From Variovorax boronicumulans (lineage in GTDB: Bacteria > Pseudomonadota > Gammaproteobacteria > Burkholderiales > Burkholderiaceae_C), in the NCBI RefSeq assembly GCF_029892485.1, contig NZ_JARXVG010000014.1, forward strand, positions 1-64,000: 64,000 nucleotides of DNA, given 5' to 3'. The position numbers were made by a program, and so were the translations under genes. Below, in pieces: positions 1 to 64,000 of this stretch (its first letter is position 1; every line of letters starts with the position of its first letter). Below the pieces are notes generated by a model. The model was not told the origin of the DNA, searched no databases, and was given only the letters and a program-made list of their open reading frames with translations.

Positions 1-37
1 GCGTAGGGACGCAGACAGCAGGGTCGCCTTTTCTTTG

Positions 38-71
38 CTTACGTTCTTTTGGCGAAGCAAAAGAAAGTAAG
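38..71. repeat. Intergenic hairpin downstream of glgB
   Basis: A 14-bp stem (CTTACGTTCTTTTG at 38-51 and CAAAAGAAAGTAAG at 58-71) with one mismatch encloses a 6-nt loop. A GC-rich foot, GTCGCCC/GGGCGAGAC at 71-90, forms a second small hairpin. It lies just beyond the glgB stop and may end that transcript, though there is no clean T-run. From memory, similar pairs recur between genes in Comamonadaceae, so this is probably a dispersed repeat. The structure is seen directly; the function is inferred. Confidence 0.6.
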
Positions 72-123
72 TCGCCCGCCGGGGCGAGACCCGGCTCCGG
101 GAAAAAAAACAATCCCAACCCCA

Positions 124-2298
124 TCAAACCAACACCCACATCACAGTAGCAAGAGGCGGCAAGCTGACAGAAACCGAATCCGCCTTCCCATGCCAAGCCA
201 CAGGCGAGCTTTCAACAATCCCGTTCCCCACACCGCTTCCGCCATAAACGGCGCCATCTGTATTGATGATCTCCCGGTAAGCCCCCGCAACAGGAACCCC
301 AAGCCGATACGCATGCCGAGGCAACGGCGTGAAGTTGCACACCACCATCACAAACGCTCCGTCGCGCGCACGACGAACAAACGCAAACACCGACTGATCC
401 GCATCGTCATGCACGATCCACTCGAACCCGGCCCCCTCGTTGTCCAGCTCATGCAACGCCGGAAAATGCCGGTACACATTGTTCAGGTCCCGCACCAGCC
501 GCCGTACGCCCTGGTGCGACGCCCGCTCCAGCAGGTGCCAGTCGAGGCTGCGGTCCGCGTTCCACTCGGCGACCTGCGCGAACTCGCAACCCATGAACAG
601 CAGCTTCTTCCCCGGATACCCCCAGAGATAGCCGTACAGGTTGCGCAGCCCCGCGAACTTCTGCCACTCGTCGCCCGGCATCCGCCCGATCATCGAACCC
701 TTGCCGTGCACCACTTCGTCGTGCGAGAGCGGCAGCACGAAGTTCTCGGTGTGCGCATACATCAGCCCGAAGGTGATCTGCTGGTGATGGTGCTTGCGGT
801 AGACGGGGTCGGTGCCGGCGTAGGCCAGCGTGTCGTTCATCCACCCCATGTTCCACTTGTAGTGAAAGCCCAGCCCACCGTTTTCCGGCGGACGGGTCAC
901 GCCGGGGAAGCTCGTCGATTCCTCGGCCAGCGTCACCGCGCCGGGCCGCTCGATGCCCACCACGCGGTTCATGCGGCGAAGGAAATCGATGGCCTCCAGG
1001 TTCTCGCGGCCGCCTTGCGCATTCGGCACCCACTCGCCGGCCTTGCGGCTGTAGTCGCGGTACAGCATCGAGGCCACCGCATCGACCCGCAGGCCATCGA
1101 TGCCATAGCGCTCCAGCCAGTACAGCGCATTGCCGACGAGGTAGTTGCGCACCTCCGTGCGCGCGTAGTTGAAGATCAGCGTCTGCCAGTCGTTGTGAAA
1201 GCCCTCGCGCGGATCGGCGTACTCGTACAGCGCCGTGCCGTCGAAGCGGCCGAGCCCGTGCGCATCGGTCGGGAAATGCGCGGGCACCCAGTCGAGGATC
1301 ACGCCCAGTCCGGCCGCATGCGCGGCCTCCACGAAATGGCGGAAGTCGCCGGGCGTGCCGAAGCGCGAGGTCGGCGCGTAGAGCCCGATCGGCTGGTAGC
1401 CCCAGGAGCCGTCGAACGGGTGCTCGCTGACCGGCAGCAGCTCGATGTGCGTGAAGCCCATGTCGCGCACATAAGGCACCAGCGTGTCGGCCAGCTCGCG
1501 GTAGTCGAGCCACTCCTGGCCGTCGTTCTTGCGGCGCCACGAGCCCAGGTGCACTTCGTAGATGCTGATCGGCGCATGGCGCTCGTTGGCCTCGGCGCGG
1601 CCCTCGGGCATCGTCACCGCGGCCGGCAACGGCGCAACCACGCAGGCGGTGTCGGGCCGCAGCCGCGAGGAAAAGGCGAACGGGTCGGCCTTGCGCAGCA
1701 CCTCGCCTTGCGAGGAAAGAATTTCGAACTCGTAGCTGTCGCCCGTCGCCACATGCGGCGCGAAGATCTCCCACACGCCGCATTCGCGGCGCAGCCGCAT
1801 CATGTGGCGACGGCCGTCCCAGTTGTTGAAGTCGCCCACCACCGACACCCGCCGCGCATTCGGCGCCCAGACCGCGAAGGCCACGCCTTTCACGCCATCC
1901 ATCTCGCGCAGGTGCGCGCCCAGCCGCTCCCAGGGCCGCAGGTGCGTGCCCTCGGCCAGCAGCCACACATCGGTTTCGCCGAGCACGAACGGAAAGCGGT
2001 ACGGGTCTTCGAGCCGCGAGGTGTGCGAGCCCCAGTCGACCTGAAACGAATAGCCCAGGCGCGCCTCCGCGGCCGGCACCAGCCCGCGGAACAGGTCGGA
2101 GCCTTCCTGCCGCGCGAGCATCGCCAGCGGCCAGCCGGTGCGCGAATGCATCACCGCCACGCTCTGCGCGCCGGGCATCAGCGCGCGCACCTCGAGCCCT
2201 TCGCGGGTTTCGTGCGGCCCGAGCACGGCGAACGGGTCGCCATGTTCGGCGCGCATCAGCGCGCGGACTTCGGAGGCGGGCAGGGGCTTGGGTGGCAT
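124..2298 (-). CDS. glgB: 1,4-alpha-glucan branching enzyme
   Basis: This enzyme makes the alpha-1,6 branches of glycogen by cutting and re-attaching alpha-1,4 glucan chains in the cytoplasm. The 724-residue product has the usual family length. An N-terminal CBM48-like region contains [13 protein letters not shown], followed by the GH13 barrel with the nucleophile in DGLRVDA (about residue 404), the acid/base in LAEEST (about 457) and [11 protein letters not shown] (about 526). The ATG at 2298 lies 5 bp after the stop of the upstream GH13 gene, so the two are probably co-transcribed. No other glg gene is in the window, and the locus may continue left of position 1. Identification is secure. 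Confidence 0.96.
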
Positions 2299-2303
2299 GG
2301 CGG

Positions 2304-3980
2304 TCAGCTGTGTCCTTCGTCGTTGGCAGGTGTTCCGAAAAAGACGCCGTAGGGCGCCAGCGCCAGCATGCGCCTTTCGCCATTGCCCTGCACGTAGGCG
2401 GTCGCGCCCAGTGGATGGCCCGGCAGCGGCACCAGCGCATCGCGCAGCGGGAGCCACACGGGTTCGCTCCCCAGGTTGAAGATCGCCTGCAGCCTTTGGT
2501 TCCCCTCGCGCCGCTCGAACCACAGCACTGGATCGGGCGCGTCGATGAACGCAATGGCCCCTGTGCGCAGCAGCGGCTGTGTGCGGCGCCAGTGCAGCAG
2601 GGCGCGGCTGAACGCCAGCATGGAGCCCGGGTCGTCGGCCTGGTTGTCGATGGCAAGCGGCAGGTGCGGGCCGTAGACGGGCAGCCACGGCGTGCCGGCG
2701 GTGAAGCCCCCGTGGGGTGCGTCGGCCTGCCACGGGATCGGCGTGCGGCAGCCGTCGCGGCCCTTGAACTCGGGCCAGAAGGCGCGGCCGTAGGGGTCTT
2801 GCAGCAGTCCGAAGGGCACCTCGGCTTCGGGCAGGCCGAGCTCCTCGCCCTGGTAGATGCTGGCGCTGCCGCGCAGCGCGAGCAGCAGGGCGAGCCAGAG
2901 CCGGTCGCGCCGTGTGTCGGGCGCACCGCCGCCGCTCCAGCGCGTGGCCACGCGCGGCACGTCGTGGTTCGACACCGCCCAGCAGCCCCAGCCGCCCGTG
3001 GGCGCCAGCGCGTGGTCGAGCGCTTCGACCTGGTGGCGCAGGTGCGTTGTGCTGTGGTCCGCCGTCAGCAGGCTGAAGCTGTAGGCCAGGTGCAGGCGCT
3101 TGCCCAGTTCGGTGTACTGCGCCATGACGGGCGGCGCGTTCTCGTCGCCGACCTCGCCGAGCGCGACCGCGCCGTAGCCGTCGAGCAGCCGGCGCAGGTT
3201 TTCGAGGAAGGCCAGGTTCTCGGTCTGGCTCTTGTCGTACAGGTGCTGCTGCATCGCGTACGGGTTGTCGGCGCGCACCGTGCTCACTTCGTCGATGGAT
3301 GCGAGCGAGGCCGGCGGGTTGTCGCGCAGCAGCGCGTCGTGGAACTGGTGGTTGCAGGCGTCGAAGCGAAAGCCATCGACGCCACGCTCGCACCAGAAGC
3401 GCACCTCGCCGAGCAAGGCCTCCTGCACTTCGGCGCAATGGAAGTTGAGATCGGGCTGCTCGGTGAGAAAGCTGTGCAGGTAGTATTGCCTGCGGCGCGA
3501 ATCCCACTGCCAGGCCGAGCCGCCGAAGACCGAGAGCCAGTTGGTGGGCGGCGTGCCGTCGGGCTTGCGGTCGGCCCACACGTACCAGTCGGCCTTGGGG
3601 TTGTCGCGTGAGCTGCGGCTTTCGACGAACCATGCGTGCTGGTCGGAGGTGTGCGAGAGCACCTGGTCGATGATGAGCTTGAGCCCCAGCGCATGCATGC
3701 GCGCGAGCATCGCGTCGAAGTCGGCGAGCGTGCCGAAGATCGGATCGACCGCCCGGTAGTCGGACACGTCGTAGCCGAAGTCCTTCATCGGCGAGCGGAA
3801 GAAAGGCGAGACCCAGATGGCATCGACCCCGAGGCTGGCCACATGGTCGAGCCGGGCCGTGATGCCGGGCAGGTCGCCGATGCCGTCGCCGTTGCTGTCC
3901 ATGAAGCTGCGCGGGTAGATCTGGTAGATCACTGCGCCACGCCACCATTCGCTGTTGCTGCTCTTGCTGCTGCTGCCCAT
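2304..3980 (-). CDS. GH13 alpha-amylase family hydrolase (alpha-glucosidase / oligo-1,6-glucosidase type)
   Basis: The product is a 558-residue cytoplasmic GH13 enzyme of the oligo-1,6-glucosidase/alpha-glucosidase branch. The N-terminus reads [15 protein letters not shown] followed by [10 protein letters not shown]. The catalytic elements are GFRFDAC (nucleophile Asp, about residue 206), ALGEVGDE (acid/base Glu, about 275) and SNHDVPR (about 338). There is no signal peptide. A Ser/Lys-rich start ([10 protein letters not shown]) is encoded by a CTG/CAG-like run. It is the first gene of a pair with glgB, which fits alpha-glucan turnover. The exact bond specificity, including a trehalose-related role, cannot be read from the sequence. 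Confidence 0.88.
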
Positions 3981-4110
3981 GCCTGCCCCTGTGGTCGGAA
4001 TTCATTGTGGCATGCGAAATCCGGGCCAGTCATACGCACTTGCGGGCAATCGGGCGCGATTCGGCAGGCCGCGAAGCTTTCTACACTGGGCGCTGTTTCC
4101 GTTCTTCCAA

Positions 4111-5562
4111 ATGACATCAGATTCCGCTTCATCCCTCGCCGCGCTCGAGGCGCGCCTTGCCCAGGACCTCGAATACCTCGGCTTCCCCGGCCGCCAGTGG
4201 ATGCCCGTGCGGCAGGTGGCGGGCGAGGCCATGCTGGACGTGGCCGTCATCGGCGGCGGGCAGGCCGGCCTCGCCGCCTCGGTGGCGCTGGCGCAGCAGG
4301 GCATCCGCGCCGTGGTGTTCGACCGCTCGCCCGCCGGCCGCGAAGGCCCTTGGGCCACCACCGCCCGCATGGAGACGCTGCGCTCGCCCAAGGAACTCAC
4401 CGGTCCCGCGCTGGGCTTGCCGGCGCTCACCTTCCGCGCGTGGTTCGAAGCGCAGTTCGGGCGCGAAGCCTGGATGGCGATGGACAAGATCCCGCGCCTC
4501 CAGTGGATGGACTACCTGAGCTGGTATCGCCGCGTGATGAACGTGGACGTACGCAACGACACCGCGGTCACCGGCATCCACCCGCTGCCCGATGGCACGG
4601 CAGTGCGGCTCGATCTGCGAACGCCGGCCGGCGACCGCAGCGTGCTCGCGCGCCGCGTCGTGCTGGCCACCGGCCGCGACGGCCTGGGCGGCCCGGCGGT
4701 TCCGGCGTTCGTCAACGCGCTGCCGCGCTCGCAATGGGCGCACTCGTCCGACGAGATGGACTACGGGCAGCTCGCCGGCCTGCGCGTCGGCGTGGTCGGC
4801 GCGGGCTCCTCGGCCATGGACAGCGCGGCCACCGCGCTGGAGGCCGGCGCGCGCAGCGTTGAGCTCTTGATCCGCCGGCCGGATCTTCCGCGCGTCAACA
4901 AGGGCAAGGGCGCCGGCGTGCCGGGCCTCACGCAGGGGCATTTCGATCTGCCCGACGAACTGAAATGGCGCATCCGCCACTACATCAACGTCGCGAACGT
5001 GCCGCCGCCGCACGGCAGCACGCTGCGGGTGTCGGCATTTCCGAATGCGTTCTTCAACTTCGGCTGCCCGATCCTTTCGGTCACGCCCGAGGGCGATTCG
5101 ATGCGCGTGGCGACGCCCAAGGGCGATTTCGAATTCGACTTTTTGATCGTCTCGACCGGCTTCAAGGTCGACTGGCCGAACCGCCCCGAGTTCGATGCCA
5201 TTGCCGCCCACATCCGGGCGTGGAAGGACCGTTTCGTGCCCGCGCCCGGCGACGAGGACCAGGAGCTGTCCGATTCGCCGGACCTCGGAGCCGTCTTCGA
5301 ATTCCAGGAGCGCGTGGCGGGCGAATGCCCGGGGCTTGAGCGCATCCATTGCTTCTGCTACCCGGCGGCGCTGTCGCACGGCACGGTGTCGGGTGACATC
5401 CCCGCGATCAGCGATGGCGCCAGGCGGCTGGCGAGCGGCATCGCGAGCCTGTTCTATCGCGAGGACTTCGACCATCACTTCGCCAACCTCGAGGCCTACA
5501 GCGAGCCCGAGCTGTTCGGCGACGAGTGGGTGCCGGCGCTGCCGCCCGGTGAACGCATCTGA
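4111..5562 (+). CDS. FAD-dependent oxidoreductase, flavin monooxygenase-like
   Basis: This 483-residue protein carries an FAD-binding Rossmann motif (VAVIGGGQAGLAAS, about 45-58) and a second nucleotide-binding motif (VGVVGAGSSAMDSA, about 226-239). Between them, AHSSDEMDY resembles the stretch before the NAD(P) site of flavin-containing monooxygenases. It probably oxygenates a small organic substrate using NAD(P)H. The ATG at 4111 was chosen because earlier in-frame codons read into the divergent promoter region; a weak -10-like TACACT lies at 4082-4087. Two CMD/AhpD-like genes follow, 22 bp downstream, in the same direction. The substrate is unknown; flavoprotein is certain, monooxygenase likely. 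Confidence 0.8.
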   Translation: MTSDSASSLAALEARLAQDLEYLGFPGRQWMPVRQVAGEAMLDVAVIGGGQAGLAASVALAQQGIRAVVFDRSPAGREGPWATTARMETLRSPKELTGPALGLPALTFRAWFEAQFGREAWMAMDKIPRLQWMDYLSWYRRVMNVDVRNDTAVTGIHPLPDGTAVRLDLRTPAGDRSVLARRVVLATGRDGLGGPAVPAFVNALPRSQWAHSSDEMDYGQLAGLRVGVVGAGSSAMDSAATALEAGARSVELLIRRPDLPRVNKGKGAGVPGLTQGHFDLPDELKWRIRHYINVANVPPPHGSTLRVSAFPNAFFNFGCPILSVTPEGDSMRVATPKGDFEFDFLIVSTGFKVDWPNRPEFDAIAAHIRAWKDRFVPAPGDEDQELSDSPDLGAVFEFQERVAGECPGLERIHCFCYPAALSHGTVSGDIPAISDGARRLASGIASLFYREDFDHHFANLEAYSEPELFGDEWVPALPPGERI

Positions 5563-5584
5563 ACTTTCTTCATCAAGGAACCGC

Positions 5585-6112
5585 ATGACGAATCTTTCCG
5601 TGGCGCTGCCGGCCATCGACGTGGTCGATGACGCCGTGCCCCTCGCGCCAGACCAGCCGACCTGGACGCTGCGCCGGCAGCGCGACAAGGTCGTGGCCGC
5701 CACCCAGAGCAGCCACGACGCAATGTTCTCGCACGCGGTCGAGGGCTTGACCCGCACCGAGCGCCTGCTGGTCGCGCTGCATGCCTGCCGCGTCTCGAAG
5801 GCGCCGAACCTGGCCGCGCACTACCGCGAGGAATTGGCCGCCGAGAACGCCGACGCCGCGGTGGCCGATGCGGTGGAGCGCGGCGACATCGCCTCGCTCG
5901 CAGATACACGGCTGCGCGCGATGCTGAGCTTCACCGGCAAGCTCATCGAACGCCCGATCGAGGGCGACCGCGCGGCCATCGAGGCCCTGGCTGCGCATGG
6001 CCTCTCGACGCCGGCGCTCGTGGCGTTGAGCCAGCTGATCGCTTTTCTCTCCTACCAGATCCGCCTCGTCGCGGGCCTCAAGGCGCTGGCCGCCGCGGAG
6101 GTTTCGGCATGA
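5585..6112 (+). CDS. CMD-domain protein (AhpD-like fold, non-catalytic type)
   Basis: A 175-residue, all-helical, soluble protein containing a carboxymuconolactone-decarboxylase-like stretch (LLVALHACRVSKAPNLAAHYREEL). It has a single Cys in that region and no CxxC, so a redox role by itself is unlikely. It resembles, from memory, the family described as CMD domain protein, Avi_7170 type, which travels with an alkylhydroperoxidase-domain partner. The partner is the next gene, overlapping by 4 nt (ATGA), so the two are translationally coupled and may form a complex. The start ATG at 5585 follows AAGGAA. The substrate is unknown. Confidence 0.75.
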   Translation: MTNLSVALPAIDVVDDAVPLAPDQPTWTLRRQRDKVVAATQSSHDAMFSHAVEGLTRTERLLVALHACRVSKAPNLAAHYREELAAENADAAVADAVERGDIASLADTRLRAMLSFTGKLIERPIEGDRAAIEALAAHGLSTPALVALSQLIAFLSYQIRLVAGLKALAAAEVSA

Positions 6113-6702
6113 CGGCTCCGATCCGCATCAAGGGCTTCACCACCGAGGTGCTGAAGTGGAAGCCGTGGCTCGACACCGTGAGCGTCGACACCGCCACGCC
6201 GGCCCAGCTGGCCGCGCTGGACGAGATGAGCCCGCAGGCGCGCACCTCGCCCTATTTCCTGTTGCTCGCGCACCAGCCCGAGATATTGCTGCAGCGCTCC
6301 ATCGCCTTCAACGCGATCATGTTCGCGCCGGGCGGCATGCCGCGCGCCGAGCGCGAGCTGGGTGCCACGGTGGAGTCGCGCGTCAACGGCTGCGTGTATT
6401 GCGCGTCGGTGCATGCGCAGCGCTTCGAGCAACTGGCCAAGCGCAACGACGTGATCGGGCAGGTGTTCGAGGAGCCCGCGTCGGCTGGCACCTCGCCGCG
6501 CGAGAAAGCGATCGTCGAGTTCTCGATCAAGCTGGGCGCGGAGCCGGACAAGGTGTCGGCCGAGGACATCCGGGTGCTGAAAGAGGCCGGGCTCCAGGAA
6601 CTCGAAATCCTCGACCTGATTCATTCGGTGGCCCTGTTCGCCTGGGCCAACCGGCTGATGCTCAACCTGGGCGAGCCGGTCTTTCCCGCCGACGGGTCAT
6701 AG
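6109..6702 (+). CDS. Alkylhydroperoxidase-domain (AhpD-like) peroxidase-related protein
   Basis: A 197-residue protein with the AhpD/peroxidase-related signature CVYCASVHAQRF (Cys at about 95 and 98, His at about 102), the CxxCxxxH redox centre of the family. It probably reduces peroxides or handles reactive products of a flavin monooxygenase reaction; this is inferred from the neighbours. It starts inside the preceding CMD gene (ATGA). Its stop overlaps the stop of the convergent dehydrogenase gene by 6 bp. It resembles, from memory, the Avi_7169 family. The fold is confident, the physiological substrate unknown. Confidence 0.82.
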   Translation: MTAPIRIKGFTTEVLKWKPWLDTVSVDTATPAQLAALDEMSPQARTSPYFLLLAHQPEILLQRSIAFNAIMFAPGGMPRAERELGATVESRVNGCVYCASVHAQRFEQLAKRNDVIGQVFEEPASAGTSPREKAIVEFSIKLGAEPDKVSAEDIRVLKEAGLQELEILDLIHSVALFAWANRLMLNLGEPVFPADGS

Positions 6703-7761
6703 GCGCGAGAGCAGCCCGGCGATGGTTTCGCGCGCCAGGCCCAGCGGCGCCAGCAGATCGTTCTGCTGGCGGAAGTCGATGCCATTGACCAGCGAGGCGG
6801 CGTCCACGATGGTCCGCGTCGCGGGCGTGGGCACGCCGGCGATCTGCCCCAGCGCCTCGACGAAGGCCAGGCCGTAGGGCATGTCTTCCGTCACGTAGCG
6901 GGTGTCGGTGCGCACCGGGCCGGGCGGGCCGCCGCGCTTGGCGTGCAGTTCGGCGGCGATGTCCTCGAGCCGCGCCGATGCGGTGCCGAAGGAGCGCGCG
7001 AAGTGCTCTTCGATGGGTCCGAGCTCGATGCCGAAGGCCTTCGCCACGGCGCGGCGCTCCAGGTCCAGCGCCTCGATCGCGCGCGACACGCCGGGCGTCA
7101 TGCAGTGGTACTGCGGCCAGTTCTCGGCGCGTTCGATGCGGGTCCAGTTGAAGACAGCGAGCGGGCCGTGGGATTGCGGGTTGACGTTGGCCAGCGCGCT
7201 CGCGAGCACGCTGTCCTGCGGGAAGAAGCCTTCGCCGAACAGCGCGGTGCAGAGGGCCACGGCCTCTGCGACGTCCGTGCCCGGAAGCGCCGACACGCCG
7301 ACCGCTTTGCGCCGCGTCATCACCTTGACCTGCGTGCCCGATTCGCGGCGCGCGGTCAGCACGGTCGTGCCAAAGCTCGCGACCGTCACCTGCTTGCCTG
7401 CCCGCCGTGCGGCTTCGTGGAGGTAGAGCGACGACAGCGAAGCCATCGAGCTCACGATCACGGTCTGGCCGTCGCGCAGGAAGGGCAGGAGCGCGTCCAT
7501 CACGTGTTTGTGCCCGTTGACCGGCAGGGCGAGCAGCAGCACGTCCGATGCGTGGCAGAGTTGCGCCGCATCGTCGGCGACCTCGACCGTCACGGTGCAG
7601 GGCTGCACGCCGCCCGCCTCCAGCGGCTGCGTGCGCAAGGCCTCGGCGCCCTGTCCGCCCGGCGACCAGAGCGTGACGCCGTGGCCCGCCTGGCGCAGCC
7701 ATGCGGCGCAGGCCAGCGCGATGGCGCCGGTGCCCGCGATGCCGACGCGATACTTTTCCAT
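6697..7761 (-). CDS. NAD/NADP octopine/nopaline dehydrogenase family protein
   Basis: A 354-residue oxidoreductase with an N-terminal Rossmann fold (VGIAGTGAIALACAAWL, residues 5-21) and a C-terminal octopine-dehydrogenase-like helical domain containing NPQSHGPLAVFNW. Members reductively condense, or oxidatively split, an amino acid and a 2-oxo acid (opines). The ATG at 7761 (MEKYRVGI) was preferred over longer starts because the Rossmann motif then sits at the N-terminus. It starts 7 bp after the stop of the Bug-type binding protein, so uptake and oxidation of one substrate, perhaps an opine-like acid, is plausible. The substrate is not determinable. Confidence 0.83.
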   Translation of the reverse strand: MEKYRVGIAGTGAIALACAAWLRQAGHGVTLWSPGGQGAEALRTQPLEAGGVQPCTVTVEVADDAAQLCHASDVLLLALPVNGHKHVMDALLPFLRDGQTVIVSSMASLSSLYLHEAARRAGKQVTVASFGTTVLTARRESGTQVKVMTRRKAVGVSALPGTDVAEAVALCTALFGEGFFPQDSVLASALANVNPQSHGPLAVFNWTRIERAENWPQYHCMTPGVSRAIEALDLERRAVAKAFGIELGPIEEHFARSFGTASARLEDIAAELHAKRGGPPGPVRTDTRYVTEDMPYGLAFVEALGQIAGVPTPATRTIVDAASLVNGIDFRQQNDLLAPLGLARETIAGLLSRL

Positions 7762-7768
7762 CGCAGCC

Positions 7769-8743
7769 TCAGTCAACCTTGATTCCACCTTGCTTGATCA
7801 CCTTGGCCCAGCGTTGACTGTCTTCCGTCACCACCTTGCCGAGCGCCGCCGCATTGCCGCAGGTGTTGATCGCGCCCAGCTGGGCGAAGCGCTGCTTCGT
7901 TTCCGGCAGGTTGCACACCTCGACCAATGCTGCGGAGAGCTTGTCGATGCCCGCGGCCGGCATGCGCGCAGGCGCCATCACGCCGACCCAGACCGGCACC
8001 TCCATGCCCGCGAGGCGCGTGGCTTCGCCGACCGTCGGCGCCGTGCCCATGCTGGGCAGGGCCGCGCGCGAGAAGGTGCCGAGCACCCGCGCCTTGCCGC
8101 TCGCGACCATGGGCTCGATCGAGGCGACGCTGGTGACGATCACCGCCACCTGCCCGCCCAGCAGGTCGGTCAGCGCCGGCGCCGCGCCGCGGTAGGGCAC
8201 ATGCAGCAGGTCCACGCCGCTCGCCTGCGCCAGCAGCGCGCCGGTGAGGTGCGAGACCGTGCCGTTGCCGGTCGATGCGTAGGTGACCTGCCCCGGCCGG
8301 GCCTTGGCGTCGCGCAGCACGTCGGCGATGGTCTTGTAGGGGCTTTCGGTGCGCACGGACAGCGTCATCGGCGTGTCGGCGACCAGGGCCACGGGCACCA
8401 GCTCGTGCACCGGGTCGTAGGGCAGTTTGGCCTGCAGATGGGGGGCGATGGTGACCGCACCGCCCGTGGCCAGCAGCACGGTGGCCCCGTCGGTCGCCTT
8501 GGCCACCGCATCGGCGGCGACGATGCCGCCGGCGCCGGCCTTGTTGTCGATGATCACCGGGGTGCCGAGCCGGTCGGTGAGCTTGGCGCCCAGGTAGCGG
8601 GCGATGACGTCCTGCGCGCCGCCGGGGGCGAACGGGACGACGATGCGCAGCGGCTTGTCGTTCTGTTGTGCCCACAGGGGCGTGGCGGCGAGGCTGGCGG
8701 CGGCCGCGAGGCCCAGGGCGAGGTGTTTGAGGCGCAGTTTCAT
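7769..8743 (-). CDS. Bug-family tripartite tricarboxylate transporter substrate-binding protein
   Basis: This is a 324-residue secreted periplasmic binding protein. A signal peptide (MKLRLKHLALGLAAAASLAATPLWAQ) leads to the mature start, followed by the family stretch IVVPFAPGGAQDVIARYL and VIIDNKAGAGGIVAADAVAKA, both typical of Bug proteins. Bug proteins bind small carboxylates or amides. No TctA/TctB membrane genes are nearby, which is common for these orphan proteins in Burkholderiales. The next gene, 7 bp downstream, is an opine-dehydrogenase-like enzyme. It is divergent from leuS. Confidence 0.92.
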   Translation of the reverse strand: MKLRLKHLALGLAAAASLAATPLWAQQNDKPLRIVVPFAPGGAQDVIARYLGAKLTDRLGTPVIIDNKAGAGGIVAADAVAKATDGATVLLATGGAVTIAPHLQAKLPYDPVHELVPVALVADTPMTLSVRTESPYKTIADVLRDAKARPGQVTYASTGNGTVSHLTGALLAQASGVDLLHVPYRGAAPALTDLLGGQVAVIVTSVASIEPMVASGKARVLGTFSRAALPSMGTAPTVGEATRLAGMEVPVWVGVMAPARMPAAGIDKLSAALVEVCNLPETKQRFAQLGAINTCGNAAALGKVVTEDSQRWAKVIKQGGIKVD

Positions 8744-8891
8744 GGGGCTCCAGGCGGGGCGAAAAGCAGGCGTTACCCGCGCAACACGCAGGTTACGTGC
8801 CTCAAGTCTAGAGTCTGGCGGCCGGACGCCCGCCTGAAAGCGATAATCCGCCTTCCCGGTGCGCCCCGCGCCGGGCTCTTGCCGAGCCGAC

Positions 8892-11522
8892 ATGAACCCC
8901 AGCTACAAACCCAGCGACGTCGAGTCCGCTGCCCAGGCGCAATGGACCGCCGCCGATGCCTACCGCGTCACCGAGGACGCGAGCCGCAAGAAGTACTACG
9001 CCTGCTCCATGCTGCCGTACCCCAGCGGCAAGCTGCACATGGGCCATGTGCGCAACTACACCATCAACGACATGCTCACGCGCTACCTGCGCATGAGCGG
9101 CTACAACGTGCTGATGCCCATGGGCTGGGACGCCTTCGGCCTGCCGGCCGAGAACGCGGCGCTGAAAAACGGCGTGCCCCCGGCCAAGTGGACCTACGAG
9201 AACATCGACTACATGCGCGGCCAGCTCCAGGCCATGGGCCTGGCCATCGACTGGAGCCGCGAGATCGCCACCTGCGATCCGAGCTACTACAAATGGAACC
9301 AGTGGCTGTTCCTGAAGATGCTCGAGAAGGGCATTGCCTACCGCAAGACCCAGGTGGTGAACTGGGACCCGGTCGACCAGACCGTGCTGGCCAACGAGCA
9401 GGTGATCGACGGCAAGGGCTGGCGCACCGGTGCCACGGTCGAGCGCCGCGAGATTCCCGGCTACTACCTCAAGATCAGCGACTACGCCGAGGAACTGCTC
9501 GAGCACACCCAGCACAAGCTGCCGGGCTGGCCCGAGCGCGTGAAGCTGATGCAGGAGAACTGGATCGGCAAGAGCGAGGGCCTGCGCTTCGCCTTCACGC
9601 ATGACATCCAGGACGCGAGCGGAAAGCTCATCCAGGACGGCCGCATGTACGTGTTCACCACGCGTGCCGACACGATCATGGGCGTGACCTTCTGCGCCGT
9701 GGCGCCCGAGCATCCGCTGGCCGCGCACGCGGCCACGCTCGACCCGAAGGTCGCGGCCTTCATCGAGGAGTGCAAGAACGGCGGCACCACCGAGGCCGAG
9801 CTCGCCACCCAGGAGAAGAAGGGCGTGCCCACGGGCCTGACCGTGAAGCACCCGATCACCGAGGAACAGGTGCCGGTGTGGGTCGGCAACTACGTGCTCA
9901 TCGGCTACGGCGATGGCGCCGTGATGGGCGTGCCCGCGCACGACGAGCGCGATTTCGCCTTCGCCAACAAGTACGGCATCGAGATCATCCAGGTCGTGCT
10001 GGTCGACGACGAGCCGCACTTCGACTATCACAAGTGGCAGGACTGGTACGGCGACAAGCAGCGCGGCGTGACCATCAACTCCGACAACTTCAGCGGCATG
10101 TCGTACAAGGAGGCCGTGGCCGCCGTGGCGCATGCGCTGGGACAGAAGGGCCTGGGCGAACTGCAGACCACCTGGCGCCTGCGAGACTGGGGCGTGAGCC
10201 GCCAGCGCTACTGGGGCACGCCGATCCCGATCATCCATTGCGACGAGCACGGCGCGGTGCCGGTCCCCGAGAAGGACCTGCCGGTGGTGCTGCCCACCGA
10301 CTGCGTGCCCGACGGCTCCGGCAATCCGCTGAACAAGCACGAAGGCTTTCACGCCGGCGTGGTGTGCCCGGTCTGCGGCAAGGCCGCGCGGCGCGAGACC
10401 GACACGATGGACACCTTCGTGGATTCGTCGTGGTACTTCATGCGCTACTGCGATCCGAAGAACGACCAGGCCATGGTCGCCGAGGGCGCCGACTACTGGA
10501 TGCCGATGGACCAGTACATCGGGGGCATCGAGCACGCGATTCTTCACCTGCTGTACGCGCGCTTCTGGACCAAGGTGATGCGCGACCTGGGCCTGGTGAA
10601 GGCCGACGAGCCCTTCGCCAAGCTGCTGACGCAGGGGATGGTGCTCAACCACATCTTCTACAAGCGCAACGAGAAGGGCGGCAAGGACTACTTCCCGCCC
10701 TCCGAAGTCACGCCTGTGCTCGACGCGCAAGGCCGCATCACCGGCGGCACCACGGCCGACGGCACGAAGGTGGAATACGGCGGCGTGGGCAAGATGGGCA
10801 AGAGCGAGCGCAACGGCGTCGATCCGCAGGACCTGATCGAGAAATACGGCGCCGACACCGCGCGCCTGTACACCATGTTCACCGCGCCGCCCGAAGCCAC
10901 GCTCGAGTGGAACGACGCGGCCGTCGAAGGCAGCTACCGGTTCCTGCGCCGGGTGTGGAACTTCGGCGTGGCGCAGGCGGATGTCGCGCCGGCCAAGGCG
11001 GGCGGACAGACTTTCGGCAAGGGCGCGCAGGCGCTGCGCCGCGAGGTGCACACGGTGCTGCGCCAGGTCGACTACGACTACCAGCGCATGCAATACAACA
11101 CCGTGGTGTCGGGCGCGATGAAGCTGCTCAACGCGCTCGAAGGCTTCAAGCCCGACGGCAGCGCGGGCGATGCGGCCGCGGTGCGCGAGGGCCTGGGCAT
11201 CCTGCTGCGCTGCCTGTACCCCGCCACCCCGCACATCGCCCAGCAGCTCTGGAACGAACTCGGCTACGACAAGGACCTGGGCGGCCTGCTCGATGCGGCC
11301 TGGCCGACGGTCGATGTCCAGGCGCTGGTGCAGGACGAGATCGAGCTCATGCTGCAGGTCAACGGCAAGCTGCGCGGCAAGCTGCTGGTGCCGGCCGGCG
11401 CTTCCAAGGACGAGATCGAGAAGCTCGCGCTCGCCTGCGACGACTTCGTCGCCTTCGCCGAGGGCGCGCCGCCCAAGCGCGTGATCGTGGTTCCCGGCCG
11501 TCTGGTCAACGTGGTCCTTTGA
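8892..11522 (+). CDS. leuS: Leucyl-tRNA synthetase
   Basis: It charges tRNA-Leu with leucine in the cytoplasm. The 876-residue protein has the HIGH-type motif (PSGKLHMGH, about 44-52). The CP1 editing domain contains TTRADTIMG and [13 protein letters not shown] with its editing Asp. The C-terminal end has the expected anticodon-binding and tail regions. The KMSKS loop reads KMGKSERNG (residues 634-642): the third position is Gly rather than Ser, and the following residues differ from the usual KNN. The ATG at 8892 matches family N-termini. A -10-like GATAAT is at 8842-8847. It is the first gene of leuS-lptE-holA, with lptE 11 bp downstream. Confidence 0.98.
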
Positions 11523-11533
11523 ACGATAGAAGC

Positions 11534-12055
11534 ATGAACAAACGCAATGCCTCGTTGCCGCGCCGCGGCTTTCTTCTCGGCCTGACAGCCGTGGGCGCCA
11601 GCGTGGGCCTGGCCGGCTGCGGCTTCGAGCTGCGCAAGGCGCCGGTCTTCGCATTCAAGACGCTGTCGGTCGAGGGCAATTCCGCGCTGATCAACCAGGT
11701 CCGCCGCGAACTGCGCGCGGCCGGCACGGTGACGCTGGTGCCCAAGGAAGACGCCAAGACCGCCGACGCGGTGCTGGTGGTGCTCGGCGAAGACCGCGAC
11801 CGCTTCGTCATCTCGACCAACTCCGCCGGCGCGCTGCGCGAGCTGCAACTGCGCCTGCGCGTGCGCTTCAGCCTGAAGACGCCCGGCGGCAAGGAACTGC
11901 TGGCGGCCTCCGAGGTGTCGCAGACGCGAGACCTGAGCTTCAACGAGACCAATGCGCTCGCCAAGGAAGGCGAGGCCGAGCTGCTGTTCCGCGACATGCA
12001 GTCGGACATCGCGCAGCAGCTGATGCGCCGCCTCGCGGCCGTCAAGGAACTCTAG
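11534..12055 (+). CDS. lptE: LPS-assembly lipoprotein LptE
   Basis: LptE is the outer-membrane lipoprotein that plugs LptD and helps insert LPS. The 173-residue product has a lipoprotein signal ending in the lipobox LAGC (Cys at about 35), followed by GFELRK, which is typical of LptE. The signal contains an Arg pair (PRRGFLLGL), suggestive of but not proof of Tat export. Position between leuS and holA is the conserved proteobacterial order. Sequence similarity in this family is low, so the call rests on lipobox, length and context together. Confidence 0.93.
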   Translation: MNKRNASLPRRGFLLGLTAVGASVGLAGCGFELRKAPVFAFKTLSVEGNSALINQVRRELRAAGTVTLVPKEDAKTADAVLVVLGEDRDRFVISTNSAGALRELQLRLRVRFSLKTPGGKELLAASEVSQTRDLSFNETNALAKEGEAELLFRDMQSDIAQQLMRRLAAVKEL

Positions 12056-12078
12056 GCGCCCCGCGCCGCAGCGATTCC

Positions 12079-13152
12079 ATGCAACTTGCCAGCGCCCAAC
12101 TCGGGGCCCACCTGCAGAAGGGGCTCAAGCCGCTCTACACGATCCACGGCGACGAGCCCTTGCTCGCGCAGGAAGCGGCCGATGCCATCCGCGCGGCCGC
12201 GCGCACGCAGGGCTACACCGAGCGCAGCTCCTACACCGTGGCTGGCGCGCACTTCGACTGGAGCGCGGTGCTGGCGGCGGGGGGCTCGCTTTCGCTGTTC
12301 GCCGACAAGCAGATCGTCGAGATCCGCATCCCCTCGGGCAAGCCCGGCAAGGACGGCAGCGCGGCCCTGCAGCAACTGGCCGAGGCCGCCCCCGGCAACG
12401 ACAGCACGCTCACGCTGGTGATGCTGCCGCGCCTGGACAAGGCCACGCGTACCGGCGCCTGGTTCTCGGCGCTGGAGAACAACGGCGTGAGCCTGCAGGT
12501 CGACCCCATCGAGCGCGCCGCGCTGCCGCAGTGGATCGCGCAGCGCCTGGGGTTGCAGGGCCAGCGCGTGATGCCGGGCGACGAAGGCCAGCGCACGCTG
12601 CAGTTCTTTGCGGATCGCGTCGAAGGCAACCTGCTCGCGGCGCACCAGGAAATCCAGAAGCTCGCGCTGCTGCATCCGGCAGGCGAACTGAGCTGGGAGG
12701 AGGTCGAGGGCGCGGTCAACAACGTGGCGCGCTACGACGTGTTCAAGCTCTCCGAAGCCGTGCTGGCCGGCAATCCGCAGCGCGTGGCGCGCATGCTCGA
12801 CGGCCTGCAGGCCGAGGGCGAGGCCGAGGTGCTGGTGCACTACACCATCGCCGAAGACATCCGCGCGCTCAAGCGGGTGAAAGACGCCATGGCCGCCGGC
12901 CGCCCGCTGCCGATGGCGCTGCGCGAGAACCGCATCTGGGGCCCGCGCGAGCGTGCCTTCGAGCGCGTGCTGCCGCGGCTGGACGACCGCATGCTGGCCC
13001 GGCTGCTGCGAGCGGCGCATCTGGTGGACGGCATCTGCAAGGGCCTGAAGCAGCCCGACTGGCCCGCCAGCGGCTGGCAGGCCCTGCAGCGGCTGGCGCT
13101 GATGCTGTGTCGCGCGTGCAGCAGCGCACCGGCGGCCGCGCGCCGCGCCTGA
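12079..13152 (+). CDS. holA: DNA polymerase III delta subunit
   Basis: The delta subunit of the clamp loader opens the beta sliding clamp. The 357-residue length is usual. The N-terminal stretch KPLYTIHGDEPLLAQEAADAIR is the family hallmark (LYxIxGDExLLxxE), with an AAA+-like fold and a C-terminal collar region (YDVFKLSEAVLAGNPQRVARML and beyond). It follows lptE by 23 bp in the conserved leuS-lptE-holA order. The C-terminus is Ala/Arg-rich (SSAPAAARRA). Confidence 0.95.
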   Translation: MQLASAQLGAHLQKGLKPLYTIHGDEPLLAQEAADAIRAAARTQGYTERSSYTVAGAHFDWSAVLAAGGSLSLFADKQIVEIRIPSGKPGKDGSAALQQLAEAAPGNDSTLTLVMLPRLDKATRTGAWFSALENNGVSLQVDPIERAALPQWIAQRLGLQGQRVMPGDEGQRTLQFFADRVEGNLLAAHQEIQKLALLHPAGELSWEEVEGAVNNVARYDVFKLSEAVLAGNPQRVARMLDGLQAEGEAEVLVHYTIAEDIRALKRVKDAMAAGRPLPMALRENRIWGPRERAFERVLPRLDDRMLARLLRAAHLVDGICKGLKQPDWPASGWQALQRLALMLCRACSSAPAAARRA

Positions 13153-13161
13153 GCTTTCTTT

Positions 13162-13209
13162 CTTTGGTGGCTCCAGGCACCAAAAGGCCTGTGTAAGCCG
13201 GGCCACAGG
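13162..13209. other. Two small hairpins between holA and proA
   Basis: The 78-bp gap holds two perfect inverted repeats: TTTGGTG (13163-13169) with CACCAAA (13178-13184), and CCTGTG (13188-13193) with CACAGG (13204-13209). There is no T-run for a simple terminator. They may be part of a dispersed repeat or modulate read-through into proA. Confidence 0.4.
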
Positions 13210-13230
13210 TCGGCGTGGGAAAATGTTTGC

Positions 13231-14523
13231 ATGAATGCGTTCAACGTCAGCGAGCACATGCAGGCCCTCGGGCTGCAGGCAAAGACCGCTGCTTTCCTCA
13301 TGGCCCGTGCGGATGCAGCTACTAAAAACATAGCATTGAAGGCGCTCGCCCGGCGTCTGCGCGAAGCCGGCCCGGTGCTGGCGGTCGCCAATCAGAAGGA
13401 CCTGGAACGCGCCACCGCCGCCGGCCTTTCGGCCCCGATGGTCGACCGCCTCAAGCTCACCCCGAAGGTCATCGAGACCGTGGCCCTGGGCTGCGAGCAG
13501 CTCGCCGGCATGGCCGACGTGATCGGCGAGATCATCGGCATGAAGCAGCAGCCCAGCGGCATCCGCGTGGGCCAGATGCGGGTGCCGATCGGCGTGTTCG
13601 GCATGATCTACGAGAGCCGCCCCAACGTGACCATCGAGGCTGCGAGCCTGGCGATCAAGAGCGGCAACGCGGCCATCCTGCGCGGCGGCTCGGAAGCCAT
13701 CGAATCGAACAAGGCGCTCGCGCTGCTGGTGTCCGAGGCGCTGGCCGAAGCCGGCCTGCCGGTCGAGGCGGTGCAACTGGTGCAGACCACCGACCGCGAG
13801 GCCGTGGGCCAGCTGATCGCCATGCCCGAGTTCGTGGACGTGATCATTCCGCGCGGCGGCAAGGGGCTGATCGAGCGCATCAGCCGCGATGCCAAGGTGC
13901 CGGTCATCAAGCACCTGGACGGCAACTGCCACGTCTACGTGGACGACACGGCCGAGTTCGACATGGCGCTGCGCATCGTGGACAACGCCAAGACCCAGAA
14001 GTACAGCCCCTGCAATGCCGCCGAAGGCCTGCTGGTGTCGGAGGCGGTCGCGGAAGACTTCCTGCCCAAGATCGCCGCCATCTTCGCCGCCAAGGGCGTG
14101 GAAATGCGCTGCGACCCGGCCGCCGCCCGCATCTTGCGAGCGGACGAGGGCGCCGATCCGGCCGCCAAGGTGGTCGATGCGGTCGAGTCCGACTGGTCCG
14201 AGGAATACCTCGCCGCCGTGATCAGCATCAAGGTCGTGGCCGGCGTGGACGAGGCCATTGCGCACATTAACCGCTATTCGAGCCACCACACCGATGCCAT
14301 CGTCACGCGCGACCATGTGCATGCGCAGCGATTTTTGCGCGAGGTCGATTCGGCCAGCGTCATGGTCAATGCGAGCACCCGCTTCGCGGACGGGTTCGAG
14401 TTCGGCCTGGGTGCCGAGATCGGTATCAGCACCGACAAATTCCACGCCCGCGGACCGGTCGGCATCGAAGGGCTGACCTCGCTCAAGTACGTGGTGCTCG
14501 GCCAGGGCGAAGTGCGAAGCTGA
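13231..14523 (+). CDS. proA: Gamma-glutamyl phosphate reductase
   Basis: ProA reduces gamma-glutamyl phosphate to glutamate-5-semialdehyde with NADPH, the second step of proline synthesis. The 430-residue product belongs to the aldehyde dehydrogenase superfamily. It has the NADP-binding stretch with YESRPNVT and the catalytic Cys in [12 protein letters not shown] (about residue 260), and the tail [14 protein letters not shown] is typical. proB is not next to it. Codons 29-36 (ACT AAA AAC ATA GCA) form an AT-rich patch that resembles a short dispersed repeat. Confidence 0.97.
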
Positions 14524-14593
14524 TGCGTGCTGCTCCCGCGGTCTTGTCATTGGGGCATGTACCCCCAATTCCTACAATCCCGCTCCACCTCTG

Positions 14594-14754
14594 AGAGGCT
14601 GAGAGGCAATCCGACATGACCGCTCATCCCCCGCAAACGGGCCCACTCTGCGTTGCAAATGCTCGCCATAGCCCGAGCTATGGCTGCGCTTTGCGCCTTG
14701 ATTGGACCCATTCGCGGAGGCTGCTCGGCCACGCCGAATTGCCTCTCAGCCTCT
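14594..14754. repeat. Long imperfect palindrome between proA and gshA
   Basis: Perfect 17-nt arms (AGAGGCTGAGAGGCAAT at 14594-14610; its reverse complement at 14738-14754) enclose a nested fold. Inside are GGGCCCA/TGGACCC and CCGC/GCGG pairings and a central GCCATAGC-ccga-GCTATGGC hairpin flanked by GCAAA/TTTGC. The whole element could fold into one long imperfect hairpin. It ends 23 nt before the gshA start codon, so it could be a palindromic repeat (MITE-like) or a structured leader. It does not match the TPP riboswitch, although it contains CTGAGAGG. Confidence 0.75.
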
Positions 14755-14777
14755 AACAAATCGAAGAAGGCCGCCGC

Positions 14778-16094
14778 ATGGTTCCGCATCTAGTCACCGC
14801 CCTGACCGGCCCGATCAACGAACTGGAGCAGCGGGTGCTCGACTCGATGCCCGCCATCGAGCGCTGGTTCCGCCTCGAATGGATGGAGCACACGCCGCCG
14901 TTCTACAGCTCAGTGGACATCCGCAATGCGGGCTTCAAGCTTGCGCCGGTCGATACCAACCTGTTCCCGGGCGGCTGGAACAACCTCACCAAGGAGATGC
15001 TGCCGCTGGCGGTGCAGGCCGCGCAGGCGGCCATCGAGAAGATCTGTCCGGAGGCGCGCAACCTGCTCGTCATTCCGGAAAATCACTCCAAAAATACCTT
15101 TTATCTCGCTAATATCGCGCAACTGGTGCGCATCTTCCACATGGCGGGGCTCAACGTGCGGATCGGCTCCGTCGACCCGGCCATCAAGTCGCCCAAGAAG
15201 ATCGAGCTGCCCAACGGTGAGACCGTGACTCTCGAGCCGGTAGTGCGCGGCAAGCGTCGACTGGGGCTGAAGAACTTCGATCCCTGCACAATTTTGCTCA
15301 ACAACGAGCTTTCTGCGGGAACGCCGGGCATCCTCGAAGACCTTCACGAGCAGTACCTGCTGCCGCCGCTGCACGCGGGCTGGTCGGTTCGTCGCAAGAG
15401 CAATCACCTGCACAGCTATGAAGAGCTGTCCAAGCGCCTGGGCAAGCTGCTGGGCATCGACCCCTGGCTCATCAACCCGATCTATGCGCGGGCCGAAGGC
15501 GTCGACATCGCCGAGGGCCGCGGCATCGACGTGCTCACCAGCCATGTGGACGCGGTGCTCACCAAGGTGCGCCGCAAGTACAAGGAATACGGCATCAACG
15601 AAAAGCCGTTCGTGGTCGTCAAGGGCGGCCACAGCGGCAGCGGCAGCCCGGGCGTCGTGACGGTGCGCGATGCCAAGGAAGTCGAATCGCTGATCGGCAA
15701 GTCGCGCACCAGCACTTCCTCGGCGGCAAAGACGTCCGCGGGCCGCGACCTGCGCGAGCCGACCGAACTGATCGTCCAGGAAGGCGTGCTGACCAACGAG
15801 CGCGTGCACAACGGCGTGGCCGAACCGGTGGTCTACATGATGGACCGCTACGTGGTCGGCGGCTTCTACCGGGTGCATGCCGAGCAGGCCGCCGACGAAA
15901 ACCTCAAGCTGCCGGGCGCGAGCTACGTGCCGCTGGCCTTCTCGGAAAGCACGCACATGCCCCAGCCTGGTGCCAAGCCCGGCGCGAGCGCGCCGAACCG
16001 CTTCTACATGTACGGCGTGGTCGGCCGCCTGGCCATGGTCGCGGCCAGCTACGAGATGGAAGCGACCGACCCGGACGCCGAAATCTACGAATGA
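14778..16094 (+). CDS. gshA: Glutamate-cysteine ligase, proteobacterial ATP-grasp type
   Basis: It joins glutamate and cysteine in the first, rate-limiting step of glutathione synthesis. The 438-residue protein is of the betaproteobacterial/cyanobacterial-like class (TIGR02049 type, from memory), unlike E. coli GshA. Recognisable stretches are KNTFYLANIAQLVRI, VVVKGGHSGSGSPGVV and YVVGGFYRVHAEQAADENL. The start has a good ribosome site (GAAGAAGG, 7 nt before ATG). A long palindrome precedes it. Codons around 15073-15120 are unusually AT-rich, although the encoded residues look conserved. gshB follows downstream on the same strand, beyond kup. Confidence 0.93.
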   Translation: MVPHLVTALTGPINELEQRVLDSMPAIERWFRLEWMEHTPPFYSSVDIRNAGFKLAPVDTNLFPGGWNNLTKEMLPLAVQAAQAAIEKICPEARNLLVIPENHSKNTFYLANIAQLVRIFHMAGLNVRIGSVDPAIKSPKKIELPNGETVTLEPVVRGKRRLGLKNFDPCTILLNNELSAGTPGILEDLHEQYLLPPLHAGWSVRRKSNHLHSYEELSKRLGKLLGIDPWLINPIYARAEGVDIAEGRGIDVLTSHVDAVLTKVRRKYKEYGINEKPFVVVKGGHSGSGSPGVVTVRDAKEVESLIGKSRTSTSSAAKTSAGRDLREPTELIVQEGVLTNERVHNGVAEPVVYMMDRYVVGGFYRVHAEQAADENLKLPGASYVPLAFSESTHMPQPGAKPGASAPNRFYMYGVVGRLAMVAASYEMEATDPDAEIYE

Positions 16095-16268
16095 TTGCCG
16101 TCGTCGGCTTGCGGCGTCACCGGGCAACGGCAAAATAGCGGCCCCACAGCAACGGAAACAAAAGGGCGGGAGGGGTGACGCGCGGTGGAACGAATGTTCC
16201 GCCGCCACGACGCCCCCGCGTGTCTGACGCGTCGATCCACAACGGCCAGCCCTTTTCCCATCGACTTC

Positions 16269-18137
16269 GTGTCAGCCCCCAAATCAATCTCTGCCGGCCT
16301 GATCGTCGGCGCCATCGGCGTTGTCTATGGCGACATCGGCACCAGCGTGCTGTATGCGGTCAAGGAAGTGTTCGGCCACGGCCACGTGCCGTTCACCGTC
16401 GAGAACGTCTACGGCATCCTGTCGATGTTCTTCTGGACGCTCACGGTCATCGTCTCGATCAAGTACGTGGTGCTGGTGCTGCGCGCCGACAACGAAGGCG
16501 AGGGCGGCCTGGTCGCGATGCTCGCACTGGCCTCCCGGGCGGTGGCCGACAAGCCCAGGCTGCGCCATCTGCTGCTGGTGGTCGGCATCTTCGGCACGTC
16601 GCTCTTCTACGGCGACGGGGTCATCACCCCGGCGATCTCGGTGCTGTCGGCGGTCGAGGGCCTGGAGGTGGTGTCGCCGCACTTCGCGCATTACGTGATC
16701 CCGATCACCCTGGTCGTGCTGTTCTGCCTCTTCGCCGTGCAAAAGCGCGGCACCGCGGGCATCGGCAAGTTCTTCGGGCCCGTCACGCTCGCGTGGTTCG
16801 CTGCCATCGCGGTGCTCGGCGTGTGGCAGATCCTGCACCACCCCGAAATCGTCAAGGCGCTGAACCCCTGGTATGCGCTGAAGTTCATCTGGGACAACCC
16901 GGGCACCAGCTTCATCCTGCTGGGTGCGATGGTGCTGTGCGTGACCGGCGCCGAGGCGCTGTACGCCGACCTGGGTCACTTCGGCAAGAAGCCGATCCGC
17001 ATCGCATGGTTCTCGGTCGTCATGCCGGCGCTGACGCTCAACTACCTCGGCCAGGGCGCGCTGCTGCTGGAGAACCCCGAGGCGGTGAAGAACCCGTTCT
17101 TCATGATGGCGCCCGAGTGGGCGCTGATTCCGCTGGTCATGCTGGCCACGCTGTCGACGGTGATCGCATCGCAGGCGCTCATCACCGGTGCGTTCAGCGT
17201 GACGCGCCAAGTCATCCAGCTGGGCTACCTGCCGCGCCTGAACATCGAGCACACCAGCGTGCGCACGGCCGGGCAGATCTACATCCCGCTGGTCAACTGG
17301 GGCCTGTTCGTGGCCATCGTGCTGGCGGTGGTGATGTTCCGCACCTCGAGCAGCCTGGCCGCGGCCTACGGCATCGCGGTGACAACCGACATGCTGATCA
17401 CCACGATCCTGACCTTCTTCGTGATCCGCTATGCGTGGAAGCTGCCGCTGGCACTGTGCATCGCATCGACCGCGGTCTTCTTCGTGGTCGACTTCCTGTT
17501 CTTCGCGTCGAACCTGCTCAAGCTGTTCGAAGGCGGCTGGTTCCCGCTGCTGATCGGCGGCTTCGTGTTCACGCTGATGATCACGTGGAAGGAAGGCCGG
17601 CGCCTGATGGGCGAGGCGCAGCATGCGGATGCGATCGACCTGAAATCGTTTCTCGATTCCGTGTTCGTGAGCCCGCCGGCGCGCGTGGATGGCACGGCGG
17701 TGTTCCTTACCGCGGAGCCGGGCGTCGTGCCCAACGCGCTGCTGCACAACCTGAAGCACAACAAGGTGCTGCACGAGCAGAACATGTTCGTCACCGTGCG
17801 CAACCACGAGGTGCCCTGGATTCCGATGGACAAGCGCATCGAGATCGAGGCGCTGGGCCACCACTGCTGGCAGGTCATCGTGCACTACGGCTTCAAGAAC
17901 GACATCGACCTGCCGCGCGCGCTCGAGCATGCGCGCCTGCGCGGATGCCAGCTCGAGCCGATGGCGACGAGCTACTTCCTCTCGCGCGACGTCGTGATCC
18001 CGACGCTGGGCAGCGGCATGGCACCGTGGCGCGAGAAGCTGTTCGCGCAGATGCACCACAACGCGAGCGGCGCGGCCGCGTTCCTGGGGCTGCCGAACAA
18101 TGCGGTGGTGGAGCTGGGGTCGAAGATCGAGATCTGA
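16269..18137 (+). CDS. kup: Low-affinity K+ transport protein Kup
   Basis: Kup imports K+ with protons across the inner membrane. The N-terminal signature [13 protein letters not shown] is followed by about 12 membrane segments and a cytoplasmic C-terminal domain. A GTG start at 16269 gives 622 residues, the usual Kup length, and aligns with family N-termini (SAPKSISAG). That start has no visible ribosome site, whereas an in-frame GTG at 16185 lies about 9 nt after GGGAGGGG and would add 28 residues; an ATG at 16194 is also in frame. The start is therefore open. Placement between the two glutathione genes is notable. Confidence 0.95.
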
Positions 18138-18162
18138 AGCGGAAGAAGGGGCGGGTGCCTCT

Positions 18163-19086
18163 TCAGCCGAAGTCTTCCGGCCGCTCTGCCGCAAGCTGCG
18201 TCATGTGCGCTGCGATCGCCCCCGGCGTCGTGAACCAGATCTCCCCGCGATCCCGCGCACGCGCCAGATGCGCGAGCGCCGTGCGCAGGCGGCGCAGCCG
18301 GTACGGCTGGCCCACGATGTACGGATGCAGCGCCAGCCCCATCACCAGCGGCTGCGCGCGTGACTGCATCAGCATCTCGTCGAAGTTGTCGACCACCATC
18401 GCGCTGAAATCCTTCGCGTCCATCAGCCGGCCCACGATCATCGGGATGTCGTTGAGCTCCTGCGGATAGGGTACCGACCAGATCGAGCCGCCGCCGCGCG
18501 TGCGCATGCGCACCGGCTGGTCGTCGTGGCACCAGTTGAGCGTGTAGCCGTAGCCGGTCTCGCCGAGCAGGTCGGGCGTGACGGCGCTCTCCGAGATCCA
18601 CGGCGACAGCCAGCCCGCGGGCGCCTGCCCGCTCTCGCGCAGCATGCGTTCGCGGCAGCGCAGCAGCAGGGCACACTCGTGTTCTTCGGCGAGCGCGCCC
18701 TGGCGCTCCGCGTTGCTGTGACCGTGGCCGATCAGCTCGTCGCCACGCGCCACGAAGGCCTGGACCAGTTCCGGGCAGTGGTCGTACAGCGCGGTGTTGA
18801 TGAGCGCGCCGGTGGGCAGCGCGAGCGCATCGAACAGCTCGAGGCAGCGCCACGCGCCCACGCGGTTGCCGTACTCGCGCCAGCCGTGGTTCAGCACATC
18901 GGGCTGCGGCGAGGCCGGGCCGATGCAGGCGCCCAGGCCGTCGCCGAAGGCGAAGTGCTCGATGTTGAAGCCGAGGTACACGGCCAGCCGCGCGCCGTTC
19001 GGCCACACGTAGTCGGGGCGGCGCGTGATCGGCCGGTAGTCGAAGCGGTCGTGCGTGGGCAGCAGATCGGGCCAGCGCGTGGTCAT
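18163..19086 (-). CDS. Polysaccharide deacetylase family protein (NodB/PuuE-like)
   Basis: A 307-residue cytosolic protein of the carbohydrate esterase 4-like superfamily. Features are RLAVYLGFNIEHF near the N-terminus, GDELIGHGHSNAE and GWLSPWISESAVTPDLL in the middle, and ALHPYIVGQPYRLRRLR near the end. These match the chitin deacetylase/allantoinase-like (PuuE) branch rather than secreted peptidoglycan deacetylases, and there is no signal peptide. An amidohydrolase acting on a small N-acyl or ureide compound is likely. It lies 10 bp after a small NTF2-like gene and converges on kup with a 25-bp gap. The substrate is unknown. Confidence 0.82.
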   Translation of the reverse strand: MTTRWPDLLPTHDRFDYRPITRRPDYVWPNGARLAVYLGFNIEHFAFGDGLGACIGPASPQPDVLNHGWREYGNRVGAWRCLELFDALALPTGALINTALYDHCPELVQAFVARGDELIGHGHSNAERQGALAEEHECALLLRCRERMLRESGQAPAGWLSPWISESAVTPDLLGETGYGYTLNWCHDDQPVRMRTRGGGSIWSVPYPQELNDIPMIVGRLMDAKDFSAMVVDNFDEMLMQSRAQPLVMGLALHPYIVGQPYRLRRLRTALAHLARARDRGEIWFTTPGAIAAHMTQLAAERPEDFG

Positions 19087-19096
19087 GCGGTTCGCC

Positions 19097-19510
19097 TCAC
19101 AGCACCGCGAGCCCGGCGCGCACCAGCAGCCACTCGGCGCTGTCGTTCCACACGTCCATCTGCACGATGAGCCCGTGGCTCACCACGTAGCGGTCCACGT
19201 ACCGGTTGCCTTCGAAGGCCGTGCCGTCGGGCCAGGCGCCGTAGAGCGTGCCCAGGCTGTAGACCACGGTGGCCTCGGGCGTGCCGCCGGCCACCGTTTC
19301 GGTGCGCTCGATCTTCTTCTTGACCCAGGCGTAGCGCTTGGCGTTGAAGGCCGAGGTGTCGCCGGGGGCGTGCATCTCGCGGTTGCCGGTGAAGCGGATG
19401 CGGATGTCGGGCGCGGTGAAACGCGAGGCCGATTGCGGGTCGGGGATCATCACCAGCCGGAGGAATTCGTCGACCACTGCGGCGGGATCTGGCAGGACGG
19501 GTGTGTTCAT
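19097..19510 (-). CDS. NTF2-like / SnoaL-like small protein
   Basis: A 137-residue protein with NTF2-like pattern: an N-terminal helix (AAVVDEFLRLVMIPDP), then APDIRIRFTGNREMHAP, and a C-terminal sheet (EGNRYVDRYVVSHGLIVQMDVWNDSAEWLL). Members act as small isomerases, hydratases or dimerising ligand pockets. It is upstream of and probably co-transcribed with the deacetylase-like gene (10-bp gap), so it may act on the same compound. The start at 19510 is the only ATG that gives a complete domain. Specific function is unknown. Confidence 0.72.
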   Translation of the reverse strand: MNTPVLPDPAAVVDEFLRLVMIPDPQSASRFTAPDIRIRFTGNREMHAPGDTSAFNAKRYAWVKKKIERTETVAGGTPEATVVYSLGTLYGAWPDGTAFEGNRYVDRYVVSHGLIVQMDVWNDSAEWLLVRAGLAVL

Positions 19511-19585
19511 GGGGTCTCCATCGTGGGGGCCAAGGCGATGCATGGCGAAAAAGCGAACCCCGAACCGCCGCAATTCCTGTGCCTT

Positions 19586-19696
19586 ATGGAGAAAATGGCA
19601 AAGGCCTCCATCGGCAAGGGCATCGGCGCTTGCGGCAACATCGCGCCAGAAACCAACGCGGCCGCCGCACCCGGCGCCGGAAAGAACGTCTCGTGA
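19586..19696 (+). CDS. Possible 36-residue upstream ORF coupled to gshB
   Basis: An ORF starting ATG at 19586 (second in-frame ATG at 19595) encodes MEKMAKASIGKGIGACGNIA and ends in an Ala/Pro-rich tail. Its TGA overlaps the GTG start of gshB as GTGA, the pattern used for translational coupling. The ribosome site is poor. It could be a leader peptide or simple chance; no homologue is known to me. It contains one Cys codon. Confidence 0.22.
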   Translation: MEKMAKASIGKGIGACGNIAPETNAAAAPGAGKNVS

Positions 19697-20646
19697 AAAA
19701 CATCCTCTTCGTCGCCGACCCGCTCGATCACTTCAAGATCTACAAGGACACCACCTTCTCGATGATGCGCGAGGCCCAGCGCCGCGGCCACCGCATCGCG
19801 GCCTGCCTGCCGCAGGACATCCAGTGGAAGTCGGGGGGGCTGGTCACGGCGACGGTGCAGCAGATCACGCTGACTGGCGATCCGAAGGACTGGTACACCG
19901 TCGACATCACCGAGTCGAAGGCGCTGAAGGACTTCGACGCGGTGCTGATGCGCAAGGACCCGCCTTTCGACGCCGAATACATCTATTCGACGCACCTCCT
20001 GCAGCAGGCCGAGCGCGAGGGCGCGCAGGTGGTCAACTCGCCGCGCGCGCTGCGCGACCACCCCGAAAAGCTCGCGATCATGGAGTTTCCGCAGTTCGTC
20101 ACGCCCACGCTGGTCACGCGCAGTGCGCAGGCGGTGCGCGACTTCCATGCGGAGCACGGCGACATCATCCTCAAGCCGCTCGACGGCATGGGCGGCATGG
20201 GCATCTTCCGGGTGAAACAGGACGCGCTGAACCTGGGCTCCATCGTCGAGACGCTCAACAAGGACGGCGCCGAGACGATCATGGTGCAGCGCTTCGTGCC
20301 CGAGGTGGTGCAGGGCGACAAGCGCATCCTGATCATCGCGGGCGAGCCGGCGCCGTTCGTGCTGGCGCGTATTCCGCAGGGCACCGAGGTGCGTGGCAAC
20401 CTGGCGGCGGGCGGCAAGGGCGTGGCCCAGCCGCTGACCGCGCGCAACCGCGAGATCGCCGAGGCGATCGGCAAGGTGCTCGCGCCGCGCGGGCTGCTCT
20501 TGATCGGGCTCGACGTGATCGGCGATTCGGTCACCGAGATCAACGTGACCAGCCCGACCTGCTTTCAGGAAATCACGGAGCAGACCGGCTTCGACGTGCC
20601 GGCCATGTTCATCGACGCGCTGGAGAAAACGCTGCGTCCTGCCTGA
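19693..20646 (+). CDS. gshB: Glutathione synthetase
   Basis: It adds glycine to gamma-glutamylcysteine to make glutathione. The 317-residue ATP-grasp enzyme has the expected parts: an N-terminal GshB domain (ILFVADPLDHFKIYKDTTF), LMRKDPPFDAEYIYSTH, the ATP-grasp glycine loop KPLDGMGGMGIFRV, and the C-terminal DVIGDSVTEINVTSPTCFQE. The start is GTG at 19693 after GGAAAG; the N-terminus then matches family members. Its 3' end overlaps the convergent PepSY gene by 38 bp. It forms a pathway pair with gshA upstream. Confidence 0.97.
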   Translation: MKNILFVADPLDHFKIYKDTTFSMMREAQRRGHRIAACLPQDIQWKSGGLVTATVQQITLTGDPKDWYTVDITESKALKDFDAVLMRKDPPFDAEYIYSTHLLQQAEREGAQVVNSPRALRDHPEKLAIMEFPQFVTPTLVTRSAQAVRDFHAEHGDIILKPLDGMGGMGIFRVKQDALNLGSIVETLNKDGAETIMVQRFVPEVVQGDKRILIIAGEPAPFVLARIPQGTEVRGNLAAGGKGVAQPLTARNREIAEAIGKVLAPRGLLLIGLDVIGDSVTEINVTSPTCFQEITEQTGFDVPAMFIDALEKTLRPA

Positions 20647-21910
20647 GCACAGGCGCCGACGCGCGGCTTTCGCGCTCGCGCCGGGCCTGCAGCCGCCGTG
20701 AGCGCAGCTTGCGCGCCCAGATGACGATGCCGGTGATCGACAGCATCGCCACCACCAGCCCCAGCGCCGACATCATGATGCGGCCCGGCATGCCCAGGAT
20801 GCGCCCGCCGTGCAGCGGCAATTGCAGCTGCGCGAACACGTCGGCTGCCGTGCCGTGCCACGGCCGGTTGCTGCCGATGATGTGGCCGTCGCGCCCGTCC
20901 AGATAGAGGTTCGACAGGCCCATGCCGTCGCTGTCGTCGTGCGTGGCGTGGTCGAAGAAAGAGATGTTGTAGAAGCCGCCGCGCGCGTTGTAGAACGCGC
21001 CGCCCAGCGGGGTCGTCCAGCCGCGGCGCCGGGCTTCGGCCTCGGCCTCGGCCACGATCTCCCGGAAGCCGATGGTGGGCTCGATGCGCGTGCCCAGCGG
21101 TGCGAGCGGCACCAGCGCCGAGGGCCCCGGCGTGGTCCTGGAGACCAGAGAGAGCATCGGGTGGAACACCTCCTTGTAGAGGTTCAGCGAGAACGAGGTG
21201 AAGGCCACGACGATGATCAGCCCCCAGATCCACAGCCCGCCCGCGCGGTGCAGATCGAAGTTGAGCTTGTAGCCGCCGGCCGCCCAGCGCACGGTCCACG
21301 CCGGCTTCCAGCGCTGCCACCAGGCGGTTGCCGGCCGGTGCGCCGGATGCACGGCCCGGCGCAGGCGACGGGGCATCGTGAGGTAGAGCGCAACGAAGCT
21401 GTCGAGCAGCCACACCAGCGCCACCGTCCCCATGATCCACCAGCCGATGCGGTCGGTGCCCCACATCGCCGGCACGTGCAGCATGTAGTGCAGCTTGCGC
21501 AGGAACGGCATCAGCGTCTCGGGCTTGAGCGAGACGGCCGACGAGTCGCGGCGGCCGCGCACTTCGGCCGTGACCGGATCGACGAACACCTGGTTGTAGC
21601 CTAGCTTGAAGGGCTTGCCCGTGGCCGGGTCGGTGCGCGGCTGCACGAAGTAGCCGGCCGCGTGGCCTTCCTCGAAGCCCAGCGGCATGTACGCGACCCG
21701 TGCGCGCGGGTCGTGCGCCTCGACCGCTGCGGCCAGATCGAACGGGTCCTTGAAGGGGCCGCGGCTTGGCGTGTCGTAGAGCTTGCGGTTGAGCCAGCCG
21801 TCGATCTCGTGGTCCCACGAGATGACGGCACCGGTCAGGCCCGAGACGATGAGGAAGAGGGCGACCGCCAGGCCCGCCCAGCGGTGGATGGCGGTCGCGA
21901 AGGCGCGCAT
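20609..21910 (-). CDS. PepSY-associated membrane protein, iron-uptake linked
   Basis: A 433-residue inner-membrane protein with an N-terminal membrane anchor (WAGLAVALFLIVSGLTGAVI), a periplasmic PepSY-like region, and further membrane segments including LDSFVALYL, LWIWGLIIVVAFTSF and MMSALGLVVAMLSITGIVIW. Relatives sit beside TonB receptors and are thought to help reduce or release siderophore-bound iron; that role is from family knowledge. The ATG at 21910 overlaps the stop of the TonB receptor gene (TGATG), so the two are coupled. The 3' end overlaps gshB on the other strand. Confidence 0.88.
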   Translation of the reverse strand: MRAFATAIHRWAGLAVALFLIVSGLTGAVISWDHEIDGWLNRKLYDTPSRGPFKDPFDLAAAVEAHDPRARVAYMPLGFEEGHAAGYFVQPRTDPATGKPFKLGYNQVFVDPVTAEVRGRRDSSAVSLKPETLMPFLRKLHYMLHVPAMWGTDRIGWWIMGTVALVWLLDSFVALYLTMPRRLRRAVHPAHRPATAWWQRWKPAWTVRWAAGGYKLNFDLHRAGGLWIWGLIIVVAFTSFSLNLYKEVFHPMLSLVSRTTPGPSALVPLAPLGTRIEPTIGFREIVAEAEAEARRRGWTTPLGGAFYNARGGFYNISFFDHATHDDSDGMGLSNLYLDGRDGHIIGSNRPWHGTAADVFAQLQLPLHGGRILGMPGRIMMSALGLVVAMLSITGIVIWARKLRSRRLQARRERESRASAPVLRQDAAFSPARR

Positions 21911-24111
21911 CAGAAGTCGATGGTGCCGCTCACTGCGAAGGTGCGCGGTGCGCCCAGCGTCAGGTAGTTGGAACCCTGCGTGCCACCCACCGAGGCCCAG
22001 TACGACTTGTTGAACAGGTTGTCGATGCGCGCGCGCAGCGTGAGCGCGCGGCCGTTGCCCAGGTCCACGAGGTAGCGCGCGCCGATGTCGAAGCGCGTCC
22101 AGCCCGGGATCTGCTGCGTGTTGGCAGCGTTGGCGTACTGCTTGGAGGTGTACAGCAGGCGCGCATTCAGCGACAGGTTGCGCACGCCCGGCACATCCCA
22201 CTCGGCACCGAGGTTGGCCTGCTGCTTGGCCACGCCGATGGCGGCCAGGCCGTCGGTGGCGCCGCCTTGCGTGTTCTTCTGCTTGGCGTCCAGCAGCGTC
22301 AGGCCGCTGAGCAGGCGCAGGCCCTTGGCCGGCTGGCCGAACACCGAGAACTCCAGGCCCTGGTTGCGCTGCTTGCCGTAGAGGCCGTAGCTCTGGCCCG
22401 AGTACTGGTAGACCGGCTGGTCGGTGGTGAAGAACGCGGCGCTCGCGCCCAGCGTGCCGCCGTCGTACTTGATGCCGATTTCCTTCTGCTTGGCCTGGTA
22501 AGGAGCGAATACCTCGCCTGCGTTGGTGACCGGGCGGTTGTTTACCGTGCCGGGCGCCACGTTGCCCTTGACGAGGGCTTCGATGTAGTTGGCATAGGCC
22601 GACACGGTCGGCGTGATCTTGAACACGACGCCGGCCACGGGCGTGGTCTTGCTCTTGTCGTAGGTGCTCGACTGCTTGAGCGTGGTGTAGGCGAAGCTGG
22701 TCTGCTCGATGGTCTGGCGGCGTGCGCCTAGCGTGACCAGCAGGCGGTCGTCCATGAAGGACATGGTGTCGGCAATGGCGATGCTCGAGGTGTCGATCTT
22801 GTCGGTCAGGCGCGGGTCTTCCAGCGTGTTGCCGGTGAAGCTGTTGGCGACCGGATAGGGCGAGAAGAAGGGCGCGTAGATGTTGTTGAGAACGGCGCCG
22901 CGCGAGATCGTGTAGGCGTTGTCGCGGTCGTTGCTGTACGTGGCGGCCGAGGCCACCACGGTGTGCTTCACCGGGCCGGTGACGAAGTTGCCGCGCACGC
23001 CGATCTCGGCGGTGCCGATGCGGTCCCTGCGCGTGTTGCTGAAGCGCGTGTTGCTGGTGTTGCCGAACGAATTGACCAGCGTCGGGTTCGACAGCACGTT
23101 GTCTTCGTCGCTGCGGCGCACGCCGCCGGCGGCCCAGGCCGTGATGTTGTCGGTGATGTCGACCTCGCCGCGGAATGTGGCGAACTTGTCCTTTTCCTTC
23201 GAGTAGGTCCAGGGCTGGGCGAAGTTGCTCCTGGCGTCGGGCGCGCGCGGGATCGGCAGCGTCGACGAGGGCGTGAGGCTCGGGCGCCCGTCCTTCAGGT
23301 CATAGTCCTGGTAGCCGAAGTCGGCCGACAGGCGCACGTTGCGGCTGTGCCAATCGAGGCCCACGCCGAAGGCGCTCAGTTGCTGGCTTTCCTTGAACAC
23401 GCCCGTGCCGCCCTCGCGGCGCACGGCGTTCACGCGAACGCCCAGGCTGTCGTCGGGACCGAAGCGGCGTGCCAGGTCGAGGTTCACGAAGCCCTGGCCG
23501 CCGCTCTGCACGCCGAAGCCGACGCGGGTGAGCGGCTCGTTGGGCGCGCGCTTGGGCAGCAGGTTGATCGCGCCGCCGATGCCGCTGCCACCGGGCGCGG
23601 CACCGTTCAGGAAGCTGTTGGCGCCGCGGAACACTTCCACGCGCTCGAAGAATTCGGAGGCGATGTACTGGCGCGGCAGCATGCCGTAGAGGCCGTTGTA
23701 GGCCACGTCGTCCGAGTACACGGGGAAGCCGCGCACCACGTAGAGCTCCTGGAAGTTGCCGAAGCCGCGCGCCTGGCGGACCGAGGGATCGTTGAGCAGC
23801 ACATCGGCGACGCTCTTGGCCTGCTGGTCCTGGATCAGTTCGTTGGTGTAGTTGGTGCTCGAAAACGGCGTGCTCATCATGTCCTGGTTGCCCAGGATGC
23901 CCACCCGCCCACCGCGCGCCACTTGGCCGCCGGCGTAGGGCTTGGTCAGGCCTTCGGCCGACGCGTCGGCACTGGCTTCGACGTTGACGGTGGCCAGGGT
24001 GCCGCTGGATGCCGGTTCGGCGCCGGAGGTCTGGGCCATCGCCGTCAGGGCGTTGAGGGCAAGCAGCGAGGCGACCGCGGTCGGACGCAGATGGAAGAAA
24101 CGAGCGGGCAT
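21910..24111 (-). CDS. TonB-dependent siderophore receptor
   Basis: A 733-residue outer-membrane receptor for ferric siderophore uptake. A signal peptide (to about residue 27) is followed by the plug domain, with SVADVLLNDPSVRQARG, ELYVVRGFPV and RVEVFRGANSFLNG, and then a 22-strand barrel ending in the aromatic residue Phe (FAVSGTIDF). There is no N-terminal signalling domain, so it is not of the FecA/FpvA regulatory type. The start at 24111 (MPARFFHLRPTAVAS) is preferred because it places the signal peptide at the N-terminus. A Fur-box-like site lies just upstream. Which siderophore is bound cannot be told. Confidence 0.95.
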   Translation of the reverse strand: MPARFFHLRPTAVASLLALNALTAMAQTSGAEPASSGTLATVNVEASADASAEGLTKPYAGGQVARGGRVGILGNQDMMSTPFSSTNYTNELIQDQQAKSVADVLLNDPSVRQARGFGNFQELYVVRGFPVYSDDVAYNGLYGMLPRQYIASEFFERVEVFRGANSFLNGAAPGGSGIGGAINLLPKRAPNEPLTRVGFGVQSGGQGFVNLDLARRFGPDDSLGVRVNAVRREGGTGVFKESQQLSAFGVGLDWHSRNVRLSADFGYQDYDLKDGRPSLTPSSTLPIPRAPDARSNFAQPWTYSKEKDKFATFRGEVDITDNITAWAAGGVRRSDEDNVLSNPTLVNSFGNTSNTRFSNTRRDRIGTAEIGVRGNFVTGPVKHTVVASAATYSNDRDNAYTISRGAVLNNIYAPFFSPYPVANSFTGNTLEDPRLTDKIDTSSIAIADTMSFMDDRLLVTLGARRQTIEQTSFAYTTLKQSSTYDKSKTTPVAGVVFKITPTVSAYANYIEALVKGNVAPGTVNNRPVTNAGEVFAPYQAKQKEIGIKYDGGTLGASAAFFTTDQPVYQYSGQSYGLYGKQRNQGLEFSVFGQPAKGLRLLSGLTLLDAKQKNTQGGATDGLAAIGVAKQQANLGAEWDVPGVRNLSLNARLLYTSKQYANAANTQQIPGWTRFDIGARYLVDLGNGRALTLRARIDNLFNKSYWASVGGTQGSNYLTLGAPRTFAVSGTIDF

Positions 24112-24131
24112 GGAACGGTCTGATAGGGTGC

Positions 24132-24154
24132 AAATGAGAACGGTTATTATTCTC
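24132..24154 (-). promoter_or_regulatory. Fur-box-like operator
   Basis: Read on the minus strand, the site runs GAGAATAATAACCGTTCTCA, close to the Fur consensus GATAATGATAATCATTATC with its A/T-rich core and inverted ends. It lies 21-43 bp upstream of the TonB receptor start, where Fur binding would block the promoter. Iron-responsive repression of receptor and PepSY gene is inferred. Confidence 0.6.
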
Positions 24155-24226
24155 TCGCACACCCGATCCATCGATACTTTTTTGCATTGTTGCAAAAAAG
24201 TGTCAACCAAAAGGTTTCGTCAAACC

Positions 24227-24994
24227 TCAGGTGACTGACCGCTGCCCGTCCACGAACACATGCAATTCGCCCGGCGCAAATTGCGTCCACGTCTCGTTGG
24301 TCGTGAGCGGCGTGGTCACCACCACGGCCACGCGGTCGGTCGGCGTGGTGTGCTGGGCGAAATCGATTTCCAGGTCTTCATCGGACAGCTGAGCGGTCAC
24401 GAACGGATGCCGCCGCTCCACGTACCAGAGGTTCGTCGATGCATGCGCCCACAGCGCCTGCCCGTTGGACAGCATGAAGTTGAAGGTGCCGTGGCTCGCG
24501 AGTTGCGGCGCCAGTTCGCGCAGCGTGAGCGTCAGCTCCTCGATGCTGGGCACGCCCGCGTGCGACTTCGCCAGTTCCTGCATCAGCCAGCAGAAGGCGT
24601 GTTCGCTGTCGGTGTTGCCCACGGGATGGAAGTTGCCATGCAGGCGCGGACGAAAGTCCTTCAGGTCGCCGTTGTGCGCGAACACCCAGTAGCGCCCCCA
24701 CAGTTCGCGCACGAAAGGATGGCAGTTCTGCAGATTGACCTCGCCCTGCGTCGCCTTGCGGATGTGCGCGATGACGTTGCGGCTCTGTATGGGGTAGCGC
24801 CGGATCAGTTCCGCCACCGGCGATTCGCAGGCCGGCTGGTGATCGACGAAATGGCGCAGCCCGCGGTCTTCGAAGAACGCGATGCCCCAGCCGTCGGCGT
24901 GGTGGTCGGTGCGGCCGCCACGCTGCGCGAACCCCGTGAAGCTGAAGGTCACGTCGGTCGGCGTGTTGCAGTTCATCCCTAGCAATTGACACAT
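24227..24994 (-). CDS. Class II glutamine amidotransferase (YafJ-like)
   Basis: A 255-residue Ntn-type amidotransferase. After Met removal the catalytic Cys2 is exposed (MCQLLGMN). Family stretches include RGGRTDHHADGWGIAFF, VIAHIRKATQGEV, FAHNGDLKDF and GNTDSEHAFCWLM. It belongs to the YafJ/YerP-like free-standing class whose acceptor substrate is unknown. It is transcribed alone, minus strand. The start is fixed by the need for Cys at position 2. Confidence 0.93.
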   Translation of the reverse strand: MCQLLGMNCNTPTDVTFSFTGFAQRGGRTDHHADGWGIAFFEDRGLRHFVDHQPACESPVAELIRRYPIQSRNVIAHIRKATQGEVNLQNCHPFVRELWGRYWVFAHNGDLKDFRPRLHGNFHPVGNTDSEHAFCWLMQELAKSHAGVPSIEELTLTLRELAPQLASHGTFNFMLSNGQALWAHASTNLWYVERRHPFVTAQLSDEDLEIDFAQHTTPTDRVAVVVTTPLTTNETWTQFAPGELHVFVDGQRSVT

Positions 24995-25063
24995 GCAGGC
25001 GATTAGACCGCGATTCCCGCCGGCCTCGTCCGCGGTGTCATTTACCCGACCGCGAGGCTGCAG

Positions 25064-26206
25064 CTAGCGGATGAACTTGCCTTCCTTGGTCACGCGCACC
25101 ATCTCGATGAAGCGCGAGCCCGTGTTGCTCGCGCCGGTGAAGTCGATCTCCATGCCGCCGATGCGCAGCTTCATCGCCTTCATCGCAGCGTGCAGCCTGG
25201 CGCGCGTCAGGTCGCGGCCGGTGCGGCGCAGGCCCTCGATCATCACGAGCGCGTTCACATAACCCTCGTAGCTCAGGTAGCCCAGGTCAACCTTGGCGCG
25301 CTCGGCCAGCTGGCGGAATTCGCGCGCGGTGGCGTCGACCTCGCTCCACGGATACGGCACGATCTGCGAGATCGCCAGTCCGCTGGTCTTGTCGCCCACG
25401 AGCTTGGCGGTGACGTCGCCCGGCACGATCGACATGCCGTAGTACATCTGGCGCCCGCCCGCGGCCCAGGCCGCCTTCATCACCTCGCCGCCGATGCCGC
25501 CACCCAGGTACATGATCACGGCCTGCGCCTTGCTCTCGGCGAGCGCCTTGCCGGCCGCCTCGTTGGTCGTGCCGTCGCCCTTGACGGCCACCGCGGCTTC
25601 GGGCTTCAGCTTGAGCGTGTCCAGCGCAACCTCGACCAGCTTGGCGACTTCCGCGCCGCCGGGGTTGTCCAGATAGGCCACCGCGATCCGCGAAACGCCG
25701 ATGGTCGTCAGGTGCTGCACCAGCGCCTGGGCCTCGCGTGCGAAGGTGGCGCGCACGAAATAGCCGGCGGCGCCCATCTTCTCGCGGGCCGAATCGGACA
25801 CCGCATAGCCGCCCACCGTCGGCGCGCCGCTCTGGTTGACGATCTTGGCGCCCGCGGCGGTGGTGCCCGAGCCCACGCAACCGAAGAAGGCGAAGACGCG
25901 ATGCTCCGCGAGCAGTTTCTCGTAGTTGGCCGCGGCCTTCTCGGGCTTGAGCTCGTCGTCGAGCGAAACCACCCGGATTTTGCGGCCCGACAGCCCGCCC
26001 TGCGCGTTGACCGCATCGAAGGCCAACCCGGCTCCGGCCATCACCACCTTGACCGGCACGCCGAGCGGTCCGCTCAGGATGCCGGTGTGGCCGAGGACGA
26101 TCTCACCGTCGGTGACGCCGTTGTCGGCCGCCTGGGCCGAAAGGGAAAACTGGCCGAGTCCGGCCGCTGCCGCAGCCGAGGCGGCAATGAAATTTCTGCG
26201 ATGCAT
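25064..26206 (-). CDS. ABC transporter substrate-binding protein, branched-chain amino acid type
   Basis: A 380-residue secreted periplasmic binding protein of the Leu/Ile/Val-binding (LivK, peripla_BP_6) family. A signal with an Arg pair (MHRRNFIAASAAAAAGLGQ) precedes VTDGEIVLGHTGILSGPLGV. The middle has VFAFFGCVGSGTTAAGAKIVN, and the end IDFTGASNTGSRFIEMVRV. It resembles proteins often linked to aromatic or short acid uptake in Burkholderiales. No ABC permease or ATPase gene is adjacent, so it either works with distant parts or is a sensor-like protein. A palindrome lies 12 bp before its start codon. Confidence 0.9.
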   Translation of the reverse strand: MHRRNFIAASAAAAAGLGQFSLSAQAADNGVTDGEIVLGHTGILSGPLGVPVKVVMAGAGLAFDAVNAQGGLSGRKIRVVSLDDELKPEKAAANYEKLLAEHRVFAFFGCVGSGTTAAGAKIVNQSGAPTVGGYAVSDSAREKMGAAGYFVRATFAREAQALVQHLTTIGVSRIAVAYLDNPGGAEVAKLVEVALDTLKLKPEAAVAVKGDGTTNEAAGKALAESKAQAVIMYLGGGIGGEVMKAAWAAGGRQMYYGMSIVPGDVTAKLVGDKTSGLAISQIVPYPWSEVDATAREFRQLAERAKVDLGYLSYEGYVNALVMIEGLRRTGRDLTRARLHAAMKAMKLRIGGMEIDFTGASNTGSRFIEMVRVTKEGKFIR

Positions 26207-26217
26207 GGAACCGTTTC

Positions 26218-26239
26218 GTTATCAGATACAACTGATAAC
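26218..26239. promoter_or_regulatory. Palindrome before the binding-protein gene
   Basis: A perfect 8-bp inverted repeat, GTTATCAG (26218-26225) and CTGATAAC (26232-26239), separated by 6 nt. It lies between the MFS gene end (26277) and the start codon (26206), so it could be a repressor operator or a 5' mRNA hairpin close to the ribosome site of the binding-protein gene. No T-run follows. Confidence 0.5.
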
Positions 26240-26276
26240 AATTGAAAGCGAAACCGCCCCGCCGGTCCGCCGGGGT

Positions 26277-27770
26277 TTACCCCGTGTTGCGTGTTGGCCC
26301 TTCGCGCAGTTGCCATGCCGCAATGATGGCCAGCGCGCACAGCCCGGCCAGCATCGCGAACACCTCGTCGAAGGCGGCCAGCCGCGCCGGGCTGCTCACC
26401 GGATTGGCCAGCGAATCGCCATGCGCGGCAAGCCGCCACTCGAGCACGATGGCGCACAGGCTCACGCCGGCCGCACCGCCCAGCATGCGCACGAAGTTGA
26501 TGGCGCTCGCGCCCTGCGGAATCAGCGGCTTGGCCAGTGGCCGCATCGAGCCCAGGTTGAGCGAGGGCAGGATGAACCCCAGCCCGATGCGCCCGACGAT
26601 CGCGAATGCCACCAGCAGCCACAGCGCGCTGTCGAGCCTGAGCACCATCATCAGCGCGAACGAGGCCGCCAGCAGCGCAAGGCCGACGGTCACCAGCACC
26701 CAGGTCGGATGCCGGTCGGCCAGCCGGCCCACGCCCGCGATGGTCACGGCCAGCACGATGCCGGCCGGCAGAAGAATGGTGCCCACATGCGACGCCGACA
26801 GGCTCAGCCCCACCTGCATGTACACCGGCAGCAGGTAGGTCGAGCCGAACAGCGCCGTGCCGTAGATGAAGGCGACCACGCTGCCCATCGCGAACTGCCG
26901 GTACTGGAAAAGCGCGAGGTTCATCAACGGCGTGCCGCCCGAGGCCGCGAGCCGTCGCTGCCACCACACGAAGGCGACGAAAGACACCAGCGCACCGGCC
27001 AGCAGCAGCGCGGCCTGCAGCGGCGAATCGCCGCGCAGCTCGACCAGTCCATTCAGCAGGCACAGCGTGCCGACGGTGCCGAGCGCAAGGCCTCGCGCAT
27101 CGAGCCCGCCGCCGCGCACTGCGGCCACGCCGCCCGGTGCCGTCCTGGGCACGAACTTGTAGGCCAGCCAGATCGAGGCCAGGCAGAAGGGCACCACCAT
27201 GAAGAAGATCGAGCGCCAGCCGAACAGGTCGACCAGCACCCCGCCGATGCTCGGCCCGATGGCGGGCGCCAGCACCACGCCCATGCCGAAGATGCCGCTC
27301 GCGCGCCCCTGCTCGTGGGGCTCGAAGGCGCGCAGGATGATGATGGCCGGAATGGGCTGCACCACGCCGGCCGCGAGCCCTTCGGCCACGCGCGCGAACA
27401 GCACCAGCGAGAAGTTGTTGGCCAGCCCGCCCGCGACGCCGCCCACGAGCAGCAGCACCATCGTGCCCACATAGGTGCGGCGGTAGCCGTAGCGCGACAG
27501 CAGCCACGGCGTGGTGAGCATCGAGACCGTCATCGCCACCATGAAGCCCGAACTCACCCACTGCGCGCGCTCCTGCCCGAGCGAGAAGTGATGGCTCATG
27601 CCCGGGATCGCGACGTTGACGATGGTCGACGACATGATCGAGGCCATCGTCCCCACCATCACCGACAGCAGCAGATACCAGCGATAGCGCTCGCCGTAGC
27701 GTTCGCGCAGGATGCCCATGGAGGGCGGGGCCGGCGTGGCGGTGGCTTCGGGCGTGGGTGGGGATGTCAT
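26277..27770 (-). CDS. DHA2-family MFS multidrug efflux transporter
   Basis: A 497-residue inner-membrane proton-driven efflux protein with about 14 membrane segments. After the N-terminal tail come MASIMSSTIVNVAIPGMSHHF (helix 1), QWVSSGFMVAMTVSML, and the loop RYGYRRTYVGTM. These match the EmrB/QacA class. The start MTSPPTP at 27770 was chosen. There is no EmrA-like adaptor beside it, so it may act alone. It is divergent from the metallopeptidase gene; the 131-bp gap holds both promoters. Confidence 0.92.
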   Translation of the reverse strand: MTSPPTPEATATPAPPSMGILRERYGERYRWYLLLSVMVGTMASIMSSTIVNVAIPGMSHHFSLGQERAQWVSSGFMVAMTVSMLTTPWLLSRYGYRRTYVGTMVLLLVGGVAGGLANNFSLVLFARVAEGLAAGVVQPIPAIIILRAFEPHEQGRASGIFGMGVVLAPAIGPSIGGVLVDLFGWRSIFFMVVPFCLASIWLAYKFVPRTAPGGVAAVRGGGLDARGLALGTVGTLCLLNGLVELRGDSPLQAALLLAGALVSFVAFVWWQRRLAASGGTPLMNLALFQYRQFAMGSVVAFIYGTALFGSTYLLPVYMQVGLSLSASHVGTILLPAGIVLAVTIAGVGRLADRHPTWVLVTVGLALLAASFALMMVLRLDSALWLLVAFAIVGRIGLGFILPSLNLGSMRPLAKPLIPQGASAINFVRMLGGAAGVSLCAIVLEWRLAAHGDSLANPVSSPARLAAFDEVFAMLAGLCALAIIAAWQLREGPTRNTG

Positions 27771-27901
27771 GGAGCGGCGGAATGTCTCGGGGTCCGTCGT
27801 CCTACAAGCATATCGGTGTTTGCTTGGCGAACGGCGCGGGGGCACGCCCCACAATGCAGCGGCTGTCCCCTCCGCGTCAAGCCCAGCAAGAAGAGAACAA
27901 C

Positions 27902-29236
27902 ATGGATTCCCCGATCAACGATCCCATCAACGAACAGGCCGGCGACGCCGGGCCGGATGCCGCGCCCACGCTCGCGACCGAACTCGCCGCGCCCACCATG
28001 AGCCGCGCCTACCGCTGTCAGTGCGGCCGCCCCGTGTTCCTGCGCAACAGCGAGTGCCTGGCCTGCCACACGCCGCTCGGCTACGTGATCGACCGCCTCG
28101 GCGTGATGCCGCTGGCGCCCGCCGAAGGCGACGGCGCGCTGCCCGACACCTTCACCGTCTTCGGCGACCCGCACGGCAAGACCTACCGCCGCTGCACGAA
28201 CCTCATGACCCCCGCCGCCTGCAGCTGGATGGTGCCGGCCGCGCGCGAGGGCGAGGAGGTGCCGGTCGACGTGCATGGCCTGGCGCCCGGCTACTGCCTG
28301 GCCTGCAGCGTCACGCGGACCATTCCCGATCTCTCGGTCGAGGCCCACGGGGTCTTCTGGGGCAAGCTCGAACAGGCCAAGCGCCGCCTGATCTCGCAAC
28401 TGCTCGCACTCGGCTTGCCGGTGGTGAGCCGGCATGCGGACCCGGTGCACGGCCTGGCCTTCGACTTCCTCAGCAACATGCCGGGCGGACCGCACGTGAT
28501 GACGGGTCATGAAGACGGCGTGATCACCCTCAACGCCGAGGAGGCCGAGGACGCGGTGCGCGAACGCATCCGTGCCGAAATGCGCGAGCCTTACCGCACG
28601 CTGCTGGGCCACTTTCGCCATGAGATCGGCCACTACTACTGGGACCTGCTGGTGCAGCCCACGCACTGGCTCGACGACTACCGCGCCCTCTTCGGCGACG
28701 AGCGCGCCGACTACGCGGCCTCGCTGCAGAAGCACTACGAGCAAGGCCCGCCGCCCGACTGGGCCGACCGCTTCGTGAGCAGCTATGCGAGTACGCACCC
28801 GTGGGAGGACTGGGCCGAGACCTGGGCCCACTACCTGCACATGGCCGACACCGCGGACACCGCCATGAGCTTCGGCGTCGACGCAACCAATGTGGAACTC
28901 GCGAGCGACCTCTTCACCGCCGACGACCTGTGGCAGCCCGAGCATCCCGACGCCGCGAAATTCCTGGATTTCGTCAACGGCTGGGTGCTGCTCACCAACG
29001 TGCTCAACGAACTGTCGCGCAGCATGGGGCAGCCGGACTACTACCCCTTCGTGATGCCGCGCACAGCGGTGGGCAAGCTGCAGTTCATCCACCTCGTGAT
29101 CACCGAGCAACGGCCCGGGGCGGCGCCGACGATGGTGGTGGCCAGCGATGTGGCGGCGCCCGAGCCGGTCGAGCCTGCACCCGGACAGGGGCAGTCGCAA
29201 ACGCAATCGCAGTCGCAGGGCGGCGTTCAGTCCTGA
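27902..29236 (+). CDS. Putative zinc-binding metallopeptidase (Peptidase_Mx type)
   Basis: A 444-residue soluble protein. The N-terminus has a zinc-ribbon-like CQCGRPVFLRNSECLACHT (about 39-57); further Cys pairs are in CTNLMTPAACSW and YCLACSV. The centre has the zincin motif HEIGHYYWD (about 240), followed by GDERADYA and ETWAHYLH, consistent with the PF15887 family (from memory). The C-terminus is low-complexity, Gln/Ser-rich. A role in proteolysis is likely, but the substrate is unknown. Its end overlaps the convergent CWC gene by 10 bp. Confidence 0.88.
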   Translation: MDSPINDPINEQAGDAGPDAAPTLATELAAPTMSRAYRCQCGRPVFLRNSECLACHTPLGYVIDRLGVMPLAPAEGDGALPDTFTVFGDPHGKTYRRCTNLMTPAACSWMVPAAREGEEVPVDVHGLAPGYCLACSVTRTIPDLSVEAHGVFWGKLEQAKRRLISQLLALGLPVVSRHADPVHGLAFDFLSNMPGGPHVMTGHEDGVITLNAEEAEDAVRERIRAEMREPYRTLLGHFRHEIGHYYWDLLVQPTHWLDDYRALFGDERADYAASLQKHYEQGPPPDWADRFVSSYASTHPWEDWAETWAHYLHMADTADTAMSFGVDATNVELASDLFTADDLWQPEHPDAAKFLDFVNGWVLLTNVLNELSRSMGQPDYYPFVMPRTAVGKLQFIHLVITEQRPGAAPTMVVASDVAAPEPVEPAPGQGQSQTQSQSQGGVQS

Positions 29237-29454
29237 GGCGGCGTTCCCGCGGCGCAGCGCGCGCAGATGCAGGCCAGGCCGCGCATCGACGCCGGCAGCT
29301 GGGCGAGCGGGGCGTTGCTGAAGTCGACCTGCATGCACCAGCAGGGCGGTTGCGTCTGGCCCGTTTCGCGTTCCACTTCCATCGCGCAGCGGTTCGACTC
29401 GCCGCACAGCGGGCAGCGCGTGGCGTCGATGACCGCAGCGGCGGTGGTCGTCAT
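29227..29454 (-). CDS. Cysteine-rich CWC small protein
   Basis: A 75-residue protein with CPLCGESNRCAME, PPCWCMQVDF and LACICARCAAG, the Cys-Trp-Cys pattern of the CWC family (PF14375, from memory). It probably binds zinc. The function is unknown. Its ATG overlaps the stop of the phosphofructokinase gene by 4 nt (ATGA), so it is translationally coupled to it, and its stop overlaps the end of the convergent metallopeptidase gene. Confidence 0.85.
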   Translation of the reverse strand: MTTTAAAVIDATRCPLCGESNRCAMEVERETGQTQPPCWCMQVDFSNAPLAQLPASMRGLACICARCAAGTPPQD

Positions 29455-30707
29455 GCGAGTTCGAAGGCCGGCAGCTTCTTCGCCACCGCGACGTTCTGCA
29501 GCGTCACATACACCGGCAAGCCGTTGCGGTAAGCGGGGTAGTCCTCGCCCTCGATCAGCGGCAGCAGGTAGCGCCGGCATTTCTCGGTGATGCCGTAGCC
29601 GTCGTCCGAGATGAAATCGCGCGGCATCGGCTTCTCGACATTGGCCACCGATTCGAGCGGCGCGCTGCCGATCGTGTACGCATAGGGCACGTCGGAGGTG
29701 CGCTCGATCGTCGGCATCACCGCGTTGCGGCCTTCGAGCGCGAGTTCGACCGCGCGCTGCCCCAGTTCGTAGGCCTGCTTCACATCGGTGGCCGAGGCGA
29801 TGTGTCGCGCCGCGCGCTGGAGGTAGTCGGCCACGGCCCAGTGGAACTTGTGGCCGTGCGCGTCCTTGATCATCTGCGCCACCACCGGCGCAGCGCCGCC
29901 GAGTTGCGCGTGGCCGAACGCATCGCGCGTGCCTTGCTCGGCGAGGAAGGTGCCGTCGGGATGGTGGCATCCCTCGGACACCACGACAGAGCAGTAACCG
30001 TGCTGCTTCACCAGTTCATCGACACGCGCGAGAAAGCGCGGCTTGTCGAATTCGATCTCCGGAAACAGCACCACCACCGGAATGCCGTGGTCCGCCGCGA
30101 GTCCGCCTGCCGCGGCGATCCATCCTGCATGCCGGCCCATCACTTCGAGCACGAACACCTTGGTCGATGTGGCCGCCATCGAGCGCACGTCGAACGAGGC
30201 TTCGAGCGTGGACACCGCCACGTACTTGGCGACCGAGCCGAAGCCCGGGCAGCAGTCGGTCAGCGGCAGGTCGTTGTCGATGGTCTTGGGCACATGAATC
30301 GCCTGCAGCGGATAGCCCAGCGACTGCGACAGCTGGCTCACCTTGAAGCAGGTGTCGGCCGAATCGCCGCCGCCGTTGTAGAAGAAATAGCCGATGCCGT
30401 GCGCCTTGAAGACCTCGATGAGCCGCTCGTATTCACGGCGGTTCTTCTCGAGCGACTTGAGCTTGTAGCGGCACGAGCCGAACGCGCCTGAAGGCGTAGA
30501 ACGCAGGGCCGCGATGGCCTCGGCCGATTCGGCGCCGGTGTCGATCAACTCTTCGGTCAGCGCGCCGATGATGCCGTTGCGTCCGGCGTAGAGCTTGCCG
30601 ATGCGGTCCGGGTGTTTTCGCGCCGTCTCAATCACGCCGCAGGCCGACGCATTGATGACCGAGGTGACGCCGCCCGACTGGGCGTAGAAGGCGTTGAGGA
30701 TGGGCAT
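29451..30707 (-). CDS. 6-phosphofructokinase, pyrophosphate-dependent type
   Basis: A 418-residue cytoplasmic enzyme that phosphorylates fructose 6-phosphate. NGGGDSADT (about 110-118) and PKTIDND (about 140-146) are present. The Asp in the position of the ATP-type Gly104 and the Lys in PKTIDND in place of Gly124 are the known markers of PPi use. GRHAGW follows at about 192. The start MPILNAF at 30707 lies 9 nt after GGAG. In this metabolism it may work reversibly, in glycolysis and gluconeogenesis. It is followed by the coupled CWC gene and preceded by a PaaG-like gene. Confidence 0.92.
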   Translation of the reverse strand: MPILNAFYAQSGGVTSVINASACGVIETARKHPDRIGKLYAGRNGIIGALTEELIDTGAESAEAIAALRSTPSGAFGSCRYKLKSLEKNRREYERLIEVFKAHGIGYFFYNGGGDSADTCFKVSQLSQSLGYPLQAIHVPKTIDNDLPLTDCCPGFGSVAKYVAVSTLEASFDVRSMAATSTKVFVLEVMGRHAGWIAAAGGLAADHGIPVVVLFPEIEFDKPRFLARVDELVKQHGYCSVVVSEGCHHPDGTFLAEQGTRDAFGHAQLGGAAPVVAQMIKDAHGHKFHWAVADYLQRAARHIASATDVKQAYELGQRAVELALEGRNAVMPTIERTSDVPYAYTIGSAPLESVANVEKPMPRDFISDDGYGITEKCRRYLLPLIEGEDYPAYRNGLPVYVTLQNVAVAKKLPAFELA

Positions 30708-30761
30708 GCGGGCATTCTCCCGCAGGCCCATGACAGGCGCCAGTGCCGGCGTGTCGGGATG

Positions 30762-31565
30762 TCAGCGGCTCTCGAAAGCGGGAGGCCGCTTCTGCAGGAA
30801 CGCGTTCACGCCTTCGCGGAAGCTCGGGCGGTCGATCAGCTCGCGCTGGCGTTCGCTTTCGTAGTGCAGCTGTTCCTTCAGCGTGTGGCGCTCGGAGGCC
30901 TCGAAGGCTTCGCGTGCCTCGACGACCGCATGCGCGGGCAGACGTGCAAGGCGCTGTGCGATGGCGCGTGCTTCGTCCATCAACTGTTCGTCGTCGGCGC
31001 AGGCCCAGATCAGGCCCCACTGCGCCGCGCGGCCTGCGCTCAGCCGTTCGTCGAGCAGCGCCATGCCCATCGCACGCGCCTTGCCGGCACGCCGTGGAAT
31101 GGCCCAGGTGCAGCCCAGGTCCGGCACGATGCCGAGCTTAGGGAGAAAGGGCAGATAGAAGTACGCGCTGCGTGCAGCGATCGTCACGTCCGCCGCCAGT
31201 GCCAATCCGACGCCCGCACCGGCCGCCGCCCCGTTCACTGCAGCCACCACCGGCACCGGCAGCGTGCGCAGCGTCTCGATCAGAGGATTGCTCAGCGACT
31301 GCATCCATTCGGCCGTCTGCGTGCCGAGGGATTTGCCTTCTTCCCCGGGCGCCATCGCGCTCAGGTCGGCGCCGACGCAGAAGGCCTTGCCGGCGCCGGT
31401 GAGGATCACGGCGCGCACCGCGTGGTCGTCGCGGATGCGCTCCAGCGCGTCGCGCAGTTCGACCTGCAGGCCATGCGCGATGGGGTTCAGCTTGGCCGGC
31501 AGGTTCAGCGTGAGCGTCGCGATGCCGTCGGCCAGTTCGTAGAGGATCAATGCTTGGGAGTCCAT
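30762..31565 (-). CDS. Enoyl-CoA hydratase/isomerase, PaaG-like
   Basis: A 267-residue crotonase-fold enzyme. The acyl-CoA pocket is in GKAFCVGADLSAMAPGE, and the oxyanion loop is AAVNGAAAGAGVGLALAAD. KLGIVPDLGCTWAIPR and GMALLDERLSAGRAAQWGLIW closely match PaaG, the epoxyphenylacetyl-CoA isomerase. The two catalytic Glu of the classical hydratase are absent, while the PaaG-type Asp (VPDLG) is present, so isomerase chemistry is more likely than hydration. No other paa genes are nearby. It lies 54 bp upstream of the phosphofructokinase gene on the same strand and 32 bp after DUF2917. Confidence 0.85.
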   Translation of the reverse strand: MDSQALILYELADGIATLTLNLPAKLNPIAHGLQVELRDALERIRDDHAVRAVILTGAGKAFCVGADLSAMAPGEEGKSLGTQTAEWMQSLSNPLIETLRTLPVPVVAAVNGAAAGAGVGLALAADVTIAARSAYFYLPFLPKLGIVPDLGCTWAIPRRAGKARAMGMALLDERLSAGRAAQWGLIWACADDEQLMDEARAIAQRLARLPAHAVVEAREAFEASERHTLKEQLHYESERQRELIDRPSFREGVNAFLQKRPPAFESR

Positions 31566-31597
31566 GGCATCGAGGTTCGATGCCGATGGCACCCGGG

Positions 31598-31921
31598 TCA
31601 AGCCGGGGACAACCCGTGGGGCAGAAGTCGCCAAGGCGACCACGCACGGGCGGGCCGCGCGAGCGGCATCGCGGCCGGCTGCGCATCCGACACGGTGATG
31701 CACGAGGACTGCAGCGCCGACACCAGGATGCGCCGGTGCTCTGTGCCCTCGAAGCGGTCGCCGGCCTCGAGCACGATGTCGCGTGGATCGCGGTCCAGCG
31801 TGACCCACACAGTGCCGCTGCGGCATTCGATGCCCACGCCCGCGCCATCGGGCACGGCAAAGACGGCACGCGTCTGCAGGCTGACGTGGAAGCGGGAGGA
31901 TGTATTCGGTTGGGTGCTCAT
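31598..31921 (-). CDS. DUF2917 domain protein
   Basis: A 107-residue protein with a short beta-rich core, GVGIECRSGTVWVTLDRDPRDIVLEAGDRF, typical of DUF2917. The C-terminus is Pro/Arg-rich. Its function is unknown; such genes commonly lie divergent from a LysR regulator in Burkholderiales. The start at 31921 follows GGAG with 8 nt spacing; an ATG at 31933 is less likely. It may be the first gene of a run with the PaaG-like, phosphofructokinase and CWC genes. Confidence 0.82.
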   Translation of the reverse strand: MSTQPNTSSRFHVSLQTRAVFAVPDGAGVGIECRSGTVWVTLDRDPRDIVLEAGDRFEGTEHRRILVSALQSSCITVSDAQPAAMPLARPARAWSPWRLLPHGLSPA

Positions 31922-31935
31922 GGCAAGCTCCATTG

Positions 31936-31952
31936 CATTCGGGATACGAATG
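31936..31952. promoter_or_regulatory. LysR-type palindrome between DUF2917 and LysR genes
   Basis: CATTCG (31936-31941) and CGAATG (31947-31952) form a perfect inverted repeat around GGATA. It contains the T-N11-A spacing that LysR proteins prefer. It sits in the 82-bp divergent gap, 15 bp from the DUF2917 start, so it is a good candidate operator for the adjacent regulator. Confidence 0.5.
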
Positions 31953-32003
31953 AATATAGTGAGTCGGCCCCTCTCTTACACGCGGTCATTCGGAACTCGT
32001 TGC

Positions 32004-32939
32004 ATGCTTGCTGAGAATGCGAAAGCCCATGGCGCCCCCGGCGGCGAGCTCCCGCCGCTGGAGCTGCTGCGCAGTTTCGAGGCCGCTGCGCGACGGCTCA
32101 GCTTCACGCTGGCGGCCGGTGAGTTGCACCTCACCCAGTCGGCGGTGAGCCGGCAGATCCAGCAGCTCGAAGCCAGCCTGGGCGTGCTGCTGTTCGAGCG
32201 CCGCCATCGCGCGCTGGCGCTCACCGAGGCCGGCGGCGTGCTGCAGCGCGCAGTCACCGACAGCCTGGAGCGCCTGCGCGACGCCACGGCCCGCGTGCGC
32301 GCGAGCGCCGCGCCGCGGCAGGTGGCGATCACCTGCACGCCGGGTTTTGCATCGCTCTGGCTCATTCCGAAACTCGCGCGCTTCACCGGCACGCATCCGC
32401 AGGTCGACGTGCGCCTGTCGGCCACGCTCGACGTGCTCGACCTGGACGTGAGCCGGCTCGACCTTGCGGTGCGCTTCGCGCCCATTGCCCGCGGTGTCGG
32501 GCCGGCGCTGTTCGAGGAATCGGTGATCCCGCTGTGCGCGCCGCAGGTTGCCGCATCGCTGCGGGAGCTGTCCGACTTTTCCGGGCTCACGCTCCTCACC
32601 ATCGAATACCCGGACCACAGCGAAGCCCCGACCGCCGACTGGGAGCCGTGGCTCAAGGTGATGGGGCTGCAAGACCTGCGCGTGAAGAGCACGCTGCGCT
32701 TCACGCAGTACGCCGATGCGGTGGCCGCCGCGGTGGCGGGGCAGGGCGTGGTGATCGGGCGCTTGCCGTTGCTGCGCGAACTGGTGCGCGACGGCCGGCT
32801 CGTGGCGCCGCTCGGCGAGGGCGCGGCATCGCACCGCGGTTACTTCATCGAGATGTCCAGGCGCGCCGCGAGCAACCGCGACGCGCAGGATTTCGCGCAG
32901 TGGCTGCGCGACGAAGCCGAGGCTGCGCAACGGACCTGA
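32004..32939 (+). CDS. LysR-family regulator, GcvA-like
   Basis: A 311-residue transcription factor. The HTH region is PPLELLRSFEAAARRLSFTLAAGELHLTQSAVSRQIQQLE (broken across helices, residues about 18-57); the long N-terminal tail and LELLRSFEAAARR are GcvA-like. The effector domain begins near VAITCTPGFASLWLIPKLARF. It is divergent from a DUF2917 gene with an 82-bp gap that holds a LysR-type palindrome. It likely controls that gene and its downstream run and itself. The effector is unknown. Confidence 0.93.
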   Translation: MLAENAKAHGAPGGELPPLELLRSFEAAARRLSFTLAAGELHLTQSAVSRQIQQLEASLGVLLFERRHRALALTEAGGVLQRAVTDSLERLRDATARVRASAAPRQVAITCTPGFASLWLIPKLARFTGTHPQVDVRLSATLDVLDLDVSRLDLAVRFAPIARGVGPALFEESVIPLCAPQVAASLRELSDFSGLTLLTIEYPDHSEAPTADWEPWLKVMGLQDLRVKSTLRFTQYADAVAAAVAGQGVVIGRLPLLRELVRDGRLVAPLGEGAASHRGYFIEMSRRAASNRDAQDFAQWLRDEAEAAQRT

Positions 32940-32964
32940 CGCAGGTCCGCTGCAGCGCGGGCGA

Positions 32965-33537
32965 TCAACCCGGCAGCAGCACCTTGTTCACGACGTGGAT
33001 CACGCCGTTCGACTGGTACACGTTGGCGATGGTCACCGTCGCCGTGCCGCCCTTGGCATCGGTCACCAGCACGTTGCTGCCGCTCATCGTTGCCGTGAGC
33101 GTGCCGCCGCTCGCGGTCTTCAGCACGGCCTTGCCGCCGCCTGCGTTGATCGCGCTCATGAGCGCCGGGCCGTCCATCTTGCCGGGCACCACGTGGTAGG
33201 TCAGTACCTTGGTCAGCGTCGGCTTGTTCTCGGGCTTGAGCAGCGTGTCGACCGTGCCGGCGGGGAGGGCTGCGAACGCGGCGTTGGTCGGCGCGAACAC
33301 GGTGAACGGGCCCGGGCTCTTGAGCGTGCCGACCAGGTCCGCGGCCTTGACGGCGGCGACCAGCGTCGTGTGGTCCTTCGAATTCACGGCGTTGTCGACG
33401 ATGTCCTTGGTCGGGTACATCGCGGCGCCGCCGACCATCGGGTTCGACGACATGCCGGAGCTGCCGCTCATGCCCATGCCGCCCGCGCAAGCGCCGAGCA
33501 GGACCGAAACGCCGAGTGCGATCACGAGTTTTTTCAT
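32965..33537 (-). CDS. Fasciclin-domain lipoprotein
   Basis: A 190-residue secreted protein. A lipoprotein signal (MKKLVIALGVSVLLGAC, lipobox LGAC) precedes a Gly/Ser/Met-rich linker and a single FAS1 domain: TTLVAAVKAADLVGTL, PFTVFAPTNAAFAALP, LTYHVVPGKM and NGVIHVVNKVLLPG. It probably sits in the membrane facing the periplasm and mediates adhesion or surface assembly, by family analogy. The start has a strong ribosome site (AGGAGAC). It converges on the LysR gene with a 25-bp gap. Confidence 0.94.
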   Translation of the reverse strand: MKKLVIALGVSVLLGACAGGMGMSGSSGMSSNPMVGGAAMYPTKDIVDNAVNSKDHTTLVAAVKAADLVGTLKSPGPFTVFAPTNAAFAALPAGTVDTLLKPENKPTLTKVLTYHVVPGKMDGPALMSAINAGGGKAVLKTASGGTLTATMSGSNVLVTDAKGGTATVTIANVYQSNGVIHVVNKVLLPG

Positions 33538-33885
33538 GGAAGTCTCCTGGAAAGAAATGGTTGTCGAGGTTCTCTGTGGAAACCGCCAACAGCTCGGAGG
33601 CGCGATGCGCTTGAGATCAATACGGGGGGGCCATGCAACTGGATTCAGCGTGCGGCAGCGCGTCGGCTTTGCGCCACAGCCATGCGGCCGGCGCTTGCGC
33701 ATCGCGCATGTGCTCGCCAGAATCCGCCCTTCGTTTTTCAGCAACAGTTTCTTTCCACCGCGCCTGGCGACCTGCAACCTCCCGGGCGACAAACCAACTC
33801 AATGAACCGTTTCCTGAACACCTGACCCGCACACCGACCGCCCCGGCCGGATGTGCATCCATGCATCCGCCCGAGGCCCGTCGAC
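33538..33885. other. Long non-coding stretch before the terminator
   Basis: This part of a 402-bp gap holds the ribosome site and promoter of the fasciclin gene at its left end and a plus-strand region leading to the terminator at 33886. No protein-coding ORF looks convincing; a 7-codon ORF (33802-33825) has no ribosome site. A clear promoter was not recognised. If transcribed on the plus strand it would make a leader of up to roughly 300 nt for the unknown gene pair downstream. Confidence 0.4.
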
Positions 33886-33925
33886 AAAGGCCCCGCGCAG
33901 CCATTCGCCGGGGCCTTTTTGTTTT
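33886..33925 (+). terminator. Intrinsic terminator 14 nt before an unknown gene
   Basis: A 10-bp stem (AAAGGCCCCG at 33886-33895, CGGGGCCTTT at 33909-33918) with a 13-nt loop is followed by TTTTTGTTTTT. The T tract runs up to a ribosome site (GGAG, 33927-33930) for the ATG at 33940. The terminator therefore lies inside the leader of the next gene, where it could act as an attenuator. Structure seen; role inferred. Confidence 0.8.
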
Positions 33926-33939
33926 TGGAGTGTGCGCAC

Positions 33940-34167
33940 ATGAGTGCTCAACGAAAGGCCCGCGACGACGAGAAACGCCTGGGCCGGTTCTACTTTTCGG
34001 TGCCGTCCTCGGCACCTCGCAATCCCGTGGTGGCCGCGATGGCGCGCCGCGAATCCAGCCAGGGCGCCGGGCGTCACCTGCGTACGCATCGCGCGGAGCG
34101 GCGTGCGCAGAAGGTGGCGCTGCAGAAGGCTGCGCGCAGCGTCGGGCGAGGGGGCGACGATGCGTGA
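33940..34167 (+). CDS. Small basic protein of unknown function, first of a pair
   Basis: I do not recognise this 75-residue protein. It is rich in Arg and Lys with an opening MSAQRKARDDEKRLGRFYFS and the stretch SAPRNPVVAAMARRE; the tail is Gly/Arg/Asp-rich. A nucleic-acid or ribosome contact is compatible with its charge, but this is only inferred. The ribosome site GGAG lies 9 nt before the ATG and follows a terminator at once. It overlaps the next gene by 8 nt, so the two are coupled. Confidence 0.68.
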   Translation: MSAQRKARDDEKRLGRFYFSVPSSAPRNPVVAAMARRESSQGAGRHLRTHRAERRAQKVALQKAARSVGRGGDDA

Positions 34168-34951
34168 CGACATGGACAAGGTCATCGTCGAGCGGCCGCG
34201 CCGCGGCTGGCGCGTGCAAGGCGATGGGCGCGGTTTTCGCAACAGCCGCGATCGCGGCTCGCACCTGGGCATGAAGCGCGGCTACGACCATCCGAAGGGG
34301 TTCAACGAAAACCTCGCGCCGCTCAAGCGCTGGCTGCACAAGCAGGTGCACCGACCTTGGGACAAGGTGTATGCCGAACTCAACAGCGGCATCGACCGCC
34401 GCAGCACCGTGCAGGCGCACATCTTCCTGCACATCGACGACTTCGTGGAGCGGCGTGCCGAGCTGCGCGACGGCGAGGTGTGCGTTCCGCCGCATCGTTG
34501 GGGCGCACATCGCAGCGTGCCGCTGCGCGAGGCGCCGAACGTCGAACTGTTCGTGCATCCGGTCACCGGCATCCTGCTGCCCAACCGGCGACTGGCCGAG
34601 GCAAAGGCGGCACGAAAGGCCGCCCGCAAGACGTGGGCCGCTCAACGTGGCGACGAGCCCTGCGCGGTCTATCACGTGATCGACGAGACCACGCAATGGC
34701 ATCGCGTCGATGGCTGCTGGTTCGAGATCACGCTCGCGAAGTTTCCTGAGAGAGCGTGCGCGACGCAGGCGGAAGAGAAGCGCTACGACGTGCTGCGTCG
34801 CTGCCTCGTTACCCCCAGTGGCGCCGCCCAGCGTCCTGCGCCCGCCCTGCCCACCCACCGTGCGATGTACGGTCGCAGCGACGTCTACGCAATCGGCAAG
34901 CGGCAACTGGGTCGACGCGAAGTGCGGGCGCGTCTCGGCGGCGGCGCCTGA
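34160..34951 (+). CDS. Basic protein of unknown function, second of a pair
   Basis: I do not recognise this 263-residue protein. It starts MRDDMDKVIVERPRRGWRV, then has KGFNENLAPLKRWLHKQV, RPWDKVYAELNSGIDRR and QAHIFLHIDDFVE, and a later region ELFVHPVTGILLPN. It has no membrane segment or signal. RPWDKVY and NENLAPLKRWL look like a conserved module and, from memory, similar wording occurs in uncharacterised proteins of other bacteria. It is strongly basic, so nucleic-acid binding is possible. It is coupled to the small gene upstream by an 8-nt overlap and converges on the MFS gene (27-bp gap). Confidence 0.72.
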   Translation: MRDDMDKVIVERPRRGWRVQGDGRGFRNSRDRGSHLGMKRGYDHPKGFNENLAPLKRWLHKQVHRPWDKVYAELNSGIDRRSTVQAHIFLHIDDFVERRAELRDGEVCVPPHRWGAHRSVPLREAPNVELFVHPVTGILLPNRRLAEAKAARKAARKTWAAQRGDEPCAVYHVIDETTQWHRVDGCWFEITLAKFPERACATQAEEKRYDVLRRCLVTPSGAAQRPAPALPTHRAMYGRSDVYAIGKRQLGRREVRARLGGGA

Positions 34952-34978
34952 GCGATGTGCTTCCGGTCCTCCGTGCGC

Positions 34979-36235
34979 TCAGGACGCGCGTGCGGGCACC
35001 GACGCACGCGGCAATAGAGAGAACGCAAGCGTCCCCGCAGCCAGCATCCCCGCCACGGTAAGAAACACCGCGCGGAACGGCTCCACGCCATGCGCCACGC
35101 CCCACGATGCGGCCACGCCGGTCGTCCATTGCATGAGCGAGACACCGAGGAACATCGCCATGTTCATCAACGCCATCGCGCGGCCCGTCATCGCCGCGGG
35201 GTAGCCGTTCTTGGTGTACGCGTACTGCAGCACGCTGTAGCCAGAGATCAGGCCGTAGGCGATCGGCAAACCGATATCGATCGCGCGCGAATGCGTGAAC
35301 GCCATTGCGCCGAACATCAGCGCGCCGGCTGAGGCGCAGCCCATCATCCAGCGCGTGCGTCGTGCGGGGCCCGGGTCCAGGCGGCCGAACAGCGCCGGGC
35401 TGATCATGCCGGTGACCGTCATCACCAGTGCCACGTTGCCGCTGGCGACGAGCGAGAGGCCATGTCGCTCGTGCAGCACCGGCCCGAGCCACAGGCCGCG
35501 CAGCGTGATGAAGGCCGCATACGACACGCAGGCGAAGCAGAGCAGCCCCAGCGTGTGCGGCATCGCGAACAACGGCAGCAGTTCACGCACGGCCTTGCGC
35601 AGCGACTGGCGTTCGGTCGGTTCAACCCGATCCACCGCGCGCGCCGGTTCGTGCACGCGCCAGAAGACGACGATCCACGACAGCACCGCGAACGCGGCCA
35701 GCACCGTGTAGCCGGCGCGCCATGACGCGGCCTCGATCAGCAGCGCCAGCGGTGTGCCGGTGAAGAGAATGCCCATGCCCGCGAGGCTCATCACCAGCCC
35801 CGACATCGCGGTGAAGCGCGAGGCATCGAAGTGCCGCGCGATGAACACCGTGCACGCGAGGAACGCCGGCGCGCAGCCGACGCCGATCAGCGCCTGTCCC
35901 AGCAGCAGCATGTGAAAGCTCGACGCCACCGCGCACAACGCGGCGCCCGCGATGGCCAGCGGAAACGCGGTGAGCACCGTGCGCCGCACGCCGAACATGT
36001 CGATCGACACGCCCATCGCGAGCTGCATGATCCCGAACATGAAGTGGAAGGTGCCGGCCCAGGTACCGAGCTGCTGCGGCGAGAGACCGAAGTGGCTGCT
36101 CAGGGGCGTGGCCATCATGGCGCCGACGGTGCGAAAGGCCTGGCTCAGTGCGAAGGCCGAGGCCAGTGCCACGAGCATGGCGGCCGCGGAGGTCGACCAG
36201 CGCGGCGGAGGCGGCGATGCCGCGTTCGTGTTCAT
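34979..36235 (-). CDS. MFS transporter
   Basis: A 418-residue inner-membrane protein of the major facilitator superfamily with about 12 membrane segments. The start MNTNAASPPPPRW at 36235 was chosen. The first helix (AAAMLVALASAFALSQAFRTV) and the loop 2-3 region SIDMFGVRRTVLT match the family. The substrate is unknown; it resembles the nitrate/sialate-like permease group only loosely. It is transcribed alone, convergent with the unknown gene pair. Confidence 0.88.
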   Translation of the reverse strand: MNTNAASPPPPRWSTSAAAMLVALASAFALSQAFRTVGAMMATPLSSHFGLSPQQLGTWAGTFHFMFGIMQLAMGVSIDMFGVRRTVLTAFPLAIAGAALCAVASSFHMLLLGQALIGVGCAPAFLACTVFIARHFDASRFTAMSGLVMSLAGMGILFTGTPLALLIEAASWRAGYTVLAAFAVLSWIVVFWRVHEPARAVDRVEPTERQSLRKAVRELLPLFAMPHTLGLLCFACVSYAAFITLRGLWLGPVLHERHGLSLVASGNVALVMTVTGMISPALFGRLDPGPARRTRWMMGCASAGALMFGAMAFTHSRAIDIGLPIAYGLISGYSVLQYAYTKNGYPAAMTGRAMALMNMAMFLGVSLMQWTTGVAASWGVAHGVEPFRAVFLTVAGMLAAGTLAFSLLPRASVPARAS

Positions 36236-36303
36236 CGAGAAGGGAGAGTCCGGAAGAAGGGGAGGCGGCACGAATGCTAATGGCATGCCGCCCGCCATGC
36301 AGA

Positions 36304-36323
36304 ACGGCGCCCGAAGGCGCCGT
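36304..36323. other. GC-rich hairpin downstream of glcB
   Basis: ACGGCGCC (36304-36311) and GGCGCCGT (36316-36323) form a perfect 8-bp stem with loop CGAA. It lies 41 bp past the glcB stop and before the MFS start. There is no T-run, so it may be a weak or Rho-assisted end for the glcB transcript, or an mRNA-stabilising hairpin. Confidence 0.4.
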
Positions 36324-36363
36324 CCGTTCGCTCAAGTCCGGCGCAGTGCCGGACGCACGCCGA

Positions 36364-38547
36364 TCAGGCCTCGCCCTTGACCTTCAAACGCCATGCATGC
36401 AGCAGGGGCTCGGTGTAGCCGCTCGGCTGCTCGATGCCCTTGAACACCAGGTCCTGCGCCGCCTTGTACGCGGCCGAGGTCGCGAAGTTGCCGGCCATCG
36501 GCTGGTACAGCGCATCGCCCGCGTTCTGCTCGTCCACCACCTTGGCCATGCGCTGGAAGGTCTCGTCGACCTGTGCCTTGGTCACCACGCCATGCAGCAG
36601 CCAGTTGGCGATATGCTGGCTGGAGATGCGCAGCGTGGCGCGGTCTTCCATCAGGCCCACGTTGTGGATGTCGGGCACCTTGGAGCAGCCCACGCCCTGA
36701 TCGATCCAGCGCACCACGTAGCCGAGGATGCCCTGCACGTTGTTGTCGATTTCCTGCTGGCGCTCTTCGGCGGTCCACTTGGCTTCGGGTGCGATCGGCA
36801 CCTGCAGCAGCGCGTTGAGGATGTTGTCGCGTTCGCCGTCGGCATCGATTTTTTCGAGCTCCTGCTGCACCGCGGTCACGCTCACCTGGTGGTAGTGCAG
36901 CGCATGCAGCGTGGCGGCGGTGGGCGAGGGCACCCAGGCGGTGTTGGCGCCGGCCTTGGGGTGCGCGATCTTCTGTTCGAGCATCGCGGCCATGAGGTCG
37001 GGCATGGCCCACATGCCCTTGCCGATCTGCGCCTTGCCGCGCAGGCCGCACGAGAGGCCGACCAGCACGTTGTTCTTTTCATAAGCGCCGATCCAGGCGC
37101 TGGACTTCATGTCGCCCTTGCGGATCATCGGGCCGCCCTGCATGGCGGTGTGCATCTCGTCGCCGGTGCGGTCCAGGAAGCCGGTGTTGATGAAGGCCAC
37201 GCGCGCGGCGGCTTCGGCGATGCAGGCCTTCAGGTTCACGCTGGTGCGGCGTTCCTCGTCCATGATGCCGAGCTTGACGGTGTTGGCGGGCAGGCCGAGC
37301 AGTTGCTCGACGCGGCCGAACAGCTCGCTCGCGAAGGCCACTTCGGCCGGGCCGTGCATCTTGGGCTTGACGATGTAGATGCTGCCGGTGCGCGAATTGC
37401 CCTTGCGCTTCAGGTCGATGGTGGCGATGGTGGTGGTCACCACGGCATCGAGGATGCCTTCCGGAATCTCCTTGACGCTCTGACCGGAGGCATACAGGAT
37501 GGCCGGGTTGGTCATCAGGTGGCCCACGTTGCGCAGGAACATGAGCGAGCGGCCGTGCAGCTTCACCGGCTTGCCGTCGGCGCCGGTGTATTCGCGGTCG
37601 GCGTTCAGGCCGCGCGTGAAGGTCTTGCCGCCCTTGGCGACTTCTTCGGTGAGCGAGCCCTCGACGATGCCCAGCCAGTTCGCATACGCCACCACCTTGT
37701 CGGCCGCGTCCACCACGGCCACCGAGTCTTCCAGGTCCAGGATGGTCGAGAGCGCGGCTTCGAGCACCAGGTCGCTCACGCCGGCCGCATCGCTCTTGCC
37801 GATGGCGGTGCTGCGGTCGATGCGGATGTCCAGGTGGATGCCGTTGTGCTTGAGCAGCACCGACGACGGCGCTGCGGCATCGCCCTGGTAGCCGATGAAC
37901 TGCGCGGGGTCGGCGAGGCCAGTGCTGCTGCTCTGCAGCGCGACGACCAGCTTGCCGTCCTTCACGCTGTAGCCGGTCGCCATCTTGTGCGAGCCGTTGG
38001 CCAGCGGCGCGGCCTGGTCGAGCACATTGCGCGCGAATTCGATGACCTTGGCGCCGCGCACCGGGTTGTAGCCCTTGCCCTTTTCAGCGCCACCGGTTTC
38101 GGGGATGGCATCGGTGCCGTAGAGCGCGTCGTACAGCGAGCCCCAGCGCGCATTGGCGGCGTTGAGTGCGTAGCGCGCATTCAGGATCGGCACCACCAGC
38201 TGCGGACCGGCCTGCAGCGCGAGCTCGGCGTCGACGTTCGCGGTCGTGGCTTTCGCGCCCTTGGGCTGCGGCAGCAGGTAGCCGATCTTCTCGAGGAAGG
38301 CGCGGTAGGCCGGCATGTCGGCGATCGGACCGGGGTTCTTCTTGTGCCAGGCATCGAGCTCGGCCTGCAGGCGGTCGCGCTCGGCGAGCAGCGCGATGTT
38401 CTTGGGCGCGAGGTCGCTCACGATGGCGTCGAAGCCCTTCCAGAAGACGTCGCTGGCCACGCCGGTGGCGGGCAGTACCTTTTCTTCGATGAAGCGGTGG
38501 AGCTCGGTCGCGACCTGGAGTCCGTGGGCGGTGGTGCGGGCGGTCAT
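36364..38547 (-). CDS. glcB: Malate synthase G
   Basis: It condenses glyoxylate with acetyl-CoA to malate and so lets C2 compounds be used for growth. The 727-residue monomeric G-type is recognised by length and by [20 protein letters not shown], the region [19 protein letters not shown] (active-site Arg), [29 protein letters not shown], and the C-terminal acid pocket. The ribosome site AGGAGAG is close to the ATG at 38547. The isocitrate lyase gene is not in the window. It is divergent from the aminotransferase gene, with a relatively AT-rich 184-bp gap. Confidence 0.97.
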
Positions 38548-38731
38548 TTTTCTCTCCTGGAAATCGGGATACGGCGGAATACGGAAGCTAAAGACGTGGG
38601 TGTCGCAATGACGTAGGTCAACTTTATTCGATACTTTACGAAGGAGTAAGAGCCGAAAGCGGGATTTATCAATGACAAAAATGAAGGTAATGGCCGCACG
38701 GCGCCGCTTTTTGCCCAAAGGGTAGGCACTG

Positions 38732-39769
38732 ATGGAGGCGCCGCCGGCGCGGGATATATTTAACTTCTTAAATAAGACCGACCCCGCCGAAATGATCCTC
38801 CTGGCTTCCAACGAAAACCCGCTCGGCATGCCCGAGTCGGCCCGCCGCGCCGCCGCTGCCGCCCTTGAAGGCGCGGGCAACTACCCCGACAGCAACGGCA
38901 CCGCGCTCAAGAATGCACTGGCCGCCCGGCTCGATGTGTCGCCCGAGTGGCTCACGCTGGGCAGCGGATCGAGCGAAATCCTCACGCTCGCGGCGCAGGT
39001 GACTCTGAAGCCGGGCGAGAACGTCGTCTATTCGCAGTACGGCTTCATCGTCTACGCGCAGGCCGCGGCGCAGGCCCATGCGCGCGCCACCGTCGTGCCC
39101 TCGCGCGATTTCGGCCATGACCTCGACGCGATGCGGGCCGCCATCGCCGACGACACGAAGCTGGTCTTCGTCGCCAACCCGAACAACCCCACGGGCACCT
39201 TCATCGATGCTGCGCCGCTGCTGGCTTTTCTGCAATCGGTGCCCACGCACGTGACGGTGCTGCTCGACGAGGCCTACACCGAGTACCTCTCGCCCGCGCA
39301 GCGCTACGACAGCATCGAATGGGTGCGGCGCCTGCCGAACCTGATCGTGGCGCGCACTTTCTCCAAGGCCTTCGGCCTGGCGGGGATGCGCATCGGCTAT
39401 GGCGTGTCGCAGCCGGCGCTCGCGGCGCGCATGAATGCGCAGCGCCCGCGCTTCAATGTGACGACGCCGGCCCAGGCCGCAGCGGTGGCTGCGTTGGGGG
39501 ACACGGAATTCCTCGCGCGCACCTACGAACTCAACACCGCCGGGCGTGATCAGCTCGCTGCCGGCTTCACCGAACTGGGCCTCGCGTACGTCCCGTCGTC
39601 CGGCAACTTCCTGATGGTGCAGGTCGGCGATGCGCAGGCCGTGCATGCGCGGTTGCTGGCTGCGGGCATCGAGGTCTCGCTGCTCGGGCCTTATGGACTG
39701 CCGCAATGGCTGCGCGTGAGTGTCGGTCTGCCCGAGCAGAACAGGGCCGTGCTCGCCGCCCTGCGCTGA
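38732..39769 (+). CDS. hisC: Histidinol-phosphate aminotransferase-like PLP enzyme
   Basis: A 345-residue class I/II aminotransferase of the HisC branch. [15 protein letters not shown] opens the fold, then [31 protein letters not shown] and the PLP-lysine motif [15 protein letters not shown] (Lys at about 212). It likely transfers the amino group in histidine synthesis or a related aromatic/other amino acid reaction. It lies outside any his operon, so it may be a second paralogue. The first codons include AT-rich, rare ATA and TTA codons, and an in-frame stop at 38723 rules out a longer form. Confidence 0.86.
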
Positions 39770-39777
39770 CCGTATTT

Positions 39778-39891
39778 CTCCCTCCCCTCCCGGGGGAGGG
39801 TTGGGGTGGGGGCACGGCGGCGTAACAAAGACCAGCGGCTCATCGAAGGCCGTTTGCCCCCATCCCAGCCTTCCCCCGGGAGGGGAAGGAG
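39778..39891. repeat. Long inverted repeat between hisC and the IclR gene
   Basis: Two 37-nt arms (39778-39814 and 39855-39891) pair with about 4 mismatches, several of them G-U compatible. The core is CCCTCCCCTCCCGGGGGAG with GGTGGGGGCA on the left and TGCCCCCATCC on the right, around a 40-nt loop. It lies between two convergent genes. It could be a bidirectional transcription barrier or, from memory, a member of a dispersed G/C-rich repeat family common in Comamonadaceae. Confidence 0.75.
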
Positions 39892-39907
39892 CAAGAAAGA
39901 AGACGCC

Positions 39908-40648
39908 TCAGACCTGTCCGCCGAGTTCCTTCGCCGCCGCCCGCACCGGCTCGATGTAGCCCTCGTCATACCGGTGCGTCGGCATCGTCAGCGTGACGGC
40001 CGCGGCAAGCCCGCCATCCGCATGGAACACCGGCGCCGAAATGCCCGCGAGCTCGGCCGTGCGGTCGCCCACCAGCGCGCAATAGCCCTGCGCGCGGATC
40101 GCGTCGTAGGGCTTGCGCTCCTTCGCACCGCTCGGCCGCTCGGCCTCGGGCCCGAAGGCGATCAGCACGCGCGCGCCGGCGCCGCGGTCGTTGGGCAGCA
40201 GGTCACCCGCGCGCACATGGTCGCGCACCACATGCGATGAATCGATGCGGAACTGGCACAGGCGCACCCAGCTTTCGCCCTGCACCTGCCGCACGTGGTA
40301 CGCGGCGCTTTCGCCGGTGGCCGCAGCCAGCGCGCGCAGCACCGGCAGCACGATGCGGTCGAGTGACTGAGACGCGGCATAGAGCCCGTGCAGCCGCGCG
40401 ATCTCCATGCCCAGCGCGTAGCGTCCGTCGTCCTGCCGGCGGATCAACCGCGCATGTTCGAGCGATGCCAGGAGCCGCAGCACCGTGCTCTTGTAGAGCT
40501 GTGTGCGCTCGGCGAACTGCGCAAGCGACAGCGCCTCGTCGCCCGCCTGGAACGCCGACAGCAAGCTCAGCGCGCGATCGACCGCGGCGGCACCGCCGGG
40601 GGCGGCATTGAGGTCGGAAACCGATTCAGTCTGGGCTTTGCGGGGCAT
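39908..40648 (-). CDS. IclR-family transcriptional regulator
   Basis: A 246-residue regulator. The N-terminal winged HTH contains AVDRALSLLSAF, SLAQFAERTQLYKSTVLRLLASLE and GRYALGMEIARL; the rest is the IclR ligand domain, with ESAAYHVRQVQGESW and ELAGISAPVFHADGGLAAAVTL. It is divergent from HMG-CoA lyase, and two near-identical palindromes lie in the gap. It probably represses that operon and itself until an acyl-CoA-derived signal is present. The effector is unknown. Confidence 0.93.
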   Translation of the reverse strand: MPRKAQTESVSDLNAAPGGAAAVDRALSLLSAFQAGDEALSLAQFAERTQLYKSTVLRLLASLEHARLIRRQDDGRYALGMEIARLHGLYAASQSLDRIVLPVLRALAAATGESAAYHVRQVQGESWVRLCQFRIDSSHVVRDHVRAGDLLPNDRGAGARVLIAFGPEAERPSGAKERKPYDAIRAQGYCALVGDRTAELAGISAPVFHADGGLAAAVTLTMPTHRYDEGYIEPVRAAAKELGGQV

Positions 40649-40684
40649 GGGCGTGACTTGACAGGGAAAGTCGATCGGCAGTCT

Positions 40685-40703
40685 AATTCTGTTTGGCAGA
40701 ATT
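40685..40703. promoter_or_regulatory. Operator-like palindrome 1 (IclR/HMG-CoA lyase gap)
   Basis: AATTCTG (40685-40691) and CAGAATT (40697-40703) form a perfect 7-bp inverted repeat around TTTGG. Its inner 15 bp (TTCTGTTTGGCAGAA) is nearly the same as that of the second palindrome, 20 bp further on. Confidence 0.7.
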
Positions 40704-40704
40704 T

Positions 40705-40723
40705 AGTTCTGTAAGATAGAACT
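40705..40723. promoter_or_regulatory. Operator-like palindrome 2 (IclR/HMG-CoA lyase gap)
   Basis: AGTTCT (40705-40710) and AGAACT (40718-40723) form a perfect inverted repeat around GTAAGAT. Its inner 15 bp (TTCTGTAAGATAGAA) matches palindrome 1 in 11 of 15 positions, and the two start 20 bp apart, about two DNA turns. The pair lies 43 bp before the HMG-CoA lyase start. Confidence 0.7.
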
Positions 40724-40766
40724 GTCAAGCGATCCGCAACATGATCGCGCCAAGGAGACGAAGTCG

Positions 40767-41702
40767 ATGACACCCCCCGATGTCCTCATCAGCGAGGTCG
40801 GCCCGCGCGACGGCCTGCAATCGGTCAAGGCCACCATGCCCACGGCAGACAAGCTGCGCTGGATCGACGCGCTCTACGCCGCCGGCGTGCGCGAGATCGA
40901 AGTCGCCTCGTTCGTGCCCGCGAAGCTGCTGCCCCAGATGGCCGATGCCGCCGAGGTGGTGCGCCATGCGATCACGCTGCCCGGCCTCACCGTGATGGCG
41001 TTGGTGCCCAACCGCAAGGGCGCGCAGGCCGCGCTCGAAGCGGGCGTGCACAAGCTCACGATGCCGGTGTCGGCCAGCGTGGCCCATTCGCTGGCCAACG
41101 TGCGCAAGACCCCCACCGAGATGGTCGAGGAGGTGCGCGCCATCTCCGACCTGCGCCGCGCGATCGCACCGCAGGTGAGGCTTGAGGCCGGCATCTCCAC
41201 CGCCTTCGGCTGCACGCTGCAGGGGCTTGTGCCCGAGGACGACGTGATCCGCCTCGCTGCGCAATGCATCGAGGCCGGCGCCGAAGAGGCGGGCCTCTCC
41301 GACACCGTGGGCTACGCCAATCCCGCGCAGGTGCGCCGGCTCTTCAAGCGCCTGCGCGCGGAAATCGGCGTGCACGCCGGCGCCGCCCACATGCACAACA
41401 CGCGCGGCCTCGGCATCGCGAACTGCCTGGCGGCTTGGGACGAAGGCGTGCGCACCTTCGACGCCTCGCTCGGCGGCCTCGGCGGCTGCCCCTATGCGCC
41501 CGGGGCCTCAGGCAATGCCGTGACCGAAGACCTCGTCTTCATGTTCGAGGCCATGGGCGTCCGCACCGGCATCGACATCCAGAAACTCATCGCGGCGCGC
41601 GCGCCGCTCATGGCCGGCCTGCCCGGCGAACCGGTCTACGGCATGACGCCCGAAGCCGGGCTGCCCAAAGGTTTTGTCCAGGAACACATCGCACATGTCT
41701 GA
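40767..41702 (+). CDS. Hydroxymethylglutaryl-CoA lyase family protein
   Basis: It splits (S)-HMG-CoA into acetyl-CoA and acetoacetate, the end of leucine or isovalerate breakdown; related members act on other 3-hydroxy-acyl-CoAs. The 311-residue DRE-TIM metallolyase starts with VLISEVGPRDGLQ and ends with the family signature GGLGGCPYAPGASGNAVTEDLV (spread over about 240-261). ATG at 40767 follows AAGGAG. The next gene, a CoA transferase, overlaps it by 8 nt, so both are one unit under the divergent IclR regulator. Confidence 0.92.
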   Translation: MTPPDVLISEVGPRDGLQSVKATMPTADKLRWIDALYAAGVREIEVASFVPAKLLPQMADAAEVVRHAITLPGLTVMALVPNRKGAQAALEAGVHKLTMPVSASVAHSLANVRKTPTEMVEEVRAISDLRRAIAPQVRLEAGISTAFGCTLQGLVPEDDVIRLAAQCIEAGAEEAGLSDTVGYANPAQVRRLFKRLRAEIGVHAGAAHMHNTRGLGIANCLAAWDEGVRTFDASLGGLGGCPYAPGASGNAVTEDLVFMFEAMGVRTGIDIQKLIAARAPLMAGLPGEPVYGMTPEAGLPKGFVQEHIAHV

Positions 41703-42885
41703 AGCCAATCCTCTTCCCTACGCCGGCATCCGCGTCGTCGAATTCACGCACATGGTCATGGGCCCGACCTGCGGCCTGCTGCTGGCCGACCTGGGCGCCG
41801 AGGTCATCAAGGTCGAGCCCATCGAGGGCGACAACACGCGCCGCCTGCTCGGCTCGGGCTCGGGGTTCTTTCCAACCTTCAACCGCAACAAGAAGAGCAT
41901 CGCGCTCGACCTGAAGAAGCCCGAGGGCGTCGAAGCCGCGCTGCGCCTGATCGCCACCGCCGACATCGTGAGCGAGAACTTCAAGCCCGGCACGATGAAG
42001 AAGCTGGGGCTCGACTACGACACGCTCGCCAAGCTCAATCCGCGCCTCATCTACGTGAGCCACAAGGGCTTCCTGCCCGGCCCCTACGACCACCGCACCG
42101 CCCTCGACGAGGTGGTGCAGATGATGGGTGGCCTGGCCTACATGACCGGCCGCTCGGGCGACCCGCTGCGCGCGGGCACCAGCGTGAACGACATCATGGG
42201 CGGCATGTTCGGCGCCATCGGCGCCATGGCCGCGCTGCGCCAGCGCGAACTCACGGGCAAGGGCTGCGAGGTGCAGGCCGCGCTGTTCGAGAACAACGTG
42301 TTCCTCGTCGCGCAGCACATGATGCAGTTCGCCGCCACCGGCAAGGCCGCCGACCCGATGCCCAGCCGCATCTCGGCCTGGGCCGTGTACGACGTGTTCA
42401 CGGTGAAGGACGGCGAGCAGATCTTCCTCGCGGCCGTCAGCGACAAGCAATGGGCCATCTTCTGCAAGGCCTTCGGCCTCGAAGACATGTTGGCCGATCC
42501 GCGCCTGAAGACCAACAACGACCGCGTGCGCGCGCGCGAATGGATGATGCCGATCCTGCGCTCGCACCTCGCGGACCGCAGCGCGGCCGAGCTCGCCGCG
42601 GTGTTCGAGCAGAACGAGCTGCCCTTCGCGCCCATCACCAAGCCAGAGGAGCTGTTCGACGACCCGCACCTGAACGCCACCGGCGGCCTCGCGCCCGTGC
42701 GCATGAACGACGGCCACATGGCCAAGGTGCCGCTCGCGCCGTTCACGCTGGGTGGCCAGCGCCCCGGCATCCGGCTGCAGCCGCCGCACATCGGCGAGCA
42801 CAGCAACGAGTTGCTGAAAGAAGTGGGCTACGGCGACGCGGAGATCGCGGCGCTCAGGGCCGGTGGCGTCACTGCGGGCGACTGA
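41695..42885 (+). CDS. CaiB/BaiF family CoA transferase
   Basis: A 396-residue class III CoA transferase that moves CoA between acids. GIRVVEFTHMVMGPTCGLLLADLGAEVIKVEP opens the fold (split at Met); the catalytic Asp is in SVNDIMGGM (about 166). The central ALFENNVFLVAQHMMQF and the end VPLAPFTLGGQRP are typical. It starts inside the HMG-CoA lyase gene, so it probably activates the acid whose CoA ester the lyase later cleaves, such as 3-hydroxy-3-methylglutarate. The substrate is inferred only. Confidence 0.9.
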   Translation: MSEANPLPYAGIRVVEFTHMVMGPTCGLLLADLGAEVIKVEPIEGDNTRRLLGSGSGFFPTFNRNKKSIALDLKKPEGVEAALRLIATADIVSENFKPGTMKKLGLDYDTLAKLNPRLIYVSHKGFLPGPYDHRTALDEVVQMMGGLAYMTGRSGDPLRAGTSVNDIMGGMFGAIGAMAALRQRELTGKGCEVQAALFENNVFLVAQHMMQFAATGKAADPMPSRISAWAVYDVFTVKDGEQIFLAAVSDKQWAIFCKAFGLEDMLADPRLKTNNDRVRAREWMMPILRSHLADRSAAELAAVFEQNELPFAPITKPEELFDDPHLNATGGLAPVRMNDGHMAKVPLAPFTLGGQRPGIRLQPPHIGEHSNELLKEVGYGDAEIAALRAGGVTAGD

Positions 42886-42923
42886 CCCCGGGGGGCGGAC
42901 TCTATCTATATAGTTCCCGCCCC

Positions 42924-43859
42924 ATGGACCGCCTGAAGCAACTCGAATCCTTCGTCTCGGTCGCGGCCCGCGGCAGCCTCACCGCCGCGGCCAAGGCCGA
43001 GGGCGTGGCGCCCGCGATCATGGGGCGGCGGCTCGATGCGCTGGAGGAGCGGCTGGGCGTCAAGCTCCTGGTGCGCACCACGCGGCGCATCACGCTCACG
43101 CACGAGGGCAGTGCGTTTCTCGAAGATTGCCAGCGCCTCCTGACCGAGTTCGCGAATGCCGAGGCCAGCGTGAGCGCCGGCGGTGTCAAGGCCAGCGGGC
43201 ATCTGCGCGTGACGGCGCCGGCCGGCTTCGGGCGACGGCACGTCGCGCCGCTGGTGCCGCGCTTTCATGCGCTGCATCCGGAGGTGACGATCTCGCTCAA
43301 TCTCAGCGACCGCGTGGTCGACGTGACCGGCGAAAGCTTCGATTGCGCGGTGCGCGTGGGCGACCTGCCCGATTCGTCGCTCGTGAGCGTGCGCCTGGCC
43401 GACAACCGCCGCCGCTGCGTGGCGACGCCCGATTTCCTGCGCCGCCACGGGGCGCCCAAGCACCCCGGCGAGCTGTCGCGCTTTGCCTGCCTCACGCTCT
43501 CGAGCGACGCCTCGCAGACGCGCGGCTGGGCCTTTCGCATTACCACCGAAGCCGGTGTGCAGGAGCTGATCCATCTGCGTCCGAGCGGCCCGCTCGACTG
43601 CTCCGACGGCCAGGTGCTGCACGACTGGTGCCTGGCCGGCCATGGCATCGCGTGGCGCAGCACCTGGGAAGTCGAGGCCGAGATCGACGCCGGCCTGCTG
43701 GTGCCGGTGCTCGACGAATTCGCTGCACCGCCCAACGGCATCTACGCGGTGTTCGCGGGCGCCAAGCACCTGCCGCTGCGGGTGCGACTGTGGCTTGATT
43801 TCCTCAAGGACCAGTACGGAAAACCGGAATTCTGGGGCGGACGGCCGGAAGAAGCGTGA
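42924..43859 (+). CDS. LysR-family transcriptional regulator
   Basis: A 311-residue regulator of the CrgA/DsdC-like LysR group. The HTH reads LKQLESFVSVAARGSLTAAAK, then APAIMGRRLDALEERLGVKLL; the recognition helix (APAIMGRRLDALE) differs from the common SQSAVSRQI form. The effector domain begins near GHLRVTAPAGFGRRHVAPL. It lies 38 bp after the CoA transferase in the same direction; a TATA-rich stretch (TCTATATAG) just before the ATG may be its own promoter. Target genes are not evident. Confidence 0.9.
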   Translation: MDRLKQLESFVSVAARGSLTAAAKAEGVAPAIMGRRLDALEERLGVKLLVRTTRRITLTHEGSAFLEDCQRLLTEFANAEASVSAGGVKASGHLRVTAPAGFGRRHVAPLVPRFHALHPEVTISLNLSDRVVDVTGESFDCAVRVGDLPDSSLVSVRLADNRRRCVATPDFLRRHGAPKHPGELSRFACLTLSSDASQTRGWAFRITTEAGVQELIHLRPSGPLDCSDGQVLHDWCLAGHGIAWRSTWEVEAEIDAGLLVPVLDEFAAPPNGIYAVFAGAKHLPLRVRLWLDFLKDQYGKPEFWGGRPEEA

Positions 43860-43911
43860 GCAGCGTCACAATCTGTTCGCATTTGCAACCCGTACCGGAA
43901 GAAAGCCATCG

Positions 43912-44364
43912 ATGACCCTCGAAGCCATCCTCGCCTATGTGCATCTGCTCGCGATCCTCACGATGGTCGTGTTCATCTCCAGCGAGGCGGCGCTGTGCCG
44001 GGTTCAGTGGCTCAACGCCGCCGTGGTCGAGCGGCTTGCCAAGGTCGACATGGTCTACGGCATCGCCGCCATCGCGGTGCTTGCCACCGGCATCGCGCGC
44101 ACCTGGTGGGGCGTGAAGGGCACGGCCTGGTACTGGACCAACCCGCTGTTGCACGTGAAGCTGGGTCTCTTCATCATCGTGGGCGTGCTGTCGATCTTTC
44201 CGACGCTCACTTACTTCCGCTGGCGCAAGACGCTGCGCGCCACCGGCAAGCTGCCGGCCGAGGACGACATCAGGAAGACGCGCAAGCTGGTGATGGTGCA
44301 GGCCCACCTGATCGCGCTGATCCCACTGGTCGCGGTGTTCCTCGCGCGCGGCTTCGGCAAGTAA
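43912..44364 (+). CDS. DUF2214 family membrane protein
   Basis: A 150-residue inner-membrane protein with four membrane segments: ILAYVHLLAILTMVVFI, VYGIAAIAVLATGIART, LLHVKLGLFIIVGVLSIFPT and LVMVQAHLIALIPLVAVFLA. The charged loop TYFRWRKTLRATGKLP precedes the last helix. This matches DUF2214 (from memory). Function is unknown. It lies 52 bp after the LysR gene and 6 bp before a large membrane protein gene. Confidence 0.85.
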   Translation: MTLEAILAYVHLLAILTMVVFISSEAALCRVQWLNAAVVERLAKVDMVYGIAAIAVLATGIARTWWGVKGTAWYWTNPLLHVKLGLFIIVGVLSIFPTLTYFRWRKTLRATGKLPAEDDIRKTRKLVMVQAHLIALIPLVAVFLARGFGK

Positions 44365-44370
44365 GCCGGC

Positions 44371-46407
44371 ATGGGACCCGCCGGCATCCAGCTCCTGTTT
44401 GCCGGCACGATCTTCAGCAGCGCGTTCCTGCTGTTCCTGGTCCAGCCGCTCATCGCCAAGCAGATCCTGCCGTGGTTCGGCGGCTCGGCCGCGGTGTGGT
44501 CGATCTGCATGGTGTTCTTCCAGGTCGTGCTGCTCGCGGGCTACGCATATTCGGACTGGATCACGCGCCATCTGCGGGTGCGCACCCAGGCGGCGCTGCA
44601 CGTCGCGCTCTTGCTCGCGAGCCTGGCTTTCCTGCCGATCGTGACCAGTGTGCGCTGGAAGCCGACCGGCGCCGAAGACCCGACGCTGTGGATCCTGGGC
44701 CTTCTGCTCGGCACCATCGGCCTGCCTTATTTTTTGCTCTCGACCACGGGACCGCTGGTGCAGTCGTGGGTGGCGCGGACGCCGTGGGGCGCGCAGGTGT
44801 ACCGGTATTTCTCGCTGTCGAACCTGGCGTCGCTGCTGTCGCTGTTGAGCTATCCGGTGCTGATCGAACCGCGCAGTTCGCTGCTGCAGCAGGCGCACGG
44901 ATGGTCGTGGGGCTACGGGGCGTTCGTGGCGCTGTGCAGCGGCACCACGCTGTACGTGGCGCGCCGCTGGGCCGACGTGCCGCTGCATCAAGCTTCCGGC
45001 GATACGGCCACGGCCCCTGAGAAACCGCTGCGCACCGCCGACTACCTGCTGTGGCTCGCATTGCCCGCGCTGGGCTCCTGGCTGCTGCTGGCGGTGACCA
45101 ACCACATCACCCAGAACGTGGCAGCCGTTCCCTTTCTCTGGGTGCTGCCGCTCACGCTCTATCTGCTGACCTTCGTGCTGTGCTTCGAGAGCGACCGCTG
45201 GTATCGCCGCGGCGTGTTCCTGCCGCTCGCCGCCGCGATGCTGCTGCTGTGCGCCTTCGGCCTGCAGGACGCCATCGGCACCAGCGTGAAGGCGGCGCTG
45301 CCGATCTACGCGGCGGGCCTCTTCGCCCTGTGCATGTTCCTGCACGGCGAGATGGCCCGGCTGCGGCCGGGGCCGCGCTACCTCACGCGCTTCTACCTGA
45401 TGCTGTCGCTGGGCGGTGCGCTGGGCGGCGTGACGGTGGGGCTGGTCGCGCCGCACGTGCTGCCGGCCTACTACGAGCTGGGCATCGGCCTGGTGCTCAC
45501 GGCGCTGCTGGCGGTCGCGGTGCTGCCCAGCCGACGCTGGCTGCGGGTGGCTTGCGTCGCCGTCGCGGGTTGCTGCGCGTGGTTCCTTTGGCTGCAGGTG
45601 CAGGGCGACTCGGCCGATGCGCGCGTCATGCAGCGCAATTTCTACGGCACGCTGGTGACCGTCGATCACCGGCGCGACGACCCTGCCGACGACGTTCGGC
45701 AGATGTTCCACGGCTCGGTCAAGCACGGCGAGCAGTTCCTGCTGGCGGCGCGCCGCAGCGAGCCCACGTCGTACTACGGCCGCACGTCGGGCATCGGCCG
45801 CGCGATCGCCGCCGCGCCCGCGGGGCCGCGCCGCGTCGGCCTGATCGGGCTGGGCGCGGGAACGCTCGCGGGTTACGGGCGGGCCGGCGACGTCTTCCGG
45901 GTCTACGAGATCAATCCGCAGGTGTTCGATCTGGCCGACACCGAATTCAGCTTCCTGCGCGACAGCCCGGCCCGCATCGAGCGGGTGCTGGGCGACGCGC
46001 GCCTGGCGCTGGAGCGCGAGCCCGCGCAGGGCTTCGACGTGCTGGCGGTCGATGCGTTTTCGGGCGACTCGGTGCCGATCCACCTGATCACCGCGGAGGC
46101 GATGGATGTCTACCTGCGCCATCTGCGGCCCGGCGGCATCGTCGCCTTCCACGTGACCAACCGCTTCCTCGCGCTGGCGCCTGTGGTCGCGAAGATCGCC
46201 GAGACCAAGGGGCTGCACGCGAAGCTGGTGCACGACGACACCGCCGAGATCGCCTGGCTGCGCGACACCGACTGGGTGCTGGTCGCGCGAGAGGCGGAGA
46301 CGCTGGCGCGCGACCCGGTGGGTGCCGCGGCATCGGCCATTGCGCCGGTGGCCGGCGCCCGGCCCTGGACCGACGACTTCAACAATCTGCTGGGCGTGCT
46401 GAAGTAG
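44371..46407 (+). CDS. Fused MFS-like membrane domain and spermidine-synthase-like protein
   Basis: A 678-residue two-part protein. Residues 1 to about 410 form many membrane segments (LLFAGTIFSSAFLLFLVQPLIA; ILGLLLGTIGLPYFLLSTTGP). The rest is a soluble spermidine-synthase-like fold: VGLIGLGAGTLAGYG (about 489-503) resembles the SAM site, then VYEINPQVFDLA and VLAVDAFSGDSVPIHLIT. The substrate may be a polyamine-related acceptor, but classical catalytic Asp motifs are not clear, so activity is unproven. It starts 6 bp after DUF2214, likely co-transcribed, and ends at a bidirectional terminator. Confidence 0.87.
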   Translation: MGPAGIQLLFAGTIFSSAFLLFLVQPLIAKQILPWFGGSAAVWSICMVFFQVVLLAGYAYSDWITRHLRVRTQAALHVALLLASLAFLPIVTSVRWKPTGAEDPTLWILGLLLGTIGLPYFLLSTTGPLVQSWVARTPWGAQVYRYFSLSNLASLLSLLSYPVLIEPRSSLLQQAHGWSWGYGAFVALCSGTTLYVARRWADVPLHQASGDTATAPEKPLRTADYLLWLALPALGSWLLLAVTNHITQNVAAVPFLWVLPLTLYLLTFVLCFESDRWYRRGVFLPLAAAMLLLCAFGLQDAIGTSVKAALPIYAAGLFALCMFLHGEMARLRPGPRYLTRFYLMLSLGGALGGVTVGLVAPHVLPAYYELGIGLVLTALLAVAVLPSRRWLRVACVAVAGCCAWFLWLQVQGDSADARVMQRNFYGTLVTVDHRRDDPADDVRQMFHGSVKHGEQFLLAARRSEPTSYYGRTSGIGRAIAAAPAGPRRVGLIGLGAGTLAGYGRAGDVFRVYEINPQVFDLADTEFSFLRDSPARIERVLGDARLALEREPAQGFDVLAVDAFSGDSVPIHLITAEAMDVYLRHLRPGGIVAFHVTNRFLALAPVVAKIAETKGLHAKLVHDDTAEIAWLRDTDWVLVAREAETLARDPVGAAASAIAPVAGARPWTDDFNNLLGVLK

Positions 46408-46424
46408 CGAACCGGGGCGCCATG

Positions 46425-46454
46425 AAAAAAGGCCCGCACGGGGCGGGCCTTTTT
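46425..46454. terminator. Bidirectional intrinsic terminator
   Basis: AAAAAAGGCCCGC-acggg-GCGGGCCTTTTT gives a 7-bp GC stem (46431-46437 with 46443-46449) with A/T runs on both sides. It lies between two convergent genes, the fused spermidine-synthase-like gene and the PsiF-like gene, and can end both transcripts. Confidence 0.88.
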
Positions 46455-46470
46455 CAGTGCGGCGCGGGCT

Positions 46471-46815
46471 TCAGGCCTTGGCGTCTTTTTCGCACTTCTT
46501 GATGAAGCTGTTCTTGGCGGCGCCGGCCAGCGGCTTGCCGTTCTTGTCGATGGCCTTGGCGGCGCAGGCGGGAGCTGCAGCGGCCTTGGTTTCCTTCTCG
46601 CACTTCTTGATGGAGCTGGCCTTGGCGGCGCCAGCCAGGGGCTTGCCGTTCTTGTCGATGGCCTTGGCGTCGCAGGTGCCGCCGGCGGCGGGTGCTGCTG
46701 CAGCGGGAGCGGCGGCGGCCGGGGCGACAGCGGGCGCGGGGGCCTTGTCTTGTGCCTGTGCGGCCCCGAAGGTCAGGCAGGCGCCCAGGGCGATCAGGGA
46801 AAGGAACTTCTTCAT
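46471..46815 (-). CDS. PsiF-like repeat protein, secreted
   Basis: A 114-residue exported protein. A signal peptide (MKKFLSLIALGACLTFGAAQAQ) and an Ala/Pro-rich linker precede two near-identical repeats of about 28 residues, each ending KAIDKNGKPLAGAAK and IKKCEK, with Cys at both ends. This spacing matches the PsiF repeat (phosphate-starvation-inducible PsiF), an identification I make from pattern only. The ribosome site AAGGAC lies 7 nt before the ATG. The DNA of the repeats is also very similar, so the duplication looks recent. Confidence 0.8.
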   Translation of the reverse strand: MKKFLSLIALGACLTFGAAQAQDKAPAPAVAPAAAAPAAAAPAAGGTCDAKAIDKNGKPLAGAAKASSIKKCEKETKAAAAPACAAKAIDKNGKPLAGAAKNSFIKKCEKDAKA

Positions 46816-46946
46816 GGTGATATGTCCTTGCAAGGTGGAGTTGTGACAGGTGCCCCGCCCCGGGGCTGCCCATCGTAACGGGCGGCGGCAACGATCGGAT
46901 GACCATCGTCAACTGCGCCCGGGTTTGCCCCCGGTAAAATTCGCAG

Positions 46947-48632
46947 ATGCTATTGGTCAAACAGGAGCTGCTCGCGGCGCTCGCGAACACGCTCGAATCC
47001 CTCTCCCCCGGTGCCGGCGCCAAAGCCGCGTTCGAATCGCCCAAGGTGGCCGCGCATGGCGATTTCGCCAGCACGGCCGCCATGCAGCTGGCCAAACCGC
47101 TCGCGCGCAAGCCCCGCGAACTGGCCGAGCAACTGAGCGCTGCGCTGCTCGCCACCCCCGCTTTCGGCCAATGGGTCGAGGCCATCGAGATCGCCGGGCC
47201 CGGTTTCCTCAACATCCGCCTGAAGACCGCCGCCAAGCAGCAGATCGTGCGCGAGGTGCTGTCCGCAGGTAACACTTTCGGCCAGCAACCCGCCACCGGC
47301 GAGAAGGTGCTGGTCGAGTTCGTCTCGGCCAACCCGACCGGCCCGCTGCATGTGGGCCATGGCCGCCAGGCGGCGCTGGGCGACGCCATCTGCAACCTGC
47401 GCGCCTCGCAGGGCGAGAGCGTCTGGCGCGAGTTCTATTACAACGACGCCGGCGTGCAGATCCAGACGCTGGCCAACAGCACCCAGCTGCGCGCCCGCGG
47501 CTTCAAGCCTGGCGACGCCGAGTGGCCGAGCGGCGAAAAAGCCCCGGCCTACAACGGCGACTACATCGCCGACATCGCCGAGGACTTCAAGGCGAAGAAG
47601 ACCGTCAAGTCAGACGATCGCGAATACACCGCGAGCGGCGACATCGACGACATCGACTCCATCCGCGAATTCGCCGTGGCGTACCTGCGCCGCGAGCAGG
47701 ACCTGGACCTGCAGGCCTTCCGCGTGCGCTTCGACAACTACTACCTGGAGTCGAGCCTCTACACCAGCGGCCGCGTCGAGGCCGCGGTGGGCAAGCTCGT
47801 GGCGGCCGGCAAGACCTACGAGGAAGACGGCGCGCTCTGGCTCAAGTCGACCGACTATGGCGACGACAAAGACCGCGTGATGAAGAAGAAGGACGGCACG
47901 TACACGTACTTCGTGCCCGACGTCGCCTATCACATCGCCAAGTGGGAGCGCGGCTTCCACAAGGTCGTGAACATCCAGGGGACCGACCACCACGGCACCA
48001 TCGCGCGGGTGCGCGCCGGGCTGCAGGCGGCGGGCGAAGGCATTCCCGAGGGCTATCCCGACTACGTGCTGCACACGATGGTGCGCGTGATGAAGGGCGG
48101 CGAAGAGGTCAAGATCAGCAAGCGCGCCGGCAGCTACGTCACGCTGCGCGACCTGATCGAGTGGACGAGCACCGATGCCGTGCGCTTCTTCCTCCTGAGC
48201 CGCAAGCCCGATACCGAGTACACCTTCGACGTCGACCTCGCGGTGACGAAAAACAACGACAACCCGGTTTATTACGTGCAGTACGCGCATGCGCGCATCT
48301 GCTCGGTGCTGGCTGGCTGGGGCGGCGACGCCGCCACGCTGAAGGATGTGGACCTGTCGCCGCTCGAGAGTCCTCCAGCGCAGGCGCTGATGCTGCTCCT
48401 GGCCAGGTACCCGGCCATGCTCACCGCGGCGTCGAAGGATTTCGCCCCGCACGACGTCACCTTCTACCTGCGCGAACTGGCCGCCAGCTACCACAGCTAC
48501 TACGACGCCGAACGCATCCTGGTGGACGACGAAAAGGTCAAGCTGGCCCGCCTGGCGCTTGTCGCCGCGACCGCGCAGGTGCTGCACAATGGCCTCGCGA
48601 TTCTCGGCGTCAGTGCGCCGAACAAGATGTGA
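46947..48632 (+). CDS. argS: Arginyl-tRNA synthetase
   Basis: It charges tRNA-Arg. The 561-residue enzyme begins with an Arg-S N-terminal domain ([16 protein letters not shown]), then [22 protein letters not shown] (HIGH motif at about 133-137) and [16 protein letters not shown]. The second signature is [13 protein letters not shown] in place of KMSKS, which is normal for this family. The C-terminal anticodon-binding domain contains [15 protein letters not shown] at 46947 matches family N-termini. The SPOR gene follows 11 bp downstream. Confidence 0.97.
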
Positions 48633-48643
48633 ACCTCACTCCC

Positions 48644-49411
48644 ATGAAGAAGACAACCAGACAACGCGGCAACATCGTCATCGGCCTGATCATCGGCCTG
48701 GTGATCGGCCTGGGCGTGGCGCTGGGCATCGCGGTCTATGTGACCAAGGTGCCGATCCCGTTCGTGACCAAGACGCAGAAGGGCGGCGCCGAGCAGGACG
48801 AAGCCGAAGCCCGCAAGAACCGCGACTGGGACCCCAACGCACCGCTGGCCGGCAAGGCCGGCGCCGCCAGGCCGACGCCGCCGGCCGCCACCGGCCCGGT
48901 CAACCCGGTCACCGGCGAACTGGCCACCAGCACCACCGCCGTCGCACCCGGCACGCCGCCCCCGGCCACCGCGCCGGTGCCCGTGGTGGTCGCACCCAAG
49001 CCGACGCGTGCCGCGCCGGTGCCGGCCGAAGCCAACGCGCTGCCCGCATCCAACGATCCGCTGGGCGACCTCGCCCGCGCCCGGGCGGGTTCCAGTTCGG
49101 GCAGCACGACCGTGGCGTCCGCCGCGCCAAGCAGCAGCAACAACAGCGCCGCGGCCACGTCTTCCGGCGCCGATCCGTTCATGTACTTCGTGCAGGCTGG
49201 CGCCTTCCGCACCACCGACGACGCCGAGGCGCAGCGCGCCAAGCTGTCGCTGATGGGCGTCGAGGCCCGTGTCACCGAGCGCGAACAGGCCGGTCGCACG
49301 GTCTACCGCGTGCGCGCCGGCCCGTTCAACAAGAAGGACGATGCCGACCGCCTCAAGGAGCGGCTCGATGGCGGCGGCCTCGAATCGGCGCTGGTCCGCG
49401 TGCAGCGCTGA
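48644..49411 (+). CDS. SPOR-domain membrane protein, FtsN-like
   Basis: A 255-residue protein with a short N-terminal cytoplasmic part, one membrane segment (IVIGLIIGLVIGLGVALGIAVYV), a long Pro/Ala/Ser/Thr-rich periplasmic linker and a C-terminal SPOR domain (about 178-255; FMYFVQAGAFRTTDDAEAQ, RTVYRVRAGPFNKKDDAD). SPOR binds denuded peptidoglycan at the division site, so this is probably an FtsN-like division protein. It lies 11 bp after argS and before dsbA, a conserved order in Burkholderiales (from memory). Confidence 0.88.
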   Translation: MKKTTRQRGNIVIGLIIGLVIGLGVALGIAVYVTKVPIPFVTKTQKGGAEQDEAEARKNRDWDPNAPLAGKAGAARPTPPAATGPVNPVTGELATSTTAVAPGTPPPATAPVPVVVAPKPTRAAPVPAEANALPASNDPLGDLARARAGSSSGSTTVASAAPSSSNNSAAATSSGADPFMYFVQAGAFRTTDDAEAQRAKLSLMGVEARVTEREQAGRTVYRVRAGPFNKKDDADRLKERLDGGGLESALVRVQR

Positions 49412-49569
49412 CCGACCGGGCGCTGTTGCTGCCGCAAATAGCCTTTAAGCTTCGCCGCGCGGCATTTGCCGCCACCATTCAGCGCCGGGGGCGCGCCGCG
49501 TGTCCGCTTGCGAGGAACTCCTCGCCGCACGCCGGCTCAGTCTGCCGTACCAACAGGAGAACCCTTTCA

Positions 49570-50217
49570 ATGAAACGTCGTGACTTTTCGCTGGCCGCCA
49601 CTTCGCTCGGGCTGCTTTCGCTGGCCGCCAATCCGGCCCACGCCCAGGCGCGCATCCCCAAGGCCGGCTCCGAGTACCTCGTGCTCGACAAGCGCGTGCC
49701 GGTCGATGCGCCGGCTGGCAAGGTCGAGGTGGTCGAGTTCTTCTCGTACAACTGCCCCCATTGCAACGACTTCGAGCCGGCGCTCGAGGCCTGGGCCAAG
49801 ACGGCACCGAAGGAAGTCGCCTTCCGCCGCATCCCGGTGCCTTTCGTGGGCAACGACGTCGAAGCCAAGCAGCGCCTGTACTACGCGCTCGAGGCGCTGG
49901 GCAAGGTCGACGAATTCCAGCCGAAGGTCTTCAATGCGATCCACAAGCAGCGCCAGAACGTGAATGGCGATGCCAACATCATTGCCTGGGTCGCGGCCAA
50001 CGGCATCGACGGCGCCAAGTTCAAGGAAGTCTTCACCTCGTTCGGCGTGGCCAGCAAGGCCAAGCGCGCCTCGCAGATGACCGATGCCTACAAGGTGGCC
50101 GGCGTGCCGGCGATGGCCGTGGCCGGCCGCTGGTATGTGGACGGCGAGACCGCCGGCAACATGACCAACGTGCTGCAGGTCGTCAACTTCCTGGTCGGCG
50201 AAGCAAAGAAGGGCTGA
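49570..50217 (+). CDS. dsbA: Thiol:disulfide interchange protein DsbA
   Basis: It introduces disulfide bonds into exported proteins. The 215-residue product has a signal peptide ending AHA (about residue 25; it contains the twin-Arg-like KRRDFSLAATS) and the thioredoxin-fold site FFSYNCPHCNDFEP (CPHC, about 61-64). The cis-Pro loop is KVAGVPAMAVAG. The ribosome site AGGAGAA lies 9 nt before the ATG. It follows the SPOR gene by 158 bp with no obvious terminator. A repeat-like hairpin group and a strong terminator follow. Confidence 0.94.
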   Translation: MKRRDFSLAATSLGLLSLAANPAHAQARIPKAGSEYLVLDKRVPVDAPAGKVEVVEFFSYNCPHCNDFEPALEAWAKTAPKEVAFRRIPVPFVGNDVEAKQRLYYALEALGKVDEFQPKVFNAIHKQRQNVNGDANIIAWVAANGIDGAKFKEVFTSFGVASKAKRASQMTDAYKVAGVPAMAVAGRWYVDGETAGNMTNVLQVVNFLVGEAKKG

Positions 50218-50225
50218 CCCCCTCG

Positions 50226-50299
50226 GGCTGCGCGGCACTTCGTGTCCGCTGCCGCCCACCCCCTTGCAGGGGGCGATACCTGCGGTCCGGCGCAGCCGG
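50226..50299. repeat. Triple hairpin repeat after dsbA
   Basis: Three successive hairpins lie in this stretch: an imperfect stem with loop TTCG at 50226-50253, a perfect one (CCCCCT-tgc-AGGGGG, 50259-50273) and a GC one (CCGGC-gca-GCCGG, 50287-50299). From memory, such blocks recur between genes of Comamonadaceae. It may act as an mRNA-end or nucleoid-binding element; function unproven. Confidence 0.55.
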
Positions 50300-50327
50300 T
50301 TCCCAGGTGTCTCCCGAGAGGGACACC

Positions 50328-50350
50328 GGCCCGCTTCGGCGGGCCTTTTT
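50328..50350 (+). terminator. Intrinsic terminator after dsbA
   Basis: GGCCCGC (50328-50334) and GCGGGCC (50339-50345) form a stem with loop TTCG, followed by five T. It ends the dsbA transcript before the lptA promoter. Confidence 0.85.
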
Positions 50351-50415
50351 CATCTGCATTGGTGAACTGGTGTTAACCGCCGCATACAATGGTTCAGAGC
50401 AAGTTTCGTGCCTCT

Positions 50416-51128
50416 ATGACATTGCCCTCCTACTCCACCACCACCCCCCTGATCCGTCGCATCGGCCGCCTCGCCGTCGGCGCGCTGTTGCTGGCCGGCC
50501 TCGCCTCGGGCGTCCTGGCCGAGACCGCCGACCGCGCCAAGCCGATGAACATTGAGTCCGACGCCATGCGCTACGACGACCTGAAACAGACCAGCGTGTT
50601 CACCGGCAACGTGCTCGTCACGAAGGGCACGATCATCATCCGCGGCGCGCGCATGGATGTGCGGCAGGATGCCGAGGGCTACCAGTACGGCGTGGTCACG
50701 GCGGCACCCGGCAAGCGCGCCTACTACAAGCAGAAGCGCAATGCGCCTGACGAGTGGATCGAAGGCGAATCCGAAGTCATCGAGTACGACAGCCGCGCCG
50801 ACAACGTCAAGTTCATCCGCAACGCCACCATGCGCCGCCTGCTCGGCGCCACGCCGAACGACGAGAGCCAGGGCGCGCTGATCGTCTACGACCAGGGCAA
50901 CGACACCTACACGGTCAACGGCTCGACCGTGCCGCCGAACACGGCAGTGAACGCGTCGACGCCCAGCGGCCGCGTCAAGACCATCCTCACCCCGAAGGCC
51001 GCCACCGCACCGAAGCCCGGCGCCTCGGCCCCGGCCGGCGCGAAGCCCGCGGCACCGGCCCCCACCCCCGCGCCCGGCACCGGCCTGCGCTCGACCACCA
51101 CGCTGAGTGGAGAGGGAGAAGGGCGCAA

Positions 51129-51132
<4 letters not shown>
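50416..51132 (+). CDS. lptA: LPS-transport periplasmic protein LptA
   Basis: LptA forms the periplasmic bridge that carries LPS from LptB2FGC to LptDE. The 238-residue product has a signal peptide (cleavage near VLAETAD), then the OstA-like jellyroll with [40 protein letters not shown] and [20 protein letters not shown]. The C-terminus is a Pro/Ala-rich tail. An ATG at 50389 also exists, but it abuts a TACAAT -10-like element, so 50416 is preferred. Its last four bases form GTGA, the start of lptB. No lptC is adjacent. Confidence 0.93.
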
Positions 51133-51923
<791 letters not shown>

Positions 51924-51941
51924 GGGAGGGTCGGGTTCTTC

Positions 51942-53531
51942 ATGAAGCAAGGGCTGTCCCTTCGCGTCTCGCAGCATCTGGCGCTCACGCCACAGCTGCA
52001 GCAGTCGATCCGGCTGCTGCAGCTCTCCACGCTCGAACTGAGCCAGGAGGTCGAGCAGATGCTGGACGAGAACCCATTCCTCGAGCGCACCGCGGAAGAA
52101 GCGGCGCGCGAGGAATTCGGGCTCGATGCCGTCGATACGCCGGTCCCGCGCGATGACGGCGGCGAGACCGGGGAAGGCGATTTCGCCCCGGTCCCGACCA
52201 GCAGTGCAACGACCGCGACTGAAACCACCTCGACGCCCGACACCGACGGCCCCGCCGCCGAGATCACGGAGCGCGAGCCCGACTGGGAAGGCGACGGCAC
52301 CGTCGACATGGCGCCCGACGACAGCGAGTGGGGCAGCGACGCGCCCGCGCGCCAGAACAACCTGGGCAACGACGAACGCGCCGACGCCACCGAACTCGCG
52401 CGCAGCCAGGAGTCGCTGCAATCGTTCCTGCACCGCCAGGCGCTGAGCCTGCGCCTCAATGAAAACGACAGCGCCGCGCTGCGCTTCCTGATCGAATCGC
52501 TCAACGACGACGGCTACCTCGAAGATTCGCTGCCCGCGCTGGCCTCGGGCCTTGCGGGCGACGACAACGACCAGTTCGACGAACTGGTGCACCACTTCCA
52601 GGTGGCGCTCGGCCTGCTGCAGAGCCTGGAGCCTGTCGGCGTCGGCGCGCGCGACCTGGGCGAGTGCCTGGGCATCCAGCTGCGTGCGCTGGCCAGCGAA
52701 GACGAGACCGACGAAGAAGAGCTCATCCGCAAGACCGCGATCGCGATCTGCAAGCAGCCGATGGAGTTGCTCGCTCGGCGCGACTTCAAGCGCCTGGCCA
52801 CGCTCACGCGCACCAACGAAGAACTGGTGCGCTCTGCGCTGCAGATCATTGCGCGCCTGGAGCCCAAGCCGGGTCGCCGTTTTGTCGACGTCGAACGCAA
52901 CATCGTCATTCCCGACGTCATCGTCACCAAGACCGGCCGCGGCACCAACATCAAGTTCCGCGTCATGCTGAACCCCGAGGTGATGCCGCGCCTGCGCGTG
53001 CACGACATCTACGCCGGTGCGCTCAAGGCGCACAAGGGCGAAGGCAGCCAGGCGCTGTCGCAGCGGCTGCAGGAGGCGCGCTGGTTCATCAAGAACATCC
53101 AGCAGCGCTTCGACACCATCCTGCGCGTGAGCAACGCCATCGTCGAACGGCAGAAGAGCTACTTCGTGCACGGCGAGCTCGCGATGCGGCCGCTGGTGCT
53201 GCGCGAGATTGCCGACGAGCTGGGCCTGCACGAGTCGACCATCTCGCGCGTGACCACCGCCAAGTACATGTCCACGCCCTTCGGCACGGTCGAGCTCAAG
53301 TACTTCTTCGGCTCGGCGCTGGGCACCGAGACCGGCGGCAATGCATCGAGCACCGCGGTGCGCGCGCTCATCAAGCAGTTCGTGAGTTCCGAGAGCATCA
53401 AGAAGCCGCTGTCGGACAGCCAGATCTCCGAGATGCTGAAAGAGCAGGGCATCGAGTGCGCGCGCCGTACCGTGGCCAAGTACCGCGAGGCGCTGCGCAT
53501 CGCGCCCGCCAACCTTCGCAAAGCCCTGTAG
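51942..53531 (+). CDS. rpoN: RNA polymerase sigma-54 factor
   Basis: It directs polymerase to -24/-12 promoters activated by enhancer-binding ATPases. The 529-residue product has the activator-contact region (SLRVSQHLALTPQLQQSIRLLQL), an acidic linker of about residues 60-160, the core-binding domain, and the RpoN box (ARRTVAKYRE) near the C-terminus. It follows lptB by 18 bp, the usual proteobacterial order. Downstream, however, a phospholipase gene lies where hpf and ptsN usually follow. Confidence 0.97.
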   Translation: MKQGLSLRVSQHLALTPQLQQSIRLLQLSTLELSQEVEQMLDENPFLERTAEEAAREEFGLDAVDTPVPRDDGGETGEGDFAPVPTSSATTATETTSTPDTDGPAAEITEREPDWEGDGTVDMAPDDSEWGSDAPARQNNLGNDERADATELARSQESLQSFLHRQALSLRLNENDSAALRFLIESLNDDGYLEDSLPALASGLAGDDNDQFDELVHHFQVALGLLQSLEPVGVGARDLGECLGIQLRALASEDETDEEELIRKTAIAICKQPMELLARRDFKRLATLTRTNEELVRSALQIIARLEPKPGRRFVDVERNIVIPDVIVTKTGRGTNIKFRVMLNPEVMPRLRVHDIYAGALKAHKGEGSQALSQRLQEARWFIKNIQQRFDTILRVSNAIVERQKSYFVHGELAMRPLVLREIADELGLHESTISRVTTAKYMSTPFGTVELKYFFGSALGTETGGNASSTAVRALIKQFVSSESIKKPLSDSQISEMLKEQGIECARRTVAKYREALRIAPANLRKAL

Positions 53532-53541
53532 AAAGCCGCCA

Positions 53542-55143
53542 ATGACCGGGAGCCTGCTGTCGCGCTGTGGGCATTGGGTCTTCGCCATCGTGGCCGCATC
53601 GCTGTTCGCAGGTTGTGCCACCTTGCCCGACGAGGCGCCGCGCCCGCCCACCAGGGCCATCGCCGTCTCGGCGGACACCGCGCTCGGCAAGATCGCGCTG
53701 GCCTCGCAGCCCGACCCCGACCTCAGCGGCTTTCGCCTGATGCCCGGCGGCGACTTCGCCTTCGACACCCGCATCCAGCTCGCGCGACGCGCCCAGCGCA
53801 CGCTCGACGTGCAGTACTACCAGATCGAGAACGACGAGACCGGCCGCTACCTCTTGCGCACCCTGCGCGATGCGGCCCGGCGCGGGGTGCGCGTGCGCCT
53901 CCTGATGGACGACCTGTACACGTCCGGCGAAGACGAGCTGCTGCTCGGCCTGGCCGCCACGCCGAATGTGGAGCTGCGCCTGTTCAACCCGTTCCCGGCC
54001 GGGCGCGGCAGCCTCTTGAAGCGCTTCACCGCCTCGCTCTTCGACTTCAGCCGCGTCAACCGCCGCATGCACAACAAGCTCTTCATCGCCGACGGGGCGA
54101 TGGCGGTGGCGGGCGGACGCAACATCGGCAACCAGTACTTCACGCGCACCTCGGGCGAGAACTTCATCGACCTCGACACCTTCGTGACCGGCGCGCTGAT
54201 CCCGCGCCTGGGCGTGCTGTTCGACCAGTACTGGAACAGCGTCTACGTGCGGCCGGTCCAGTCGGTCATCGCGAGCGAGCTCTCGCGCGAGGAACTGCAG
54301 AAGCGCTTCGACACGGCCACCGGCCCCGAGACCACGCCGCCGCCCCCGAAGCCCGCGCCCAACGACCTGCTCGGCTACAGCCCGATGGCCGACGACCTGA
54401 ACGCCGGCAAGCTCGGCCTGATCTGGACCCTGGCGGAGGCCTATGCCGATTCGCCCGAACGCGTGATCGGCAAGACCGCGTCGTACGGCGGCGTGCCGCT
54501 GCTCGATGTCGACAGCGTGCGCTACAACGTGGTCGAGCAGATGCGCCGCGCGCGCAGCGAGGTGACCATCGTCTCGCCCTACCTGATCCCGGGCGCCGCG
54601 GGGCTGGAGGTGATGAAGGAGATCCGCCAGCGCAACGTGAAGATCAGCGTGGTCACCAACTCGCTGGCCGCCACCGACGAGCCGCTGGTGCACACCGCCT
54701 ACCGCCGCTACCGGCCCGAGATGCTCAAGCTCGGCGCCGACCTCTACGAGCTGAGCACCAACCGAACCCGGCGCAGCGTGCGGCTCGGCCTGTTCGGCAC
54801 CTCGGTGGGCCGGCTGCATGCCAAGTCGGCGGTGATCGACCAGCGCATCCTCTTCGTGGGTTCGATGAATTTCGATCCGCGCTCGGAGACCCACAACACC
54901 GAGATCGGCCTCTTCATCCGCAGCGCCGAGATGGCGCAGCAGGCGCTCAAGCTCATCGATGTGCTGAAACAGCAGGGCGCCTACCGGTTGCGCTTCGTCG
55001 AAGGAAGTGGCGAGTCGCACATCGAGTGGGTCAGCGAGGACGCGGGCAAGACGACGGTGCTCAACGAGGAGCCCGACTCCGGCTTCTGGGACCGCACGAT
55101 GCTCGAACTGCTGGCGCCGTTGACGCCCGAGAGCCTGCTGTAG
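53542..55143 (+). CDS. Phospholipase D-family lipoprotein, cardiolipin synthase-like
   Basis: A 533-residue membrane-anchored protein. The signal ends in the lipobox FAGC. Two PLD active-site motifs are present: MHNKLFIADGAMAVAGGRN (about 176) and LHAKSAVIDQRILFVGSMN (about 429), each of the HxKx4D type. This arrangement matches ClsC/PLD-type phospholipid enzymes acting in or near the membrane. It starts 10 bp after rpoN. No partner gene was recognised. The exact substrate (cardiolipin, phosphatidylethanolamine) is inferred only. Confidence 0.9.
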   Translation: MTGSLLSRCGHWVFAIVAASLFAGCATLPDEAPRPPTRAIAVSADTALGKIALASQPDPDLSGFRLMPGGDFAFDTRIQLARRAQRTLDVQYYQIENDETGRYLLRTLRDAARRGVRVRLLMDDLYTSGEDELLLGLAATPNVELRLFNPFPAGRGSLLKRFTASLFDFSRVNRRMHNKLFIADGAMAVAGGRNIGNQYFTRTSGENFIDLDTFVTGALIPRLGVLFDQYWNSVYVRPVQSVIASELSREELQKRFDTATGPETTPPPPKPAPNDLLGYSPMADDLNAGKLGLIWTLAEAYADSPERVIGKTASYGGVPLLDVDSVRYNVVEQMRRARSEVTIVSPYLIPGAAGLEVMKEIRQRNVKISVVTNSLAATDEPLVHTAYRRYRPEMLKLGADLYELSTNRTRRSVRLGLFGTSVGRLHAKSAVIDQRILFVGSMNFDPRSETHNTEIGLFIRSAEMAQQALKLIDVLKQQGAYRLRFVEGSGESHIEWVSEDAGKTTVLNEEPDSGFWDRTMLELLAPLTPESLL

Positions 55144-55153
55144 TTTCGATCGC

Positions 55154-55798
55154 TCAGTTGCCGCGCACGGCCGACCACAGCAGGCGCAGGCCCAGCAACC
55201 CCATCACGCCGCCGGCCGCGCGATCGATCCAGGCCTTGTAGCGCAGGTACGCCGAACGCGGGGCTGCCGATGACAGCGCGAGCGCGACGACGGTGTACCA
55301 CCCCGTCTCGATGCAGAAGATGACCACCGGCACCGCGAGCGCCAGCACCAGCGGCACCTCGCGCGGCAGGAAGGCCGCGAAGATGCTCGCGTACACCACC
55401 GCCGTCTTCGGATTGCTGACCTGCGTGGCGAGCCCAAGCAGGAAGGTGCGCCCGCCGCGGCCCTGCGGCCGGGGCGATGCGTCCGTGTCCTGCGCCATCG
55501 CGAGCGGCTGCCGCGCGCCGCGCCAGATGCGAAAGCCCAGGTAGATCAGGTACGCGCCGCCGAAGCCCTTGATCGCGAGGTAGAGCCCCGGCACCGCGAG
55601 AAACGCCGCCTGCAGCCCGGCCAGCGCCGCAATGGCAAAGACGATGCCGCCGGCACCCATGCCCAGCGCGGCTGCGAGCCCGTCGCTGCGCGAAGCCACG
55701 GCCGTGCGCGCAACCATGACGAAGCTCGGGCCCGGGCTCATCGCGCCCAGGGCCATGGCACCGCCGATGCCGAGCAGGGAGAGTGTGGTGTCCATCAT
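55154..55798 (-). CDS. LysE-family amino-acid exporter
   Basis: A 214-residue inner-membrane protein with six membrane segments. GAMSPGPSFVMVAR near the N-terminus is the LysE/RhtB signature, and ATQVSNPKTAVVYASIFAAF the second. It probably exports an amino acid or derivative such as threonine or homoserine lactone; the substrate is not determinable. It is the last of a minus-strand run of four: cytochrome b561, YceI, YceI, LysE, with a 19-bp gap before it. Confidence 0.9.
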   Translation of the reverse strand: MMDTTLSLLGIGGAMALGAMSPGPSFVMVARTAVASRSDGLAAALGMGAGGIVFAIAALAGLQAAFLAVPGLYLAIKGFGGAYLIYLGFRIWRGARQPLAMAQDTDASPRPQGRGGRTFLLGLATQVSNPKTAVVYASIFAAFLPREVPLVLALAVPVVIFCIETGWYTVVALALSSAAPRSAYLRYKAWIDRAAGGVMGLLGLRLLWSAVRGN

Positions 55799-55817
55799 CG
55801 CAAGGCTGCGCGGGCCG

Positions 55818-56447
55818 TCATTGCTGCACGTTCACCGCTTCCACCTGCACCAGCAACTTCACCTTGTTCTCGAACCCGAAGTTCAAGCCCCAGGTGATGC
55901 CCCAGTCGCTGCGCTGCACGGTGGTCTCGAAGTCGCCGCCGCACACCTGGCGATTGATCAGCGGGTTCAGGTAGCAGTTGAAGCGAACGGCCTTGAGCGT
56001 CACCGGCTTGGTCTGGCCCATGAGCGTGAGCGTGCCCGGCACGTCGACCACCTTGTCGCCGCTGAAGTCGATGCGGTCGGCCACGAAGCGGCCGGTGGGG
56101 AATTCGGCGACGTTGAAGAAATCCTTGCTCTGCACGTGGCGGTTGAGCAAGTCCACGCCGGTGTTGATGGTGCCGATGTCCATCGTGATGTCGACCTTGC
56201 CGCTCGCGCCCGTACCGTCGATCTGCACCGAGCCGTCCTTGGTGCTGAAGCGGCCGCGGTTGGTGGTGGTGCCGTAGTGGCCCATCTCGTACATCACGAA
56301 GGTGTGCGTGGGGTCGATCACGTAGTTGCCGTTCTTCACGGGGCCGCCTGCGGGCTTGGCGGCCACGGCGGGGGCCGTGTATTCCTGGGCCGTGGCGCAG
56401 GAGAGGGCGGCTGTGCACAGCGCAGTGGCGAGGAGGAGCTTCTTCAT
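55818..56447 (-). CDS. YceI-family periplasmic protein, first copy
   Basis: A 209-residue secreted protein. After the signal peptide (MKKLLLATALCTAALSC...) comes the YceI lipocalin-like barrel, with NYVIDPTHTFVMYEMGHYG, GRFSTKDGSVQIDGTGASGKVD and DFFNVAEFPTGRFVAD. YceI folds bind polyisoprenoids such as ubiquinone precursors. A Cys pair (FNCYLNPLINRQVCGG) in the later part is absent from the second copy and may form a disulfide. Its ATG at 56447 is 52 bp after the second copy's stop, so they are probably co-transcribed. Confidence 0.92.
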   Translation of the reverse strand: MKKLLLATALCTAALSCATAQEYTAPAVAAKPAGGPVKNGNYVIDPTHTFVMYEMGHYGTTTNRGRFSTKDGSVQIDGTGASGKVDITMDIGTINTGVDLLNRHVQSKDFFNVAEFPTGRFVADRIDFSGDKVVDVPGTLTLMGQTKPVTLKAVRFNCYLNPLINRQVCGGDFETTVQRSDWGITWGLNFGFENKVKLLVQVEAVNVQQ

Positions 56448-56499
56448 GGCAGCAGGAATGAGGGACATGGGATGTGCGATCGGAAAAAAGAGAGCGGAC

Positions 56500-57069
56500 T
56501 CAGAGCGGCCCGAGGCCCGCGAGCGTGAGCTTGAAGCGCACCTGCACGTCGTTGCCGACCACCGAGGTGTCGGTCCACTCGCCGTCGCCGACCTTGTAGT
56601 CGAGCCGCTGGACCGTGAAGCTGCCGGTGGCCACCGCGTAGTTGCCGCCGGCCGGTGCGATCGTGAAGGGCACCGTCACATGCTTGGACGTGCCCTTGAT
56701 GGTGAGCTTGCCCGCCATTTCGAACTTGCCGTCGCCCAGCGCCTTGATGGCGCTCGACTGGAAGCTGGCCTGCGGAAATTTCTCGGCATCGAACCACGGC
56801 GCCTTGGGCAGCTCGGCATCGCTCATCGCCACGCCGAAGCCGGCGCCGGCAATGGCTATCTGCAGGGCGACGCTGCCGCCCTCGGGCTTCTTCGGGTCGA
56901 AGGCGATCTGCGCGTCGAACTTCTTGAAGCTGCCTTCCATCGGCACGCCCATCTGCTTGGTGACAAAGGCGATCTGGCTCTTGTCGGCGACGAGCTTCGT
57001 GCCCGGTTCGGCCGCGGCGGGCATGGCTGCGGCGAAGGCCAGCAGCAGCGGGAGAAAGAGGCGTTTCAT
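56500..57069 (-). CDS. YceI-family periplasmic protein, second copy
   Basis: A 189-residue secreted protein. The signal peptide ends at about residue 21 (AMPAAAEP); the barrel has TKLVADKSQIAFVTKQMGVPM, GSFKKFDAQIAFDPK and GKLTIKGTSKHVTVPFTI. It lacks the Cys pair of its neighbour. It lies 13 bp after the cytochrome b561 gene, in the order typical for a b561-YceI unit, which may handle isoprenoid quinones. Confidence 0.93.
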   Translation of the reverse strand: MKRLFLPLLLAFAAAMPAAAEPGTKLVADKSQIAFVTKQMGVPMEGSFKKFDAQIAFDPKKPEGGSVALQIAIAGAGFGVAMSDAELPKAPWFDAEKFPQASFQSSAIKALGDGKFEMAGKLTIKGTSKHVTVPFTIAPAGGNYAVATGSFTVQRLDYKVGDGEWTDTSVVGNDVQVRFKLTLAGLGPL

Positions 57070-57082
57070 CCGGCAGGTTCCT

Positions 57083-57676
57083 TCAGTTGCGTGGTCCCGG
57101 CCACATGCGTTTCAAGAGGCCGTCGCGGTCGATCCAGTGGTGCTTGAGCGCCGCCGCCATGTGCAGCAGCGCCACGGCGGCCAGCGTGAAGGCGCTTGCC
57201 TTGTGCAGCGGTTTGAGTATGGCCTCGGCGAGGTCCTTGTCGAGCGGCACGAAGTCGGGCAGCGGCAGCACGCCGAACCACACGACCGGTATGCCCAGTG
57301 CCGAGGTGTAGGCCCAGCCGAAGAGCGGCACAGCGAAGAACAGCAGGTACATCAGCGCATGGCTGGCCCTGTAGCCCGCCAGCTGCCAGCGCGGCATGGC
57401 GCCCAGCACCTGCGCCGGCACGGCGGGCGGGCGGTGCGAGAGCCGCCACAGGAGCCGCAGCGCCGACAGCACCAGGATGGTGACGCCGGCCCACTTGTGC
57501 CAGTTGTAGAGCTTGATGCGCTGCGGCGAGAAGGGCAGGCCGGTCATGTAGAGCCCGACGCCGAGCGAGCCGACGATCATGGCCGCGAGCAGCCAGTGCA
57601 GCACGATGGCCACGAGGCCATAGCGTTGGCCGCGCTGCTCGGCGGCGGGGGGATGAAGAGGGGTGTCGGCGGACAT
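57083..57676 (-). CDS. Cytochrome b561 (b-type membrane cytochrome)
   Basis: A 197-residue four-helix membrane protein. His residues positioned for two hemes are in VLHWLLAAMIVGSLGVGLYM, NWHKWAGVTILVLSALRLLW, YRASHALMYLLFFAVPLFGW and LHKASAFTLAAVALLHMAAALKHH. It moves electrons between quinones and periplasmic acceptors; the partner is unknown. It is the first gene of the b561-YceI-YceI-LysE run. Confidence 0.93.
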   Translation of the reverse strand: MSADTPLHPPAAEQRGQRYGLVAIVLHWLLAAMIVGSLGVGLYMTGLPFSPQRIKLYNWHKWAGVTILVLSALRLLWRLSHRPPAVPAQVLGAMPRWQLAGYRASHALMYLLFFAVPLFGWAYTSALGIPVVWFGVLPLPDFVPLDKDLAEAILKPLHKASAFTLAAVALLHMAAALKHHWIDRDGLLKRMWPGPRN

Positions 57677-57770
57677 CGGGGGCAGCGCGGGCGGGCTGTG
57701 CGCGGAGCATATCGGAAGGCGTGGCTTCCGGGTCTTGCATGGCCTGTGCCAGCCCGGCCGGCCGGCCAGG

Positions 57771-59558
57771 TCAGGTCCGCCGCGGGACCCGCAGCAGCAC
57801 GCCGCGCAGTTCGTCCGGCTGCACGGGCTTGCGCAGCGCGTGCCAGCCGCGCTCGGTGGCCAGGCGCTGGGTGGCCTCGTTGATGTCGGCCGAAATCAGC
57901 GCGATGGTGAGCGCCGGGTTCTGATCGTGCAACCGCTCCGCCAGCGCGATGCCGTCGAGCGCGCCCGGCAGGCGGATGTCGCACAGCGCCACGTCGAGCG
58001 CCTGCAGGTCGGCCAGCGCCAGGGCCTCGGCGGCGCTGGCATAGACGCGCGGCTTCGCTTTCCACTGCCGCAGCAGTGCGAACAGGCTGTCGGCCACCAC
58101 CGCGTTGTCTTCCACCACCAGCACGGCGAGCCCGGGGTGCAGCGTGGGCGCGGCACCGGGGGCGGCCAGCGGGGCAGGGGCGGCCTGCATCGCCGCCGCG
58201 CCGTAGCCCAGGGCCGCAGGGAGTTCGAAGCCGAACACCGAGCCCCGCCCCGGCGCCGAGCGCAGCGAGACCTCGATGCCCAGCTGTGCCGCCAGCCGTC
58301 GCACGATCGCCAGGCCCAGCCCGTGGCCGTGCTGCAGGTTGCGCTCGGCGTTGCCGATCTGCTCGAAGTCGTTGAACACGCGTGCCTGCGAATCCGCTGC
58401 GATGCCGATGCCGCTGTCGCGCACCTCGACGCGCCACGCCCGCTCGGTGCCCCGATGCCGCGTCCGCACCGCCAGCAGCACGCGGCCGCGCGGCGTGAAC
58501 TTGACGGCGTTGTCGACCAGGTTGGCCAGCACGCGCCGAAGCGAGACCGCATCGGTCCACGCGACGGCGCCGGCCGGGCAGCGCACCGTCACGCGGCCGT
58601 TGCCGGCCTGGCGTGCGAGATCCTGCAGCAGCGGCGCCAGCGCGACCGCCACCGGCCGCAGCGGATCGACCGCGGCTTCGATGCGCCCGATCTCGAGCAA
58701 CTGGTTGGTGAGCCCTTCGAGCGCCTGCTGCGCCCGCGCGAGCGAAACCACGGTGTGCTGGACCGCAGCGGTGTCCGCGCCGGTGTCCAGTTGCTGGCAC
58801 AGCACCTCCGCCTGCAGGCCGATGGCCATCACCGGCTGGCGCAGGTCGTGGTTGGCGGCCGAGAAGAAGCGCAGCCGCTCGGCCTGCGCCTGCTCGGAGG
58901 CGCGCAGGCCCGCGAGCGCCTGTTCGCGCAGCGTGCGCTCGTTCAGGCGCAGGCCGATGTTCTCCTCGAGCTGCCGCGAGCGCTCGGCCACCAGCTTCCA
59001 CATCATGGCCGTGAGGCCGATGCCGATCACCGAGACGGCCATCATGGTCGGCGCGCCGAGCGAGAGGCCGGTCACGATCACCGGCGCGAGCAGCACCGTG
59101 ATCGCCAACTGCGTGGCCGGCGTGTAGAACGACACCGAGAACGCCGACGACAGCGTCATGCCCATCAGCATCAGGCCAAGCAGCAGTTGCTGGTCGGGCC
59201 GCTCCGGGTTGAAGAGCAGCACGCCGGCCAGGCCGTGCGCCAGTTCCCAGACGGCGGTGCGCAGCGTGTGCACGCGCTGCGCGTGGCGCAGGCTCTCGGG
59301 CGAGAAGGGATCGGGCAGGCGCTGGGGGAAGAAGCCGCGCATCACCGTCACCCCGGTGATGAGCGCGATCCACACCAGCGCGCGCGTGAGCGAGTACTGC
59401 CAGGCGAAGAGCGCCGCCACGCCGCAGTTCAGCAGGTATTGCACCAGCAGCACGGGGCCGATGGGACGGATCGAGAGCCGCAGCACCTCGCACTGAATCG
59501 CGAAGCGGTCGCTGTTGGCGGTGGCCGAAGCGACAGATGGTGCGGGGGTGGGAGTCAT
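57771..59558 (-). CDS. Hybrid sensor histidine kinase/response regulator
   Basis: A 595-residue membrane sensor. The N-terminal third has about six membrane segments and no clear periplasmic domain. Then a HisKA domain with the phospho-His in FFSAANHDLRQPVMA (about 236), an ATPase domain (N-box NLVDNAVKF; DSGIGIAAD; GHGLGLAIVRRL) and a C-terminal receiver (VLVVEDNAVVAD; phospho-Asp in CDIRLPG at about 524). No response regulator gene is adjacent, so it acts on a distant partner or its own receiver. It is divergent from the methyltransferase gene; ATG at 59558 was preferred over a TTG at 59564. Confidence 0.93.
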   Translation of the reverse strand: MTPTPAPSVASATANSDRFAIQCEVLRLSIRPIGPVLLVQYLLNCGVAALFAWQYSLTRALVWIALITGVTVMRGFFPQRLPDPFSPESLRHAQRVHTLRTAVWELAHGLAGVLLFNPERPDQQLLLGLMLMGMTLSSAFSVSFYTPATQLAITVLLAPVIVTGLSLGAPTMMAVSVIGIGLTAMMWKLVAERSRQLEENIGLRLNERTLREQALAGLRASEQAQAERLRFFSAANHDLRQPVMAIGLQAEVLCQQLDTGADTAAVQHTVVSLARAQQALEGLTNQLLEIGRIEAAVDPLRPVAVALAPLLQDLARQAGNGRVTVRCPAGAVAWTDAVSLRRVLANLVDNAVKFTPRGRVLLAVRTRHRGTERAWRVEVRDSGIGIAADSQARVFNDFEQIGNAERNLQHGHGLGLAIVRRLAAQLGIEVSLRSAPGRGSVFGFELPAALGYGAAAMQAAPAPLAAPGAAPTLHPGLAVLVVEDNAVVADSLFALLRQWKAKPRVYASAAEALALADLQALDVALCDIRLPGALDGIALAERLHDQNPALTIALISADINEATQRLATERGWHALRKPVQPDELRGVLLRVPRRT

Positions 59559-59641
59559 CGGCAAATCGACTATATAGAGAAGGACTGTGACGCGGCGACA
59601 ATGGAGTCCCCCTAGTCGGGCTTCCCGATGGCCAATTTCCC

Positions 59642-60871
59642 GTGAACGATCTCTCCTTTTTCCTGCCTTGCGCCGCCGGCGTCGAGGAATTTCTCGCTCA
59701 AGAGGTGCACGCCCTCACGGGCCGCGTCGGGCAAGACCTGCTCACGCTGCGCGGCGGCGTGCGGGTGCGCGCCGACTGGCGCGACGCCCTCAAGCTCAAC
59801 CTGCACAGCCGGCTCGCGCAGCGGGTGCTGGTCGAGCTGGCCCATGCGCCCTACCGCAACGAGAACGACCTGTACGCCATCGCAAGCGGCGTGGCCTGGG
59901 AGATCTGGTTCACGCCCAAGCAGACCTTCAAGATCGAGACCACCGCCCAGCACAGCCCGCTGCAGAGCCTGAACTTCGCCACCCTGCGCATCAAGGACGC
60001 GATTGCCGACCGCTTCCGCGCCAAGGCCAACGGCGTGCGCCCCAGCATCGAGACCCAGTGGCCCGACACCCGCGTGTTCGCCCACCTGACCACCGAACAC
60101 TGCACGCTCTACATCGACACCTCGGGCGAGCCGCTCTTCAAGCGCGGCTGGCGCCAGGACAAGGGCGATGCCCCGCTGAAGGAAACCCTGGCCGCCGCCA
60201 TGCTGGCCGCCAGCGGCTGGTGGAACCCCGAGACCGGCGCGGTGGCCGAGGAGCCGCTGTACGACCCCTGCTGCGGCAGCGGCACCATCGCCATCGAGGC
60301 GGCGCAGATCGCGCGCGGCATCGCGGCCGGATCGCTGCGGCGCTTCGGCTTCGAGAAGCTGCTGCCGTTCCAGGCGCACGTGTGGGACGCGATCAAGAAA
60401 GAAGCCGCGTCGGCCGTGAAGCCGGGCAGCGTCGCGATCTTCGGCTCCGACGTGTCGCACCGCATGGTCGACTTTGCCGAGCGCAACGCGGAGCGCGCCG
60501 GCGTCGCCGATGCCATCGAGTTCCGCGGCGGCGATGCGCTGCAGCGCATGCCACCGGCCGAGGGCGGGGTGATCATGCTCAACCCGCCCTATGGCGAACG
60601 GATCGAAGTCGGCGGCGTGGCCGGCACGGGGCGCTCCGGCGCCCGCGAATCGGCGCAGACCGAAGAGGGCGACGGCGGCGAGTTCTTCCCTCAATTGGCC
60701 ACCCATTGGAAGAAGAACTATGCCGGGTGGACGGCCTGGGTTCTGACGCCTGACCTGAAGCTGCCCAAGCAGATGCGCCTGAAGGAATCGCGCCGCGTGC
60801 CGATGTGGAACGGGCCGATCGAGTGCCGGCTGTTCCGCTTCGACATGGTCGCAGGCTCCGCGCGCAAATAG
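59642..60871 (+). CDS. THUMP-domain rRNA N2-guanosine methyltransferase, RlmL-like
   Basis: A 409-residue protein. The N-terminal region is THUMP-like (RNA binding), and the C-terminal part is a SAM methyltransferase with LYDPCCGSGTIAIEAA, IFGSDVSHRMVDFAERNAERAG and MLNPPYGERIEVGG. This matches the 23S rRNA m2G methyltransferase part of RlmL (site G2445), which in E. coli is fused to a second domain missing here. The start is GTG at 59642. It is divergent from the sensor kinase. Confidence 0.9.
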   Translation: MNDLSFFLPCAAGVEEFLAQEVHALTGRVGQDLLTLRGGVRVRADWRDALKLNLHSRLAQRVLVELAHAPYRNENDLYAIASGVAWEIWFTPKQTFKIETTAQHSPLQSLNFATLRIKDAIADRFRAKANGVRPSIETQWPDTRVFAHLTTEHCTLYIDTSGEPLFKRGWRQDKGDAPLKETLAAAMLAASGWWNPETGAVAEEPLYDPCCGSGTIAIEAAQIARGIAAGSLRRFGFEKLLPFQAHVWDAIKKEAASAVKPGSVAIFGSDVSHRMVDFAERNAERAGVADAIEFRGGDALQRMPPAEGGVIMLNPPYGERIEVGGVAGTGRSGARESAQTEEGDGGEFFPQLATHWKKNYAGWTAWVLTPDLKLPKQMRLKESRRVPMWNGPIECRLFRFDMVAGSARK

Positions 60872-60951
60872 TTTCGGGCGACATGCGCTGAACGACAGCG
60901 CCGGCCTTGCGCCGCGCATGGTGCAACATCGGCGCTCTTTCTCTCGCCGCC

Positions 60952-61383
60952 ATGCTCCTTCCAGAATCCGGCTTCGTCGTCATCGACACCAACATCGCCC
61001 TCGACCTGTTCGTGTTCGACCACCCCGACTGCGCGCCGCTGGCGACCGCGCTCGCGGCCGGCGAGCTGCGCTGGATCGCCACCGCGCCCATGCGCACCGA
61101 GCTCGCGCGGGTGCTGGGCTATCCGCTGATCGTGCGGCGGCTGGCCCAGCGGCAGATGCAGGCGGCCAGCGTGCTCGAAGCCTTCGACGCGCGCGTGCAG
61201 CTGCTGGCCGACAAACCGCCGCGTGCGCCGTGCGTGTGCAAGGACCCCGATGACCAGGTCTTCATCGATCTCGCGGTGGCCCGGCGCGCGCTGCTCATCA
61301 GCAAGGACCAGGCGGTGCTGACCATGCGCAAGCGTCTGGCTGTGCACGGCGTCACGGTCCAGCCGGTGCTGGCTGCGGCATAG
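60952..61383 (+). CDS. PIN-domain ribonuclease-like protein (VapC-like)
   Basis: A 143-residue PIN protein of the COG1569/TIGR00305 group (from memory), with acidic active-site elements in VVIDTNIALDLFVF, MRTELARVLGYPLI, CKDPDDQVFIDLAVAR and the C-terminal LLISKDQAVLTMRKRL. It probably cuts RNA. There is no antitoxin-like gene next to it, so calling it a toxin is not supported. The ATG at 60952 fits the domain. A long non-coding stretch follows. Confidence 0.85.
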   Translation: MLLPESGFVVIDTNIALDLFVFDHPDCAPLATALAAGELRWIATAPMRTELARVLGYPLIVRRLAQRQMQAASVLEAFDARVQLLADKPPRAPCVCKDPDDQVFIDLAVARRALLISKDQAVLTMRKRLAVHGVTVQPVLAAA

Positions 61384-61770
61384 GCTGGCACCCAAGCGCG
61401 AAAAACACCGACTTCGCGAAAGCATCGCGCCGTCTTCTAGACAGCCAGCGCTTGCGCGTCTACTTGGTTGAAGCTTTCCACAGGAGGTGGGACCGAAAGC
61501 CGGCTGTATAGACAACGCTGGCAGTTGTCTGGTGCGCCCTGTCCGGCGTTTGCCGTGCGTGCATACCGATCTCCGCGGTTCGCATAGGGTCTGGCAATTG
61601 CATGGCCTAGCCAATATCTTCCGCGGCGCGAACCCGGTCCCTGCATGCGCCGCCGCGAGCCAGCGCTGCGCCCGATTCGTTCGCTCCCGAAGATTGCCGC
61701 TTCATCGCCGTGCCGCCCACGCGCTACAGGTTCGTGGGCGTGTCGTTTTCTGTCAGTCCAACGAAAAGCC
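61384..61770. other. 387-bp gap between PIN and AraC genes
   Basis: No convincing gene is seen. It holds a 7-bp palindrome at 61510-61530, an AGGAGGTG stretch at 61482-61489 that is not followed by a plausible start, and a weak sigma-54-like sequence at 61592-61607 (TGGCA, then TGGC 7 nt later). The AraC promoter is probably near its right end, but no clear -35/-10 pair was recognised. Confidence 0.4.
61510..61530. promoter_or_regulatory. Palindrome upstream of the AraC gene
   Basis: AGACAAC (61510-61516) and GTTGTCT (61524-61530) form a perfect 7-bp inverted repeat around GCTGGCA. It lies about 240 bp before the AraC start. It could be an operator for a dimeric regulator; AraC proteins more often bind direct repeats, so the binding protein is unknown. 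Confidence 0.4.
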
Positions 61771-62709
61771 ATGACGAGTTCCAGCCAACGATCGCCGCGT
61801 CAACTGCTCCCCGAACTCGAAGTCGAGCGTGCCCGCTCGCCCGAGCTCGGCTACGAGCCGTCGACGGAGGTGGGCCTGGTGCGCTGCCTGGCGCACGGTT
61901 TTCCCACGCCGCTCGCGCGCTGGCATTGCCACGAGGAGTACGAGCTGCACCTGATCGTGGCCACCTCGGGCCAAGCGTTCGTGGGAGACTGGATCGGCTC
62001 GTTCGAGCCCGGCCACCTCGTGCTGTGCGGCCCGAAGCTGCCGCACAACTGGATCTCGCTGGACGCCCCCGCGCAGGGCGTGGCGCAGCGCGACCTGGTG
62101 ATCCAGTTCCTGCGAGACCCCATCTTCGAAGCCGCCGAGCGCATTCCCGAACTGCAGGAGGCCGTGCGCATGCTCGAGCGTGCGCGCCTCGGCATCGAGT
62201 TCTTCGGCATGGCCGCTTCCGCGGAGGCGCATTGGCACCGTGTGAAAGATGCGCGAGGCCTCAAGCGCTTCAGCCTGTTCTGCGACTTCCTTGCCGACAT
62301 GGCGATGTGCACCGACTACCGCCTGCTCTCGGGCATGCAGACCGATGGAGACCACGGCATCGAGGCCATCAACGACGTGGTCACGCGCATTGCCAACGAC
62401 CCAGCGAAGGACCTGAGCGCGGCCGACATCGCGGCCGAGCTGGGCATGAGCGCGGGCCGCTTCAGCCGCCTCTTCCGGCGCGCCACGGGCCACAGTTTCC
62501 TGAGCTACGTGAACGAGGTCCGCGTGAACAAGGCGTGCCTCCTGCTGATGCAGAGCGAGCGCTACGTCACCTCGATCTGCTACGAGGTCGGCTTCAACAA
62601 CGTCTCGAACTTCAACCGGCGATTCCTCGAGATCAAGGGCGTCACGCCGACCGAATTTCGCAGGCAGAGCCAGCTTCGCTTCGAGGGTGCAGGCAGTTTG
62701 GAGAACTAA
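61771..62709 (+). CDS. AraC-family transcriptional regulator
   Basis: A 312-residue regulator. The N-terminal cupin-like sensing domain contains ARWHCHEEYELHLIV and PGHLVLCGPKLPHNW. The C-terminal DNA-binding domain has two HTHs: LSAADIAAELGMSAGRFSRLFRRATGHSF and VTSICYEVGFNNVSNFNRRFLEIKGVTPTEFRR. It precedes the pilin gene by 133 bp on the same strand but is probably an independent sugar- or small-molecule-responsive regulator. A link to the pilus locus is possible but not shown. Confidence 0.92.
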   Translation: MTSSSQRSPRQLLPELEVERARSPELGYEPSTEVGLVRCLAHGFPTPLARWHCHEEYELHLIVATSGQAFVGDWIGSFEPGHLVLCGPKLPHNWISLDAPAQGVAQRDLVIQFLRDPIFEAAERIPELQEAVRMLERARLGIEFFGMAASAEAHWHRVKDARGLKRFSLFCDFLADMAMCTDYRLLSGMQTDGDHGIEAINDVVTRIANDPAKDLSAADIAAELGMSAGRFSRLFRRATGHSFLSYVNEVRVNKACLLLMQSERYVTSICYEVGFNNVSNFNRRFLEIKGVTPTEFRRQSQLRFEGAGSLEN

Positions 62710-62842
62710 AGAATTCGATCGATTTTCGAATGCTTTGCAAATGTTAATTTGTATCGAGATTCGCAAAACGTGTATCGAACACCCGACGGGAGCGTCCCTA
62801 CGATCCGCTGATCCTTTCAGCCACCTTTCAGGAACTCCTCCC

Positions 62843-63148
62843 ATGCAAATCCATCGCCTGACCCCACTGAGCCGCCAAATCGCCTCGAAGATCAAGATCC
62901 GTGGCCAGGGCATGACCGAGTACCTCGTGATCCTGGGCCTCATCGCCATCGCCGCGATCGCCGTGTTCAGTTTCTTCGGCCAGACCATGCGCAACCAGGT
63001 CGCCGGCATGGCGCAGGAAGTGGGCGGCAAGACCGGCTCCGCCGAAGTCACCAAGGCGCAGGCCGCAGCCGGCAAGGCGTCCACCAACGCCGACGTCAAC
63101 ATGAACATGAGCACCTACACCAAGGGCGGTGCGGACGGCGCGAAGTAA
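62843..63148 (+). CDS. Flp-type pilin-like protein
   Basis: A 101-residue protein. The short, positively charged leader ends in GQGMTEY, which fits the Flp prepilin rule (cut after Gly, then Glu at +5 and Tyr at +6). It is followed by a hydrophobic stretch (LVILGLIAIAAIAVFSFF) and a polar tail. It is longer than most Flp pilins and the tail is Gly/Lys/Asn-rich. It begins a pilus-like locus with a TadG-like gene 16 bp downstream. It could be a major pilin or a pseudopilin; homology search is needed to separate these. Confidence 0.8.
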   Translation: MQIHRLTPLSRQIASKIKIRGQGMTEYLVILGLIAIAAIAVFSFFGQTMRNQVAGMAQEVGGKTGSAEVTKAQAAAGKASTNADVNMNMSTYTKGGADGAK

Positions 63149-63164
63149 CGCGATCGGCCACCGC

Positions 63165-64000
63165 GTGAGTCGGGCCGTGACTGTCGCTTCGAGGCCGTTC
63201 ACGACCGCCGCCCGCCAGTCGGGCCAGGCGATCGTGTACCTGGTGGCGATGCTGCCGATCATCTTCCTGAGCGTGCTGGTGGTCTACAACACCGCCACCG
63301 CCGCGCGCGAGAAGATGAAGCTGCAGAACACGGCCGACGCAACCACGTACAGCGCCAGTGTGCTCACGGCACGCGCGCTCAACTACATGGCCTACACCAA
63401 CCGCGCGATGGCCGCCAACGAGGCGAGCATCGCGACGCTGGCCAGCGTGCAGACCTCGATGGCCATGCTCATCACGAGCGCGGCCAACATCCAGGAGGGC
63501 CTGGTGGTCGCCGAGGCCATGAAGGGCATACGCAACCTGGAGCGCAGCCGCATCCCGGTCGTGGGCCCGATCTTCTTCCTGCAGTACCTGGGCAACCTGT
63601 TCAAGGCACAGCGCCTGCAGCGCACGGCCGACCGCATCGCCGGCTTCGTCGAGCCCTCGGCCAAGCCGCTGCAGATCGGGGCCGACATCCTTCGCGTGTT
63701 CAACCAGGGCATCTCGGCCAGCCAGGTCGCGATGCTCGTGGGCACGACGGCGCAGCTGCCGCAGCTGGTGAAGGACGTGGTCAACGCCAACGACCCCGAC
63801 GCCTCGGTCCCGCCGGCCGAGACCGCGATCTTCGTGGTCAAGTTCGTGGCCGACGTGGGGACCTATCTGAAGACCTACCACCAGTCGGGCAGTCTCGGAT
63901 TCGACGACGACGAGTACAACGAGGTGCTGCGCTTCGCGCATGCGGCGCAGGCCACGCGCGACGACTGGACCAAGAATCGCCGCTTCCTGCCCAACGTCCT
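63165..64000 (+). CDS. TadG-like pilus assembly protein (partial, cut by window end)
   Basis: The reading frame stays open from a GTG at 63165 (another at 63177 in frame) to the end. The N-terminus has TTAARQSGQAIVYLVAMLPIIF followed by a membrane segment (FLSVLVVYN), then NTADATTYSASVLTARALNYMAYTNRAMAANEAS, typical of TadE/TadG-like proteins of Flp pilus systems. The rest is a long polar region. At least 278 residues are visible; the stop is outside the window. No clear ribosome site is seen; the GTG start is tentative. Confidence 0.78.
   Translation, partial: MSRAVTVASRPFTTAARQSGQAIVYLVAMLPIIFLSVLVVYNTATAAREKMKLQNTADATTYSASVLTARALNYMAYTNRAMAANEASIATLASVQTSMAMLITSAANIQEGLVVAEAMKGIRNLERSRIPVVGPIFFLQYLGNLFKAQRLQRTADRIAGFVEPSAKPLQIGADILRVFNQGISASQVAMLVGTTAQLPQLVKDVVNANDPDASVPPAETAIFVVKFVADVGTYLKTYHQSGSLGFDDDEYNEVLRFAHAAQATRDDWTKNRRFLPNV

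What the first reader, a model, noticed from the sequence alone, without database searches (positions are those of the whole stretch)
33886..34951. Unknown coupled gene pair placed directly behind an intrinsic terminator
A strong terminator (10-bp stem, T tract) ends at 33925, and only one nucleotide later comes the ribosome site of an unrecognised 75-residue basic protein, which overlaps a 263-residue basic protein by 8 nt. A terminator inside a leader is the layout of transcriptional attenuation, so expression may need read-through, as with some stress- or antibiotic-responsive genes. The proteins lack any function I know.
Basis: partly seen in the sequence, partly recalled or inferred. Interest (0 to 1): 0.72.

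Follow-up and report, generated by a model that had tools for sequence, protein, structure and literature searches.

The report
RNA-repair gene pair behind a terminator
Two unnamed bacterial genes sit behind a strongly conserved RNA "stop signal" and, judging from the gene neighbours of their relatives, probably belong to the machinery that mends broken tRNA and ribosomal RNA, so this looks like a repair module with its own built-in switch.

Summary
In this Variovorax genome a 10-bp hairpin with a T tract (33886-33926) lies directly before the ribosome site of gene A (75 aa), which overlaps gene B (263 aa) by 8 nt. It is the only such hairpin in the 64-kb window by a strict scan. Promoter-like pair, leader, hairpin, A and B recur together in Variovorax, and the leader is the best conserved part. 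The leader also holds a helix over A's ribosome-site spacer and a 7-codon mini-ORF.
The new point is function. Neither protein matches a family in four libraries, but relatives sit beside the RNA ligase gene rtcB: rtcB-B-rtcA next to rtcR in 6 of 6 B-carrying genomes of one genus, rtcB-A-B in five genomes of another, B-rtcB-prfH on a Novosphingobium plasmid. In Variovorax, rtcB is present in 15 of 15 B-carrying genomes and 10 of 24 others.
Best reading: an accessory module of RtcB-type RNA repair that stands under its own promoter and is held down by premature termination plus ribosome-site occlusion. Signal, antitermination and the biochemistry of A and B are not shown.

The parts
33695..33723 (+). 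promoter-like pair TTGCGC - 17 nt - CAGAAT
   Evidence: same spacing in 23 of 23 Variovorax loci (22 by pattern, L010 by eye as CAAAAT); no transcript data
33730..33939 (+). probable untranslated leader (start inferred from the -10 position)
   Evidence: mini-ORF to SD part has mean pairwise identity 0.90, above A (0.85), B (0.81 and 0.62) and downstream DNA (0.39)
33802..33825 (+). 7-codon mini-ORF MNRFLNT*, directly before the structured part; weak or no Shine-Dalgarno
   Evidence: ATG, length and TGA kept in 25 of 25 rows; a 7-codon ORF ending in ACC TGA at the same place in another genus, L046; translation not shown
33828..33936 (+). closing helix P1: 33828-33834 pairs with 33930-33936, over the spacer between gene A's GGAG and ATG
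   Evidence: pair probability 0.81-0.99 in the window; CCGCACUCC/GGAGUGCGG in L009; no compensatory pair in the Variovorax alignment
33835..33883 (+). hairpin H1 inside P1
   Evidence: fold of window, L009, L023; highly conserved in sequence
33886..33926 (+). intrinsic terminator hairpin with T tract
   Evidence: hairpin by eye in 25 of 25 Variovorax rows, T tract interrupted in L025 and L034
33926..33930 (+). Shine-Dalgarno TGGAG of gene A
   Evidence: GGAG invariant in 25 of 25 rows
33940..34167 (+). gene A, 75 aa, basic; core PRNP....R..GAGxH......RR....AL
   Evidence: dN/dS median 0.18 over 20 loci; relatives directly after rtcB in 7 genomes, six of them of one genus
34160..34951 (+). gene B, 263 aa, basic; R14, P54, L55, R57, W67, E73, H91, V96, V132 invariant in 28 members, H87 in 27
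   Evidence: dN/dS median 0.36 over 20 loci; conservation; rtcB neighbourhoods

Best explanation
A and B are an accessory module of RtcB-type RNA repair (mending of cut tRNA or rRNA). In several lineages the module is part of an rtcB operon; in Variovorax it stands alone under its own promoter, away from rtcB. RNA polymerase starts about 33730, makes a roughly 210-nt structured leader and mostly stops at the terminator 33886-33926. Transcripts that run on are also poorly translated because helix P1 covers the spacer between A's Shine-Dalgarno and ATG. Expression rises when termination is bypassed and P1 is opened, most simply when a ribosome dwells on the mini-ORF stop, i.e. when translation is disturbed. 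A and B are then made in coupled fashion through the 8-nt overlap and, as strongly basic proteins, probably bind damaged RNA or the ribosome to assist RtcB. Shown: anatomy, conservation, coding selection, rtcB association of relatives. Inferred: promoter activity, termination in the cell, the signal, coupling, and the biochemical role.
For: Terminator unique in the window; promoter-like pair, leader, hairpin, A and B conserved together; leader kept when the upstream gene differs. P1 probability about 0.99 in the free leader, lost when a ribosome is modelled on the mini-ORF stop. B beside rtcB: rtcR | rtcB-B-rtcA in 6 of 6 B-carrying genomes of one genus; rtcB in the held stretch for 12 of 24 B places, plus 4 further rtcB-A-B places; gene labels of representatives checked by Pfam. 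A directly after rtcB in 7 genomes, two of them without an intact B. prfH motif after B-rtcB. tRNA arrays and SPFH genes near rtcB and B in G636 and G1402, HNH genes near B in G636, G493 and G043, recalling the antibiotic-induced rtcB/slipin/HNH/tRNA-array regulon of Anabaena (PMC10272220, passages). rtcB in 15 of 15 B-carrying and 10 of 24 other Variovorax genomes, Fisher p 1.4e-4, uncorrected for descent.
Against: In Variovorax itself A-B is not near rtcB. All 8 weak or divergent B places, phage ones included, have no rtcB match in the stretch held, nor do those of G462, G563, G746 and G043 (before A in G043 the DNA reads as the last codons of RtcB). The rtcB counts rest on few genera, and in G636 the stretch was extended after rtcB had been located 7.3 kb away. 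No antiterminator pairing predicted, and the terminator stays stable with a modelled ribosome on the mini-ORF stop; the SD is then only partly freed. No covariation in the leader, the rows being too alike. The mini-ORF has little or no SD and several of its codons change amino acid. Of the 20 best A loci, 13 have no rtcB within the roughly 3 kb held, and no A match was found in the genomes of B in G426, G1365 and G1402.
Confidence: 0.6

Rival explanations
1. Protein-controlled leader: A, B or RtcB binds the conserved leader and sets termination or translation (autoregulation as for ribosomal proteins); the mini-ORF is not translated.
For: A and B are strongly basic; leader sequence, not only structure, is highly conserved; the mini-ORF has little or no SD; no antiterminator driven by a ribosome was found.
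Against: The 24-nt ORF keeps start, stop and length in 25 of 25 rows and recurs with a different sequence in L046. No binding data.
Confidence: 0.25
2. The leader is a separate small RNA with its own terminator, and A-B is expressed by constant partial read-through, without regulation at the terminator.
For: Promoter-like pair plus structured RNA plus terminator is the plan of a small RNA gene; leader is more conserved than the genes behind it.
Against: P1 pairs the leader with A's own ribosome-site spacer; hairpin, SD and short distance to A are kept; the own genome has no second full copy of the leader, only short fragments. Note that the leaders of other strains were found through B, so copies without A-B would have been missed.
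Confidence: 0.15
3. A-B is a selfish or defence module (for example a nuclease with its partner) whose damage RtcB repairs.
For: Patchy distribution: 14 of 37 Variovorax genomes with a strong match, 6 of 398 in the phylum; phage and plasmid copies; an E...HxxxH pattern in B could be catalytic.
Against: No PADLOC, Pfam, NCBIfam or PHROG match for A or B; both proteins are basic; B sits between rtcB and rtcA in operons next to rtcR, where a toxin would be made together with its cure.
Confidence: 0.12

Closest known systems
RtcR-controlled rtcBA RNA-repair operon (PMC7790460: start of abstract and passages; PMC9650030: start of abstract; PMC12606134: abstract and outline)
   Same: B is encoded between rtcB and rtcA, beside divergent rtcR, in 6 of 6 B-carrying genomes of one genus.
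   Different: In Variovorax A-B is elsewhere, with a sigma-70-like promoter-like pair and a terminator leader; A and B are not part of the operon as described in what I saw of these papers.
[quoted passage not shown]
   Same: Highly charged proteins without detectable homologues next to rtcB-prfH are described there; a B relative precedes an rtcB-like gene and a GGQ-motif frame on a Novosphingobium plasmid.
   Different: The paper's supplementary list was not read (no supplement look-ups allowed), so identity with RFR is untested; the GGQ motif was found in 1 of 33 stretches, plus one doubtful match.
TrcR regulon of Anabaena: rtcB, slipin, HNH genes and a silent tRNA array induced by translation-targeting antibiotics (PMC10272220, passages)
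   Same: B lies with rtcB, an SPFH gene and tRNA arrays in G636 and G1402, and with an HNH gene in G636.
   Different: Different phylum and repressor; presence of A or B in Anabaena was not tested.
uORF-dependent attenuation of a DUF1127 gene under tetracycline in Sinorhizobium (PMC12218461, abstract and outline)
   Same: Leader with small ORF, premature termination before a small-protein gene.
   Different: A has no Pfam match, DUF1127 included; our mini-ORF has 7 codons and the terminator directly abuts the SD.

Membership tests
Transcription attenuator (terminator in a leader) | intrinsic terminator between a gene's own promoter and its start | tested here: met
   by sequence only: promoter-like pair 33695-33723 and terminator 33886-33926 conserved in Variovorax; promoter activity not measured
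Transcription attenuator (terminator in a leader) | alternative antiterminator structure or factor | tested here: inconclusive
   no stable antiterminator in folding of partial transcripts, with or without a modelled ribosome; a factor cannot be excluded
Transcription attenuator (terminator in a leader) | signal-dependent read-through | not testable with these tools
   needs 3'-end mapping or reporters
Leader-peptide control | translated small ORF next to or overlapping the regulatory structure | tested here: inconclusive
   24-nt ORF kept in 25 of 25 rows but weak SD and variable codons; ends 2 nt before P1
RtcB-type RNA-repair operon | genetic linkage to rtcB/rtcA/rtcR/prfH | tested here: met
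   met for relatives of A and B; in the window itself not met, rtcB is on another contig
RtcB-type RNA-repair operon | participation in RNA repair | not testable with these tools
   no biochemical data
RFR domains of RtcB-PrfH systems | sequence identity with the proteins listed by Burroughs and Aravind | not testable with these tools
Known protein families | match to Pfam, NCBIfam, PHROGs or PADLOC | tested here: not met
   no family up to E = 1 for A or B; scanning the members of A2 (16, Pfam) and A6 (6, Pfam and PHROGs) gave single-member matches no better than 0.028 in Pfam and 0.019 in PHROGs

The most novel reading that the evidence does not exclude
A-B is an undescribed ribosome- or tRNA-directed repair factor pair that works with RtcB, and its leader is a translation-state sensor: premature termination plus ribosome-site occlusion replace the RtcR activator, so that a stalled ribosome on a 7-codon ORF switches on RNA repair.
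Probability: 0.3. Interest if true: 0.78.

Novelty: new variant of a known kind. Interest (0 to 1): 0.6.

Why it matters
Rtc repair helps E. coli survive ribosome-targeting antibiotics (PMC12606134, abstract), and an RtcB2-PrfH operon protects against colicin E3 (PMC9223846, title in the listing), but accessory proteins of such systems are poorly known. Two uncharacterised families with repeated rtcB linkage give concrete candidates. The conserved leader gives an immediately testable switch that could link translation arrest to RNA repair without RtcR.

Tried and rejected
Rfam: only two sub-threshold matches, on the minus strand. Structure of B: the AlphaFold model from 18 sequences is poor (mean pLDDT 65.7, pTM 0.43); Foldseek against PDB and viral libraries gave nothing at E 0.001 or better (best viral hit 0.006, an uncharacterised phage protein with TM-score 0.25). 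No PDB sequence relative of A or B up to E 10. Viral contigs: one distant B in a 262-kb contig; three further scans found no relative. Second copy of the leader in the own genome: only fragments of 20-37 nt. Sigma-54 promoter at A-B: judged by eye not to fit, not computed. Compensatory base changes in the leader: none, uninformative because of similarity. Idea that the terminator belongs to the upstream gene: rejected, because the nearest upstream gene is divergent, and in L025 and L034 it was not found. A resemblance of A to ArfA was considered from recall only; no Pfam match supports it.

In print: six searches on RtcB neighbourhoods and RNA repair showed nothing that I could recognise as A or B in the listings and passages seen.

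Full report
WHERE. The window is contig 14 of a 6.67-Mb, 49-contig genome. All 16 named relatives found in genome contigs are Variovorax, so I call it Variovorax; the genome itself is unnamed.

CHECK OF THE OBSERVATION. A search of both strands for perfect stems of at least 9 bp with a T-rich tail finds just this site in 64 kb. The simpler scan missed it, and a clipped piece of it is not unusually stable (z -1.3). Both genes look real: over 20 of the 25 Variovorax loci median dN/dS is 0.18 for A and 0.36 for B; L005 and L014 were left out because A or B looks broken there, L006, L011 and L039 were simply not included.

CONSERVATION. B has a strong match in 14 of 37 genomes of the genus searched (own genome included; G008 and G021 have weak matches). 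In the 23 loci the leader from mini-ORF to SD is the best conserved element (mean pairwise identity 0.90), then A 0.85, the 5' part of B 0.81, the part from promoter to mini-ORF 0.77, the 3' part of B 0.62, the region further upstream 0.59, and downstream DNA 0.39. A TTGC..-17 nt-CANAAT pair ends 72-83 nt before the mini-ORF (22 loci by pattern; L010 by eye has the same spacing). The hairpin is seen by eye in 25 of 25 aligned leaders; its T tract is interrupted in L025 and L034, and L008 has a stem mismatch. Rows L020 and L039 look identical and may be the same or sister strains. In L025 and L034 no fasciclin-type gene was found upstream and the leader follows a LysR-type gene end directly, yet promoter pair and leader persist, so the leader belongs to A-B. 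All these loci were found through B, so leaders without A-B would have been missed outside the own genome.

LEADER ANATOMY. The leader folds as a closing helix P1 (33828-33834 with 33930-33936) around hairpin H1 and the terminator (z -3.8). P1 covers the spacer between GGAG and ATG of gene A. In a divergent Variovorax copy, L009, the helix becomes CCGCACUCC/GGAGUGCGG and also covers the SD (z -5.5). L023 gives z -3.4. In another genus (L046) mini-ORF, H1 and terminator recur, with the SD paired to a different segment (z -5.9). RNAalifold found 41 pairs but no compensatory change because the rows are too similar. With a ribosome modelled on the mini-ORF stop, P1 is lost and SD-spacer pairing falls in part, but the terminator stays; no antiterminator was found in partial transcripts. 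So occlusion relief by a ribosome is plausible, while the means of antitermination is open.

WHAT THE PROTEINS ARE. Neither protein matches Pfam, NCBIfam, PHROGs or PADLOC up to E = 1. B profiles find rare relatives: 8 of 299 genomes in the family, 3 of 369 in the class, 6 of 398 in the phylum, 6 of 300 in the order, own genome included each time; plus 4 plasmid records and phage Mx1. Over 28 chosen members R14, P54, L55, R57, W67, E73, H91, V96 and V132 do not vary and H87 varies once.

LINK TO RNA REPAIR. rtcB, rtcA, rtcR, RlaP, Ro60-type, SPFH and HNH query proteins were compared with 32 fetched stretches (labels of representatives checked by Pfam). The stretches hold 24 distinct B places of earlier searches; 12 have rtcB in a held stretch. 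The other 12 are 8 weak or divergent B's (L053, L054, L055, L056, L058, L059, L067, L068) and L046, L048, L051, L066. Stretch lengths differ, and one of the 12 (G636, rtcB 7.3 kb away) was seen in a stretch fetched after one search had located rtcB. By group the 12 are: six genomes of one genus, being all six with B among 197 genomes of their family, with rtcR divergent from rtcB-B-rtcA; G1365 and G1402 (one genus) with rtcB and an SPFH gene beside B; G1440 with rtcB-A-B; G493 with rtcB divergent from B about 0.66 kb away; G636 with rtcB, SPFH, HNH and nine predicted tRNAs within about 9 kb; and a Novosphingobium plasmid with B, an rtcB-like gene, a frame with the GGQHVNKT motif of PrfH (motif name from recall), then rtcR, a Ro60-type gene and a second rtcB. 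G1402 has five predicted tRNAs.

A search of the family of G1440 with a profile of A (which contained G1440's own A) then found four more rtcB-A-B places (G1539, G1540, G1543, G1549), rtcB-A followed by what looks like a B remnant in G1468, and rtcB-A without B in G1564. G1564 is of another genus; the rest, with G1440, are one genus. The family was chosen because G1440 had rtcB-A-B. Of the 20 best A loci, 7 have rtcB and 13 do not in the roughly 3 kb held; one search used E up to 1 and found matches in 60 of 64 genomes, many weak. In G043 the DNA just before A reads as the last codons of RtcB although that genome has no rtcB match, which looks like a relic of rtcB-A-B.

CO-OCCURRENCE. In 39 Variovorax genomes rtcB is present in 15 of 15 with a strong B and 10 of 24 without (Fisher p 1.4e-4). 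Two weak B matches are counted as without; G030's B looks broken; two of the 10 (G002, G024) have only partial or broken-up rtcB; some genomes are incomplete; relatedness is not corrected for.

MECHANISM. The best-supported account is an RtcB accessory module that is free-standing in Variovorax and held down by premature termination and SD-spacer occlusion. Loci inside rtcB operons whose junctions were printed lack this leader, as expected if they share the operon's control. The signal is inferred to be disturbed translation, from the mini-ORF next to P1 and because rtcB, slipin, HNH genes and a tRNA array are induced together under translation-targeting antibiotics in Anabaena (PMC10272220, passages) and the rtcBA operon responds to damaged tRNA in Salmonella (PMC7790460, title and start of abstract, passages). 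B's conserved E73/H87/H91 and the basic charge of both proteins suggest RNA binding or processing; this is inference.

KNOWN KINDS. Charged proteins of unknown kind next to RtcB-PrfH were described as RFR domains (PMC6514570, passages); whether A or B is among them I could not check. uORF-dependent attenuation before a small-protein gene is known from Sinorhizobium (PMC12218461, abstract and outline). The parts are thus of known kinds; I saw no description of these two families, their rtcB link or this leader in the searches.

Noticed in passing
   Followed up: partly
L047, L048, L049 leaders (G636, G563, G493): Three genera share a different B leader: a short ORF reading M.QCH.PMH, a hairpin ACCGTTGCGCCA...TGGCGCG.GACGGT, and instead of A a 16-18 codon ORF that overlaps B's start (read by eye).
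   Followed up: partly
L005 (G004), L014 (G030), L109 (G1468): A appears frame-broken in L005 while B is open; B appears cut short in L014; in L109 only B's first codons remain after rtcB-A.
   Followed up: no
L110-L115, L117-L123: A belongs to a wider family of small basic proteins (PRNP...GGAH...RR) that also occurs at sites without rtcB or B in the roughly 3 kb held.
   Followed up: partly
L071:6861-10997 and L102:4333-5164: Arrays of nine and five predicted tRNA genes lie between or beside rtcB, SPFH and B genes; they may be decoy or reserve tRNAs.
   Followed up: partly
G024:C16:69004-69414: One Variovorax genome without A-B has rtcB only as several small pieces, apparently a decayed gene.
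   Followed up: no
window 32965-33537 (minus): Fasciclin-type gene (named by eye) divergent from the A-B promoter; not found between the LysR-type gene and the leader in L025 and L034.
   Followed up: partly
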